Part shown: positions 1 through 38,815 of the stretch, piece by piece
How the letters are laid out: each line of letters starts with the position of its first letter
Numbering within the stretch: the first letter of the stretch is position 1
DNA from: a virus
Direction: 5' to 3' (one strand)
Virus record (IMG/VR): IMGVR_UViG_3300031857_000517
Location: 1-38,815 of that record
Length of the DNA: 38,815 bases
Position numbers and translations under genes: made by a program
Notes under the pieces: model-generated
What the model was told of the DNA's origin: nothing
Database searches by the model: none
Seen by the model: only the letters and a program-made list of their open reading frames with translations

Positions 1-1
1 C

Positions 2-394
2 AATGCTAACTACAAGAAGCTAAAAGATAAAGCACCTGTTGAAGCTATTGATGAGGATAAATCAATATTCATTGATATTGTTAATAATAGTACTGATCCT
101 CAAGTTGATGAACTTCCATCATACTTAAAACAATATACTCACTTTGTAGATGTTAATTTATTTGGTTTATTTCCAAAACAGAATGATGCCCGTATAGCTG
201 ACGCTATAATGGAGTTATTCCGTAAAAACGAAAATTTAGATATTTTTAATAAGAAAGCATTATATATCTATGTTAAAGAAATGACTGAAGCATCAACACC
301 TCAGATAACTAAAATTATTAAGCGACTAAAAATAATATATGTTACTAAGTATAATGAATACTATGAACATGGTCGTATAACTATGAAGATCTAA
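2..394 (+). CDS. C-terminal part of an unrecognised phage protein (5' truncated)
   Basis: The reading frame is open from the first full codon of the window (base 2) to the stop at 394, giving 130 residues without the natural start. The protein is charged and mainly helical. The last 60 residues are basic and alternate helix and strand, ending in HGRITMKI. I do not recognise the family. It lies just upstream of the baseplate hub genes, where T4 has gene 53, but I see no sequence support for calling it gp53. A winged-helix-like DNA-binding end is equally possible. The next gene begins after a 36-base gap that holds an ATATTTATA motif, so this gene probably ends a transcription unit. Confidence 0.75.
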   Translation, partial: NANYKKLKDKAPVEAIDEDKSIFIDIVNNSTDPQVDELPSYLKQYTHFVDVNLFGLFPKQNDARIADAIMELFRKNENLDIFNKKALYIYVKEMTEASTPQITKIIKRLKIIYVTKYNEYYEHGRITMKI

Positions 395-410
395 CTCTTT
401 CCATCTTCCA

Positions 411-418
411 TATTTATA
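411..418 (+). promoter_or_regulatory. TATTTATA intergenic motif
   Basis: An exact TATTTATA preceded by A, 12 bases before the ATG at 431 and following the stop at 394. It heads the hub/baseplate gene run. A promoter role is inferred from recurrence of the motif at other gene-cluster heads. Confidence 0.5.
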
Positions 419-430
419 TAAAACACCAAT

Positions 431-787
431 ATGGATTTTAATCAAGTTTTATTTAAAGATAAAACCTTTTCAAGCTTACTAGAAGATATATACAAAAACG
501 CTAATCGCAAGGAAAAGGAAATTAAAGCATTAATCGATCAACTGAAACCTATGATACAGGAGCCAGGTGACGCGATGATGCTTGTTCCTTTATTGAAAGA
601 ATATATGGAATTAGCAATTAAAAATGATGACGCTTTAATTAAAATGGCGGGTATTGTTCAACGTGGTATGAATAATACTGGCGGGAATGATGATAGCGGT
701 ATGTTAAGTGAGCGTGACAAGGAATTATTGTTTCAAGAAATTAGTGGTATTAAAATAGAAGAGCCTAAACAATTAAGTAATGGGTAA
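431..787 (+). CDS. Hypothetical helical protein upstream of the hub genes
   Basis: A 118-residue, acidic, predicted all-helical protein. A central segment (about residues 44-75, EPGDAMMLVPLLKEYMELAI) is followed by DDALIKMAGIVQR and a flexible Gly/Asn/Asp stretch. There is no signal peptide or membrane segment. Its stop overlaps the next start by eight bases, so it is probably translated together with the OB-fold hub protein. I cannot assign a function. The helical character and position would fit a baseplate assembly factor or chaperone, but this is position-based inference only. Confidence 0.8.
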   Translation: MDFNQVLFKDKTFSSLLEDIYKNANRKEKEIKALIDQLKPMIQEPGDAMMLVPLLKEYMELAIKNDDALIKMAGIVQRGMNNTGGNDDSGMLSERDKELLFQEISGIKIEEPKQLSNG

Positions 788-1250
788 GGAAAATACTATA
801 TCAACAGGTACAACTAAAAAGAATAATAGACAAGGACTATCAGTTAATTCTAATAGTTTAAATAATCTATTACCTTCATCTACTTATCAGTTTGGTTTAG
901 TAATAGGTGTTAATCCTACAACTAAAGAAATAATTTATAACGCTATTGAAGATAATATAGCTGTTAATAAACAAGGTAAAGCTCTACCATTATATAAAAA
1001 TAAAATACAATTGCCTGATATAGGATATGTTGTTCCATTATTAAGAGGACCAAGCACAGACATCAGTGTTAATGGTGGACAATATAGTAAAACTACTTAT
1101 TACTTAGACCCTATAGGAATATGGCAAACAGTTGAAGAAAATAAAATTGAAAAATCTCCTTCAATGTCGCCTAATACTCCAACAGCTGATGTTAATAAAT
1201 TAAATATTAAACTAGCTGAAATAGGTATAGTTAATAACTCAAACGGATAA
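780..1250 (+). CDS. Putative baseplate hub/spike OB-fold protein
   Basis: A 156-residue protein. After a disordered Ser/Asn-rich N-terminus it has a beta-rich core (residues about 35-120): YQFGLVIGVNPTTKEIIYN, then LPDIGYVVPLLRGPS and a Tyr/Gly-rich strand. This pattern resembles the N-terminal OB-fold of T4 gp5 and VgrG-type hub proteins, where the fold joins tube to spike. In T4 gp5 the OB domain, lysozyme and beta-helix are one chain; here they would be split over this gene and the next two. The start overlaps the upstream gene, and the lysin gene follows after four bases. The fold assignment rests on pattern and position. Confidence 0.6.
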   Translation: MGKENTISTGTTKKNNRQGLSVNSNSLNNLLPSSTYQFGLVIGVNPTTKEIIYNAIEDNIAVNKQGKALPLYKNKIQLPDIGYVVPLLRGPSTDISVNGGQYSKTTYYLDPIGIWQTVEENKIEKSPSMSPNTPTADVNKLNIKLAEIGIVNNSNG

Positions 1251-1254
1251 TAAT

Positions 1255-2934
1255 ATGGCTAATAATTATTTTTCAAAACAAAGTCCAACTGATATCTCTC
1301 TTCAATCAGAAGATGGAGGTGGGTTAACACTCACTAAAAATGGAAAATTTTTATTTGGGGCTAAGTTACAAGAAATAACTAATGAATTAAATGAAACATC
1401 ATTTGATGGTGTTGTAGATATTAATCCTAATACTAATTCATCTTACATAGGTATAATGAATGCTGACAGTGAACCTGTTGATGTAGATATTCCTAATAGC
1501 AATCAATATTCATTATTTACTCCTCAAGATAATAATATTGTATTTACTAATCCACTACAAGATGAATGTGATGATGTATTTGATGCTGTATTAGTTGGAG
1601 GATTAGATGATACATCTAGAGGATATAAAACAATTAGTGATCAGTTAGAAATATTTAAAAAAGGATATGGAACTGATAAAAATGTAAAAGCATTTCCTTG
1701 GTCAACCCCTGTAGCGACAATTACTAGCTTTTTAAAAGACCATCCTAAAGTTCCAGTTATAATGTTTAGTAAAGGATGTGAATACGCTGATAAAATAGCT
1801 GCTGTTAAAGGTATAAATAAAAATAGAATATATATTGTTGAACCATGGGCTGTTGGAGCAGGAACAAAGAAAATAGTTCAAAATGCTGTGGCTAGTGGTG
1901 TCCCTCCAGAAAATGTTTATGTTGGTCCAAATACAAGTGTTGGTAAAGGAGTTATTAGTAATCCATCTGATACAAACTTCAAAGGAACAAGAACATCTCA
2001 TTGGGACGCTCTTAAAATAGTTGGGGAAGTAATGAAAGAAAATATCAAATGTGGTAGCCAAGTGACTCCACCTCCTACTGTTACTATCACTCCAACACCC
2101 ACCCCAGTAACAACTCCTCCTGTAACAGTTACAGTTCAAGAAGAAGAAGAATTATATGAAGCTAATTTCCTACCAGCCACTGAAAATGATGGATTTCAAT
2201 TATTTGATAGTGGTTATGGAGATACTTGTTCAGAAGCAGCGGCAGCATCCTTAAAAGATACTTATCCATCAGTCATTACAACACTTTCTCTTTCAGGTGG
2301 TGGTCTTCCTCCTGACTTGACTACAGCTGACATAGTTAGAGATTTAAATCAATATATAAAATTTTCAAATCAAGCTTGGAATGATTGGACAAATGGTGTT
2401 ATTAATCCTAATACAGTATTAGATTTAATAGCCATAGCTAAAGCTACACAATTAAAAATTTATGTAGGCACCGCTAGAAGTGGTCATTCATGTAAAACAA
2501 CAAGTGGTAATATAAGTAGACATATGAAAGGAGAAGGTCTTGATTTACCTGGTTTCTATGATTTAACTGGTACTATAGCTCCTGCTGATAAACTCATTAC
2601 TGATTCTAAAGCAAATGTAGCTGCTGACGGAACCCCAGATGTAGATTCTAAAACACCATATACTCCTGTATCATCTATTTTTAAAGCTTTAGCTGATAAA
2701 TTTGTAGCTAGTGCTGTAACTCTTCCAAATGCTGGAAGAGGAGAAGGAGCTAATAAGAGAGGAGTCTTATGGTATTTTAATAATCGTAGTAAAGGAGGAA
2801 ATCATTTTAATCATGTTCATTATAGTAATAATATACCTTACTCTGGATGGTTTATAAAAACAATTCCATCATCTTTCAACTGTGATTGTGATCAAATAAG
2901 AAATGCGAATTTAACTGCTCAAAATTGTAATTAA
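1255..2934 (+). CDS. Tail-associated lysin with LAS (M15-type) metallopeptidase domain
   Basis: A 559-residue multidomain protein. Residues 1-100 are beta-rich and probably anchor it in the baseplate. Residues about 107-262 form an alpha/beta domain with VFDAVLVGGLD, MFSKG around Ser172 and SHWDAL with His249, which could be an esterase/lipase-like hydrolase (weak). Residues 270-297 are a Thr/Pro/Val linker. The C-terminal domain carries both zinc-site motifs of LAS peptidases: SRHMKGEGLD (His423, Asp430) and HFNHVH (His520, His522). Such enzymes cleave peptidoglycan peptide bonds. There is no signal peptide. Placed between the hub and spike-like genes, it likely plays the wall-piercing role of the gp5 lysozyme domain. 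The C-terminus is Cys-rich. Confidence 0.75.
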   Translation: MANNYFSKQSPTDISLQSEDGGGLTLTKNGKFLFGAKLQEITNELNETSFDGVVDINPNTNSSYIGIMNADSEPVDVDIPNSNQYSLFTPQDNNIVFTNPLQDECDDVFDAVLVGGLDDTSRGYKTISDQLEIFKKGYGTDKNVKAFPWSTPVATITSFLKDHPKVPVIMFSKGCEYADKIAAVKGINKNRIYIVEPWAVGAGTKKIVQNAVASGVPPENVYVGPNTSVGKGVISNPSDTNFKGTRTSHWDALKIVGEVMKENIKCGSQVTPPPTVTITPTPTPVTTPPVTVTVQEEEELYEANFLPATENDGFQLFDSGYGDTCSEAAAASLKDTYPSVITTLSLSGGGLPPDLTTADIVRDLNQYIKFSNQAWNDWTNGVINPNTVLDLIAIAKATQLKIYVGTARSGHSCKTTSGNISRHMKGEGLDLPGFYDLTGTIAPADKLITDSKANVAADGTPDVDSKTPYTPVSSIFKALADKFVASAVTLPNAGRGEGANKRGVLWYFNNRSKGGNHFNHVHYSNNIPYSGWFIKTIPSSFNCDCDQIRNANLTAQNCN

Positions 2935-2946
2935 CCGCTCAAAATT
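2911..2946 (+). repeat. Imperfect 20-bp tandem duplication over a stop codon
   Basis: TTAACTGCTCAAAATT at 2911-2926 recurs with one mismatch at 2931-2946. The lysin stop codon (2932-2934) lies at the start of the second copy. The unit encodes Leu-Thr-Ala-Gln-Asn at the lysin C-terminus. Confidence 0.7.
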
Positions 2947-2953
2947 ATATATA

Positions 2954-3391
2954 ATGGCAACTAATGATATTAAAACATATAGTGGAGAACAGATAGTATT
3001 ATCATCAGGACGTTTAGTTTTTAGCTCACGTTCTAATGATATATACTTTAATTCAAAACGTTATATTAATATATCAGCTGGTGATAAAGTAACTATTGAT
3101 GTAGGTGCTATAGATAGTGATGATGAACAAAATATATTTTTAGTTAATGCTCCTAAAATGCAACTTGGATTAGATAGATATGGTGTTGTGGAACCAATAG
3201 TTAAAGGAGAGGAATTAGATACTGTGTTAAGTGATTTAATGGAGGCTTTAGCTGATTATAGCACAATGGTAGCCGCGACTGCTTTTACTCCTGACTTAGC
3301 TCAAACACCATCTAAGTTTTTAACAAGTAGACTTCAGGGTATAAAATCACAACTAGAAAACTTTAAATCAACTAAATCATTTACAATATAA
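2954..3391 (+). CDS. Putative beta-rich spike-like structural protein
   Basis: A 145-residue protein. Residues about 10-75 are short alternating beta strands (SGEQIVLSSGRLVFSSRSND, YINISAGDKVTIDVG, NIFLVNAPKMQLG), as in beta-helical spike or tip proteins. A helical C-terminal half follows (VLSDLMEALADYSTMV). The position directly after the lysin fits the C-terminal spike part of T4 gp5 encoded separately. The stop and the next start share a base (TAATG), suggesting coupled translation. Spike assignment is inference; virion structural protein is the safer call. Confidence 0.55.
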   Translation: MATNDIKTYSGEQIVLSSGRLVFSSRSNDIYFNSKRYINISAGDKVTIDVGAIDSDDEQNIFLVNAPKMQLGLDRYGVVEPIVKGEELDTVLSDLMEALADYSTMVAATAFTPDLAQTPSKFLTSRLQGIKSQLENFKSTKSFTI

Positions 3392-4467
3392 TGGCAACAG
3401 CGATTTTTCCAAATAATTTAAATCCAGCACAATTAGGAAATTTAGTTTCTGGAGCAGGAGGTGTAGTTGGTCAAACCGCCGCTCAAGCTGCTCAAAAATT
3501 ATCTGACGCTAAAGCTAAAATTGATAAGGCTAAAGGTATAACTGATAAAGCTAAAAAAGAACTTGAAAAAGCTAAAAATGCTAGAAATTTTTTAAAAGAA
3601 CAAACTAAATTAAGTCCCGCTGATTTAAAAAATATTTTAGCAGCTGCTGTTTTACCTATATTATCAAAATTCATTAATACTGAAAAAATAGTCAATGCTG
3701 TTATCAATAAAATAATTGATGAAGCTAAAAAAAAGTTAAGTAAATATGGTAAAGTTGAAGTTATAGGAGGTACTATATATTTTACACCAAGAAATGTAAA
3801 TAGTGATTTTACAAAATATGTTACAAGTATCAAACAAAAGTTAGATACTATAAAAAAAACAATAGCTGAATTAAAAAAAATAGTTGACTCACTAATTACT
3901 ATACTTAAAGTAATTAAAGCGGGATTAGTAGCTATTAAATTATATATAATTGTTTTAAAAGTACAATCTAAAAAACTAGCAGCAGCCGCAGTAGCTGAGT
4001 CTTTATCACCAACCCCAAACAAACCCGCTGCATCAGCTTATTTAGCTTTTAAAGAGACTACAGAACCATTAATAAAAGAATTAGAAAAAAAGGTAGATGA
4101 TTATATGTTAATGGCTACTGCTGTTAGTTCTATATTAAATGTCTTTAAACGACTTATTGACAAATCAAAACAAAAATTAGATAACTTTAATATTGTAATT
4201 ATCTTACCACCAACACCTAATAGTTCTATTTACCCAACTGAGGTAATTAGTGGATTATCAACTCCAAGTGAAAATAAAGACTCAATTGAAGTATATGAGG
4301 ATATGAATGGTAAAGAATATATAATTAGAGTAGTAAATTTATCAAATGGTACATTACAAGCTATAGCTTATGATAGATTTAGTAATTTGCCAATCACAAA
4401 AACAGCTCCTAGCAGAATACGCGAAGCTGATGAATTAATTGATGAACTTAAACAAATACTAGGATAA
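3391..4467 (+). CDS. Hypothetical helical baseplate-region protein
   Basis: A 358-residue protein. It opens with an Ala/Gly-rich segment, then a Lys/Ala coiled coil (about residues 30-75), a long helical middle and a strongly hydrophobic amphipathic stretch near residues 165-200 (LKVIKAGLVAIKLYIIVLK). The last 90 residues look globular (EVYEDMNGKEYIIRVVNLSN). The hydrophobic stretch contains lysines, so a true membrane span is uncertain. It sits in the hub-to-gp25 gene run and is probably a virion or assembly protein. I do not recognise the family; a tape-measure role is unlikely given its short length. Confidence 0.65.
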   Translation: MATAIFPNNLNPAQLGNLVSGAGGVVGQTAAQAAQKLSDAKAKIDKAKGITDKAKKELEKAKNARNFLKEQTKLSPADLKNILAAAVLPILSKFINTEKIVNAVINKIIDEAKKKLSKYGKVEVIGGTIYFTPRNVNSDFTKYVTSIKQKLDTIKKTIAELKKIVDSLITILKVIKAGLVAIKLYIIVLKVQSKKLAAAAVAESLSPTPNKPAASAYLAFKETTEPLIKELEKKVDDYMLMATAVSSILNVFKRLIDKSKQKLDNFNIVIILPPTPNSSIYPTEVISGLSTPSENKDSIEVYEDMNGKEYIIRVVNLSNGTLQAIAYDRFSNLPITKTAPSRIREADELIDELKQILG

Positions 4468-4472
4468 TAAAA

Positions 4473-4480
4473 TATTTATA
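4473..4480 (+). promoter_or_regulatory. TATTTATA motif, 3 bases from a start
   Basis: Exact TATTTATA, with only AAC between it and the ATG at 4484. At this distance it cannot be a conventional -10 box for that ATG unless the start lies upstream of the transcription start, so a translational or RNA-processing role is also possible. Confidence 0.45.
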
Positions 4481-4483
4481 AAC

Positions 4484-4936
4484 ATGAAAGCCGATACATT
4501 TATTAAAATATTACGCAAGGTTATACGTGAAGAAGTACAAGCTGTTGTTAGGGAAGAGCTTGGATTAATGCTTGAGACACCAGAGCCTAAGCCAGTGGTG
4601 GCAGAGACCAAGAAAACCGCTGTAAAAAATTCCATGGTTGAATCTATAAAACCTGCCAAACCTACACAGCCTATTAATCCTCCATCATTTACTAATAATA
4701 GTATATTGAATGAGATGTTACAACAAACTGCACAACAAGGTGAATGGCGTTCAATAGCTGAAATGAATTCATCTGATGTTATGGGTGGATTTGGATCTGA
4801 ACCAGTAGTAGTTAACAGTGTAAGTGAAATGTTCGCTAACACAAGACCAGCTAGTGACATTAATGCTGTTAGAATAGATACTGTACCTGATTTTACAGCG
4901 TTAATGAGTAAAATGAAACAAGAAGGACAAATATAA
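4484..4936 (+). CDS. Hypothetical protein with MK...VIRE N-terminus
   Basis: A 150-residue protein. It begins with an amphipathic helix, MKADTFIKILRKVIRE, followed by EVQAVVREEL. This resembles the N-terminal segments of many proteins encoded at 22-36 kb and includes an (L/I)XE site. The rest is Pro/Thr/Asn-rich and probably disordered (residues 32-75), with a short conserved-looking patch near GEWRSIAEMNSSDVMGGF. It overlaps gp25 by one base (TAATG). I cannot assign a function. It may be a virion or scaffold-associated protein. Confidence 0.7.
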   Translation: MKADTFIKILRKVIREEVQAVVREELGLMLETPEPKPVVAETKKTAVKNSMVESIKPAKPTQPINPPSFTNNSILNEMLQQTAQQGEWRSIAEMNSSDVMGGFGSEPVVVNSVSEMFANTRPASDINAVRIDTVPDFTALMSKMKQEGQI

Positions 4937-5355
4937 TGTTAAGAAGACCCACATATAGTATTAATCCTGTAGATGTCGGACAAAAACGAGGTATAGGTAT
5001 TAGTGTTGTTTTCAATAATGAGACTAGTGTATTTAATACAACCACAACTACTAAAGAACAAGTTAAATCAAACTTAATCAACTATATATTAACAGACAAA
5101 GGTGAGCGATTATTTAATCCTACTTTTGGTGGAAACTTAAGAGCATCTTTATTTGAACCAGACACAGCATTTGACAGTGTAGCTGCTAGATTAGAAAATG
5201 AAATATATGCTTATGTGCCTAATATTATTATTAGAGATATTTCAATTAAAAGATCATCAGATATAAATTATATAACCATATCATTATCTTATTCAATAAA
5301 CAATCAAGATGATAATTTAGTGATAAATGTTTCAACACAAGATTTAACTCAATAA
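4936..5355 (+). CDS. 25: Baseplate wedge protein gp25-like
   Basis: A 139-residue protein of the GPW/gp25 family, the sheath-initiating wedge component of contractile tails and type VI secretion systems. The hallmark is TDKGERLFNPTFGGNLRASL (residues about 53-72), preceded by QVKSNLINYIL. The C-terminal half has the alternating strands of the family (NIIIRDISIKRSSD, ISLSYSI). The length is typical of the family. The gp6-like gene follows after three bases. In T4 genes 25 and 6 are not adjacent, but gp25, gp6 and gp7 assemble into one wedge complex. Confidence 0.92.
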   Translation: MLRRPTYSINPVDVGQKRGIGISVVFNNETSVFNTTTTTKEQVKSNLINYILTDKGERLFNPTFGGNLRASLFEPDTAFDSVAARLENEIYAYVPNIIIRDISIKRSSDINYITISLSYSINNQDDNLVINVSTQDLTQ

Positions 5356-5358
5356 TAA

Positions 5359-7233
5359 ATGGCAAACGTACCTGATATAAAATATTTTGATAAAGACTTT
5401 AGTGTATTAAAGTCAGACTTAATTAACTACGCTAGAACATACTTCCAAAATAGCTATATGGACTTTAGTCCATCTGCTCCTGGTAATATGTTCATTGAAA
5501 TGGCCGCTTATGTAGGTGATATTTTATCATTCTATACTGATACTCAGTTACAAGAAACATTATTATTATACGCTCAAGAAAGAAAAAATATAATTGCTTT
5601 AGCATACGCTTTAGGTTACAGACCCAAAATAACTAATGTTTCATCTGTTAATTTAAGTGTATACCAATTAATACCTTCAGAGGGTGCTCCTAACTATAGA
5701 CCTGATTATAGATATACTTTAAAAGTAGAAAAAAATTCTTCTATTAAGTCTATATCAAACCCAAGCATAACTTTTATAACTCAAGACTCAGTTGATTTTG
5801 GTTTCTCATCATCATTTGACCCAACTGAAGTTACTATATATCAATACTTTACTAATACAACTAATCCTCAATATTATCTACTTAAAAAATCAGTGGAAGC
5901 TATTTCAGGACAAGTTAGAAGTACTGAATTTAGTTTTACTACTCCTCAACAATTTCAAAATATAACTATTAGTGATACTAATATTATACAGGTATTAAAT
6001 GTAACTGATAGTGATAATAATACTTGGTATGAAGTACCATACTTAGCACAGGATACTGTATTTGATGAGTCATTAAATCTGCCTGTAAACGAACCTAACT
6101 ACTATAATGATGATGATAGTGCTCGTTTCTTATTACGTCTTAAAAAAGTTGATAGACGCTTTGTTACTCGCTTTGATGACGATAATAATTTAATACTAGA
6201 ATTTGGTAGTGGTATAACATCATCTCCAGACGAGGTAATTATCCCTAACCCAGACAATGTAGGTTTAGGTTTAGTAGATGGTGTTAGTAAAATGTTTATG
6301 GCTTATGATCCATCAAACTTCATGTATACTAATGAATATGGTGTAGCACCTTCAAATACAACTTTAACAATTACTTATTTAGTTGGTGGTGGTATTGAAG
6401 CCAACTTACCATCTGATGATATTGGTGTAGCTGAAACTGTAATAACATCAATCAATGATTATAATTTAAACTCTTCAATAGTTAACATAGTATCAGGATC
6501 TATAAGATTTAATAATGATCAACCTTCTTCAGGTGGTGGACCTGGTGAAACAACAGAACAAATTCGTTTACAAGCTTTAGCTAACTTCCCAACTCAAAAT
6601 AGAAACGTTACTAAAGCTGACTATTTAGTTCGTACTTTATCTTTACCTGCTAAATTTGGTTATATAAGTAAGGCTTATGTAACACAAGATTATTTAGTAG
6701 CTAATGATACTGACAGACAAAACTTTATTAACAATAATCCATTAGCATTATCTATCTATATTTTAACAACTAATTTAGATGGTAAACTAATTAAAGCATC
6801 TAATGTTATTAAACAAAATTTAAAAACATACTTATCATACAATAAGATGATGAGTGACGCTGTTATTATTAAGGATGGTTACTATATTAATATTAAAGTT
6901 AATTTTGATATAACAGTACTACCAGCTTATAACTCACAAGAAGTATTAACTAAATGTATCAATACATTAAAAGATTATTTCAATATAGATAAATGGCAAA
7001 TAAACCAACCTATTATATATTCAGATATATACAACATGATTGGAGCTATTCAAGGTGTTCAATCAGTTATTAAAGTAGATATTGTAAATTTAGCTGGTGG
7101 TAATTATTCTCCATATTCATATGATATTAAAGGCGCAACTAAACAAGGTGTTATTTATCCTTCTTTAGATCCATGTATTTTTGAAGTAAGATATCCTAAT
7201 ACTGATATTTATGGTCGTATTGTAACTTACTAA
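5359..7233 (+). CDS. 6: Baseplate wedge protein gp6-like (Baseplate_J)
   Basis: A 624-residue protein, close to T4 gp6 in size (660). The N-terminal region matches gp6-like wedge proteins: FSPSAPGNMFIEMAAYVGD, then LQETLLLYAQERKNIIALAY and ALGYRPK (residues about 38-95). A Baseplate_J-like core follows, with IRLQALANFPTQNRNVTKADY near residues 400-420, and a C-terminal domain with INIKVNFDITVLPAYN. gp6 forms the ring holding the wedges together. It follows the gp25-like gene closely and precedes the GH19 enzyme gene by ten bases. Confidence 0.92.
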   Translation: MANVPDIKYFDKDFSVLKSDLINYARTYFQNSYMDFSPSAPGNMFIEMAAYVGDILSFYTDTQLQETLLLYAQERKNIIALAYALGYRPKITNVSSVNLSVYQLIPSEGAPNYRPDYRYTLKVEKNSSIKSISNPSITFITQDSVDFGFSSSFDPTEVTIYQYFTNTTNPQYYLLKKSVEAISGQVRSTEFSFTTPQQFQNITISDTNIIQVLNVTDSDNNTWYEVPYLAQDTVFDESLNLPVNEPNYYNDDDSARFLLRLKKVDRRFVTRFDDDNNLILEFGSGITSSPDEVIIPNPDNVGLGLVDGVSKMFMAYDPSNFMYTNEYGVAPSNTTLTITYLVGGGIEANLPSDDIGVAETVITSINDYNLNSSIVNIVSGSIRFNNDQPSSGGGPGETTEQIRLQALANFPTQNRNVTKADYLVRTLSLPAKFGYISKAYVTQDYLVANDTDRQNFINNNPLALSIYILTTNLDGKLIKASNVIKQNLKTYLSYNKMMSDAVIIKDGYYINIKVNFDITVLPAYNSQEVLTKCINTLKDYFNIDKWQINQPIIYSDIYNMIGAIQGVQSVIKVDIVNLAGGNYSPYSYDIKGATKQGVIYPSLDPCIFEVRYPNTDIYGRIVTY

Positions 7234-7243
7234 AAATTAAAAT

Positions 7244-7843
7244 ATGAATTTAGACAAATTAAAAGGACACATTCCTGACAAAGTAATTAGCCAAATTCCT
7301 GGAGTAATGGAAAAATTCCAAATCAACACTCCATTACGCTTAGCACACTTCTTAGCTCAATGTGGTCACGAATCAGGTGGATTTAGACTAACTAAAGAAA
7401 ACTTAAACTATAGTGCTAAGGGTTTAACAGGCACTTTCAAAAAATATTTTCCAACTGAAGCAGCAGCCGCAGCATACGCTAGACAACCTGAAAAAATTGC
7501 CAACAAAGTGTATGGTAATAGAATGGGTAATGGTCCTGAATCATCTGGCGACGGCGCTAAATTCTGCGGTCGTGGTTATATCCAATTAACAGGTAAAGAT
7601 AACTACACAGCATTTGGTAAATCTATTAATGAAGACTTAACAAAAGATCCAACATCAGTAGCCGACAAATATGCTTTATTATCAGCTGCTTGGTTCTTTA
7701 ATAAAAATGGTTTACATAAAATGGCTGATGAAGGCGCTACTGACGCAGTTGTAACTAAAATTACTAAACGTGTTAACGGTGGTACTATTGGTTTAGCTGA
7801 TCGTATTAAGCACTTCAAAGAATATCATCACTTACTAGCTTAA
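7244..7843 (+). CDS. Glycoside hydrolase family 19 lysin
   Basis: A 199-residue single-domain GH19 enzyme (chitinase/endolysin type), expected to cleave glycan beta-1,4 bonds in peptidoglycan. Visible motifs: LAHFLAQCGHESGGF with the candidate catalytic Glu43, KENLNYSAKGL with Glu52, and GRGYIQLTGKDNY (residues about 109-121), all typical of phage GH19 lysins. It has no signal peptide, so export would need a holin or virion association. It sits in the baseplate gene run, not in a lysis cassette, so it may be the endolysin, a structural lysin or both. Its G+C content looks slightly higher than that of its neighbours. Confidence 0.88.
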   Translation: MNLDKLKGHIPDKVISQIPGVMEKFQINTPLRLAHFLAQCGHESGGFRLTKENLNYSAKGLTGTFKKYFPTEAAAAAYARQPEKIANKVYGNRMGNGPESSGDGAKFCGRGYIQLTGKDNYTAFGKSINEDLTKDPTSVADKYALLSAAWFFNKNGLHKMADEGATDAVVTKITKRVNGGTIGLADRIKHFKEYHHLLA

Positions 7844-7860
7844 TCTCTATAAACATCCCA

Positions 7861-7868
7861 TATTTATA
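7861..7868 (+). promoter_or_regulatory. TATTTATA intergenic motif
   Basis: Exact TATTTATA preceded by A in the 45-base gap after the GH19 gene, 20 bases before the ATG at 7889. Confidence 0.5.
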
Positions 7869-7888
7869 CTAGAATAATACTAATATAA

Positions 7889-9004
7889 ATGGGTGTTTAC
7901 AAAATATTTCCTTCACAGGACACAACAATATACTCAGAGTACAATACTCTAAACGCTGGATTGGATTCTATCTTAGATTTATCTAAGAATGAGTCCAATC
8001 TGTATGCTTCATCATCAGTTGGTCGCGTATTAATTAAATTTGACAACACTGACATAGCTGATGCCGTTTCTAAATCAGGAACTAACTTTACCGCTTCATT
8101 AAAATTATACAATGCTAATGTTGATGGTATTCCAACTAATTTCAATATAGAAGTACATCCAATTTACCAAAGTTGGGATATGGGTACAGGTAGATTTTCA
8201 AATATTCCTATAACAACAGATGGGGCTAGTTGGGAATATAGAAACTCAAACCAAACATCAGCTTGGTCAATAACAGGTTTACCAACAGGCATAACATCAT
8301 CTTTTTACACCCCAGCAAATGGTGGTGCTAACTGGTATACAGCTTCTGTCACTCAATCATTTAATTTCTTCTCAACTAAAGATATTGATGTTGATGTGAC
8401 TCGATTTGTTGGGTGGTGGACAGGAAGTGTTATTAGTAATAACGGATTAATCATTATGAATAGTACCTCAGCATCAGCAACAGGTACAGGTTCATTTGAA
8501 TTTGATCCTAATTATCAATACACATTTAATTTCTTCTCAAGAGACACTAATACAATTTATCCTCCTTGCTTGGAGTTTAAATGGGATGATAGTACATTTA
8601 GTACCGGTTCATCTGTGTTTATAACTGATGAACAAATAAACATAGCTGTATCAAATAATAAGAATATTTTTTATGATAATGAGTATGTGAAGTTTAGAGT
8701 ATATGCTAGAGAAAAATATCCTCAACGTATATATGCTACTTCTACTCTTTATAAGTATAATAAATGCCTACCAGTTACTTCATACTATTCTATTATAGAT
8801 TTGAATACCAACCTTAAAGTAGTTGATTTTGATAATGTAGCAACTAGATTAAGTATTGATGCCACTAGTAGTTTCTTTAGATTATATATGAATGGTTTAG
8901 AACCTGATCGTTATTATAAAATACAAATTAAGTCTATCATTGATGGTGGTACTTATATTTTTGATGATGATTATTATTTTAAAGTTTTACAAACAGTTGA
9001 ATAA
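7889..9004 (+). CDS. Virion structural protein with DNRLRE-like N-terminal domain
   Basis: A 371-residue beta-rich protein. The N-terminus, KIFPSQDTTIYSEYN, then LDLSKN and GRVLIKFD (residues 5-52), follows the pattern of DNRLRE-type domains, the carbohydrate-binding-like modules of surface proteins. Aromatic-rich segments follow (TPANGGANWYTASV, VDVTRFVGWWTGS) and a C-terminal sandwich-like region (residues about 250-370). The position after gp6 suggests a baseplate or tail-fibre-attachment component. The stop overlaps the next start (TAATG). The exact T4 equivalent (gp8, gp9 or gp10) cannot be told by eye. Confidence 0.65.
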   Translation: MGVYKIFPSQDTTIYSEYNTLNAGLDSILDLSKNESNLYASSSVGRVLIKFDNTDIADAVSKSGTNFTASLKLYNANVDGIPTNFNIEVHPIYQSWDMGTGRFSNIPITTDGASWEYRNSNQTSAWSITGLPTGITSSFYTPANGGANWYTASVTQSFNFFSTKDIDVDVTRFVGWWTGSVISNNGLIIMNSTSASATGTGSFEFDPNYQYTFNFFSRDTNTIYPPCLEFKWDDSTFSTGSSVFITDEQINIAVSNNKNIFYDNEYVKFRVYAREKYPQRIYATSTLYKYNKCLPVTSYYSIIDLNTNLKVVDFDNVATRLSIDATSSFFRLYMNGLEPDRYYKIQIKSIIDGGTYIFDDDYYFKVLQTVE

Positions 9005-9360
9005 TGGCTGAACAGCAAATACAGATACAAAAAACTATTTATAGTTTAGATAATTTTAATAATGTAGTTAACACTCAATTTTCTCAATTAGCTAAACAAA
9101 ATCAAGCGATTGATAATGATGGTTTAACTCCTGATATGACTGTTGATCAATTTTTTAATGAATATGATATTCTATTTTTTGATATTCCTCCTACAGGATC
9201 AGAAAATTCACATCTAACTCTAGCGACTAGAAGTTTAGAATATATTGGATTATCTTTAGATGATTTACAAAATGAAATTTCATTATTAAGAGAAGAAAAC
9301 ATAGATCTAAAAAATCAAATTTTATTAGCTTCTCAAATTGAACTTGGAACACAAATATAA
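9004..9360 (+). CDS. Small protein with C-terminal coiled coil
   Basis: A 118-residue acidic protein. The N-terminal part has Asn/Gln-rich helices. Residues about 80-115 contain a leucine heptad pattern (LDDLQNEISLLREENIDLKN) consistent with a short coiled coil. It is linked by TAATG-type overlaps on both sides, to the DNRLRE-like gene and to the 1637-residue gene, so all three are probably made together and may assemble together. No family is recognised. Confidence 0.75.
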   Translation: MAEQQIQIQKTIYSLDNFNNVVNTQFSQLAKQNQAIDNDGLTPDMTVDQFFNEYDILFFDIPPTGSENSHLTLATRSLEYIGLSLDDLQNEISLLREENIDLKNQILLASQIELGTQI

Positions 9361-12300
9361 TGAGTACAGAAATTAAAAAAATATTAAGCACTAATAATAT
9401 CCTTACAGGATCAGCTTTTCCTCTGGTTTTGACAAGAGATATGGTTCGTAACTTTGGATCTCCTGAAGATTATGTAGAAATGCATCTATCAGATCCATCA
9501 GGTAAAGTTTCTTTTTCTATTGTTCCTTTTAAAGGATATAAAACACCAGGTAATTTCCAACCATCATCTTCTTTTACAATCCAGGAATTAATTTTTGATC
9601 CCGCTAAAGATTTAGAGGATTTAGGTATTAAGTTTGGTAATTATAATATTACTTATAATATTTTAAGACCTGTTATAGTTAAAAGTTTTAATCCAAGTCT
9701 ATTCATTAAAGAAATATCTGGTGATAGAACTGAAATTAGATTATCAACTAATAACATTCCTGTTAGTGCTTTAACTCAAAATACAAATGAGTTTATTCAA
9801 ACATTTTCTGGTACTCCTTATTTTAAAGAATTTTATTTAAACTTTGGTAAAAATAGATTAATACCAGCTATTAATGTAGCTTTAGATATAGGTGGTTCTA
9901 CCACAACAATAACTGGTTCATTAAATAACCGAACAGTAACTTCAACATTATCAGGACCTCCAACTGTATTAATTAAATTATTAAATCCATTACCTGTAAA
10001 TTATAAGGTAAATGATTTATTAACTGTTGTTGATGAAATTTCAAACCCACAAAAGTTTGAAGCTATAATCACCGTAGATCCTGTACCAACAGTATTCCCA
10101 ACATTACGTAATGCTAATTTTGATTTAGATTTAGATAATTTAAGAGTAGGACCTACTCCATATTATAATTTCACTCAAGTAACTACTTTCCAAGGTACAT
10201 TTGCTCCTCAATTACAGCAATTACTTGGTCAATTAAGCGCTTCTAATTTCGCTATTAATGTTGATTATACTGATTTTGAAGAATTTGTTCACTTCTCTTC
10301 TGCGGCTCGTAGATTAGAAGGATTCCAATATAAATTAACTCAAATTGAGGTAACATCTTCAATGAGTGCTTCCGCTGCTTTGAGTGTTTCTCCTACAGCA
10401 CAACTAGATGCTACTAAGTATCAAAATTCAATAAATAAAGTAATTCAAAGTTTTGATGGTTGGGAACAGTATATGTACTATGAAAGTGAATCATATGCTT
10501 GGCCAAAACAAAACTCAACTAAACCTTATATTAACTACTCAGTTACATCATCTCAAGGTGTTAACTGGTATGCTAGTTATAATACTTCAGCTTCATTGTA
10601 TGATGACAATAACCAAAACTATTTGTTATATGCAATGCCTGGCTATATAACTGAAAATACAGATAATGAATTAGTATTTCAGTTTGTAGCATCCTTAGGA
10701 CAAATGTTTGATGACATTTGGATTCATATTAAAGCAATCTCAGACTTATATAAAGCTAAAAACTCATTAACTGAGGGTATATCTAAAGATTTAGTATACT
10801 TTGCTTTACAATCAATGGGTATTGATGTTTATACTAATGAAGATGGAACTAATGTATTCCAATATTTGTATGGTATAAATCCTGATGGTAGTTATCTACC
10901 AATAACTGGTTCATTTGACACTTTAGTAAGTGCCTCTCAATACCAGATGTCAGGACAAGACTTACAAAAAGGTATATACAAACGTATGTACCATAACTTA
11001 CCTTTATTACTTAAATCTAAAGGTACTACTCGTTTTATACAATACTTAAATACTATATTTGGTGTTCCTGATACAGTAATGAGTTATCTTGAATATGGTG
11101 GTGTTGATAAAGTAACATCTTCATTTGAATATGAATATGATAGATTTACTTATGCTTTAAATGTTAGTGGCTCAAACACAGTTAGAATTCCTTGGACTTA
11201 TACTTCACAAAGTGCAGTTAGAACAGGTAACACTGATATAGCTCCTAACGGTATTGAATTTAGATTTAAAGCTTACCCAACATCAAGTTTTGCTACTCAA
11301 TCATTATTTTATAGCGGTTCAGATATTCAATTTAATTTATTGTATGCCGCGACAGCATCTAATAACTCAATATACTCAGGTAGTACAGGCCAATTTGGAT
11401 ATTTCCAATTTAAACTAGGTGGACTATCAGTTACATCTTCTACTATACCTGTTTATTATACAGGTTCAAATAGTGATTCTGATACTGATACAGATTGGTA
11501 CACAGTATTAATTCAAAGAACCAATCCTAACTTAAGAATAGGACAAACAAGTACTTCTCAAACATATCAATTCTTTGTTAAGAGTAATGTGTGGGGAGAA
11601 ATAGGGCATAAAACAAGTGCTAGTTTAACTACTAACACAGCTGCTTCTAACTCACTATGGTATAGTCAAGGTACTATGACATTTGGGGGTGGATCTTTTC
11701 CATTTAGTGGATCATTACAAGAATTAAGATTATGGTCTAATCATGTATCTGAATCAACTTTTGATTCTCATGTGTTAAATCCTGAATCAATTGAAGGTAA
11801 TTTTACAACATCTTCATACTCAGATTTAACAGCTAGGTGGCCATTAGGAAATAACTTATACACTAGTAATCACAACTTAACAGCTAGTATTGCCTCTGTA
11901 GCTCCAGATCTAATAATTCAAGGATGGACAGCTTCATTTGCTAACTTTCCTAATCAAAATAATTACTATTCATTTACTGAAACATACTATGCTGATGTAG
12001 CTAACTCAGGTTTAGCTAATCCTGTAACTGATAAAATAAGAATATATAGTGGTAGTGCTTATGGTACTCAACTTTTACCAAATAAGAGTATTGAGATACA
12101 ACCAACAATTCCTGTAACTAAGGATATTCATATACTTGATGCTAGTTTATCTCCACAAGATGAAATTGATAGAGCTATTATAGCAGCGTTTGGTTCTACT
12201 TATAATATGGATAGTATTATTGGTAATCCTGCTACAGGATCTTATCAACAAATTCAACCATTACAAGTTGACTTCTTTAAGAAATTTGTAAATAGATATG

Positions 12301-14273
12301 ATTATAAAGATTTTATTCGTTTAATTTCATTCTTTCATAACTCATTATTTAGAACACTTAAAGATTTTACTCCTGCTAGAACTAATTTATCTACAGGTAT
12401 TGTAATTAAACCTCACTTACTTGAAAGACCAGTAGTATATAGACCAGAACCTGAATTTACTTATTTAGAATTAAGTCAATCTATTGATACAGCTTTTATT
12501 ACTGCCAGCAATGGTGGTAACTACAGCCAGTCAATTTATGGATACACTATACAAGGTAATTTAGGACCTGTATCTATGCTTTCAGATGCTAGAGATTTCT
12601 TTACAGGTGAGCTACCAAGTGCTTCTATTGAAGTGACTTACACTCAATCTAATCCATTTACTACTTATTTACCAACTAATACTAGTTCATACTCAGAATC
12701 AATATGGTATTATAATTATAATCCATTATTAAATAATGTTCCTAATTCTGTATTATCTCAGTATAGACAAAAAATAAATTACATAACTAGTGGAAGTAGA
12801 TTAGTTCAAATATTAGAACCTGTAGAATTACAAGATTTTACTTATGAATATACTCGTCATATAAGACCAAGATATATTGGTTCTCAAGTGACAAGTACAG
12901 CTTATACTTTTTATAACAATAATGATTTTGATTTCTATAAAAGAGGTTTAGCACCATTTGGTGCTGGGGCTGCTATTGATAAGAATACTATTCAATACGC
13001 TTTCTTCTCTGAAATCAATTGTACAGGTTCATTCGCTATAGCAATGCCTGAACGTTCAAATGTATATTTAAAATATCTAATTGACGCATCAGGTTCCTTA
13101 GTAGAATTAACTCAACGTGATTATACAAATATTAAAAATAATCAATTCTGGAATTTATATCAAGTACAAAATATATTCCCATCAACTGATTATTATGGTT
13201 CTAACACAGGATCATTAAATATATCTTTATTTGATAATCAAAACCCATCAGGCCAAAAAGATTTAGATGGTAATCATAATATATTTGCTGGTGGATATAA
13301 ATTTGTTCCAACATTATGGAGAGTAGCTGATACTCAACAAAGATATGCTTTACCAACAGGATATTCAGGCGATATTTACTTTATAAGAGGTAACTATAGA
13401 GAATCTGTTAATGTGAGACTTATAACTCACTATGGCTGGTTTGAAACAAGTTTTAGCGGATATGTTGAATATTGGCCTCCAAGTTCTCCAGGTTCTAGAA
13501 CACCATTACCTTATGATGTGATAGTAACTCTTGAAATTAAAGTAATTTTTGGTAATTCAAGTTTTGTTGATGTATTAATACCCGCTGTAAATAAAAACGG
13601 TACTCCAAATTATCAAGGAACATTTAGATATGATAGAGGAGGCGCTGTTGGTTACAATGGATATAGTATTGTTAATGTTAGACCAGCAGCAGGTAATGCT
13701 CCAAACTTATTATTCTTTGTTGATGATTCTTCACCATCATTAATAGTAGATTCAACTGATAAGAGTATAGTGTCATGTTCCGCTGCTATGAGTACTTATT
13801 ATAATGCTACTATGTTTATGTCATCTAGCACATTAACAGGTATTAACACAGTAGATCCAACACTTAAAATTTATAACACTTATTGCCCTCCAGATTATCC
13901 ATTCCAGTTAACTCCTGGAGATGTAATTAGATTTGATTCAGGATCATCAGCTGTAGTTTCAACATTTAGAGATGTGAATGAATACACTATTCTTGAAGTT
14001 TATCCTTCAGGATCAAGTGTGGCATTTAAATTAGATAGACCTGTATTAAACATATTAACATCTAGTGCTACTCCATATAGAATACCTCGTTATGTATTCT
14101 CAAAGAGAGTACCTGATGAAACAAATGTGGTTATTAATCACTTAAAGAAACCTGGACAAACATCATCTGGTATTGTTAAAAGTCTTAATTTGAAATTAGA
14201 CATAGATGATAACATAGCTAATGTTGTAAGTGAACTTAAGAGTAAAATATTTAGTACAGTTCTGGTTCCGTAA
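9360..14273 (+). CDS. Giant baseplate/tail structural protein with LamG-like domain
   Basis: At 1637 residues this is the largest protein in the window. Residues about 500-560 contain a conserved-looking helical segment (IYKRMYHNLPLLLKSKGTTR, FIQYLNTIFGVPD). Residues about 625-830 form a concanavalin/LamG-like module ending in GSLQELRLWSNHVSES and LTARWPLGNNL. Further regions are Ser/Thr/Tyr/Asn-rich beta structure, and a short basic tail ends the chain. By size and order after gp6 it is a candidate for the T4 gp7 position (1032 residues in T4), enlarged by carbohydrate-binding modules. It is translationally coupled to the upstream small gene. The gp7 equivalence is inference; a large structural role is well supported. 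Confidence 0.7.
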   Translation: MSTEIKKILSTNNILTGSAFPLVLTRDMVRNFGSPEDYVEMHLSDPSGKVSFSIVPFKGYKTPGNFQPSSSFTIQELIFDPAKDLEDLGIKFGNYNITYNILRPVIVKSFNPSLFIKEISGDRTEIRLSTNNIPVSALTQNTNEFIQTFSGTPYFKEFYLNFGKNRLIPAINVALDIGGSTTTITGSLNNRTVTSTLSGPPTVLIKLLNPLPVNYKVNDLLTVVDEISNPQKFEAIITVDPVPTVFPTLRNANFDLDLDNLRVGPTPYYNFTQVTTFQGTFAPQLQQLLGQLSASNFAINVDYTDFEEFVHFSSAARRLEGFQYKLTQIEVTSSMSASAALSVSPTAQLDATKYQNSINKVIQSFDGWEQYMYYESESYAWPKQNSTKPYINYSVTSSQGVNWYASYNTSASLYDDNNQNYLLYAMPGYITENTDNELVFQFVASLGQMFDDIWIHIKAISDLYKAKNSLTEGISKDLVYFALQSMGIDVYTNEDGTNVFQYLYGINPDGSYLPITGSFDTLVSASQYQMSGQDLQKGIYKRMYHNLPLLLKSKGTTRFIQYLNTIFGVPDTVMSYLEYGGVDKVTSSFEYEYDRFTYALNVSGSNTVRIPWTYTSQSAVRTGNTDIAPNGIEFRFKAYPTSSFATQSLFYSGSDIQFNLLYAATASNNSIYSGSTGQFGYFQFKLGGLSVTSSTIPVYYTGSNSDSDTDTDWYTVLIQRTNPNLRIGQTSTSQTYQFFVKSNVWGEIGHKTSASLTTNTAASNSLWYSQGTMTFGGGSFPFSGSLQELRLWSNHVSESTFDSHVLNPESIEGNFTTSSYSDLTARWPLGNNLYTSNHNLTASIASVAPDLIIQGWTASFANFPNQNNYYSFTETYYADVANSGLANPVTDKIRIYSGSAYGTQLLPNKSIEIQPTIPVTKDIHILDASLSPQDEIDRAIIAAFGSTYNMDSIIGNPATGSYQQIQPLQVDFFKKFVNRYDYKDFIRLISFFHNSLFRTLKDFTPARTNLSTGIVIKPHLLERPVVYRPEPEFTYLELSQSIDTAFITASNGGNYSQSIYGYTIQGNLGPVSMLSDARDFFTGELPSASIEVTYTQSNPFTTYLPTNTSSYSESIWYYNYNPLLNNVPNSVLSQYRQKINYITSGSRLVQILEPVELQDFTYEYTRHIRPRYIGSQVTSTAYTFYNNNDFDFYKRGLAPFGAGAAIDKNTIQYAFFSEINCTGSFAIAMPERSNVYLKYLIDASGSLVELTQRDYTNIKNNQFWNLYQVQNIFPSTDYYGSNTGSLNISLFDNQNPSGQKDLDGNHNIFAGGYKFVPTLWRVADTQQRYALPTGYSGDIYFIRGNYRESVNVRLITHYGWFETSFSGYVEYWPPSSPGSRTPLPYDVIVTLEIKVIFGNSSFVDVLIPAVNKNGTPNYQGTFRYDRGGAVGYNGYSIVNVRPAAGNAPNLLFFVDDSSPSLIVDSTDKSIVSCSAAMSTYYNATMFMSSSTLTGINTVDPTLKIYNTYCPPDYPFQLTPGDVIRFDSGSSAVVSTFRDVNEYTILEVYPSGSSVAFKLDRPVLNILTSSATPYRIPRYVFSKRVPDETNVVINHLKKPGQTSSGIVKSLNLKLDIDDNIANVVSELKSKIFSTVLVP

Positions 14274-14275
14274 TA

Positions 14276-14283
14276 TATTTATA
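14276..14283 (+). promoter_or_regulatory. TATTTATA intergenic motif
   Basis: Exact TATTTATA two bases after the stop of the 1637-residue gene and 18 bases before the ATG at 14302. Confidence 0.5.
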
Positions 14284-14301
14284 TAAAACAACATATTTAA
14301 A

Positions 14302-14970
14302 ATGGCGTATTTAAATAACCAATATGTAACAATTGACGCGGTTCTAACAAAGAAAGGCCGTGAATTGTTAGCACGTAATGATGGTTCATTCCAAATCACA
14401 CAATTTGCTTTAGCTGATGATGAGATTGATTATACTTTATATAATCCTAATCACCCATCAGGTTCAGCTTTTTATGGCGAAGCTATTGAGGCAATGCCTT
14501 TATTAGAAGCTTTTGTAGATGAAACACAAATGATGAAGTACAAATTAGTAACTTTACCTCGTGGTACATCTAAACTACCAGTTCTTAACCTTGGATATGC
14601 GGCTGTATCATTACGTCAAGCAGCGGCTATCAATATTACTCCACAAACATTAAACTACTTAGGTGCTGTTTCAACATTTGAACCATCAGGTTACTTAATG
14701 ACTGTGGGAGATTCAAGATTCTTAAGTACATTCACTGGTACAGGTATTGATACAACTGGATTAAATATAACTAACCCAACTCCAAATGCTAGCGGAGCTA
14801 GTCTATCAGCGAGTCAAATTGGTACATCATTTAGTTTAATTGCAACAACAATTAATACTCTATTCCCAACAAGTGCTGTAGCAGGTGCTTCAATATCAAC
14901 TACAATAACTGTAACTGGTAGAGATAGTGGTGCTAGAATTACTATACCTTTAACTTTAATTAAAACCTAA
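14302..14970 (+). CDS. Virion structural protein (tail/fibre family)
   Basis: A 222-residue protein. The N-terminal segment, VTIDAVLTKKGRELLARNDG followed by ITQFALADDEIDYTLYNP (residues about 9-48), is a recurring motif in structural proteins of T4-like phages with fibre or baseplate roles. The middle is a globular beta/alpha region and the C-terminus (from about 150) is Ser/Thr/Ala-rich, ending in an Ig-like strand pattern (SISTTITVTGRDSGARITI). It is the first of five consecutive probable adhesion-apparatus genes. The exact role is unknown. Confidence 0.7.
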   Translation: MAYLNNQYVTIDAVLTKKGRELLARNDGSFQITQFALADDEIDYTLYNPNHPSGSAFYGEAIEAMPLLEAFVDETQMMKYKLVTLPRGTSKLPVLNLGYAAVSLRQAAAINITPQTLNYLGAVSTFEPSGYLMTVGDSRFLSTFTGTGIDTTGLNITNPTPNASGASLSASQIGTSFSLIATTINTLFPTSAVAGASISTTITVTGRDSGARITIPLTLIKT

Positions 14971-14977
14971 TTAACAT

Positions 14978-16069
14978 ATGTCTTTTGGAGCATACAACCC
15001 TGAAGATCAGGTCCTAAGTTCAGACGCGATAGTGTCACCAATGTGGAGCAACAATACTCTTCAATTAACCACTTTTTTTAGTTGGTCATTACAAGAGCAA
15101 AATACTCCTGCTGGTAAATTTTTCCTTAATGTTTATCAAGGAAATGTAGCTGCAACTCAATCACTTGAGTCTCAGTTCACTATTGCTTATGGTCACATTA
15201 GTGGATCAGGATCATCTTATTTTAATCCTTTAGTAGTTGATAAAACACCAACAAGAGATGTTTATGGTCAATTTAGATCATTAGTCTATGGAGATGAAAA
15301 TTCATCATTCCAATTTGGCGGTTCAACTTTCACATCAAAAGACATTATTGTACTATCTGTAAACAGATCAAGATTTAAAGAATCTATCAATCCAGGTTCT
15401 TTCTTCTTACGTATTACAAGTGGCAGTGGTGGTAGTGCTAGATCAATTGGTTTAGTAGATGATTCAAGTGTAACAACTACTTCAACTTATATTGGTACAT
15501 CTCGTGTTTATCAATTATTAAGTGGCTCTTATAACTCATCAACTCAAACAAACTTACCTTCATCTTCTAACTACACAGTTAGTGGATCTTATGGTATTAT
15601 GATTCCTGATGAAGGATTAATCATATTAAATCCAAGAGCTTTAGCTTTACCAGCTGGTGCTTTAGGTGGTGTAGGTGCTGTATTTAATGAATTTAGCTCA
15701 TCTCAAGCAGCTGCTTTCTTTAGTACAACAGCAACTTATAATATCAATAACAGAATGGTTTTTGATATGATTTCATCTAGTGTTGTATTAGCTCCTACTT
15801 TTAGTTTACAGAACTATGAAACAATCTCATCACGTTATTTCTTTACACGTGTTAAGAATGCTGAATTTAACTACACAACTAACCCAACTATAATTGATAC
15901 TAATGGTAATTTATTATATACTCAATTAGTGTATAATCCTCAAACATTTATCACAACAGTTGGTTTATATAACAATACAGGTGATTTATTAGCAGTAGCT
16001 AAATTAAATAAACCTCTAGTTAAAGACTTTACCAAGGAATTATTATTAAAAGTTAAATTAGACTTCTAA
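14978..16069 (+). CDS. Virion structural protein with [14 protein letters not shown]-terminal domain
   Basis: A 363-residue Ser/Thr/Phe/Tyr-rich beta protein. The last about 90 residues contain FFTRVKNAEFNYTTNPTI, then [18 protein letters not shown] and a closing LLLKVKLDF. The same C-terminal pattern recurs in structural proteins of many T4-like phages and is repeated, diverged, in the N-terminal half of the protein encoded at 18062. It has no stalk repeats, unlike the three genes after it. It is probably a baseplate or fibre-base protein onto which distal fibre proteins mount; that role is inferred. Confidence 0.7.
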   Translation: MSFGAYNPEDQVLSSDAIVSPMWSNNTLQLTTFFSWSLQEQNTPAGKFFLNVYQGNVAATQSLESQFTIAYGHISGSGSSYFNPLVVDKTPTRDVYGQFRSLVYGDENSSFQFGGSTFTSKDIIVLSVNRSRFKESINPGSFFLRITSGSGGSARSIGLVDDSSVTTTSTYIGTSRVYQLLSGSYNSSTQTNLPSSSNYTVSGSYGIMIPDEGLIILNPRALALPAGALGGVGAVFNEFSSSQAAAFFSTTATYNINNRMVFDMISSSVVLAPTFSLQNYETISSRYFFTRVKNAEFNYTTNPTIIDTNGNLLYTQLVYNPQTFITTVGLYNNTGDLLAVAKLNKPLVKDFTKELLLKVKLDF

Positions 16070-16079
16070 TGTTTCGCCC

Positions 16080-17345
16080 ATGTCAGCAGATGTTTACAAG
16101 AGATTTAGTGTATCTGATACTTTCGTAGTACCATATACAGCGAATAAAAGCTGGGATATTTCATCCGGCTCATTTGCTGATCATAGAATTGTAGTCAACT
16201 TAGGAGTTAATTATAGTGGATCTATATTTGATCCTAATAGTGAATACATAACTAATGGTCAGTATGATAGATTGGTTTACAATTCTATCAATATGATTTA
16301 TTATCCTAAGTTTTTACCATCAGCTTCATCTTTATATTTAATTGAAAGACAAAATACCACACTTAATGATGGTACTTTAACTACTCAGTCTTATAATAGA
16401 GGATTAGTTGATTTAGGTAATTTAGATACAGTTAAATTTTTCCCAACAGGAGCTAATGCTTCTATCTATGTTTTAAACATACCTAGATCTTTAACCAGTG
16501 AAAAAATATTACCTGGTACATTTGAAGTGTTTTTAAATAGTGCCTCTGTTGATTATAAATTTTATGATGACGGAAACTATAATTTATTTTATAGTGGAAG
16601 TCCTGTAGGTTCATCTATTGGAACTACTTTAGTAGCAGGTTCACAAGTAGGAAATATATTCTATGAACAGAATGTTGCTATAATTACTGTTGTACCTAAT
16701 AGTATGAGAGCTACAGCTTGGAGAGGAGCTAATCCTTTCTGTGTTCAAGCATCTCCATCTGTAACACCTAGTGTGACTACTTCAGTAAGTATTACACCTA
16801 GTATTAGTGTGACACCTAGTGTGACACCAAGTGTTAGTGTAAGTCCAAGTATACCAAGCACACCAAGTGTGACTCCATCAACAAGTGCAACACCAAGTGT
16901 AACACCTAGTGTAACACCAACAATTAGTGTAACACCTTCAATAAGTACAACTCCTTCAATAAGTGTAACACCAACAATTAGTGTAACCCCATCAACAACA
17001 CCTCCTACCTTATCAGGTAGTTTATATTTTGATGCTACAACTGGTGCAGGTGGTTATAGTGTCACAGCTATTGATGTGAATGGATCAACACCTACCTTAA
17101 CAAGTGGAACTAATGTTCCGTTTAGTACTGATGGACATGGTTTTGCTACTAACCAAACTGGTAATAATGAAACTTTGAATATCTCAATAGGTGGATTTAC
17201 ATTGAATGGATGTATTCAAGTAACAGACAGTGGTGCAAATTATTATCAACAAAATGTGACTGGAAATGGAACTATTTCATTTACTGGTCTTGTAATAAAT
17301 AATACTACAACAGTTCAGATTATTTTAGCAGATGGAGCTTGTTAA
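16080..17345 (+). CDS. Stalk-and-tip adhesin 1 (PSVTPS repeats, Cys terminus)
   Basis: A 421-residue three-part protein. Residues 1-220 are a globular virion-attachment domain beginning MSADVYKRFSVSDTF. Residues about 224-310 are a low-complexity stalk of PSVTPS/SISVTPS-type units, probably extended and possibly glycosylated. Residues about 311-421 form a Gly/Thr/Asn-rich beta-sandwich tip ending ADGAC. The tip is unrelated in sequence to those of the next two proteins, though all three end in Ala-Cys. The likely role is host surface binding; the receptor is unknown. The next gene follows after a TATTTATA motif. Confidence 0.75.
   Translation: MSADVYKRFSVSDTFVVPYTANKSWDISSGSFADHRIVVNLGVNYSGSIFDPNSEYITNGQYDRLVYNSINMIYYPKFLPSASSLYLIERQNTTLNDGTLTTQSYNRGLVDLGNLDTVKFFPTGANASIYVLNIPRSLTSEKILPGTFEVFLNSASVDYKFYDDGNYNLFYSGSPVGSSIGTTLVAGSQVGNIFYEQNVAIITVVPNSMRATAWRGANPFCVQASPSVTPSVTTSVSITPSISVTPSVTPSVSVSPSIPSTPSVTPSTSATPSVTPSVTPTISVTPSISTTPSISVTPTISVTPSTTPPTLSGSLYFDATTGAGGYSVTAIDVNGSTPTLTSGTNVPFSTDGHGFATNQTGNNETLNISIGGFTLNGCIQVTDSGANYYQQNVTGNGTISFTGLVINNTTTVQIILADGAC
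16759..17001 (+). repeat. Degenerate PSVTPS-coding repeat tract, gene 1
   Basis: Imperfect tandem units of about 12 to 24 bases built on AGTGTNACACC and encoding Pro-Ser-(Val/Ile)-Thr/Ser-Pro-Ser. Bases 16812-16877 match 17586-17651 of the next gene at 63 of 66 positions. Confidence 0.85.
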
Positions 17346-17348
17346 AAA

Positions 17349-17356
17349 TATTTATA
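17349..17356 (+). promoter_or_regulatory. TATTTATA motif, 4 bases from a start
   Basis: Exact TATTTATA between the first and second stalk-and-tip adhesin genes, four bases before the ATG at 17361. Confidence 0.45.
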
Positions 17357-17360
17357 AAAA

Positions 17361-18059
17361 ATGAGTAATACAGGATTTAAAGCATATACAGACCTAGAAC
17401 AATACTATTTAGATAATGGTGTTGCTACTGGTGTGACTAAAACTAATAGTATTAGTGATCCTGATTATATAGCTCCATTTTTAGATTTAGCTTTTTGTCC
17501 ATTACCATCAGCTAGCCCAAGTGTTACACCTACAATTAGTTTAACACCAAGTATTAGTATAAGTCCAAGTGTGACACCAACTGTTACACCTAGTGTGACA
17601 CCAAGTATTAGTGTAAGTCCAAGTATACCAAGTACACCAAGTGTAACTCCAAGTGTGACTCCATCTATTTCTATATCTGCTACACCTAGTGTAACACCAA
17701 CTGTAACACCAAGTATAACACCATCACCATCTGTTGGTTATGCTCCTAGAGTTATAGGAGCAAACGCAAGTACTCAACCTTGTACAGGAGGAAGTTGTGA
17801 TGATTATTTAGGATGGGATATAACATTACTTGAACCTGTATTAGTTGATACAAATTATATTTTATCTATTGAATTATATCAATACAACATATACCAATAC
17901 ACATATCAAGCTTATGGTACAATTTTAGCGGGTCAAAGTTATAATAATAGTGATCCTTGTGCTGGAGGTGGTGCTTATGTAGGATGTAATTATGATGTAA
18001 ATAGTGTTTGTGTTAATTATATTGATGCACCTGTAAATCCATCAACTTTTGCTTGTTAA
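17361..18059 (+). CDS. Stalk-and-tip adhesin 2 (PSVTPS repeats, Cys terminus)
   Basis: A 232-residue protein with a short N-terminal domain (residues 1-48, [20 protein letters not shown]). The stalk of PSVTPS-type units spans residues about 50-128. The Cys-rich tip (about 129-232) contains [21 protein letters not shown] and VNSVCVNY, and ends STFAC. Six cysteines in the tip suggest disulfides or metal binding, unusual for a protein made in the cytoplasm. It is the shortest of the three adhesins; its N-terminal domain may be a minimal attachment part. The next ATG lies two bases after its stop. Confidence 0.75.
17518..17731 (+). repeat. Degenerate PSVTPS-coding repeat tract, gene 2
   Basis: The same repeat family as in the flanking genes, encoding the stalk of the 232-residue adhesin. 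It includes the 66-base block shared with the upstream gene. Confidence 0.85.
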
Positions 18060-18061
18060 TT

Positions 18062-19036
18062 ATGAATAGTAGAACATTAAATACAGGAATCACAAGAATA
18101 AAATTTCAAAACAGTCATACTGTTTATGAGAATTTTATTAAGTGTACTATTAAGGATTATGAATTTAATTTAAGTTATAATCCGTCTCTATTATCAGGTT
18201 CTCAAGCTGCTTTATTCCCATATAGTTCTTCAGTTGGTGGAGATGTATTTTTCAATCCAACAGGCTCAGAATATTTTGGTATATTAAAACCATTCACTAC
18301 AGGTTCAGAATTTTCTCCATACACTAGTGAAATAGGATTATATAATGATGCTGGAGATTTATTAGCAGTAGCAAAATTAGCTTCACCAATGCCATTATCA
18401 TCTAACACTGATATGACATTTTTAGTTAAATATGACACCCAATGGATTAATAAACCATACTTTACTCCTTCAGTGACACCATCAATGACTCCGTCACCAT
18501 CATTTATACCTCCAACACCAACAGTTACACCTTCAGTTACACCTTCAATAAGTGTGACACCAAGTATTAGTGTGACACCTAGTGTAACACCTTCTGCTAC
18601 AACTAGTATAAGTGTGACACCAAGTATTAGTGTGACACCTAGTGTAACACCTTCAATTAGTGTAACTCCAAGCACAACACCAAGTATTAGTGTGACACCT
18701 AGTGTGACACCTTCAACAACACCTCCTAGTAGTGTTTCTTTAATAGTATATGCTAAATATATAAACAGTGGTGGTACTTTAAGATATAAAATTAATAGTG
18801 GAACTTTCAATGAAATTCCTCTTACTTTATCATCAACTTGTGATTACTTATATACAATAACTGGATTAATACCTGGTGATACAGTGACATTTGATGTTGT
18901 TAGTGCGTATGCTATAGCTGGTTCTTCAACATCACCTTGTCCATCATCTGGATTTGGATGTACTTACAACTATGGCGCTGTGAGTGGTGGAACTAATAAC
19001 GTATATATAACAGTAGATGGTTCTACTGCCTGTTAA
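18062..19036 (+). CDS. Stalk-and-tip adhesin 3 (PSVTPS repeats, Cys terminus)
   Basis: 324 residues from the ATG at 18062. An in-frame TTG at 18053 lies inside the previous gene and is less likely. The N-terminal domain (about 1-130) repeats the C-terminal domain of the protein encoded at 14978: [20 protein letters not shown] and then [17 protein letters not shown]. The stalk (about 137-225) has PSVTPS/SISVTPS units. The tip (about 226-324) contains [16 protein letters not shown] and [15 protein letters not shown], and ends GSTAC. It looks like a recombinant of the upstream fibre-base module with a stalk and a new tip. It closes the structural module. Confidence 0.75.
18471..18723 (+). repeat. 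PSVTPS-coding repeat tract, gene 3, with 60-base period
   Basis: Bases 18548-18594 and 18608-18654 are an exact 47-base direct repeat with 60-base spacing. The whole tract encodes the adhesin stalk and shares units with the two preceding genes. Confidence 0.88.
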
Positions 19037-19038
19037 AA

Positions 19039-19046
19039 TATTTATA
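19039..19046 (+). promoter_or_regulatory. TATTTATA intergenic motif
   Basis: Exact TATTTATA preceded by A, three bases after the adhesin 3 stop and 12 bases before the ATG at 19059. It marks the switch from the structural to the nucleic-acid module. Confidence 0.5.
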
Positions 19047-19058
19047 TAAAATAATGTT

Positions 19059-19487
19059 ATGAAATGGAAAGGACGAGAAGAAATCAATCCAGAAAAATAT
19101 TTTGGATTTATTTACAAAATAACTAACAAAGAAACTGGTAAGTTTTATGTTGGTAAAAAGGTCTATTGGCATAATAAAAAGAAAAAACTCACTAAAAAAC
19201 AACTCGCTGAGCTTCCACCCACACCAGGTCGCAAACCCACACATGAAGTAGTTCGTGTTGAAAGTGACTGGAAAACATATTGGGGTTCTAATAAACAATT
19301 GCTCACAGACATAAAACAATATGGAGAGGATAAATTTGAATGTTGGATATTTAAACAATGTCTAACTAAAAAACAACTCACATATTGGGAAATGCACTAT
19401 CAATGTAAAGAAGAAGTGTTAATTAGTAGCAATAAATCTTACAATGATAATATATTAGGCAAGTTTTTTACTAAAGATTTGGTTTAG
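19059..19487 (+). CDS. GIY-YIG family endonuclease
   Basis: A 142-residue protein with the GIY-YIG nuclease pattern: GFIYKITNKETGKFYVGKK (residues 16-34) gives the FIY and YVG strands. The candidate metal-binding Glu is Glu111 in YWEMHYQ, and a conserved-type Asn occurs in YNDNILGKFF. Similar small proteins in T4-like phages include free-standing homing endonucleases (Seg type). Here there is no separate DNA-binding domain, and the gene sits neatly between modules without interrupting another gene. Homing, DNA degradation or repair roles are all possible. Two nearby ATGs (19054, 19059) exist; only 19059 is in frame. Confidence 0.8.
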   Translation: MKWKGREEINPEKYFGFIYKITNKETGKFYVGKKVYWHNKKKKLTKKQLAELPPTPGRKPTHEVVRVESDWKTYWGSNKQLLTDIKQYGEDKFECWIFKQCLTKKQLTYWEMHYQCKEEVLISSNKSYNDNILGKFFTKDLV

Positions 19488-19514
19488 TAGATTATTTTAG
19501 CTATATTATTAGTT

Positions 19515-20450
19515 ATGATTAATGCTGCCTTACTACATACTGTGAATAGCGTTCTAGGAAAGGGTAAAGAAACAAGTAGTAATAACTACGCTTATAAATG
19601 TCCTTTCTGTAACCATCATAAACCAAAACTCGAGGTGAACATGGTTCCTAACTTAAAAGGAGAAAATCCATGGCATTGTTGGGTATGTAACGCTAAAGGT
19701 AAAACACTAGTAGGTTTATTTAAAAAGATCAAAGTTACTTCTGACAAAATAGCTGAGTTAAAGTCAATACTTGGTTTCACTACAAAGGAAGAAGTAGTTC
19801 ATGACAAGACAAAAGTTGAATTACCTAAAGAATATAAACCACTTACTAACCTCGCACGCACAGATATCGCTGCTAAACACGCTTTAATGTATTTAAAGAA
19901 ACGAGGTATCAATAAGTCAGATATATTGAAGTATAATATAGGTTATTGTGAAGAAGGCAGGTATAACAACAGAATTATTATACCATCATATGATGCTAAC
20001 GGTGAATTAAATTACTTCATAGCCAGAGATATTAATCCTGACTCAAAGAAAAAATATGATGCACCTAAATGCAATAAAAACGAATTAATAGGACTAGAAT
20101 ATTTTATTAATTGGGATGTACCTATCATATTATGTGAAGGTATATTTGATGCTATTGCTATTAAACGTAATGCAATACCATTATTAGGTAAATCAATACC
20201 AAAAGCACTAATGTTAAAATTAGTACAACCAAATGTAAAAACAGTATACGTATCTTTAGATAGGGACGCCTTAAAAGATGCTTTATCATACGCGGAACAA
20301 CTTCTCAATTTAGGTAAAGACGTTTATTTGATTGACTTACAAGATAAAGACCCATCAGACATGGGTTTCGAAAAATTCACCAAATTAGTTCATGAAGCTG
20401 AGCAATTAACGCTTGGGCAACTAATTTATAAAAAACTAGAATTAGCATGA
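19515..20450 (+). CDS. 61: DNA primase, T4 gp61-like (zinc finger plus TOPRIM)
   Basis: A 311-residue protein. The N-terminal zinc-binding motif has Cys29/Cys32 (KCPFCNHHKPK) and Cys55/Cys58 (WHCWVCNAKG). A TOPRIM core follows: IILCEGIFDAIAI (Glu208) and VYVSLDRDALKD (Asp249, Asp251), then DLQDKDPSDMGF. The order and size match primases of T4-like phages, which make RNA primers together with the gp41 helicase. The helicase is not in this window. The stop overlaps the start of the downstream nuclease gene (ATGA), suggesting coupled translation. The gene is preceded by an A+T-rich spacer of 27 bases. Confidence 0.88.
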   Translation: MINAALLHTVNSVLGKGKETSSNNYAYKCPFCNHHKPKLEVNMVPNLKGENPWHCWVCNAKGKTLVGLFKKIKVTSDKIAELKSILGFTTKEEVVHDKTKVELPKEYKPLTNLARTDIAAKHALMYLKKRGINKSDILKYNIGYCEEGRYNNRIIIPSYDANGELNYFIARDINPDSKKKYDAPKCNKNELIGLEYFINWDVPIILCEGIFDAIAIKRNAIPLLGKSIPKALMLKLVQPNVKTVYVSLDRDALKDALSYAEQLLNLGKDVYLIDLQDKDPSDMGFEKFTKLVHEAEQLTLGQLIYKKLELA

Positions 20451-21232
20451 GTATAGATAAACACTCAAACATTATTCACGATCCTAAAATTAAAAGAATT
20501 GTAGAATATAGTCAAGATAACAAACAAGTAAATGTATTAGACCAACGTTTTTATAGACGAGATGGTAAATACTATCCATCTATCACCAGTATATTAAACT
20601 TTTTCCCTAAAAATCAGTTCTTTCATAACTGGCTTAAAGATGTAGGGCATAACTCAGATATTATCGCTTCAAAAGCAGCCGCTGAAGGTACTCAAGTACA
20701 TAATGCATGTGAGGAACTTATGTTAGGTAAGGAAGTAACATGGATGAATGAAGATGGAAGAGTAAGTTATTCACTTGATGTGTGGAAAATGATTTTAAAG
20801 TTTGCTGATTTTTGGAAACAAACAAAACCAGAATTAATTGCAACTGAATATCATTTATTCTCAGACGAACATCAGTATGCTGGTACAACAGATATCATTT
20901 GTCGTATTGATGGTAAACTATGGTTGATAGATATTAAAACATCTAATTCAGTTCATACATCATACAACTTACAATTAGCCGCTTACGCGAAAGCATGGAA
21001 TGAAACTCACAATGAACCTGTAGAAGGAATAGCTATTTTATGGTTAAAAGCAAATACACGTGGTGAGAAAAAAGATAAAGTACAAGGTAAAGGATGGGAA
21101 CTAAAAATTATTGACAATATTGAAGATAATTTCAGTATGTTCCTTAAGATATATGATATCTACAAATTAGAAAATCCTGACGCTAAACCAAGTACAGAAA
21201 CTCTACCTATCTCCATAAAAATCGAAGACTAG
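20447..21232 (+). CDS. PD-(D/E)XK nuclease, RecB/Cas4-like
   Basis: A 261-residue protein with the ordered motifs of RecB-type exonucleases: YYPSITSIL near residue 42, AAAEGTQVH (residues 77-85), GTTDIICRI with Asp149, LIDIKTS with Asp162 and Lys164, and LQLAAYAKAW (Gln176, Tyr180). No Cys cluster of the Cas4 iron-sulfur type is visible. Coupling to primase suggests a role in replication or recombination, such as DNA end processing. Because it overlaps the primase by four bases, the ATG at 20447 is a confident start. Confidence 0.85.
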   Translation: MSIDKHSNIIHDPKIKRIVEYSQDNKQVNVLDQRFYRRDGKYYPSITSILNFFPKNQFFHNWLKDVGHNSDIIASKAAAEGTQVHNACEELMLGKEVTWMNEDGRVSYSLDVWKMILKFADFWKQTKPELIATEYHLFSDEHQYAGTTDIICRIDGKLWLIDIKTSNSVHTSYNLQLAAYAKAWNETHNEPVEGIAILWLKANTRGEKKDKVQGKGWELKIIDNIEDNFSMFLKIYDIYKLENPDAKPSTETLPISIKIED

Positions 21233-21234
21233 AC

Positions 21235-21276
21235 TGACCGCGACTCTTGGCATATCTTTATTATATAATAAGAAAT
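21235..21276 (+). promoter_or_regulatory. Promoter-like element A with palindromic core
   Basis: TGACCGCG (21235-21242), a 14-base gap, then TTTATTATATAATAAGAAAT (21257-21276), whose bases 21258-21271 are a perfect palindrome. TATCTTTA at 21253-21260 resembles the Bacteroidota -7 box TAnnTTTG, with TG about 18 bases upstream. It precedes the ATG at 21275. An almost identical element lies 248 bases downstream. Confidence 0.6.
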
Positions 21277-21475
21277 GAAAGATATGAACACACAAGAATT
21301 AATGAATAAAGTTTGTTTGACCGCGGAAGAGCATGAGTTTTTAACCACAACTAATCCAGAATGGGTTAAGCAGTTTTTATTTCATAATACATGGAATAAC
21401 ACGTATTTAAATTTAGACGTATATAGTGAGGCTGACCATGAAAAACGTCAATTTGAAATGGAACGTGGTTATTAA
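21275..21475 (+). CDS. Small hypothetical protein behind promoter A
   Basis: A 66-residue acidic protein with several Trp and Phe residues (FLTTTNPEWVKQFLFHNTWN) and a charged C-terminus. An alternative ATG at 21284 would remove three residues. It is unrelated to its downstream neighbour, although both follow the same promoter-like element. That arrangement resembles small host-takeover genes of early or middle phage regions. No function can be assigned. Confidence 0.7.
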   Translation: MKDMNTQELMNKVCLTAEEHEFLTTTNPEWVKQFLFHNTWNNTYLNLDVYSEADHEKRQFEMERGY

Positions 21476-21482
21476 GATTGAT

Positions 21483-21524
21483 TGACCGCGGTTATTTCAC
21501 TAAATTTATTATATAATAAGAAAT
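21483..21524 (+). promoter_or_regulatory. Promoter-like element B with palindromic core
   Basis: A second copy of the element: TGACCGCG at 21483-21490, again exactly 14 bases, then the same 20-mer at 21505-21524. TAAATTTA at 21501-21508 is the possible -7 box, 18 bases from TG as in element A. The 14 spacer bases differ between copies, so the outer parts look functionally constrained. Confidence 0.62.
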
Positions 21525-21531
21525 AAAAGTT

Positions 21532-21735
21532 ATGATAAACGAACAATTAGTACAAGAAGCGGTGGATTTATTTAATGAGACAAAGATCATGGATACTTTA
21601 GATGTCAATAATGACTATGAGGCTAAATTATTCAATAAGTTATATGATAAAGAGTGTCAACTCTATGTATTATTTGGTCGTATGACTGAGGATGATGCAA
21701 ATGAATATAGAATCGCAGTTAAATATATTAAATAA
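21532..21735 (+). CDS. Small hypothetical protein behind promoter B
   Basis: A 67-residue helical, acidic protein (QEAVDLFNETKIMDTLD and LYVLFGRMTEDDANEYRIAV). There is no membrane segment or recognisable motif. The AT-hook gene follows after five bases, and both are preceded by AAAAGTT directly before the ATG. The two are probably co-transcribed from element B. Confidence 0.7.
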   Translation: MINEQLVQEAVDLFNETKIMDTLDVNNDYEAKLFNKLYDKECQLYVLFGRMTEDDANEYRIAVKYIK

Positions 21736-21740
21736 AAGTT

Positions 21741-22223
21741 ATGAAAGTAATTGATGTAGAAGCACCTATCTACCCGCGTAAAGCATATGTGGTAGAAGTT
21801 AATGAACAAGAATACTTGAATTTTACTGAAGGTATTGAAGTATTACCTGCTCAATATTATGAAAGTGATAACGGCAATAAATTCTTCTTCAAAAAATACC
21901 ACCCAGACGGAACTCCAGGTTGGAAAGGTGGTGGATATGAATGTACTGATACTACAGGTGCTAGTAGAGCATTTCACACTGACTCATTAATTATACATCC
22001 TAGATACTTTAAACGTAAAGCCAAAGCTGAAAAAATACGTACAAGTAAAGGTACAGGTAAGCGTGGTCGTCCAAAAATGGATCCATCACTTAAAAAAGAA
22101 CCTACTGTATATGTTAAAACTGGTGGTAAACGTGGCCGTCCAAAAATGGACCCAACATTAAAGAAATCAACAGTGTACGTTAAGACTGGCGGAAAACGTG
22201 GACGCCCAAGGAAGGATAGTTAA
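21741..22223 (+). CDS. AT-hook DNA-binding protein
   Basis: A 160-residue protein. Residues 1-90 form a small globular domain with FFFKKYHPDGTPGWKGGGYE. The C-terminal 60 residues hold three AT-hook cores, RGRP at 108-111, 131-134 and 153-156, each in a GKRGRPKMDP-type context and joined by TVYVKTGGK linkers. AT-hooks bind the minor groove of A+T-rich DNA, which fits this genome or an A+T-rich host chromosome. Roles in genome organisation or transcription are possible. The three repeats are nearly identical in protein but differ at many synonymous positions. The N-terminal domain is not recognised. Confidence 0.8.
   Translation: MKVIDVEAPIYPRKAYVVEVNEQEYLNFTEGIEVLPAQYYESDNGNKFFFKKYHPDGTPGWKGGGYECTDTTGASRAFHTDSLIIHPRYFKRKAKAEKIRTSKGTGKRGRPKMDPSLKKEPTVYVKTGGKRGRPKMDPTLKKSTVYVKTGGKRGRPRKDS
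22065..22220 (+). repeat. Three AT-hook-coding repeats
   Basis: Tandem units of about 66 to 69 bases, each encoding (V)KTGGKRGRPKMDP-type residues. The codons differ between units (for example GGT/GGC/GGA for the same Gly), so the DNA repeats are less alike than the protein repeats. Confidence 0.75.
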
Positions 22224-22231
22224 TATTTATC
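22224..22231 (+). promoter_or_regulatory. TATTTATC motif variant before the tagged-gene cluster
   Basis: A one-base variant (TATTTATC) of the recurrent intergenic motif, three bases before the ATG at 22235. It heads the coupled run of genes that carry MK...(L/I)XE N-termini. Confidence 0.35.
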
Positions 22232-22234
22232 GGT

Positions 22235-22984
22235 ATGAAGATTAGAATTAAAGAAGCGCGACAAACGCCACAGGCAATATTCATGGCGGGCCCAGCAGGT
22301 GCTGGTAAGTCATTTATCGCCAAATCTTTACCACTATCTAAATTCCAAGTAATAAATGTTGACGATACTTATGAAGAATTGCTTAAGGCATCTGGTTTAG
22401 GCATGAAACAAAAGGATTTTGATCCTGAACAATTGTCACAAGCTGGTAAATTAATGGCTCAAGCCCAAAAATCAACTAAGGAAAAATACGCCAAAGCACT
22501 TGAAAATTTAAACGACATTATTATTGATGGAACAGGTGCGGCATCTAAACCATTACTCAAGAAAAAGGCAGAATTAGAGGCTTTAGGGTATGAAACAATG
22601 ATGGTAATGATATATGTTTCTCCAATAACATCACTTGAACGTAATGCTAATAGAGAACGCTCATTAATGCCAGGTATTGTTTTAAGAACATGGAGAGATA
22701 TTAATAGTAATATTGAAACATATGAGCAAGCATTTGGTGACAATTTAGTTGTCATAAATAATGATCCTAAAGACGCTGATAAAAGTTTTGACCCACAAGA
22801 AATAAAACGTAGATTTTTTGACACATCAAAAGCTAAAGGTAAACCAAAAACACCTGAAGAAATAGAAAAGGCAAAAGCTGATATTGCTCAATTAAATAAA
22901 GATATTGAGTTAGCAATTCAACAACAACCAAAATTCACACCCGCTGCTACAACGGTTGCTAAAATAAAGGCATTCATTAAATGA
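22235..22984 (+). CDS. P-loop kinase (zeta-toxin/PNK-like) with MKIRIKE leader
   Basis: A 249-residue protein. It begins MKIRIKE then Ala, a possible capsid-targeting leader with an IKE cleavage site; the kinase fold starts straight afterwards. Walker A is GPAGAGKS (residues 19-26) and VDDTYEELLK follows. IIDGTGAASK is a likely substrate or lid region, and ERNANRERSLMPG supplies the Arg-rich lid. This pattern fits zeta-toxin/AAA_33-type kinases that phosphorylate nucleic acid ends or small substrates. A helical Lys/Gln-rich C-terminal tail follows. It overlaps the next gene by ATGA. The substrate cannot be told from sequence. Confidence 0.78.
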   Translation: MKIRIKEARQTPQAIFMAGPAGAGKSFIAKSLPLSKFQVINVDDTYEELLKASGLGMKQKDFDPEQLSQAGKLMAQAQKSTKEKYAKALENLNDIIIDGTGAASKPLLKKKAELEALGYETMMVMIYVSPITSLERNANRERSLMPGIVLRTWRDINSNIETYEQAFGDNLVVINNDPKDADKSFDPQEIKRRFFDTSKAKGKPKTPEEIEKAKADIAQLNKDIELAIQQQPKFTPAATTVAKIKAFIK

Positions 22985-24780
22985 TAGATTTAAATACTAT
23001 ATTAAGCGAACTAAACGACGACCAAACTAACCCTTCAGCTGTTGCTTATTATCCAGGTGGATTCAAACCACCACATGAAGGACATTATGAGGCAGCTAAA
23101 GATTTAGCTTCACGTCCTAATATATCTAAAGTAATTATTTTAGTAGGACAAAAAGAACGTGATGGTATTACTTCTAAAATGAGTAAGCAAATATGGGATT
23201 TATATCTCGCTGCTGCTCCAATAGCTAAAGTATCAGTTGAAATGTCTAAAGATCCATCTCCAATTAAAGATATTTTTGGAATAATGGATAATAATTTAGA
23301 AATGAAGGCATATGTTGCTGGTGCTAAGGAAGAAGTTGAAGATCAAGGATATTTTTCTTCATTACAAAAAGCATTTGGTAATAGAGTAATGCCTATATCT
23401 ATTGAGGAAAAAATAGTTAGCCAAGGTAAACGTCTATCAGGTACTCAAGTTCGCCAATTAATAGATACTGTTAAAGCATCAGTTTTAAAATTAAGATCTA
23501 TTAAAGATAAAAATTCAAATGAATACTCAAAGGCTAGAAATGAGTATTTAAATAATATAAAAATACTTGAAGGTTGCTTCCCAGAAGCAGTTATTCAAAA
23601 AGGACAATTTGAAGCAATAATGAGAATACTAGGTATTCCTGTTTTAGATGCTGACCAATTACAAGAAAATCAAGAAGACGGAAACATAATTATAAGAGTA
23701 CCTTATAAATTAACACCTAAAATTGAGAACTATCTTAATACAATGTTAGTTCCATTTGAATACTCACAACAAGCATTTGGTGGACAAGAACGTCGTATGT
23801 TAATACCTAATTTAAGTGATGATCCATATCAACGTGAGAAAATACTTAATTGGTTATCTAAAAAAGGTATAGCTATTAACGTAGAAGAAGATCTATTCAC
23901 TATTAAATGGTGGAAATCAACATTAGAAGAAACATTAACTGAGCCTCAAGAAGCATCAGATAATGTTATAGCTGACTTTATTGATTTTGCTGCTAAAGCA
24001 CTTGACTTACAACAAGTACCTAAAATTACTTTTAGTGATGATCAAGAATTAGCTAAAAACATGCATTCATTAGGTGCTTATAATCCTAAAAGTGATGAAT
24101 TATTAGTTGTTAAAGGACCAAGACTAACAGCTGACATTTTACGTACATTAGCTCATGAATTAGTACATCGTAAACAAGATGAATTAAATCCATTAAGTAA
24201 AGAAGATGGGGCTACTGGTTCACCAATTGAAAATGAAGCTAATGCTGCTGCTGGTGTGTTATTAAGACAATTTGGTAAATACAGACCAGAAATATTTGAA
24301 GAAGACGCTAAAGAAAAAGCTGATTATAAGATATATTGTGATATGGATGGTGTTATTGTTGATTTTGATAAAGGATATAAAGAATTAACAGGTAGAGAAG
24401 CTAGCTTTGACACACCTAAAGAAGAATTTTGGGCTCCTATTCAAAAAGCAGGCGCCTCATTTTGGATTAAATTACAATGGATGCCTGATGGAAAAAAATT
24501 ATGGGAATTTATTAAACCATACAATCCAGATTTACTATCAGCTCCATCAAGAGACGAATCATCTAAGATAGGTAAGTTTGTATGGGTGAAAAGAAATGTT
24601 CCTGGTACTAAACTTATATTACGTCAAGCAGAACGTAAACAAGAATTCGCAACACCAAACTCTATCTTAATTGATGATAGAGCTGATAATATACAACGTT
24701 GGAAAGACGCTGGTGGTATTGGAATTGTCCATACATCAGCAGCCGACACAATACAACAATTGAAAGATTTAGGTTTATGA
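22981..24780 (+). CDS. Nucleotidyltransferase / zinc metallopeptidase / HAD phosphatase fusion
   Basis: A 599-residue multidomain protein. Residues 1-10 (MIDLNTILSE) are a leader-like segment. Residues about 20-165 form a cytidylyltransferase-like domain with YYPGGFKPPHEGH (His32, His35) and RLSGTQVRQLI. Residues about 200-310 are unrecognised. Residues about 325-435 form a zincin-like domain with HELVH (392-396) and a downstream ENEANAAAG possibly giving the third ligand. Residues about 448-599 form a HAD domain with DMDGVIVDF (454-462) and SILIDDRADN (561-570), like 5'(3')-deoxyribonucleotidases. LTE at 319-321, in the linker before the peptidase, matches a (L/I)XE processing site. No frameshift or stop separates the domains. 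Confidence 0.8.
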   Translation: MIDLNTILSELNDDQTNPSAVAYYPGGFKPPHEGHYEAAKDLASRPNISKVIILVGQKERDGITSKMSKQIWDLYLAAAPIAKVSVEMSKDPSPIKDIFGIMDNNLEMKAYVAGAKEEVEDQGYFSSLQKAFGNRVMPISIEEKIVSQGKRLSGTQVRQLIDTVKASVLKLRSIKDKNSNEYSKARNEYLNNIKILEGCFPEAVIQKGQFEAIMRILGIPVLDADQLQENQEDGNIIIRVPYKLTPKIENYLNTMLVPFEYSQQAFGGQERRMLIPNLSDDPYQREKILNWLSKKGIAINVEEDLFTIKWWKSTLEETLTEPQEASDNVIADFIDFAAKALDLQQVPKITFSDDQELAKNMHSLGAYNPKSDELLVVKGPRLTADILRTLAHELVHRKQDELNPLSKEDGATGSPIENEANAAAGVLLRQFGKYRPEIFEEDAKEKADYKIYCDMDGVIVDFDKGYKELTGREASFDTPKEEFWAPIQKAGASFWIKLQWMPDGKKLWEFIKPYNPDLLSAPSRDESSKIGKFVWVKRNVPGTKLILRQAERKQEFATPNSILIDDRADNIQRWKDAGGIGIVHTSAADTIQQLKDLGL

Positions 24781-25352
24781 GTGATACAAATTTAAAAAAA
24801 GAGTTTTCGAAACGTGATGTACAAAGAATGAGGAATATCATCACAGGTAATGCTGGTGGTTCTACAGGTGTACAAGTAGGTTATAGTAAACAATCTCAAG
24901 ATTATACAGAAGGTGACATTTGGGAAGAAAATGGTAAACAATGGACCATTAAAAATGGTATTAAACAAACTGTAACTAAGTTTGATAGACTTAAAAAAAT
25001 GTTTATCATACCTATTGCATGTCCTGAATGTAATAAACCAATGAAGAATGATGACATTAGTAAAAAGATGTGGTCAATTCATCATAAATGCTTTGATTGT
25101 GTTTTAGAAATGGAAGCTAAAATGAAATTAGAAGGTAAATGGGATGAATACCAGTCACAAATGATGAATTCTAATAAAAACGCTATGGTTGATGATTTTG
25201 AGAAAGCCATTGAAGATTTTTATGCTAGCCAAAGCGAATCATATATGACTGAACAAGGCGATGTAGAACATTGGGGAGGTGGTAAGATCAATGAGGAAGA
25301 AATTAAAAATGTTAAAGAATACATTAAGAAATTGCGCGAAGCACAAGTATAG
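24777..25352 (+). CDS. Hypothetical protein with Cys/His zinc-binding-like motif
   Basis: 191 residues from the ATG at 24777, which overlaps the fusion gene's stop (ATGA). An in-frame upstream ATG at 24699 lies deep in that gene and is rejected. Residues about 85-115 contain CPECNKPM then HHKCFDC, a likely four-ligand zinc site. The N-terminal part includes FSKRDVQRMRNIITG and GDIWEENGKQWTIKNG, and the C-terminus is an acidic helix. The leader does not match the (L/I)XE pattern. The zinc site suggests a nucleic-acid-binding or structural role, unproven. Confidence 0.75.
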   Translation: MSDTNLKKEFSKRDVQRMRNIITGNAGGSTGVQVGYSKQSQDYTEGDIWEENGKQWTIKNGIKQTVTKFDRLKKMFIIPIACPECNKPMKNDDISKKMWSIHHKCFDCVLEMEAKMKLEGKWDEYQSQMMNSNKNAMVDDFEKAIEDFYASQSESYMTEQGDVEHWGGGKINEEEIKNVKEYIKKLREAQV

Positions 25353-25355
25353 AGA

Positions 25356-25363
25356 TATTTATA
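25356..25363 (+). promoter_or_regulatory. TATTTATA motif, 3 bases from a start
   Basis: Exact TATTTATA with only CCC between it and the ATG at 25367, after the stop at 25352. Confidence 0.45.
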
Positions 25364-25366
25364 CCC

Positions 25367-25642
25367 ATGAATCAAGACAATATCTATACAGTTTTAATGA
25401 CAGCAGTTACAGTTTTAGGTAGTGCTGCCGCGTTTCGATTCTATGAAAAAAAATCAATGCGTAAAGAACGTGATGAAGAATTTATTCGTCATGACTGTAA
25501 AGATAGAATATCAAAACTAGAAGCATTACTAGTTGAATCCGCTCGTGAAAAAGATGAGTTGCGTAAAATGATATTAGAACTCACTAGAGAAGTAGCTACA
25601 CTTCGTACTAAAGTTGAATTTTTCGAGAAAGGTAAAATATAA
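25367..25642 (+). CDS. Small membrane-anchored coiled-coil protein
   Basis: A 91-residue protein. A short N-terminal hydrophobic segment (residues about 7-24, YTVLMTAVTVLGSAAAF) is followed by a very charged coiled coil (SKLEALLVESAREKDELRK) to the C-terminus. This topology is seen in Rz-like inner-membrane spanins and in other small phage membrane proteins. The coiled coil is rather short for a spanin and no lipoprotein partner is visible next to it. The function is therefore left open. Confidence 0.7.
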   Translation: MNQDNIYTVLMTAVTVLGSAAAFRFYEKKSMRKERDEEFIRHDCKDRISKLEALLVESAREKDELRKMILELTREVATLRTKVEFFEKGKI

Positions 25643-25666
25643 CTTACTTATTATTGCTCCTGAATA

Positions 25667-25674
25667 TATTTATA
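25667..25674 (+). promoter_or_regulatory. TATTTATA intergenic motif
   Basis: Exact TATTTATA in the 53-base gap before the ferritin-like gene, 21 bases from the ATG at 25696. Confidence 0.5.
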
Positions 25675-25695
25675 TAGGATAAAATCTATATAATT

Positions 25696-26271
25696 ATGCC
25701 CTATACTCGTAAAGGTAATTGCGTATACAAAGAAACTGGCAAGAAAATGGGCTGCTCTAAAGACGCAGCCGCTGCTGAAAAATACATGAAGGCGTTATAC
25801 GCCGCTGAATCCGGAAATCTTAAAGAAGGATTTGAACCAGAAACAATTGATCCAAACCAACCAGAATTAGCAGTGACTATTGAGTTACCTAACCCAACAC
25901 AAGCTATGGCTTCTTTTGTCTCAACTTTTTTTGCTTCTCGCACACAATCTCATATATTCCATTTACAAGTTAAAGGACCAGGTGCTTTTGCTGCTCATAC
26001 AGCATTACAAGCATATTATGAAGGTATCATTCCATTAATTGATGGTTTAGTTGAATCATTTCAAGGTCGCTATGGTATCATTACTGGTTATAAGTGTGAA
26101 GGACAGTGGATTGAAAATCCAACTGATGCTATAAAATATTTTGAAGCTTTATGTATGTACATTGAGAAAAACCGTCAAATGTTACCTCAAGATTCATACA
26201 TTCAAAACCAAATTGATACATTTGTTGAATTAGTTGAATCAACTAAATACAAATTAGTAAACTTACAATAA
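25696..26271 (+). CDS. Ferritin/Dps-like four-helix protein (DUF5856-like) with Cys N-domain
   Basis: A 191-residue protein in two parts. Residues 1-40 form a small basic module (GNCVYKETGKKMGCSKDAAA, then MKALYAAE) that I recall recurring at the start of phage proteins. LKE-Gly at 42-45 then matches the proposed processing site. Residues about 66-185 look ferritin-like: SRTQSHIFHLQVKGPGAFAA (His86, His89), His101, YYEGIIPLIDGLVESFQG (Glu109, Asp116, Glu120). Helices with spaced His/Glu/Asp are expected for a di-iron or Dps-like bundle. DUF5856 is my recollection of the family name. DNA protection or iron binding in the virion is speculative. It is coupled to the next gene (TAATG). Confidence 0.72.
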   Translation: MPYTRKGNCVYKETGKKMGCSKDAAAAEKYMKALYAAESGNLKEGFEPETIDPNQPELAVTIELPNPTQAMASFVSTFFASRTQSHIFHLQVKGPGAFAAHTALQAYYEGIIPLIDGLVESFQGRYGIITGYKCEGQWIENPTDAIKYFEALCMYIEKNRQMLPQDSYIQNQIDTFVELVESTKYKLVNLQ

Positions 26272-26648
26272 TGAAAATTCGCATAGTTAAAGAGGAAGAG
26301 GATTTTACACCAATTGAAGATCCTAAAGAACCAAAACCTGCTGCTAAACAATTTCAAATATTAGCATCAATGATCACTAACACTAAAGTTAATGACCAAA
26401 CAAATATACTATCAGCTATGCGTGCATTACCAGGCGTTACTATTGTAAATTCACAAGCAGCTGTTCCAGGTTCTAACTCAGAAGGACAATTACGTTACAA
26501 AACAAATGTTGATATTAAAATTGACACTTCAGCTATTGAAGGTGATGTAAAAGAAGGTATTAAGAAAATTGTTGAAGATATCAAGAATATTGAAGGTGTT
26601 GTTGAATTTAAATTATTACCAAAAGCAAAAGAAACAACTCCATACTAA
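26271..26648 (+). CDS. Small alpha/beta (ACT/ferredoxin-like) protein with MKIRIVKE leader
   Basis: A 125-residue protein. The leader MKIRIVKE is followed by an acidic/Pro linker to residue about 25. The body alternates helix and strand: ILSAMRALPGVTIVNSQ, then RYKTNVDIKID and IKKIVEDIKNIEGVVEFKLL, a beta-alpha-beta-beta-alpha-beta pattern like ACT or ferredoxin-like folds. The fold is predicted by eye. It has TAATG overlaps on both sides. No ligand or role is evident. Confidence 0.72.
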   Translation: MKIRIVKEEEDFTPIEDPKEPKPAAKQFQILASMITNTKVNDQTNILSAMRALPGVTIVNSQAAVPGSNSEGQLRYKTNVDIKIDTSAIEGDVKEGIKKIVEDIKNIEGVVEFKLLPKAKETTPY

Positions 26649-27304
26649 TGAATAAGGTGCAATTAAAAGAACATATTGAGAGAATCATTAGTTATGTGGG
26701 CCAAGAATATAACCATGGCCCTAAACTTATAATGAATGAAAGTAAAAATCCAATTTTTATTTCTGAAGGTTTATTTTACCACATTGAGAATAATCTTCCA
26801 ATTAACGAATCTATATACCGTCCTCAATCCATGATGTTTTTAAAACTATTTGTTGAGGCGAGAAATTTATATGAATCTAAGCGCTTACAATTATGTGAAG
26901 CAGACCAATACTATTTTGATAATACTGATATTGGAACATTTGGTGAGTATAATGGTATTAAAGTACCACTAGACTTACCCCTGACCGAGGAATTCTTGAT
27001 TGAAACATTAGAAGAAGCAGATAAGAAAAAGAAAACACCCCCAATTGGAAAACCAAAACGTGGTGGTTCTAAAAAATTCTATGTATATGTTAGAGATAAA
27101 GGCAAAGTAAAAAAAGTATCATTTGGTATGGCAGGTGGTGGCTTAAGAGCCAAACTAAACAATCCAAAAGCTAGACAAGCATTTTCTAATCGTCATAATT
27201 GCCCTCAGAAAAAAGATAGAACTAAAGCTTCATATTGGAGCTGTCGTTTACCTCGTTATGCAAAACTATTAGGATTTAAAACAACATTTAGCGGATACTG
27301 GTAA
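26648..27304 (+). CDS. Protein with C-terminal RHNC...YWSCR domain
   Basis: A 218-residue protein. It starts MNKVQLKE, and a second site, ISE-Gly, lies near residue 40. The middle is acidic and helical and ends in a Lys-rich linker. Residues about 143-210 are a basic domain: KFYVYVRDKGKVKKVSFG, then ARQAFSNRHNCPQKKDRTKA and YWSCRLPRYAKLLG. This His/Cys/Trp signature recurs in T4-like marine phages as I recall; its function is unknown, but the basic character suits nucleic-acid contact. It is coupled to both neighbours by TAATG. Confidence 0.75.
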   Translation: MNKVQLKEHIERIISYVGQEYNHGPKLIMNESKNPIFISEGLFYHIENNLPINESIYRPQSMMFLKLFVEARNLYESKRLQLCEADQYYFDNTDIGTFGEYNGIKVPLDLPLTEEFLIETLEEADKKKKTPPIGKPKRGGSKKFYVYVRDKGKVKKVSFGMAGGGLRAKLNNPKARQAFSNRHNCPQKKDRTKASYWSCRLPRYAKLLGFKTTFSGYW

Positions 27305-27531
27305 TGATTAGTCTAATAAAAATATTAAAAGAAGGTAAAATTGAATATCCTGCTGACCATCAGCCAGGTATGCGTGTGACTAAAGGTGGTTCAATGTGTG
27401 CTAATTGTGAATATTGGATCGCTGATGGTAATAAATGTAATAACAAATATTGGCTTCAATGGAATAATAATGATGAACAAGTCCCATACCCAGCAGATGA
27501 ATACTGTTGTAATTGGTGGCATGAAAAATAA
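27304..27531 (+). CDS. Small five-Cys protein, HiPIP-like or zinc-binding, with LKE leader
   Basis: A 75-residue protein. The leader MISLIKILKE ends in LKE followed by Gly. The remainder has Cys32-x2-Cys35 (MCANCEYW), Cys45 and Cys68-Cys69 (YCCNWWHEK). The spacing and the aromatic C-terminus resemble high-potential iron-sulfur proteins, but a zinc site is equally possible. If processed after Glu10, the mature protein would be a 65-residue metal-binding domain. It starts inside the preceding stop (TAATG). Confidence 0.72.
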   Translation: MISLIKILKEGKIEYPADHQPGMRVTKGGSMCANCEYWIADGNKCNNKYWLQWNNNDEQVPYPADEYCCNWWHEK

Positions 27532-27536
27532 ATAAT

Positions 27537-27800
27537 ATGAGTCAACCTTATGTAGACTTAGTTGTGACAGATGAATATGTGATTAGGGAATTTGATGAAA
27601 ACATTGATCCTATAGAATTAATGTGGCATCGAGATGATGAAAATAGGCTGGTAGAAGCTATAGAACCAACAGATTGGTTAGTACAGCTTGATAACCAGCT
27701 ACCAATGTCTATGGATAAACCAATATTTATCCCCAGACATGCGTGGCATAGAACAATAAAAGGAACAGGAAAATTAAAGATTAAAATATATAAATCATGA
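27537..27800 (+). CDS. Small cupin-like protein
   Basis: An 87-residue beta-rich protein. It shows DENIDPIELMWHRDDENR, later DWLVQLDNQLPMSMDKP and FIPRHAWHRTIKGTGKLKI. The two His-containing strands and IPRHAWHR fit the second half of a cupin barrel, which often binds a metal. It lacks the MK...(L/I)XE leader seen on its neighbours. It overlaps the next gene by ATGA. The function is unknown. Confidence 0.7.
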   Translation: MSQPYVDLVVTDEYVIREFDENIDPIELMWHRDDENRLVEAIEPTDWLVQLDNQLPMSMDKPIFIPRHAWHRTIKGTGKLKIKIYKS

Positions 27801-28234
27801 AAAAATCTGAATTAAAACAATTAATCAGAGAAGCAATTGAAGAAGTAAAACCTAAAGTTGAAGAAGCTAAGGAAGACTTCGCTCCAGAAATTGATGAAAT
27901 TGGTTCATTCTGGGTAGTTGAAAAACCATCTACTAGTGCTACTTTAGATGATATCTGCTTTGAGTGCGAAAATATCGCTTACTTAATCAACCAAGTTCGT
28001 GGTGGTTTAAGTGAAAAAGATATTAAAGGTGTATTCTTTAAAGAAGCTAAAGCTAAAAAATTAGCTGAAAAATTGTTAGCTGATCGTGATAAGAAAAAAG
28101 ACGAAGTGAAACAAGCAGCTGAAGCTTACAAGAAAATGAAAGAAGAAACTTTAGCTAAAGTACAAGAGTACATGAAAAACAAAAAAGCTACTAAAGATGT
28201 AGTTGATGAGTTAAAAGACTTAACTGATAAATAA
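27797..28234 (+). CDS. Helical protein with MKKSELKQLIRE leader
   Basis: A 145-residue acidic/Lys-rich helical protein. The leader MKKSELKQLIRE ends in IRE followed by Ala, a textbook (L/I)XE-Ala site. An acidic linker leads to a short globular patch (FWVVEKPSTSATLDDICFEC, residues about 38-57), then a long coiled coil (residues about 85-140). Two Cys lie at 54 and 57. The leader is closely similar to that of the next gene. I do not recognise the body; an internal head or DNA-condensing role would fit its composition. Confidence 0.75.
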   Translation: MKKSELKQLIREAIEEVKPKVEEAKEDFAPEIDEIGSFWVVEKPSTSATLDDICFECENIAYLINQVRGGLSEKDIKGVFFKEAKAKKLAEKLLADRDKKKDEVKQAAEAYKKMKEETLAKVQEYMKNKKATKDVVDELKDLTDK

Positions 28235-28554
28235 TGAAACGCTCTGAATTAAAAAATATTATTAAAGAGTTAGTTGAAGCATCATATGTAGATTCATCCT
28301 CAACTGAGATAGGTAAAACCAAAATTGACCCCCAGACTGGAGTTAAGTCAACATTAAAAAGTATTGATCCTGAGACAGGTAAATTTTCTTGGGATGTTGA
28401 ATATGATGTTGACCCTAAATTCTTATATGATAAATTAGATCAATTAGTTGATTATTTAAGAAAAGCTCCTAAAGACTCTGAATTAGCTCAGTATAGAGAT
28501 ATACTTAAGAATTTAAAGAACAGAACTGCTAGAGTAATAAATCAAAGTAAATAA
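28234..28554 (+). CDS. Small protein with MKRSELKNIIKE leader
   Basis: A 106-residue protein. The leader MKRSELKNIIKE is followed by LVE-Ala, giving two overlapping (L/I)XE sites; the second is the better match. The body has a DPQTG/DPETG repeat (IDPQTGVKSTLKSIDPETGK) and a helical C-terminus (LYDKLDQLVDYLRKAP). It has TAATG overlaps at both ends. The family is not recognised. Confidence 0.72.
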   Translation: MKRSELKNIIKELVEASYVDSSSTEIGKTKIDPQTGVKSTLKSIDPETGKFSWDVEYDVDPKFLYDKLDQLVDYLRKAPKDSELAQYRDILKNLKNRTARVINQSK

Positions 28555-29096
28555 TGAAGATTAGAATTAAAGAAGATGAAGTATCAAGTGCTGTGTCACA
28601 AATAAAGACTCAAATGAGTGCTTTTATGGGTGGTATGGAAGATGCTATTGAAGATAAAAGCAAAAGTCAAAAAGAAAGTGCTACTCTTACAACAGCTAGT
28701 GTTCTGTTAGCATTACCTGCTATATTAGGTTTAATAGCTCGTTTAGGTAAATCAGTTAGTTCAATTATTAAAAGAACTATTGGTACTGCTTCTCAAAATC
28801 AATCAGATTCTGAAAAATACTTCCAACAAATGGGTCGTATAGCTGATGAATTACATCATCTGTATATTAAACCAATTGAATTAATAGTTAAACGTTTTGT
28901 TAAAGACGAAAATAAAGCTAAAAAAGTGGCTGCTGGAATATTCCATGTTATTGTTGCTGTTATGATGATAGCATCAGGAGTAACAGCTGTTAAAGCGTTA
29001 CAAGCAAAAGAAATTTCATTAGCTTCATTAGAAACAGCATTATCAGCTGTTAAAGGTGGTGAAGTAAAACAATATATAACTAAATTATTAGCGTAA
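28554..29096 (+). CDS. Membrane protein with MKIRIKE leader
   Basis: A 180-residue protein. MKIRIKE is encoded by the same 21 bases as in the kinase gene at 22235. Two strongly hydrophobic segments follow: about residues 46-64 (TASVLLALPAILGLIARLG) and 123-147 (VAAGIFHVIVAVMMIASGVT), separated by a helical charged loop with YFQQMGRIADELHHLYIKP. There is no signal peptidase motif. A membrane protein bearing the same leader as soluble neighbours would be unusual cargo; alternatives are a holin-like or exclusion protein. It is coupled on both sides by TAATG. Confidence 0.74.
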   Translation: MKIRIKEDEVSSAVSQIKTQMSAFMGGMEDAIEDKSKSQKESATLTTASVLLALPAILGLIARLGKSVSSIIKRTIGTASQNQSDSEKYFQQMGRIADELHHLYIKPIELIVKRFVKDENKAKKVAAGIFHVIVAVMMIASGVTAVKALQAKEISLASLETALSAVKGGEVKQYITKLLA

Positions 29097-29464
29097 TGAT
29101 TCGTTTAACAGATATATTAATTGAATCGCTTCTTGAACAGAAAAAAGATCGTTGCCATCGCATAGCTGATAGACGCTATGATAAACCATCTGCTTATAAA
29201 TCAGGTGCTATTGTTAGATGTCGTCAAGGTAAAATTTGGAAAGATCTTAAAGAAGATGAATCATTACATAAATGGTTTAAACGTTCTGGCCCTAAAGGTA
29301 AAGAAACTGGTTGGGTAGATTGTAATGCTCCTGACGGAAAAGGCGGATATAAAGCCTGTGGACGAAAAGAAGGTGAAAAAAGATCAAAATATCCTGCTTG
29401 TAGACCAACACCTGCTGGATGTAAGAAAAAAGGTAAAGGTAAAACTTGGGGAAAAACAAAATAA
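29096..29464 (+). CDS. Cys-rich basic protein (DUF5872-like) with [10 protein letters not shown] leader
   Basis: A 122-residue, very basic protein. The leader [10 protein letters not shown] ends in LIE followed by Ser. Two Cys modules follow: residues 17-48 ([20 protein letters not shown], then [11 protein letters not shown]), and residues about 56-109 ([41 protein letters not shown]). The second module matches what I remember as DUF5872; both recur in phage proteins without known function. The Lys/Arg-rich tail suggests nucleic-acid binding. The next gene starts eight bases after its stop. Confidence 0.75.
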
Positions 29465-29472
29465 ATAAAAAT

Positions 29473-30012
29473 ATGCAAGACAATTTTAATATACACAACT
29501 GGCGTTTAAATAAAGCTGTAGAAGCTTTAGATCCAGTAGGCAAAGAAGATTCTGATATTGATAATGATGGTGATGTAGATAAAACAGATAAGTATCTTAA
29601 TAAACGTAGAGATGCTATTGAAAAAGCAACCCAAAAAGAAGGTACTGGTGAAGACCATGAAGTATCAATGGCTCAAAATAGCTTACAAGCCATTATTAGC
29701 TCAGCTTCTCAACTAATGAATAAATTAGGAGATAATGAACGCAACATTCCAGGTTGGATTCAAGATCATATTGCTAAATCAGAAAACTACATTGAGCAAG
29801 CTAATCAAAGCTTCCATGAATTAGAACCAGCAGTTAATGATATGGATACTGATACAATGGATGAAGCTATGTTCACATCAGCTAACTCTAATAACCCAGA
29901 AGGTGATAAATTAGTGTTACGTTTCTTACAAGGTATTGCTAAGAAATTTGACTACCCAGTATATCAAGCTGCTTTATTTGTTAAAGATAGAATTAAAAAA
30001 TTAGGCTATTAA
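29473..30012 (+). CDS. Helical protein with EF-hand-like calcium loop
   Basis: 179 residues from the ATG at 29473. An in-frame TTG at 29446 overlaps the previous gene and is rejected. After [19 protein letters not shown], residues about 27-38 form an EF-hand/dockerin-type loop ([15 protein letters not shown]). A helical region follows ([20 protein letters not shown], then [20 protein letters not shown]) and a C-terminal helix ([19 protein letters not shown]). The Asp spacing predicts calcium binding. It lacks a clear (L/I)XE leader. The gene after it begins four bases downstream. Confidence 0.75.
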
Positions 30013-30016
30013 TCTA

Positions 30017-31897
30017 ATGAAAAAAATTAAAATTATAAGATCTCGTCCTCTTAAAGAAGTAGATGATGAAGTAGTTGATCAGGCTTTAACAAATAATAAA
30101 CCTGAAGAACTTACTTATGAGTCTAATCCTTTAGAGTTTATTTTACAAAAATATCCTTCATTAACAGAGACTTTAGTTGAGTTATTGACTGAAGACTTTA
30201 GAGATTATCTTAATGGTATCTATATAATGGCTCCTAAGCCAACAGTATTTAAGGTTGTTTTACATAATAATCAATATTTCTATCTAACATGGATGGGTAA
30301 AACTTATGAAGCTAAAGTAAGTGGTAAAAAATACTGGTTATCAAGTATAGGTGAATTAGAAAGAGCAACTATTGAAATAGCTAACCTATTAATGTTAGGA
30401 GCAGCTCCTTCAACTCAAGGACCTGAAGCAGAAATGACTTCTGCTCCAGAAGAAACACCTGAAGAGACACCTGAAGAAACACCTGAGGAAACACCAGAAG
30501 AAGAAGCACCTGAAGAAATACAAGAATCAAAAAAAAAGTTTCTATTAAATTTACTAGAAAACATAGTTACTGAGTTAACTATATCTCCTGATTACCAAAC
30601 AAAAAAAGGACCTAATCCTTATTATACTATCACACCTGAAGCTGAGTCTAATGTTAAAAAAGCTTTAAAAGGTAAAGCAGATACTAGTAATTTACTTTTC
30701 AAAAATGTAGAAAAACCAGGTACTCTAATTTACCAAGAAAAAGGAAATAATTATTTCCAAATAATGAATTTAATTGATGGTAAAGCTAAAGCTACAAAAT
30801 ACTATATAGCCTTATCTAAATCATCAGTGACAGGACATTATGGAGAATCAAGTAAAGGATCTGGTGGTGGTGCTGAACAAACAGCAGTTCAAGAATCTGC
30901 TCAATGTTTAGTTAATGCTATTCGTTATAATAAAGGAAAAGATATAACACCTAAAGATTTAACAGCGACTAATATTAAATCTGCTTCAAAACGTACAAAT
31001 ACATCTTCATCACTTGAAGAAATGGTAACATTCCTTAAAGATAATCCAGATTGGCAAGTAACAGCTTCTAGCACAGCTAATGCTTTAGCTAAACAATATC
31101 CTAGCAACTTTACCTTTTATAGACAATCAGGTATTGTTCCTAGAATAGAAGCTGCGGCTAAAATAGCACTTAAAAATGCTGGAGTAGATGCAAACATAAA
31201 TAAATGGAATCCAGCTGATATGTGGATGGCTACTGATGAAGTTAAGGATATTGAATTTCCTACTAATTTAGAACAATTAAATGCGTTGATAGCTAAACTA
31301 TTTAACGCTAAAAAATTAATTGGAGTATCATTAAAAAAATGTAGCGCTTGTAAAGTTGAAGTTTATAATAATCCAAAAGTAGCAAAATCAACTACTAAAT
31401 TTGATAAAATAGAACCTATAGACAAAAATATATTTGCTACTAAAGATATCTATTTAAGTTTTGAAGGTGGTAAAGTACAATTTAGAAATTTCAATGACAT
31501 AACTAGCTGGCAAGGAGAAATTAAAGGTAAAGAAGCATCAGGTGGTAAAATAGGACAAGGAATTGTTAGTTCCATCTTAAAAAGTTTAGGACAACCTGGT
31601 TTATCTAACCAAAAAGAAATATTAACATCTTGTCAAAAACCAGACGCTGGTTTTATAAGTAATTTTTATAAATTATATAACAATACTAAATCATTATCTA
31701 AAGTAAGTACTGAAGAATTTACTAATAACTTTAAAAAAGCACCATTAGGTAATAGAACAAGTAATTATTTTAATGTTGAATTTTTAAACCAATTTGGTAA
31801 ATTAAGTAGTGACAATAAAGATAAATTTATAAGTGAATTAGTTGGATATGCTAAATCAAGTTCTAGCTTCTCATCTATATTCGCTAAAGTATCATAA
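30017..31897 (+). CDS. Two-part protein: N-domain, PEET linker, PD-(D/E)XK-like C-domain
   Basis: A 626-residue protein. The leader is MKKIKIIRSRPLKE (LKE at 12-14). Residues about 73-128 form a small domain (TVFKVVLHNNQYFYLTWMGK). Residues 145-170 are acidic PEET repeats ending IQE-Ser, another (L/I)XE-type site. Residues about 190-626 form a large domain with AVQESAQCLVNAIRY (Glu293), KWNPADMW (Asp401) and LIGVSLKK (Lys440). The E...D...xxK order suggests a restriction-endonuclease-like fold, with Ser replacing the usual Glu; this is a weak assignment. It could be packaged as a precursor with two products. It ends a transcription unit. Confidence 0.7.
   Translation: MKKIKIIRSRPLKEVDDEVVDQALTNNKPEELTYESNPLEFILQKYPSLTETLVELLTEDFRDYLNGIYIMAPKPTVFKVVLHNNQYFYLTWMGKTYEAKVSGKKYWLSSIGELERATIEIANLLMLGAAPSTQGPEAEMTSAPEETPEETPEETPEETPEEEAPEEIQESKKKFLLNLLENIVTELTISPDYQTKKGPNPYYTITPEAESNVKKALKGKADTSNLLFKNVEKPGTLIYQEKGNNYFQIMNLIDGKAKATKYYIALSKSSVTGHYGESSKGSGGGAEQTAVQESAQCLVNAIRYNKGKDITPKDLTATNIKSASKRTNTSSSLEEMVTFLKDNPDWQVTASSTANALAKQYPSNFTFYRQSGIVPRIEAAAKIALKNAGVDANINKWNPADMWMATDEVKDIEFPTNLEQLNALIAKLFNAKKLIGVSLKKCSACKVEVYNNPKVAKSTTKFDKIEPIDKNIFATKDIYLSFEGGKVQFRNFNDITSWQGEIKGKEASGGKIGQGIVSSILKSLGQPGLSNQKEILTSCQKPDAGFISNFYKLYNNTKSLSKVSTEEFTNNFKKAPLGNRTSNYFNVEFLNQFGKLSSDNKDKFISELVGYAKSSSSFSSIFAKVS
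30448..30510 (+). repeat. PEET-coding tandem repeat
   Basis: Four imperfect 12-base units of the form GAAACACCTGAA, encoding Pro-Glu-Glu-Thr, then degenerate acidic codons. Unit number could vary by slippage. Confidence 0.8.
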
Positions 31898-31905
31898 TAT
31901 TTATA
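31898..31905 (+). promoter_or_regulatory. TATTTATA intergenic motif
   Basis: Exact TATTTATA starting immediately after the stop codon at 31895-31897 and 17 bases before the ATG at 31923. Confidence 0.5.
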
Positions 31906-31922
31906 ATATATAGTAAAACAAT

Positions 31923-32255
31923 ATGAAAAAACAACTAAACGAAATTAAAAGAATGCAGCAATTAGCTGGAATTTTAGTTGAAAATGAAGAAGTAAACGAA
32001 CCTATAGTTTGGAATTGGGATAAAGCTAGAAGTACATCAGAAGATGATGAGGGAGTTGTTTATAAAGTTTGGGGGCAAGGTGAATTATATAATTATTATG
32101 GTAAATTTGAATTATTTAATTCTGATAATGGTGATTATAGAGATATTAAAGATGAAAATGATAGAAAAGAGGGAAATTTTATATACGCTTCAAAATATAC
32201 AAAAGATACAGATGAGTTAGTAGGTGAATTAGATCCTGAAGATATATCTTTATAA
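31923..32255 (+). CDS. Small protein with NEIKRMQQLAGILVE leader
   Basis: A 110-residue protein. The first 20 residues (MKKQLNEIKRMQQLAGILVE) end in LVE. I recall this N-terminal pattern being common in phages of the same broad group, and it resembles NEIERMQELA of the gene at 36677. The body is acidic and beta-rich with many Tyr and Trp residues (VVYKVWGQGELYNYYGKFEL). No family is recognised. The gene is followed by a hairpin region and a terminator, so it is probably the last of its unit. Confidence 0.72.
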   Translation: MKKQLNEIKRMQQLAGILVENEEVNEPIVWNWDKARSTSEDDEGVVYKVWGQGELYNYYGKFELFNSDNGDYRDIKDENDRKEGNFIYASKYTKDTDELVGELDPEDISL

Positions 32256-32261
32256 CATATA

Positions 32262-32280
32262 GACAGATTCATAGCCTGTC
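32262..32280 (+). other. Weak hairpin upstream of a terminator
   Basis: GACAG (32262-32266) pairs with CTGTC (32276-32280) around a nine-base loop. It lies between the stop at 32255 and the stronger hairpin at 32303. It could be part of a 3' end structure or chance. Confidence 0.35.
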
Positions 32281-32302
32281 GACTTAAAAAAATTATGCAG
32301 CT

Positions 32303-32336
32303 GTGGCGCACCCAAAAGGTGTGCCATTCTCTATTT
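32303..32336 (+). terminator. Intrinsic terminator
   Basis: GGCGCACC (32305-32312) pairs with GGTGTGCC (32318-32325), one G-T pair, five-base loop CAAAA. A T-rich run (ATTCTCTATTT) follows. It terminates the unit ending at 32255. Confidence 0.75.
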
Positions 32337-32342
32337 GACCTA

Positions 32343-32350
32343 TATAAATA
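32343..32350 (+). promoter_or_regulatory. TATAAATA late-promoter-like box
   Basis: TATAAATA, identical to the T4 late promoter core in the sense orientation, lies just downstream of the terminator and 17 bases before the ATG at 32368. It is the only gene-head site where I see the sense form without TATTTATA beside it. Confidence 0.5.
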
Positions 32351-32367
32351 AATTATATTTAGTTATT

Positions 32368-32862
32368 ATGAATATATTTTACATCCACCCTGATCCAAAA
32401 GTAGCTGCTAAGCAGTTAGTAGATGATCATATCCGCAAGATGCAAATTGAGTCTGCTCAAATGTTATGTACAACATTTCATCATTATGGAATAGAAGCTC
32501 CATACAAGAAAGCTCATTATAACCACCCATCAACAAAGTGGGTTCGTGAGTCAATGAATCATGTTAAATGGTTACTTGAACATGGTTTAGAGATATGTGA
32601 TGAGTTTGTTGTTAGATATGGTAAGTCACATGCAACAGAAAAAGTTTTGCTATGGGTAAAAGATAACTTATCTTTATTAGAAGGTAAAATTCCAAATAGT
32701 GAATTTATACCTCCACCACAATGTATGCCTAATGAATATAAAAAAGACGATACATTGAATGCGTATAGAGAATTTTATATTAAAGACAAAATTGGAATTA
32801 AAAAATTAAATTATAACAAACTAAATAACACCCCAGAATGGATAAAAAAATCGTTATTGTAG
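32368..32862 (+). CDS. Conserved phage hypothetical protein (MNIFYIHPDPKVAA type)
   Basis: 164 residues from the ATG at 32368. An in-frame TTG at 32335 would place the start inside the terminator/promoter region and is rejected. The N-terminus, MNIFYIHPDPKVAAKQLVDD followed by IRKMQIESAQMLCT, is a pattern I recall from many phage hypothetical proteins. A His-rich segment follows (THFHHYG-like, then KKAHYNHPSTKWVRES). The conserved His and Asp residues suggest an enzyme, but no activity can be named. It overlaps the FAD enzyme gene by 25 bases. Confidence 0.78.
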   Translation: MNIFYIHPDPKVAAKQLVDDHIRKMQIESAQMLCTTFHHYGIEAPYKKAHYNHPSTKWVRESMNHVKWLLEHGLEICDEFVVRYGKSHATEKVLLWVKDNLSLLEGKIPNSEFIPPPQCMPNEYKKDDTLNAYREFYIKDKIGIKKLNYNKLNNTPEWIKKSLL

Positions 32863-34184
32863 GAGCAGGAGTAGCAGGGATAAACGCCGCTACTAAACTA
32901 GTAGACAATGGATATCCTGGTGAGTTAATCACTATTATAGACAAAGGTAATGACCCAATCAATCGCTTACCTGAAGAGGTAATGACAGGAATGTTAGGTG
33001 CTGGTGGTTGGTCAGATGGTAAATTAACATATCATACCTCAATTGGTGGTCAATTAGCTAAGTATTGCGGCGAAGAAAAAGCAATGGAATTGATGAAACA
33101 AGTAGTAGATAATTTTACTCGTTTCCATCCTAAACCAGATGAAATATTTATGTCTGATCCACAAGAAGAACCTGAATTTATTAAACCATACTTTGGTTTG
33201 AGAATGTTTCCTGTATGGCACATTGGATCTAATTATTTACATGAGATTGCTAAAACATGGTATCAATATTTGTTAGATAAAGGTGTTAGATTTGAATGGA
33301 ATACTGAAATCACATATATTGATTTTAAAAATCCTCATGGTTATACTTTAGTAGAAGGTAAACAAGGTAAAGGAGGAGAATATACTGTGTATGGAACAAC
33401 AGGAGATGAATTAATATTCGCTGTAGGTAAATCAGGTATTGATTTTGCTCAAAAATTAGCTGATGATTATAAATTACCTAATGAACCTAAATCAGTACAG
33501 ATTGGTGTTCGTTTTGAAGCGCCACAAAAATACTTTCAAAAACTAATTGATGTATCTTATGATTTCAAATTATATCAAAAATTTAATAACGTTAGTTTAC
33601 GTTCATTTTGTACTAATAATAATGCTGCATATGTGGCTGTTGAAGAAACTTATGGAGATGTTAGTTACAATGGTCACGCTAAAAAAGGTAAGGAATTTGA
33701 AAATCAAATGACCAACTTTGGTATTCTAATGGAAATTAAGGGTATTGAAGATCCATTTAAGTGGAGTAGAGATGTAGTACAAAAATTACAAATAGATGGA
33801 AAGGGATTATATTATAGCCCATCTAGAACTGTAAGTAAAACATCTGAGGGTACAGATGTGACAGCACATCAAATTAAATTTTTAGATGGATTTAAAGGAG
33901 CAATGGGTGAATATGCTGATTATGTTTTAAACTTTATTGATGATATGAATAAGGTATTTGAATTTGGTGATGATTGGGGTATGTATATTCCTGAAGTAAA
34001 ATATTTAAGCCCTGAGCCATTAGTTAATTACCATAACTTGTCATTAACAACTTATCCAAATGTATACTTTGTAGGTGATGCTTTAAGTGCTCGTGGTATT
34101 ACAGTGTCAGGTGCACATGGTATTTATGTTGCTGAAAAGTTAATTCAACACAGTCATCTTGTAGACTTAACCTCAACTAATTAA
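32838..34184 (+). CDS. FAD-dependent oxidoreductase (COG2509-like)
   Basis: A 448-residue protein. The N-terminal dinucleotide-binding motif is KKIVIVGAGVAGINAATKLV (residues 3-22). GAGGWSDGKL near residue 55 resembles the GxG-SDGKL signature of FAD-dependent dehydrogenases of the COG2509 type. The C-terminal FAD site is YFVGDALSARGITVSGAHG (about 414-432). It has no membrane segment. The substrate is unknown; in a phage this would be an auxiliary metabolic or nucleotide/tRNA-modifying enzyme. The start overlaps the preceding gene, supporting co-expression. No truncation is seen. Identity as a flavoprotein is firm; the family is a recollection. Confidence 0.85.
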   Translation: MDKKIVIVGAGVAGINAATKLVDNGYPGELITIIDKGNDPINRLPEEVMTGMLGAGGWSDGKLTYHTSIGGQLAKYCGEEKAMELMKQVVDNFTRFHPKPDEIFMSDPQEEPEFIKPYFGLRMFPVWHIGSNYLHEIAKTWYQYLLDKGVRFEWNTEITYIDFKNPHGYTLVEGKQGKGGEYTVYGTTGDELIFAVGKSGIDFAQKLADDYKLPNEPKSVQIGVRFEAPQKYFQKLIDVSYDFKLYQKFNNVSLRSFCTNNNAAYVAVEETYGDVSYNGHAKKGKEFENQMTNFGILMEIKGIEDPFKWSRDVVQKLQIDGKGLYYSPSRTVSKTSEGTDVTAHQIKFLDGFKGAMGEYADYVLNFIDDMNKVFEFGDDWGMYIPEVKYLSPEPLVNYHNLSLTTYPNVYFVGDALSARGITVSGAHGIYVAEKLIQHSHLVDLTSTN

Positions 34185-34208
34185 TTATATTTAATAAAAT
34201 AAAATAAT

Positions 34209-34442
34209 ATGGCTAAAGAAATATCAGGTGTTAAACGATTGAAATCAGTTGATGGTAGAATCGTTCACTATTTAGATGGTAAATTACATAACTGGGAAGA
34301 ACCAGCTGTTGTACATCCAGATGGAAAAAAAGAATATTGGCTATTTGGTATTCAATATACTAAAGATGAGTTTATGGATCGCAAACGTGATTCAAATGGT
34401 GTACCACCAGCTAAAGATCCAAAATACGATACACGTCTCTAA
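34209..34442 (+). CDS. Small hypothetical protein with Trp/Gly beta repeats
   Basis: A 77-residue protein. GRIVHYLDGKLHNWEEPAVV and HPDGKKEYWLFGIQYTKDEF resemble the short beta-hairpin repeats (HRxDGPA...WYxxGK type) found in many phage and bacterial hypothetical proteins. Its C-terminus is charged and probably flexible. It lies 24 bases after the oxidoreductase gene, behind an A+T-rich spacer with TATTTAAT. The function is unknown. Confidence 0.72.
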   Translation: MAKEISGVKRLKSVDGRIVHYLDGKLHNWEEPAVVHPDGKKEYWLFGIQYTKDEFMDRKRDSNGVPPAKDPKYDTRL

Positions 34443-34447
34443 TTTAA

Positions 34448-34455
34448 TATTTATA
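34448..34455 (+). promoter_or_regulatory. TATTTATA intergenic motif
   Basis: Exact TATTTATA six bases after the stop at 34442 and 13 bases before the ATG at 34469. Confidence 0.5.
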
Positions 34456-34468
34456 CCAAACTGAACAC

Positions 34469-34990
34469 ATGAAAATAGGATTATGCGGAACAATGTCTGT
34501 AGGTAAAACAACGCTAGTTAAAGCGTTAGCTGAACTAGACTTGTTCAAAAAATATAAAATAGCTACAGAACGTAGCAAATACTTAAAAGATTTAGGTATT
34601 CCATTAAATACTGATTCAACAGTTAATGGCCAAATAGTATTCTTAGCTGAACGTGCTAGTGAACTACTCCATAAAGACATTATAACAGACCGTACAATAT
34701 GGGACGTATCAGCATTTACAATGTTGGCTAAATCAATAGATAGCGGTTTTAAATCGTCATTAGTCAACACAGCTATGACATTGAAAGACCAATATGATAT
34801 TGTATTTTATATTGATCCTGTTGGTACTAATATGGAAGACAATGGTGTTAGAGAGACAGATCTTGAATATAGAGCTAATGTAAATCAAGAAATTTTGCGT
34901 TTACTTACACTACATCCACCTAAAAAGATGATAGTTTTAAGTGGTTCTACTGGAGATCGTATAAATACTATATTAGACAGTATATTTTAA
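34469..34990 (+). CDS. P-loop kinase, NadR/AAA_28-like
   Basis: A 173-residue protein with Walker A GTMSVGKT (residues 7-14) at the very N-terminus. ATERSKYLKDLGIPLN and IITDRTIWDVSAFTML follow the pattern of AAA_28/NadR-type or thymidylate-kinase-like nucleotide kinases, including the D-R strand (TDR). YDIVFYIDPVGTNMEDNGVR supplies a lid-like segment. It is full length for a small kinase and has no leader. The substrate is probably a nucleoside, nucleotide or nicotinamide compound, but this cannot be decided by eye. Confidence 0.8.
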   Translation: MKIGLCGTMSVGKTTLVKALAELDLFKKYKIATERSKYLKDLGIPLNTDSTVNGQIVFLAERASELLHKDIITDRTIWDVSAFTMLAKSIDSGFKSSLVNTAMTLKDQYDIVFYIDPVGTNMEDNGVRETDLEYRANVNQEILRLLTLHPPKKMIVLSGSTGDRINTILDSIF

Positions 34991-34992
34991 AA

Positions 34993-35000
34993 TATTTATA
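34993..35000 (+). promoter_or_regulatory. TATTTATA intergenic motif
   Basis: Exact TATTTATA two bases after the kinase stop and 19 bases before the ATG at 35020. Confidence 0.5.
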
Positions 35001-35019
35001 ACTATAATAAAAACAAATC

Positions 35020-35985
35020 ATGGCAGATTTCGACTACAAAAAATTTTTAACTGAGTCAAAACTTAAAATTAAAGTTCCTGTAAAGGAAATGGCTCGTATT
35101 GCTAAAGAAAAATACAAACTAAATTCTGATTTTCCAGGCATTAGTGATAGAATTAAAGATCCTTCAAGTTTTAAGCTAGATAGAAAACAACAAGTTGTTA
35201 ATTATTTTGTAGCTCAAGCGAAAGAACAAGGTATTAAACCAATGGAAGTTGAATTACTTAAGAGTGACATTGAAAAAAATGCTGCTCCAGGTGTTAACTG
35301 GTCTTTCACTCCTGATATTAGAAATCAGTTGTTAACTACAACAACACCTAAACAAGCTGCTGCTCCTGAAGATGAAGAAGGCGCGTTTTTTGGAGGTGCT
35401 GATGATGCTGAAGATTTATTTATAGGTAAAAGTAAGCTTAAAACTAAAAAAGCTCCTACAGCTACTGATGATACAGATGATGAACCATCTGAAAAAGAAT
35501 TTACTAAAATTAAAGCTCCTAAAGTTACAGGTTCAAATATGAGAGCTGGTGAGTGGTTTGTTGATAATGATGATTTAATCTCTAAAATTATTAAACAATA
35601 CGCTACATCAACTATGAAAACAGGTCGTGTAGTTAAGGAAGTTGAAGATGGTGGTATGTCAAGTAGTGATTTTAAATCAGCTCAATTAAAATCTAAAGAA
35701 ACTGCTAAAGCAGCTTTACCAAGTTTAGTTCAACAGCTTGTAGATAAAATAGAAGAACTAAAAGAAGAAGATTATAATGCTTATGTTAAAGTATTAAATG
35801 ATCTAGACAAATATAAATTTGGTGTTACTAATACTAAAGGTGTTTTAAAACAAATTCTAAAAGCATTAGGTGAAGACTCAATTCCAGCTATCGGATCTAA
35901 GAGAAAAAGTAGTGAAGAAGATGAACTTAAAAAATTAGGAATTGATGATGAACCAATTGAATTAGATGGAGAAGAAGAAATTTAA
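35020..35985 (+). CDS. Putative internal head protein with T4-CTS-like leader
   Basis: A 321-residue acidic/Lys-rich protein. Its leader, MADFDYKKFLTE then Ser, is the closest in the window to the T4 capsid-targeting sequence (MKTYQEFIAE then Ala). The body is low complexity: a helical N-terminal third, an acidic Ala/Glu/Asp/Thr region (about residues 108-165), a helical segment (LPSLVQQLVDKIEELKEED) and an acidic C-terminus. This composition fits internal or scaffold-type proteins. It is followed after four bases by the two-TM coiled-coil gene. No enzymatic motif is seen. Confidence 0.72.
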   Translation: MADFDYKKFLTESKLKIKVPVKEMARIAKEKYKLNSDFPGISDRIKDPSSFKLDRKQQVVNYFVAQAKEQGIKPMEVELLKSDIEKNAAPGVNWSFTPDIRNQLLTTTTPKQAAAPEDEEGAFFGGADDAEDLFIGKSKLKTKKAPTATDDTDDEPSEKEFTKIKAPKVTGSNMRAGEWFVDNDDLISKIIKQYATSTMKTGRVVKEVEDGGMSSSDFKSAQLKSKETAKAALPSLVQQLVDKIEELKEEDYNAYVKVLNDLDKYKFGVTNTKGVLKQILKALGEDSIPAIGSKRKSSEEDELKKLGIDDEPIELDGEEEI

Positions 35986-35989
35986 ACTT

Positions 35990-36664
35990 ATGAAAAAATA
36001 CATTTTACCTATTATTTTAATTTTAATTTTGTTATGGCTAGCATTTGATAAAGTATCAAATATTGGTTTAACAGAAGAATTTAAAACAAAACAAGACAGT
36101 TTAGTACATGCTGTTGATAGTATGCAATTAGAAATTGCTAAAGATGATGCTGAAATTGATTCTTTAGATATAGTAGCTGTTGAGTTACAATACAAACTGG
36201 ATCATCAAAAAGCTAAAGTAGTTAAAATTAGAGAAATTATTGAAGTAGAAAAAAATAGCATTGATGCTTATTCTGACCCAGAATTAGTAACCTCATTTAA
36301 TAATCGCTACCCAGCAGATACAATTAGTAACCCATTACTAGTAGCACAACCAGTATTAGTTAGTGCAGCTAAGGATTTAGTAGAATTAGATGGTGCTAAA
36401 CAAATCATAGTACTTAAAGATTCATCTATTAATACATTAGAAGAAAAAGTAACTGTTAAAGATAGTGTTATTGCTAAGTATGTTTCTAAGGAAAATACCT
36501 ATAAGAACATGGTTGCTAATCAACAAACACAAATTAAAGATTGGAAATTTCAATATAATACTTTACAGTTAGAAAATACAAAACTAAAAGCAAAAAATAA
36601 GTTTACTAAAATAGGTGCTGGTTTAATCGCTGGCGGTTTAGTATATTTGATGTTAGTGAAATAA
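35990..36664 (+). CDS. Coiled-coil protein with N- and C-terminal membrane segments (spanin-like?)
   Basis: 224 residues from the ATG at 35990. An in-frame upstream ATG at 35966 overlaps the previous gene and would put charged residues before the membrane segment, so it is rejected. Residues 3-20 (KYILPIILILILLWLAFD) are a clear N-terminal membrane anchor. A long charged coiled coil with Asp/Lys/Glu heptads spans about 30-190 and ends in QIKDWKFQYNTLQLENTK. The C-terminus, GAGLIAGGLVYLMLV, is hydrophobic. It may be an Rz-like inner-membrane spanin, but a second hydrophobic end is atypical and no partner lipoprotein is adjacent. Confidence 0.72.
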   Translation: MKKYILPIILILILLWLAFDKVSNIGLTEEFKTKQDSLVHAVDSMQLEIAKDDAEIDSLDIVAVELQYKLDHQKAKVVKIREIIEVEKNSIDAYSDPELVTSFNNRYPADTISNPLLVAQPVLVSAAKDLVELDGAKQIIVLKDSSINTLEEKVTVKDSVIAKYVSKENTYKNMVANQQTQIKDWKFQYNTLQLENTKLKAKNKFTKIGAGLIAGGLVYLMLVK

Positions 36665-36676
36665 AATAAAACTAAA

Positions 36677-36919
36677 ATGAACGAAATTGAAAGAATGCAA
36701 GAGTTAGCTAATGTTGCTAATAAAGCTGATATTAAACTTAAAAAACTTTTAAAAGTTAATAGTCACGAGTCTCTTTATAATAGTATAATTAATATACCTG
36801 CTAGTGAAGCAAATAAAGTAGCTTTAGGAATGGAATTAATTTTTAATAATTTTGATTGTGCTCCTAATGGAGGTGTAATTAGTAATGTTATAGAATATTT
36901 AAGACAAAAATCAAAATAA
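36677..36919 (+). CDS. Small protein with NEIERMQELA N-terminus
   Basis: An 80-residue helical protein. MNEIERMQELANVANKAD resembles the NEIKRMQQLAG leader of the gene at 31923 but lacks a clean (L/I)XE site within the first 20 residues. The rest contains SLYNSIINIPASEANKVALG and a short C-terminal helix. It is the last gene before the packaging module and is followed by two hairpins. The function is unknown. Confidence 0.7.
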   Translation: MNEIERMQELANVANKADIKLKKLLKVNSHESLYNSIINIPASEANKVALGMELIFNNFDCAPNGGVISNVIEYLRQKSK

Positions 36920-36924
36920 GCCCC

Positions 36925-36946
36925 GCTATAGTCTCAGTATTATAGC
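36925..36946 (+). other. Hairpin between gene end and terminator
   Basis: GCTATA (36925-36930) pairs with TATAGC (36941-36946) around a ten-base loop, directly before the terminator. The weak-hairpin-then-terminator layout resembles 32262-32336. Confidence 0.4.
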
Positions 36947-36950
36947 TCTG

Positions 36951-36980
36951 AACCCGACCCCGTAAGGTCGGGTTTTCTTT
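36951..36980 (+). terminator. Strong intrinsic terminator
   Basis: AACCCGACC (36951-36959) pairs perfectly with GGTCGGGTT (36966-36974) around CCGTAA, followed by TTCTTT. It separates the small-gene region from the packaging genes. Confidence 0.88.
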
Positions 36981-36983
36981 ATA

Positions 36984-36991
36984 TATTTATA
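36984..36991 (+). promoter_or_regulatory. TATTTATA motif upstream of terminase
   Basis: Exact TATTTATA just downstream of the terminator and 13 bases before the ATG at 37005. Its place directly after a terminator is the best positional argument that the motif is a promoter. Confidence 0.55.
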
Positions 36992-37004
36992 TATAAACAG
37001 TTAC

Positions 37005-38594
37005 ATGAGTGATCAACAGAATATTAAAGAGATAATTAAACAGGAGTATATTAAATGCGCAACTGATCCTGTTTATTTTATGAGAAAATATTATTGGATT
37101 CAACACCCACAACGCGGCAGAATTCAATTTAATCTATATCCATTTCAGGAAGGTGTATTACATCAATTTAAAAAGAATAAATATAGTATTGTAAATAAGT
37201 CAAGACAGTTAGGTATATCTACTCTATCTTCAGCTTATTCACTTTGGTTAATGTTATTTAATAAAGATAAAAACGTACTTTGTATCGCTACTAAGCAGGA
37301 AACTGCTAAAAACATGGTTACTAAAGTAAAATTTGCTTATGATAACTTACCAAGTTGGTTACAACTAAAAGCTATAGAAAACAATAAATTAAGTCTAAAA
37401 TTAAGTAACGGGTCTCAAATTAAAGCAATTGGAGCGACAGGCGACGCAGGTAGATCTGAAGCCGTGTCATTACTGTTACTAGATGAGGCGGCGTTTATTG
37501 AAGGTATTGATGAGATTTTCGCTTCTGCTCAACAAACCTTGGCTACAGGAGGTCAATGTATTGCTATTTCAACTCCATTTGGTACAGGTAACTGGTTCCA
37601 TAGAACATTTATTGGAGGTGAAGAAGGTAAAAATGGATTTGTATCTATCAAATTACCTTGGACTGTACACCCTGAACGATCTCAAAAATGGAGAGATGAA
37701 CAAGATGCTATTTTAGGAGTTAGAAACGCCGCTCAAGAATGTGATTGTGACTTTACTACTTCAGGTGATACAGTAGTTGAACCTGATATTTTAAACTGGT
37801 ATATTCAAACATATCAAGCTGATCCTATAGCTAAAGGTGGATTTGATGGTAATTTATGGCGTTGGGAATATCCTGACTATACAAAACAATATATGGTTAT
37901 AGCTGACGTAGCTAGAGGTGATGGTAAAGACTATTCCGCATGCCATGTAATTGATATAAATGAAGCTAAACAAGTAGAAGAATATAAAGGACAAATTGGT
38001 ACTCGTGACTATGGTCATTTATTAGTATCAATAGCTACTGAATGGAATAATGCTTTGTTAGTAATTGAAAACGCTAATATTGGTTGGGATACAATACAAA
38101 CAGTACTAGATAGAGGATACCAAAATGTATATTACTCATCTAAATCAGATACTGCTAACATCACAATGGATAATTTTTTAAACAGAAATGATAATAACTT
38201 AGTACCTGGTTTCACTAACTCTACTAAAACAAGACCACTTGTTGTTTCAAAATTAGAAGCATATATGCGTGACAGAGCTTGTGTTATTCAATCTCGTCGA
38301 CTATTAGAAGAATTAAGAACATTTGTTTGGAAACATGGTAAAGCTCAAGCTAATGATGGGTATAATGATGATCTTATAATGGCCTTTGGTATTGGTATGT
38401 TTCTACGTGACACTGCTTTAAAATTCTCTCAAACAGGTATGGATTTAACTCGTGCTTCGCTTGGAGGTATAGGAAGAATTTCGTATAATACCGGAGCAAG
38501 TAGCTTTTACTCACCGCATAATCCAACCCCTGATAATCCTTGGAAAATGGATGATGGCAGAGGCGGTATGGAAGACATCAGCTGGTTAATATAA
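37005..38594 (+). CDS. 17: Terminase large subunit, gp17-like
   Basis: A 529-residue packaging motor and nuclease. The ATPase half shows an unusual T4-type Walker A, SRQLGIST (residues 66-73), Walker B LLLLDEAAFIE (156-166) and a coupling-motif region AISTPFGTGNWF. The nuclease half starts at MVIADVARGDGKDYSA (Asp301, Asp310), with VIENANIGW and the C-terminal acidic YNDDLIMAF. The length fits the family (T4 gp17 is 610 residues). It is expected to dock on the portal encoded next and fill the prohead. No small terminase gene is found upstream of it in this window. Confidence 0.95.
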   Translation: MSDQQNIKEIIKQEYIKCATDPVYFMRKYYWIQHPQRGRIQFNLYPFQEGVLHQFKKNKYSIVNKSRQLGISTLSSAYSLWLMLFNKDKNVLCIATKQETAKNMVTKVKFAYDNLPSWLQLKAIENNKLSLKLSNGSQIKAIGATGDAGRSEAVSLLLLDEAAFIEGIDEIFASAQQTLATGGQCIAISTPFGTGNWFHRTFIGGEEGKNGFVSIKLPWTVHPERSQKWRDEQDAILGVRNAAQECDCDFTTSGDTVVEPDILNWYIQTYQADPIAKGGFDGNLWRWEYPDYTKQYMVIADVARGDGKDYSACHVIDINEAKQVEEYKGQIGTRDYGHLLVSIATEWNNALLVIENANIGWDTIQTVLDRGYQNVYYSSKSDTANITMDNFLNRNDNNLVPGFTNSTKTRPLVVSKLEAYMRDRACVIQSRRLLEELRTFVWKHGKAQANDGYNDDLIMAFGIGMFLRDTALKFSQTGMDLTRASLGGIGRISYNTGASSFYSPHNPTPDNPWKMDDGRGGMEDISWLI

Positions 38595-38599
38595 ATAAA

Positions 38600-38607
38600 T
38601 ATTTATA
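38600..38607 (+). promoter_or_regulatory. TATTTATA motif upstream of portal gene
   Basis: Exact TATTTATA six bases after the terminase stop and 15 bases before the ATG at 38623. A sense TATAAATA overlaps the same stretch at 38590-38597. Confidence 0.5.
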
Positions 38608-38622
38608 ACATATCAATATATT

Positions 38623-38815
38623 ATGGGATTATTTGACAATTTAAAACGGTTATTCTCTTCAGACGTCGTTATTCGTAACGTTGGTGGCGATGAATTGAGA
38701 GTAATTGACACAGATCGTATACAATCATTAGGTACTTTACAGACTAATGCGCTTGTAGATCGATTTACTAAAATTTATACCACATCTGGTGCTGGTATAT
38801 ATAATGTAAACAACG
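38623..38815 (+). CDS. 20: Portal protein, gp20-like (3' truncated by window end)
   Basis: The first 64 codons are present. MGLFDNLKRLFSSDVVIRN, then LRVIDTDRIQSLG, matches the start of T4-like portal proteins. The terminase-portal order (17 then 20) agrees with T4, with genes 18 and 19 absent between them. The rest of the gene lies beyond the window. Confidence 0.85.
   Translation, partial: MGLFDNLKRLFSSDVVIRNVGGDELRVIDTDRIQSLGTLQTNALVDRFTKIYTTSGAGIYNVNN

Follow-up and report, generated by a model that had tools for sequence, protein, structure and literature searches.

A putative leader-targeted head protein with two hydrophobic helices in a relative of the T4-like Flavobacterium phage immuto

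The protein encoded at positions 28554 to 29096 of the window (the whole stretch of DNA that was analysed, 38,815 bases, which is also the complete virus record) is best read, with moderate confidence, as an accessory protein that is targeted to the prohead, clipped, ejected and then active at the host membrane. The sequences hold a leader shared with unrelated genes, an exchange of leaders with a joint near a protease motif, conserved hydrophobic helices and, in relatives, an S77 protease and a gp23 capsid; from these we infer packaging, cleavage, ejection, membrane insertion and function. The phage would be T4-like and the protein one of the cargo proteins inside its head, for which the leader MKIRIKE acts as a capsid-targeting sequence that brings it into the prohead core. 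An S77-type prohead protease would clip after E7, so that a helical protein of 173 residues stays in the head until it leaves together with the DNA. The two hydrophobic helices would then associate with the host inner membrane or become inserted in it, where an accessory, host-facing job early in infection is the most likely role. As a first guess, the job may be to exclude later phages or to block a membrane-linked defence, a suggestion that is possible but to be doubted.

The gene, its surroundings and its relatives

The gene is an open reading frame of 180 codons on the plus strand, the ATG of which overlaps the stop codon of the preceding gene by one base. Its translation, a protein of 180 aa with MKIRIKE as first residues, agrees with what an earlier note on this DNA had read there. 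The record is kin to the T4-like Flavobacterium phage immuto, the host of which is Flavobacterium sp. LMO8; the terminase of the window shares 60% identity with that of immuto. The window ends 64 codons into a presumed portal gene, the start of which resembles immuto gp074, annotated as gp20-like; those 64 codons had no match in PHROGs. The features referred to below are as follows.

22235..22984, plus strand: unrelated gene with the identical MKIRIKE leader and a Zeta_toxin/AAA_33-type kinase body (Pfam PF06414, E 3e-11)
22981..24780, plus strand: probable cargo gene, leader MIDLNTILSE, C-terminal 5'-nucleotidase-like part (phrog_2643, E 1.8e-26)
26271..26648, plus strand: third gene, with the leader variant MKIRIVKE (motif listing)
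27304..27531, plus strand: small gene, leader MISLIKILKE (motif listing)
27797..28234, plus strand: gene with leader MKKSELKQLIRE (leader pattern sort, motif listing)
28234..28554, plus strand: gene immediately upstream of 28554, leader MKRSELKNIIKE (leader pattern sort, motif listing)
28554..29096, plus strand: coding sequence of a leader and a predicted all-helical body with two hydrophobic helices (ORF, homologues, AlphaFold2)
28554..28574, plus strand: leader MKIRIKE, with I-K-E as predicted prohead-protease site, cut after E7 (22 nt shared with 22235; L/I-X-E motif)
28680..28736, plus strand: hydrophobic segment 1, residues 43-61 (mean over 19 residues, KD19, 2.02; overlaps predicted helix 47-75)
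28926..28982, plus strand: hydrophobic segment 2, residues 125-143 (KD19 mean 2.29; overlaps predicted helix 119-140)
29096..29464, plus strand: gene immediately downstream of the 28554 gene, with a leader of its own and a 5872-like body (below cut-off)
30017..31897, plus strand: gene with leader MKKIKIIRSRPLKE (motif listing)
35020..35985, plus strand: gene with leader MADFDYKKFLTE (leader pattern sort, motif listing)
37005..38594, plus strand: terminase large subunit, given for context (phrog_2, E 1.7e-45)

The kinase-like gene at 22235 and the gene at 22981 stand as two probable cargo genes side by side (window 22235-24780); the product of the latter has 599 aa, and its N-terminus matches a cytidylyltransferase weakly, below the cut-off. 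A gene of an 87-aa family with 65 members lies at 27537-27800, does not have a classed leader, and is found directly upstream of a homologue of the 28554 gene in 31 of the 83 places that have an upstream neighbour.

A query with the single protein retrieved 4 viral loci, an alignment query 56, and a query with gp095, the immuto homologue, 41 more, giving 97 loci on viral contigs (56 + 41), including immuto's own record (L062); a further homologue is present in Microcystis phage Mel-JY01. The leader of gp095 is read as ending with the E of LIKE. Profiles of the window branch and the immuto branch matched one another with an hhalign probability of 98.1 (E 1.1e-13), placing them in one body family. 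A profile built from the window branch only (A5) found the immuto homologue (E 1.3e-11), two of its kin and Mel-JY01 (E 2.2e-18), whereas single-sequence matches of the family were weak for immuto (E 0.6) and reached 3e-8 for Mel-JY01. A limited scan of cellular genomes with one degenerate pattern returned 39 stretches and no confirmed relative, and a viral scan with the Mel-JY01 protein returned 12 stretches, of which 0 were confirmed relatives.

Homologue statistics refer to 87 proteins (that of the window and those of 86 of the 97 loci), 70 of them distinct, with a median length of 201 aa (n=70). Eleven loci were excluded because the homologue was truncated or fused or its start was unclear (L043, L050, L052, L053, L058, L059, L077, L098, L100, L101 and L102), and L060 was retained despite its cut 3' end. 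Among those excluded, L053 (6016-7780) has the homologue fused in frame to its frequent downstream neighbour, the FAD-oxidoreductase gene, and this fusion is either natural or made in assembly; L100 (9476-10513) and L077 (9773-10528) have some 60-150 additional residues separating leader from body. Gene neighbours of the homologues differ from locus to locus.

Searches of Pfam and PHROGs with the 55 hand-chosen members of the family alignment (A4) gave scattered weak matches, none of them to an internal head protein and none providing a convincing family name; it is the leader, and not the body, that defines the class of T4-type cargo with a capsid-targeting sequence. The window protein's best Pfam match, Phage_TAC_15, was rejected at 18.4 bits against a cut-off of 22, with 1 of 55 members matching. 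The best Pfam family among member matches, IGPS (5 of 55, E 0.0008, scattered), and the best PHROG among them, a tape-measure family (2 of 55, E 0.0006), were both judged to be chance.

Shared leaders, exchanged leaders and the protease motif

The genes at 22235 and 28554, which are 6.3 kb apart, have identical first 22 nt when aligned start codon to start codon. There are 42 repeated 22-mers in the window, and this leader is the sole one outside the tail genes at 14978-19036; when the last 19.8 kb of the window were simulated 200 times with a Markov model, no such repeat arose. The tail genes, which are rich in VTPS-type repeats, hold the other 41 of the 42.

Five rough leader classes occur on the one body family, and each class is found also on unrelated genes. 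The classes were obtained by a regular-expression sort of the family's 99 ORFs, which left 25 of the 99 unclassed ('none'), misses true leaders and catches false ones (a FAD oxidoreductase was called KIRIKE). Since the classes are rough, the argument rests on position controls at the protein and DNA levels. Comparison of 74 distinct family N-termini with 967 ORFs of 224 other families (71,558 pairs) revealed 409 pairs scoring at least 50, where three position controls gave 0, 0 and 6; at a score of at least 40 there were 738 pairs touching 47 other families, the controls yielding 24, 8 and 15 pairs that touched 9, 1 and 5 families. When leaders were compared as DNA within the same contig, 13 of 1,313 pairs scored at least 22 and neither of two controls gave any; some of the contigs are near-copies of one another. 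In the 17 same-contig matches listed, the alignment starts in both genes at the start codon or close to it.

Leaders are also replaced. In the locus pair L034/L046 the upstream gene and the body match as DNA while the leader between them differs, L084/L095 behave likewise, and L036/L040 have the right-hand join only; in these pairs the DNA match picks up again at, or next to, the E of an LxE. The wider exchange set comprises 186 pairs with body DNA identity of at least 80% and different leader classes, which involve 35 sequences and are not independent. Fifty-four of them are also at least 85% identical over the 40 nt upstream, and since both upstream sequence and body are conserved, only the leader has been replaced there. 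Just over half (51%) of the 372 breakpoints fall between two codons before the E codon of an [LI]xE and the end of that codon, against 18% at random, and a further 92 of the 372 lie about four codons before the E, where perhaps the chance similarity of lysine-rich codons is responsible. Of 206 pairs of the same class, 109 match right up to the start codon. Almost all of the exchange set (176 of 186) sets FDLxxFL against QxAG leaders, which look alike at their ends, and the other 10 pairs include an unclassed leader. Exchange at the DNA level is thus seen only between FDLxxFL and QxAG leaders, and not for the KIRIKE class of the window; for the other classes it is seen only as differing leaders on bodies that are at least 60% identical in protein.

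According to the available text of PMC9026906, T4 gp21 cuts after L/I-X-E, the propeptide of Alt consists of seven residues, and capsid-targeting leaders have already been proposed to let phages load various proteins; that short propeptides direct the T4 internal proteins into the prohead core is stated there and in the available part of PMC9958956. An [LI]xE ending at residues 5-35 is present in 70 of 70 distinct homologues of the 28554 protein, compared with a mean of 39.7 and a maximum of 51 in shuffles. An early motif of this kind occurs in 15 of 29 genes of the window's cargo region, with 8.9 expected by shuffling (P 0.012), and in 2 of 18 genes of the tail region against 3.6 expected. 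The S77 prohead protease and the gp23 capsid family were each found in 9 of 9 records tested that hold a homologue; the window stops short of the head genes, within the presumed portal gene, and the protease is seen only in relatives. N-termini of the protease and of the major capsid protein (MCP) were each read from 6 of the 9 loci, those that yielded an ORF when forward strands were extracted. All six proteases themselves contain an early [LI]xE, whereas in five of the six MCPs (L112-L116, L119) the conserved site resembling a propeptide end is VxE, hinting that the cut lies elsewhere or that the protease of this group may be slightly broader and accept V.

With T4 as precedent, leaders that are shared and exchanged, the L/I-X-E motif, and the S77 protease and gp23 of relatives together argue for packaging, which on this sequence evidence appears well supported. 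The 'cargo-type leader' of the earlier note is borne out to the extent that the leader is common to unrelated genes, belongs to a set that is replaced as cassettes in relatives, and ends at the motif of the T4 prohead protease.

Hydrophobic helices and the site of action

Kyte-Doolittle scale values and the membrane threshold of 1.6 were applied to 19-residue windows. The two hydrophobic segments placed by the earlier note at residues 46-64 and 123-147 were recovered with slightly offset peaks, at 43-61 and 125-143, and the third-best window of the protein scores just 0.81, far below these two. Among the 70 distinct homologues the best window reaches 1.6 in all 70, the second also in 52, and the third in none. 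In the immuto branch segment 2 reaches only marginal values (1.34-1.67 in the four members shown), and the helices could therefore lie inside a soluble bundle.

The AlphaFold2 model of the protein comprises six helices (mean pLDDT 84.4, pTM 0.81); a second model, made for the immuto branch from 18 sequences, reached a pLDDT of 69.1 only and was left out of the fold search. Searching the first model against the PDB gave no match at E ≤0.001. A likeness to TetR-type regulators, the top VIA-align result, was set aside, its Z of 8.1 being within the stated noise for helical bundles. The best fold match in BFVD, A0A6J5LZX9 (E 0.019, probability 1.00, TM 0.62), is probably a homologue.

Head proteins that enter membranes have precedents, in T7 gp14 and gp16, which do so after ejection (PMC8954989, available part), and, as its authors infer, in SPN3US gp47. 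Given these and the conserved segments, membrane action following ejection is favoured as the likelier course for the 28554 protein, and insertion of its helices into the membrane is likely.

The main alternative is that the protein is targeted and clipped but belongs to the scaffold side of the head core, where its helices would form the core of a soluble bundle serving head assembly or DNA packing, with no membrane step. The single confident six-helix model (pTM 0.81) and the weak hydrophobicity of segment 2 in the immuto branch are consistent with this; the Mel-JY01 homologue directly follows the MCP gene, and T4 IPIII also influences head assembly, as far as the available text of PMC9026906 goes. 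Against it, 52 of 70 homologues have two segments of transmembrane strength, neighbours vary with no head gene identified among the common ones, and the family is missing from the terminase-related records described next, most of which are fragments. On balance a head-core role is rather unlikely.

A profile search found the 28554 family in 0 of 14 records with a related terminase, chosen from at least 80 terminase loci as having 11 kb or more of sequence upstream of the terminase; since most of these records are fragments (one is near full size at 166 kb, one is of 102 kb and the others are of 17-64 kb), the absence is suggestive only. The same profile was positive in 9 of 9 records known to hold the family, a control that is partly circular because most of them supplied sequences to the searching alignment, Mel-JY01 not being among these. 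From these sequences the family looks accessory and not core, and its absence from the 14 records together with its variable neighbours suits cargo that faces the host better than it suits an entry channel for DNA required by all relatives. Of the earlier note's proposal of an injected membrane protein, the cargo leader and the two hydrophobic helices, which are conserved, are supported; a universal DNA-entry channel is argued against.

A pore that is ejected before the DNA and oligomerises in the envelope as a channel, in the manner of T7 gp14, is improbable, even though the 28554 protein resembles gp14 in size and in being helical. In the available part of PMC8954989, T7 gp14 has 196 aa, P-SSP7 gp14 has 200 aa and two predicted transmembrane helices, and gp14-like proteins range over about 180-240 aa with two to five transmembrane helices, a range that includes 180 aa and two hydrophobic segments. 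The same text gives at least 431 aa for gp15-like proteins, against 106 and 122 aa for the products of the genes adjacent to 28554, and describes Myoviridae tails as piercing the envelope and delivering the genome directly. A sequence search of the PDB returned matches at E ≥0.16 throughout and no solved ejection protein at E ≤1, which is weak evidence against a pore; the accessory appearance of the family (0 of 14 records) also counts against it.

Leaders that are truly shared but carry another address, such as a membrane or a DNA-bound assembly site, and that remain unclipped would agree with the mostly VxE site of the MCP in relatives. This is very improbable in view of exchange joints near [LI]xE, the motif in 70 of 70 homologues and the S77 protease in 9 of 9 records; moreover, a kinase-like gene carries this leader too, so it is not a tag for membranes. 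The protein is also unlikely to be a holin: an ordinary holin or lysis accessory with an N-terminus that is leader-like by chance would account for two hydrophobic helices, for a GH19 endolysin two genes upstream of the homologue in L003 and for a BFVD holin at rank 20 of the fold search (E 1.6, probability 0.18), but is barely credible against the sharing of leaders and exchange of cassettes, the lack of any holin family among Pfam and PHROG matches of the window protein and 55 members, the median length of 201 aa in 70 homologues, the distance of about 21 kb to the window's endolysin, and the different small hydrophobic ORF (1746-2003) that adjoins the endolysin in L003. In the stretch 1746-2602 of L003, this ORF of 85 aa beside the GH19 endolysin is a better-placed holin candidate than the 28554 protein, though it matches no holin family either.

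Meaning and comparison with known systems

Literature on ejection proteins, on the internal proteins of T4-like phages and on capsid targeting, covered as titles and abstract openings and thinly for subscription journals, contained nothing on leader exchange or on the 28554 protein. Among the entries listed for immuto and Mel-JY01 there was no proteomics. As far as the former literature goes, the number of leader classes, their exchange at a joint close to the protease motif, and a putative cargo family of membrane type with two helices would be new. Tentatively, though as a serious possibility, a large group of aquatic T4-like phages may possess an open delivery system, in which recombination has placed about five interchangeable capsid-address cassettes on many cargo genes, joined at the protease-cut codon or close to it, such that the mature cargo is nearly unchanged whatever its address, and in which one cargo inserts into membranes and alters the host envelope before phage gene expression. 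What is known from T4 is short, related propeptides marking a few internal proteins; here there are several classes on many unrelated genes. If packaging is confirmed, the leader would be a readable label: raw sequence would be enough to list the injected protein sets of many environmental phages, and leaders could serve as natural tags when proteins are to be loaded into phage heads. If the cargo acts on membranes, it would also suggest how a myovirus can alter the host envelope before its genes are read.

T4 Imm and Sp are small superinfection-exclusion membrane proteins that act early against later phages; they are made after infection and are not known to be packaged. They have the same type of job as is proposed for the 28554 protein, the likeness being one of description only. 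T7 gp14 and its family resemble it in being helical and of about 200 aa, gp14 being virion-internal and membrane-acting in the model given in the available part of PMC8954989. Unlike gp14, the 28554 protein has no sequence match to solved structures, and its adjacent genes are not gp15- or gp16-like in size. T7-type cores are not known to have this leader. Closer in outline is gp47 of the giant phage SPN3US, a head protein that loses its propeptide to a protease and is predicted to have a transmembrane helix, for which the authors infer an ejection protein and speculate about contact with the host membrane; it differs in its 111-residue propeptide, in being essential and in its giant-phage lineage, and is compared by description only (PMC5694885, available part).

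The nearest likeness is to T4 IPI-IPIII and Alt, which, in the available parts of PMC9026906 and PMC9958956, have a short N-terminal propeptide ending in L/I-X-E and a common address on otherwise unrelated proteins that vary between phages. A T4-type protease and capsid are likewise present, here in relatives. Unlike the T4 internal proteins, the 28554 protein has a body without a convincing family match and two hydrophobic helices, and in place of the one conserved leader that the accessible literature describes for T4, its relatives have about five classes, at least two of which have been exchanged.

Follow-up and report, generated by a model that had tools for sequence, protein, structure and literature searches.

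Candidate head-packaged carrier proteins with interchangeable restriction endonuclease-like cargos in aquatic T4-like phages

Introduction

The internal head proteins of phage T4 (IPI, IPII, IPIII and Alt) carry capsid targeting sequences, peptides of 10–19 residues that gp21 removes during head maturation (PMC9026906). Staphylococcal nuclease and EcoRI have been packaged artificially in T4 heads as IPIII or CTS fusions (PMC9026906), and a T4 head can thus hold a nuclease. Constant N-terminal delivery parts joined to variable C-terminal effectors are also found in polymorphic toxins, MuF-fused effectors and polyvalent proteins of phages and mobile elements, and head packaging has been predicted for the MuF-fused and polyvalent effectors (PMC9503650, PMC5512222). 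A third point of comparison is provided by the type II restriction endonucleases MspI, HinP1I and HhaI; type II enzymes, MspI included, show variation at their active-site positions (PMC4081073).

Here we describe a reading frame from an aquatic T4-like phage whose product shares features with each of these systems. It resembles the T4 internal head proteins in its short N-terminal peptide ending in LxE, in the presence of a gp21-family protease in its relatives, and in a cargo that is predicted to reside in the head and to be ejected; it differs from them in the restriction endonuclease (REase)-like nature of that cargo, in an extra carrier domain, in a second, internal cut site, and in the exchange of cargos. 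Its carrier, like the constant part of polymorphic toxin, MuF-fused and polyvalent systems, precedes variable C-terminal domains, but its targeting is of the T4 type and it contains a prohead-protease site, no MuF domain was detected in the carrier-cargo proteins, and no effector-specific immunity gene was found next to them. One cargo (cargo F) is predicted to have the fold of MspI, HinP1I and HhaI, and cargo F also has the E..D..SxK order seen in cargo A, the cargo of the phage analyzed here. Cargo A differs from these enzymes in giving no direct fold match, in that no partner methyltransferase was found, and in belonging to a phage precursor and not to a restriction-modification locus of a host.

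The new element is that one head-delivery carrier is joined to restriction-type cargos that are swapped among relatives; in the open-licence papers searched we found no description of an interchangeable restriction endonuclease cargo released by a prohead protease. Cargos A, B, C and F match PHROG families 1462, 12709, 13937 and 22045, which have no function in PHROG. They are linked here as alternatives of one delivery system and gain a testable identity in abundant aquatic phages, among them those of Synechococcus, Prochlorococcus and Pelagibacter and relatives of a Flavobacterium phage.

Results and Discussion

Genome context and organization of the reading frame

The analyzed DNA, referred to here as the window, is the whole stretch of 38,815 bases at positions 1–38,815 of IMG/VR virus record IMGVR_UViG_3300031857_000517, and is DNA of an aquatic T4-like phage. 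As read from translations, its left part contains baseplate- and tail-like genes, and a terminase-like gene lies at 37005–38594. Among the tail genes, three consecutive proteins (16080–19036) carry long repeats.

The reading frame runs uninterrupted from an ATG at 30017 to a stop at 31897, and residues 259–626 of its product match PHROG family 1462 (E 1e-51). A Pfam scan gave no match above threshold, and comparison with PDB sequences by phmmer and by profile search returned nothing meaningful. Sub-threshold matches to Lipocalin (0.13) and malate:quinone oxidoreductase (0.009) in Pfam, NCBIfam and PADLOC scans were unconvincing and were set aside. An initial annotation of this DNA had pointed to an LKE ending at residue 14, an IQE ending at residue 170 and followed by S171, a PEET-type linker, and E293, D401 (in KWNPADMW) and K440 (in GVSLKK; S438-L-K440), and all of these positions are exact. 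The parts of the protein, together with two candidate co-packaged proteins, are listed in Table 1.

Table 1. Features of the precursor reading frame and of two other candidate genes in the window.
Feature	Coordinates	Strand	Conservation or basis
Precursor of 626 aa: targeting peptide, carrier, acidic linker, cut site, cargo A (phrog_1462)	30017..31897	+	
Targeting-type peptide at the N terminus, last residues L12-K13-E14; the prohead protease is predicted to cut behind E14	30017..30058	+	LKE/IKE in close relatives
Carrier domain, residues ~30–135, common to proteins with different cargos	30104..30421	+	
Acidic PEET-type linker, length and sequence vary among relatives	30434..30517	+	
I168-Q169-E170-S171, predicted prohead-protease site	30518..30529	+	E170 invariant in 26/26 carriers
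L179-L180-E181-N182, possible second cut site and cargo start	30551..30562	+	Based on LxE-type sites that most relatives have at this position
Cargo A core, residues ~284–626, putative variant PD-(D/E)XK-like nuclease domain	30866..31894	+	
Glu293, helix	30893..30895	+	Conserved in 41/41 homologues covering the position
Asp401 of KWNPADMW, directly preceding a strand	31217..31219	+	Invariant in 42/42
Ser438-Leu-Lys440 (SxK motif), on and at the end of a strand	31328..31336	+	Invariant in 42/42
WQGEIKGK block, residues 498–505	31508..31531	+	W498, Q499, E501, K503 and K505 invariant
P-loop kinase-like protein (Zeta_toxin/AAA_33), start MKIRIKE/A, candidate co-packaged	22235..22984	+	
Protein with weak nucleotidyltransferase (CTP_transf_like) start, ILSE/L site, candidate co-packaged	22981..24780	+	

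A conserved carrier with alternative cargos

A scan of IMG/VR yielded 187 loci, of which 80 were kept, and tblastn returned 145 phage records, mostly of T4-like cyanophages. Most of these relatives match the C-terminal domain only, and in other viruses that domain stands alone. A search with residues 1–170, the carrier part, gave 25 loci, which were then translated. At least six different C-terminal domains (Table 2) were found behind a shared module of targeting start, carrier, acidic linker and LxE site, an arrangement of constant N-terminal part and different C-terminal domains that is characteristic of polymorphic toxins. Searches with the cargos added distant carriers fused to cargo D or F. 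By inspection, each of the six cargos has an E...D...SxK order; cargos A and C overlap in part, with ~50% identity in the stretch ahead of the core between L003 (A) and L085 (C).

Table 2. Cargo types found behind the carrier.
Cargo	Loci
A	Window, L002, L003, L101
B	L082-084, L086, L087, L089, L090, L094, L104, L105
C	L085
D	L091
E	L092, L093, L096, L097, L099
F	L095, L098
Carrier, no cargo	L100, L102, L103

The types of genes downstream are the same for every cargo, so the exchange lies inside one gene at one locus. Swapping of the cargo between relatives by recombination at the linker would be expected of an arms-race effector. In the three carrier genes with no cargo the reading frame closes just past the cut site (LKES-FKRFRIKM stop). 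Such carriers may serve a function by themselves or may have lost a cargo.

Other arrangements were also observed. In L032, L034, L036 and L038 a standalone cargo F gene (MKPFKQFISE/D) immediately precedes a standalone cargo A gene, and one phage can thus carry two cargos. A second N-terminal module, of KGYPD type (M..FDKFFxKFAYKFPKGYPDMNN.QD..LLE), precedes standalone cargo D, cargo F and one cargo A protein (L152-L185, L116 and L130), and also occurs in the nuclease-like protein P0003 of Flavobacterium phage immuto (L107:12417-13478); it may be another head-targeting part. In immuto the carrier domain is followed by P0003 as the product of a separate gene, for which no family match was found. 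Its GKGE...GDV...EIK order, read by eye, makes it a putative nuclease-like protein.

Predicted cleavage sites and the prohead protease

E170 is invariant in 26 aligned carrier homologues with differing downstream parts, and the linker is otherwise variable in length and sequence. All 26 carriers have [LIV]-x-E followed by S, G, A, D, N or Q at this place. Shuffled linker ends contained a mean of 0.19 such sites (maximum 3) as opposed to the 26 real ones, a figure that measures conservation among 26 kindred sequences and is not an independent-sample probability. The LxE cut-site pattern exceeds chance.

Judged by sequence alone, the protein also has an N-terminal targeting peptide ending in LxE/IxE, as the T4 internal proteins do. 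Outside the close relatives, which have LKE or IKE, distant carriers begin with LIREE- or LLLQE-type peptides, and L003 has none. Several standalone cargo A homologues begin like T4 internal-protein targeting peptides (MKSFKTYFLTE/A, MKSFIQYLSE/S, MKSFKGFLVE/G). Another large group of cargo A homologues starts almost at the conserved helix (MAEGISGAGAEVTALAES) and lacks an obvious LxE targeting peptide, as does ORF90 of cyanophage S-SCSM1.

An extra LxE-type site, LLE181-N182, is found ~10 residues past IQE-S, and most relatives have LIKE-N, LLKE-S or IVE-A there. This second site suggests that the carrier-cargo fusion derives from two separately targeted proteins.

A gene for a gp21-type protease (Peptidase_S77) is present in nine of 20 relative contigs and in immuto, so that a prohead protease of the T4 kind occurs in the same phages; none was found within the 38.8-kb window, which is a phage fragment. 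The initial annotation had proposed a cleavable precursor that releases a C-terminal cargo, and the proposal that the precursor is cut open and its cargo freed is well supported, albeit by inference, by the invariance of the predicted site, the swapping of cargos behind a conserved carrier, the protease of the relatives and the virion label of a homologue (see below).

The cargo A domain as a candidate nuclease

The initial annotation had read the C-terminal part as a possible PD-(D/E)XK-type nuclease on the order of Glu293, Asp401 and Lys440, and had looked to conservation of these residues in homologues. They are conserved: D401, S438 and K440 are invariant in all 42 non-redundant cargo A homologues, and E293 in all 41 that cover it. 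The proposed active-site motif is SxK and differs from the canonical (D/E)xK. The WQGEIKGK block possibly contributes further active-site or DNA-binding residues.

Structure models cover cargos A and F. From about residue 290 onward the AlphaFold2 model of cargo A is of high confidence (pLDDT mostly >90). It places E293 in a helix and D401 right before a strand; a helix comes next, and SLK is on and at the end of the strand after it. The conserved Glu (helix), Asp (strand) and xK motif expected of a PD-(D/E)XK enzyme are present in a variant SxK form with compatible secondary structure. Comparison of this model with the PDB (Foldseek, VIA-align) listed no nuclease, with a best VIA Z of 2.6. 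Against predicted viral structures it matched cyanophage homologues and, more weakly, Campylobacter phage CP20 and one Myoviridae contig. In a search of one genome per species across 84,980 species only four cargo A matches were found, all on MAG contigs, and there is no sign in it of cargo A as an ordinary chromosomal restriction enzyme.

The strongest evidence is of an indirect kind and is provided by the other cargos that occupy this slot. The cargo F model gave HinP1I (Z 10.1 and 9.7), MspI (Z 9.4) and HhaI (Z 7.2), with the next match listed at Z 3.1; Foldseek gave MspI at probability 1.00 and E 1.4e-3. Invariant residues of cargo F include E26, D108, S117, K119 and Q124, and the model indicates a restriction endonuclease fold of the MspI/HinP1I/HhaI type. 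Cargo C matches the PADLOC model for type II restriction enzymes (REase_II, E 1.2e-5), and a homologue is annotated as 'type-2 restriction enzyme'. By profile comparison cargo A is a distant relative of cargo D (hhalign, probability 89%, E 2.4e-6), with KWNPADMW aligned to KWCPGDVYV and SLK to SLK; removing shared modules had lowered this probability from 92–94%, and only the cleaned A–D comparison is used. Earlier comparisons that set the profiles of cargos C and G against those of A and D were contaminated by shared N-terminal modules and were discarded. No relation between cargos A and F was seen by profile.

The order and invariance of the residues, the profile link to cargo D and the REase-like character of cargos C and F support the nuclease assignment of the initial annotation, and the SxK motif and the lack of a PDB fold match for cargo A count against it. 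From the invariant E/D/SxK residues, the cargo D link and the two REase-like cargos in the same slot, cargo A of the window is probably a nuclease.

Virion association and neighbouring genes

S-SCSM1 ORF90, a cargo A homologue, is labelled 'virion protein' in GenBank. The S-SCSM1 report lists 45 virion proteins identified by mass spectrometry, including 13 without a known function (PMC9602691), and its authors note that some non-structural proteins may be carry-over in CsCl-purified virions (PMC9602691). NMNAT/cytidylyltransferase-like proteins, whose genes adjoin the cargo slot, have repeatedly been detected in cyanophage virions (PMC9602691, PMC3037559, PMC10665884). For immuto, a Flavobacterium phage paper that we consulted yielded no virion proteome. 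The virion proteome of S-CREM2 includes a CRISPR-Cas9-type nuclease and an S-adenosyl methionine hydrolase (PMC10665884), in line with cyanophage virions carrying enzymes active on nucleic acids.

LxE-like motifs lie near the start of 12 of the 17 genes around the window ORF, compared with 3–6 in control windows of the same proteins, and a strict LxE-type start is found in six of these 17 and in none of 26 other genes. At 22235–24780 the window encodes two proteins whose N-termini are of LxE type, a P-loop kinase and a protein that starts like an NMNAT and has a phosphatase-like part further on. These two proteins and the nuclease resemble a group of enzymes packaged together.

A DUF6267 protein with a KWDGAPAI motif (KxDG, ligase-like) comes after cargos B, C and F in cyanophage, Stenotrophomonas, Pelagibacter and Methylophilales phages; copies lie at L208:5014-6216, L207:4944-6179, L201:4950-6182 and L202:5028-6275, and that of DLP6 begins MKFTQFLAE/S. 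None was found in the close relatives of the window that were searched.

Proposed pathway and alternative explanations

On balance we favor, with some reserve, the reading that the product of ORF 30017–31897 is a head-packaged, gp21-processed, ejected nuclease of a T4-like phage. The steps that we infer are cleavage, the nuclease activity of cargo A, ejection and target. The N-terminal peptide and carrier domain would bring the precursor into the prohead core, and a gp21-type prohead protease would cut after LxE/IxE at E14, E170 and perhaps E181. Cutting would free the C-terminal variant PD-(D/E)XK nuclease (restriction-endonuclease-like, E...D...SxK), which would remain in the head alongside the genome, be ejected with it at infection, and most likely cut non-self DNA such as the host chromosome, plasmids, prophages or co-infecting phages. 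The chances are about even for the wider proposal that many aquatic T4-like phages inject interchangeable, prohead-protease-released REase-like enzymes with their genomes, together with the P-loop kinase, the NMNAT and the DUF6267 protein.

These patterns suggest that phages inject restriction-type nucleases as weapons, which are swapped in at one cargo site next to a built-in site for release, and a carrier with interchangeable cutter-like domains suggests a general route for injecting nucleases alongside a phage genome. If this is true, the phage would attack host or rival DNA by restriction ahead of any phage gene expression. The role of the many unknown virion proteins of cyanophages, an old question, also becomes directly testable.

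An alternative to which we give a modest minority of the weight is that the protein is packaged and cleaved and its cargo is something other than an offensive nuclease. Such a cargo might, for instance, act on a host defence molecule or on RNA and so shield the entering genome or the first stage of infection, or it might be a pseudo-enzyme that binds DNA and helps to organise it in the head. Some members of the PD-(D/E)XK superfamily do not cleave DNA, and our analyses of palindromes and methyltransferases (see below) found no mechanism of self-protection. A protective cargo has a precedent in IPI, the best-known internal protein of T4, which is an injected anti-restriction inhibitor (PMC9026906). 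However, the strict invariance of E, D, S and K favors catalysis, cargos C and F are specifically restriction-enzyme-like, and the E/D/SxK order is kept by all of the at least six cargos.

Many phage nucleases are produced within the infected cell, and it is conceivable, albeit improbable, that this enzyme too is made there for host-DNA degradation or phage exclusion and is not packaged, with the LxE sites coincidental or cut in another way. The cargo A group that lacks a targeting peptide would agree with this, and the virion label of the S-SCSM1 homologue, which speaks for packaging, has to be set beside the possible carry-over noted in that report (PMC9602691). The invariance of the cut site across different cargos argues against this reading, as does the excess of LxE-type starts among neighbouring genes over controls, and the NMNAT-like products of the same neighbourhood are repeatedly found in virions. 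Least probable is a selfish, homing-like nuclease that would cut a co-infecting relative at the corresponding allele and spread via the conserved flanks, with packaging secondary. The frequent replacement of alleles at one site between conserved flanks would be accounted for, but cargos are exchanged in frame while carrier and cut site stay intact, the carrier occurs alone in several phages, and Pfam scans of the cargos revealed no HNH, GIY-YIG or LAGLIDADG homing family.

Methylation, immunity and palindrome usage

No methyltransferase of families PF01555, PF00145 or PF02086 was found in nine relative contigs, all possibly partial, and with no partner methyltransferase found in them we do not class the cargo system as restriction-modification. 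Among the carrier loci no adjacent gene is tied to cargo type as an immunity gene would be; since no adjacent effector-specific immunity gene was found, we do not class the system with the polymorphic toxins either, although it works like one. The phage's own DNA could possibly be spared by base modification, by a use of two sites, by non-palindromic targets, or by specificity for host modifications.

Palindromes of 4 and 6 bp show no clear cargo-specific depletion in the carrier phages. GCGC stands at 0.45–0.60 in cargo A phages, yet at 0.65–0.72 in several others, with small counts. Whatever the cargo, nearly every carrier phage (the window and L082-L103) has few CATG, GGTACC and GGATCC sites, perhaps as a result of host restriction; by group, CATG is low throughout, and the two 6-bp sites throughout or nearly so. 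GTAC occurs at twice its expectation (364 compared with 178) in contig G012 alone (L222, L223, L099).
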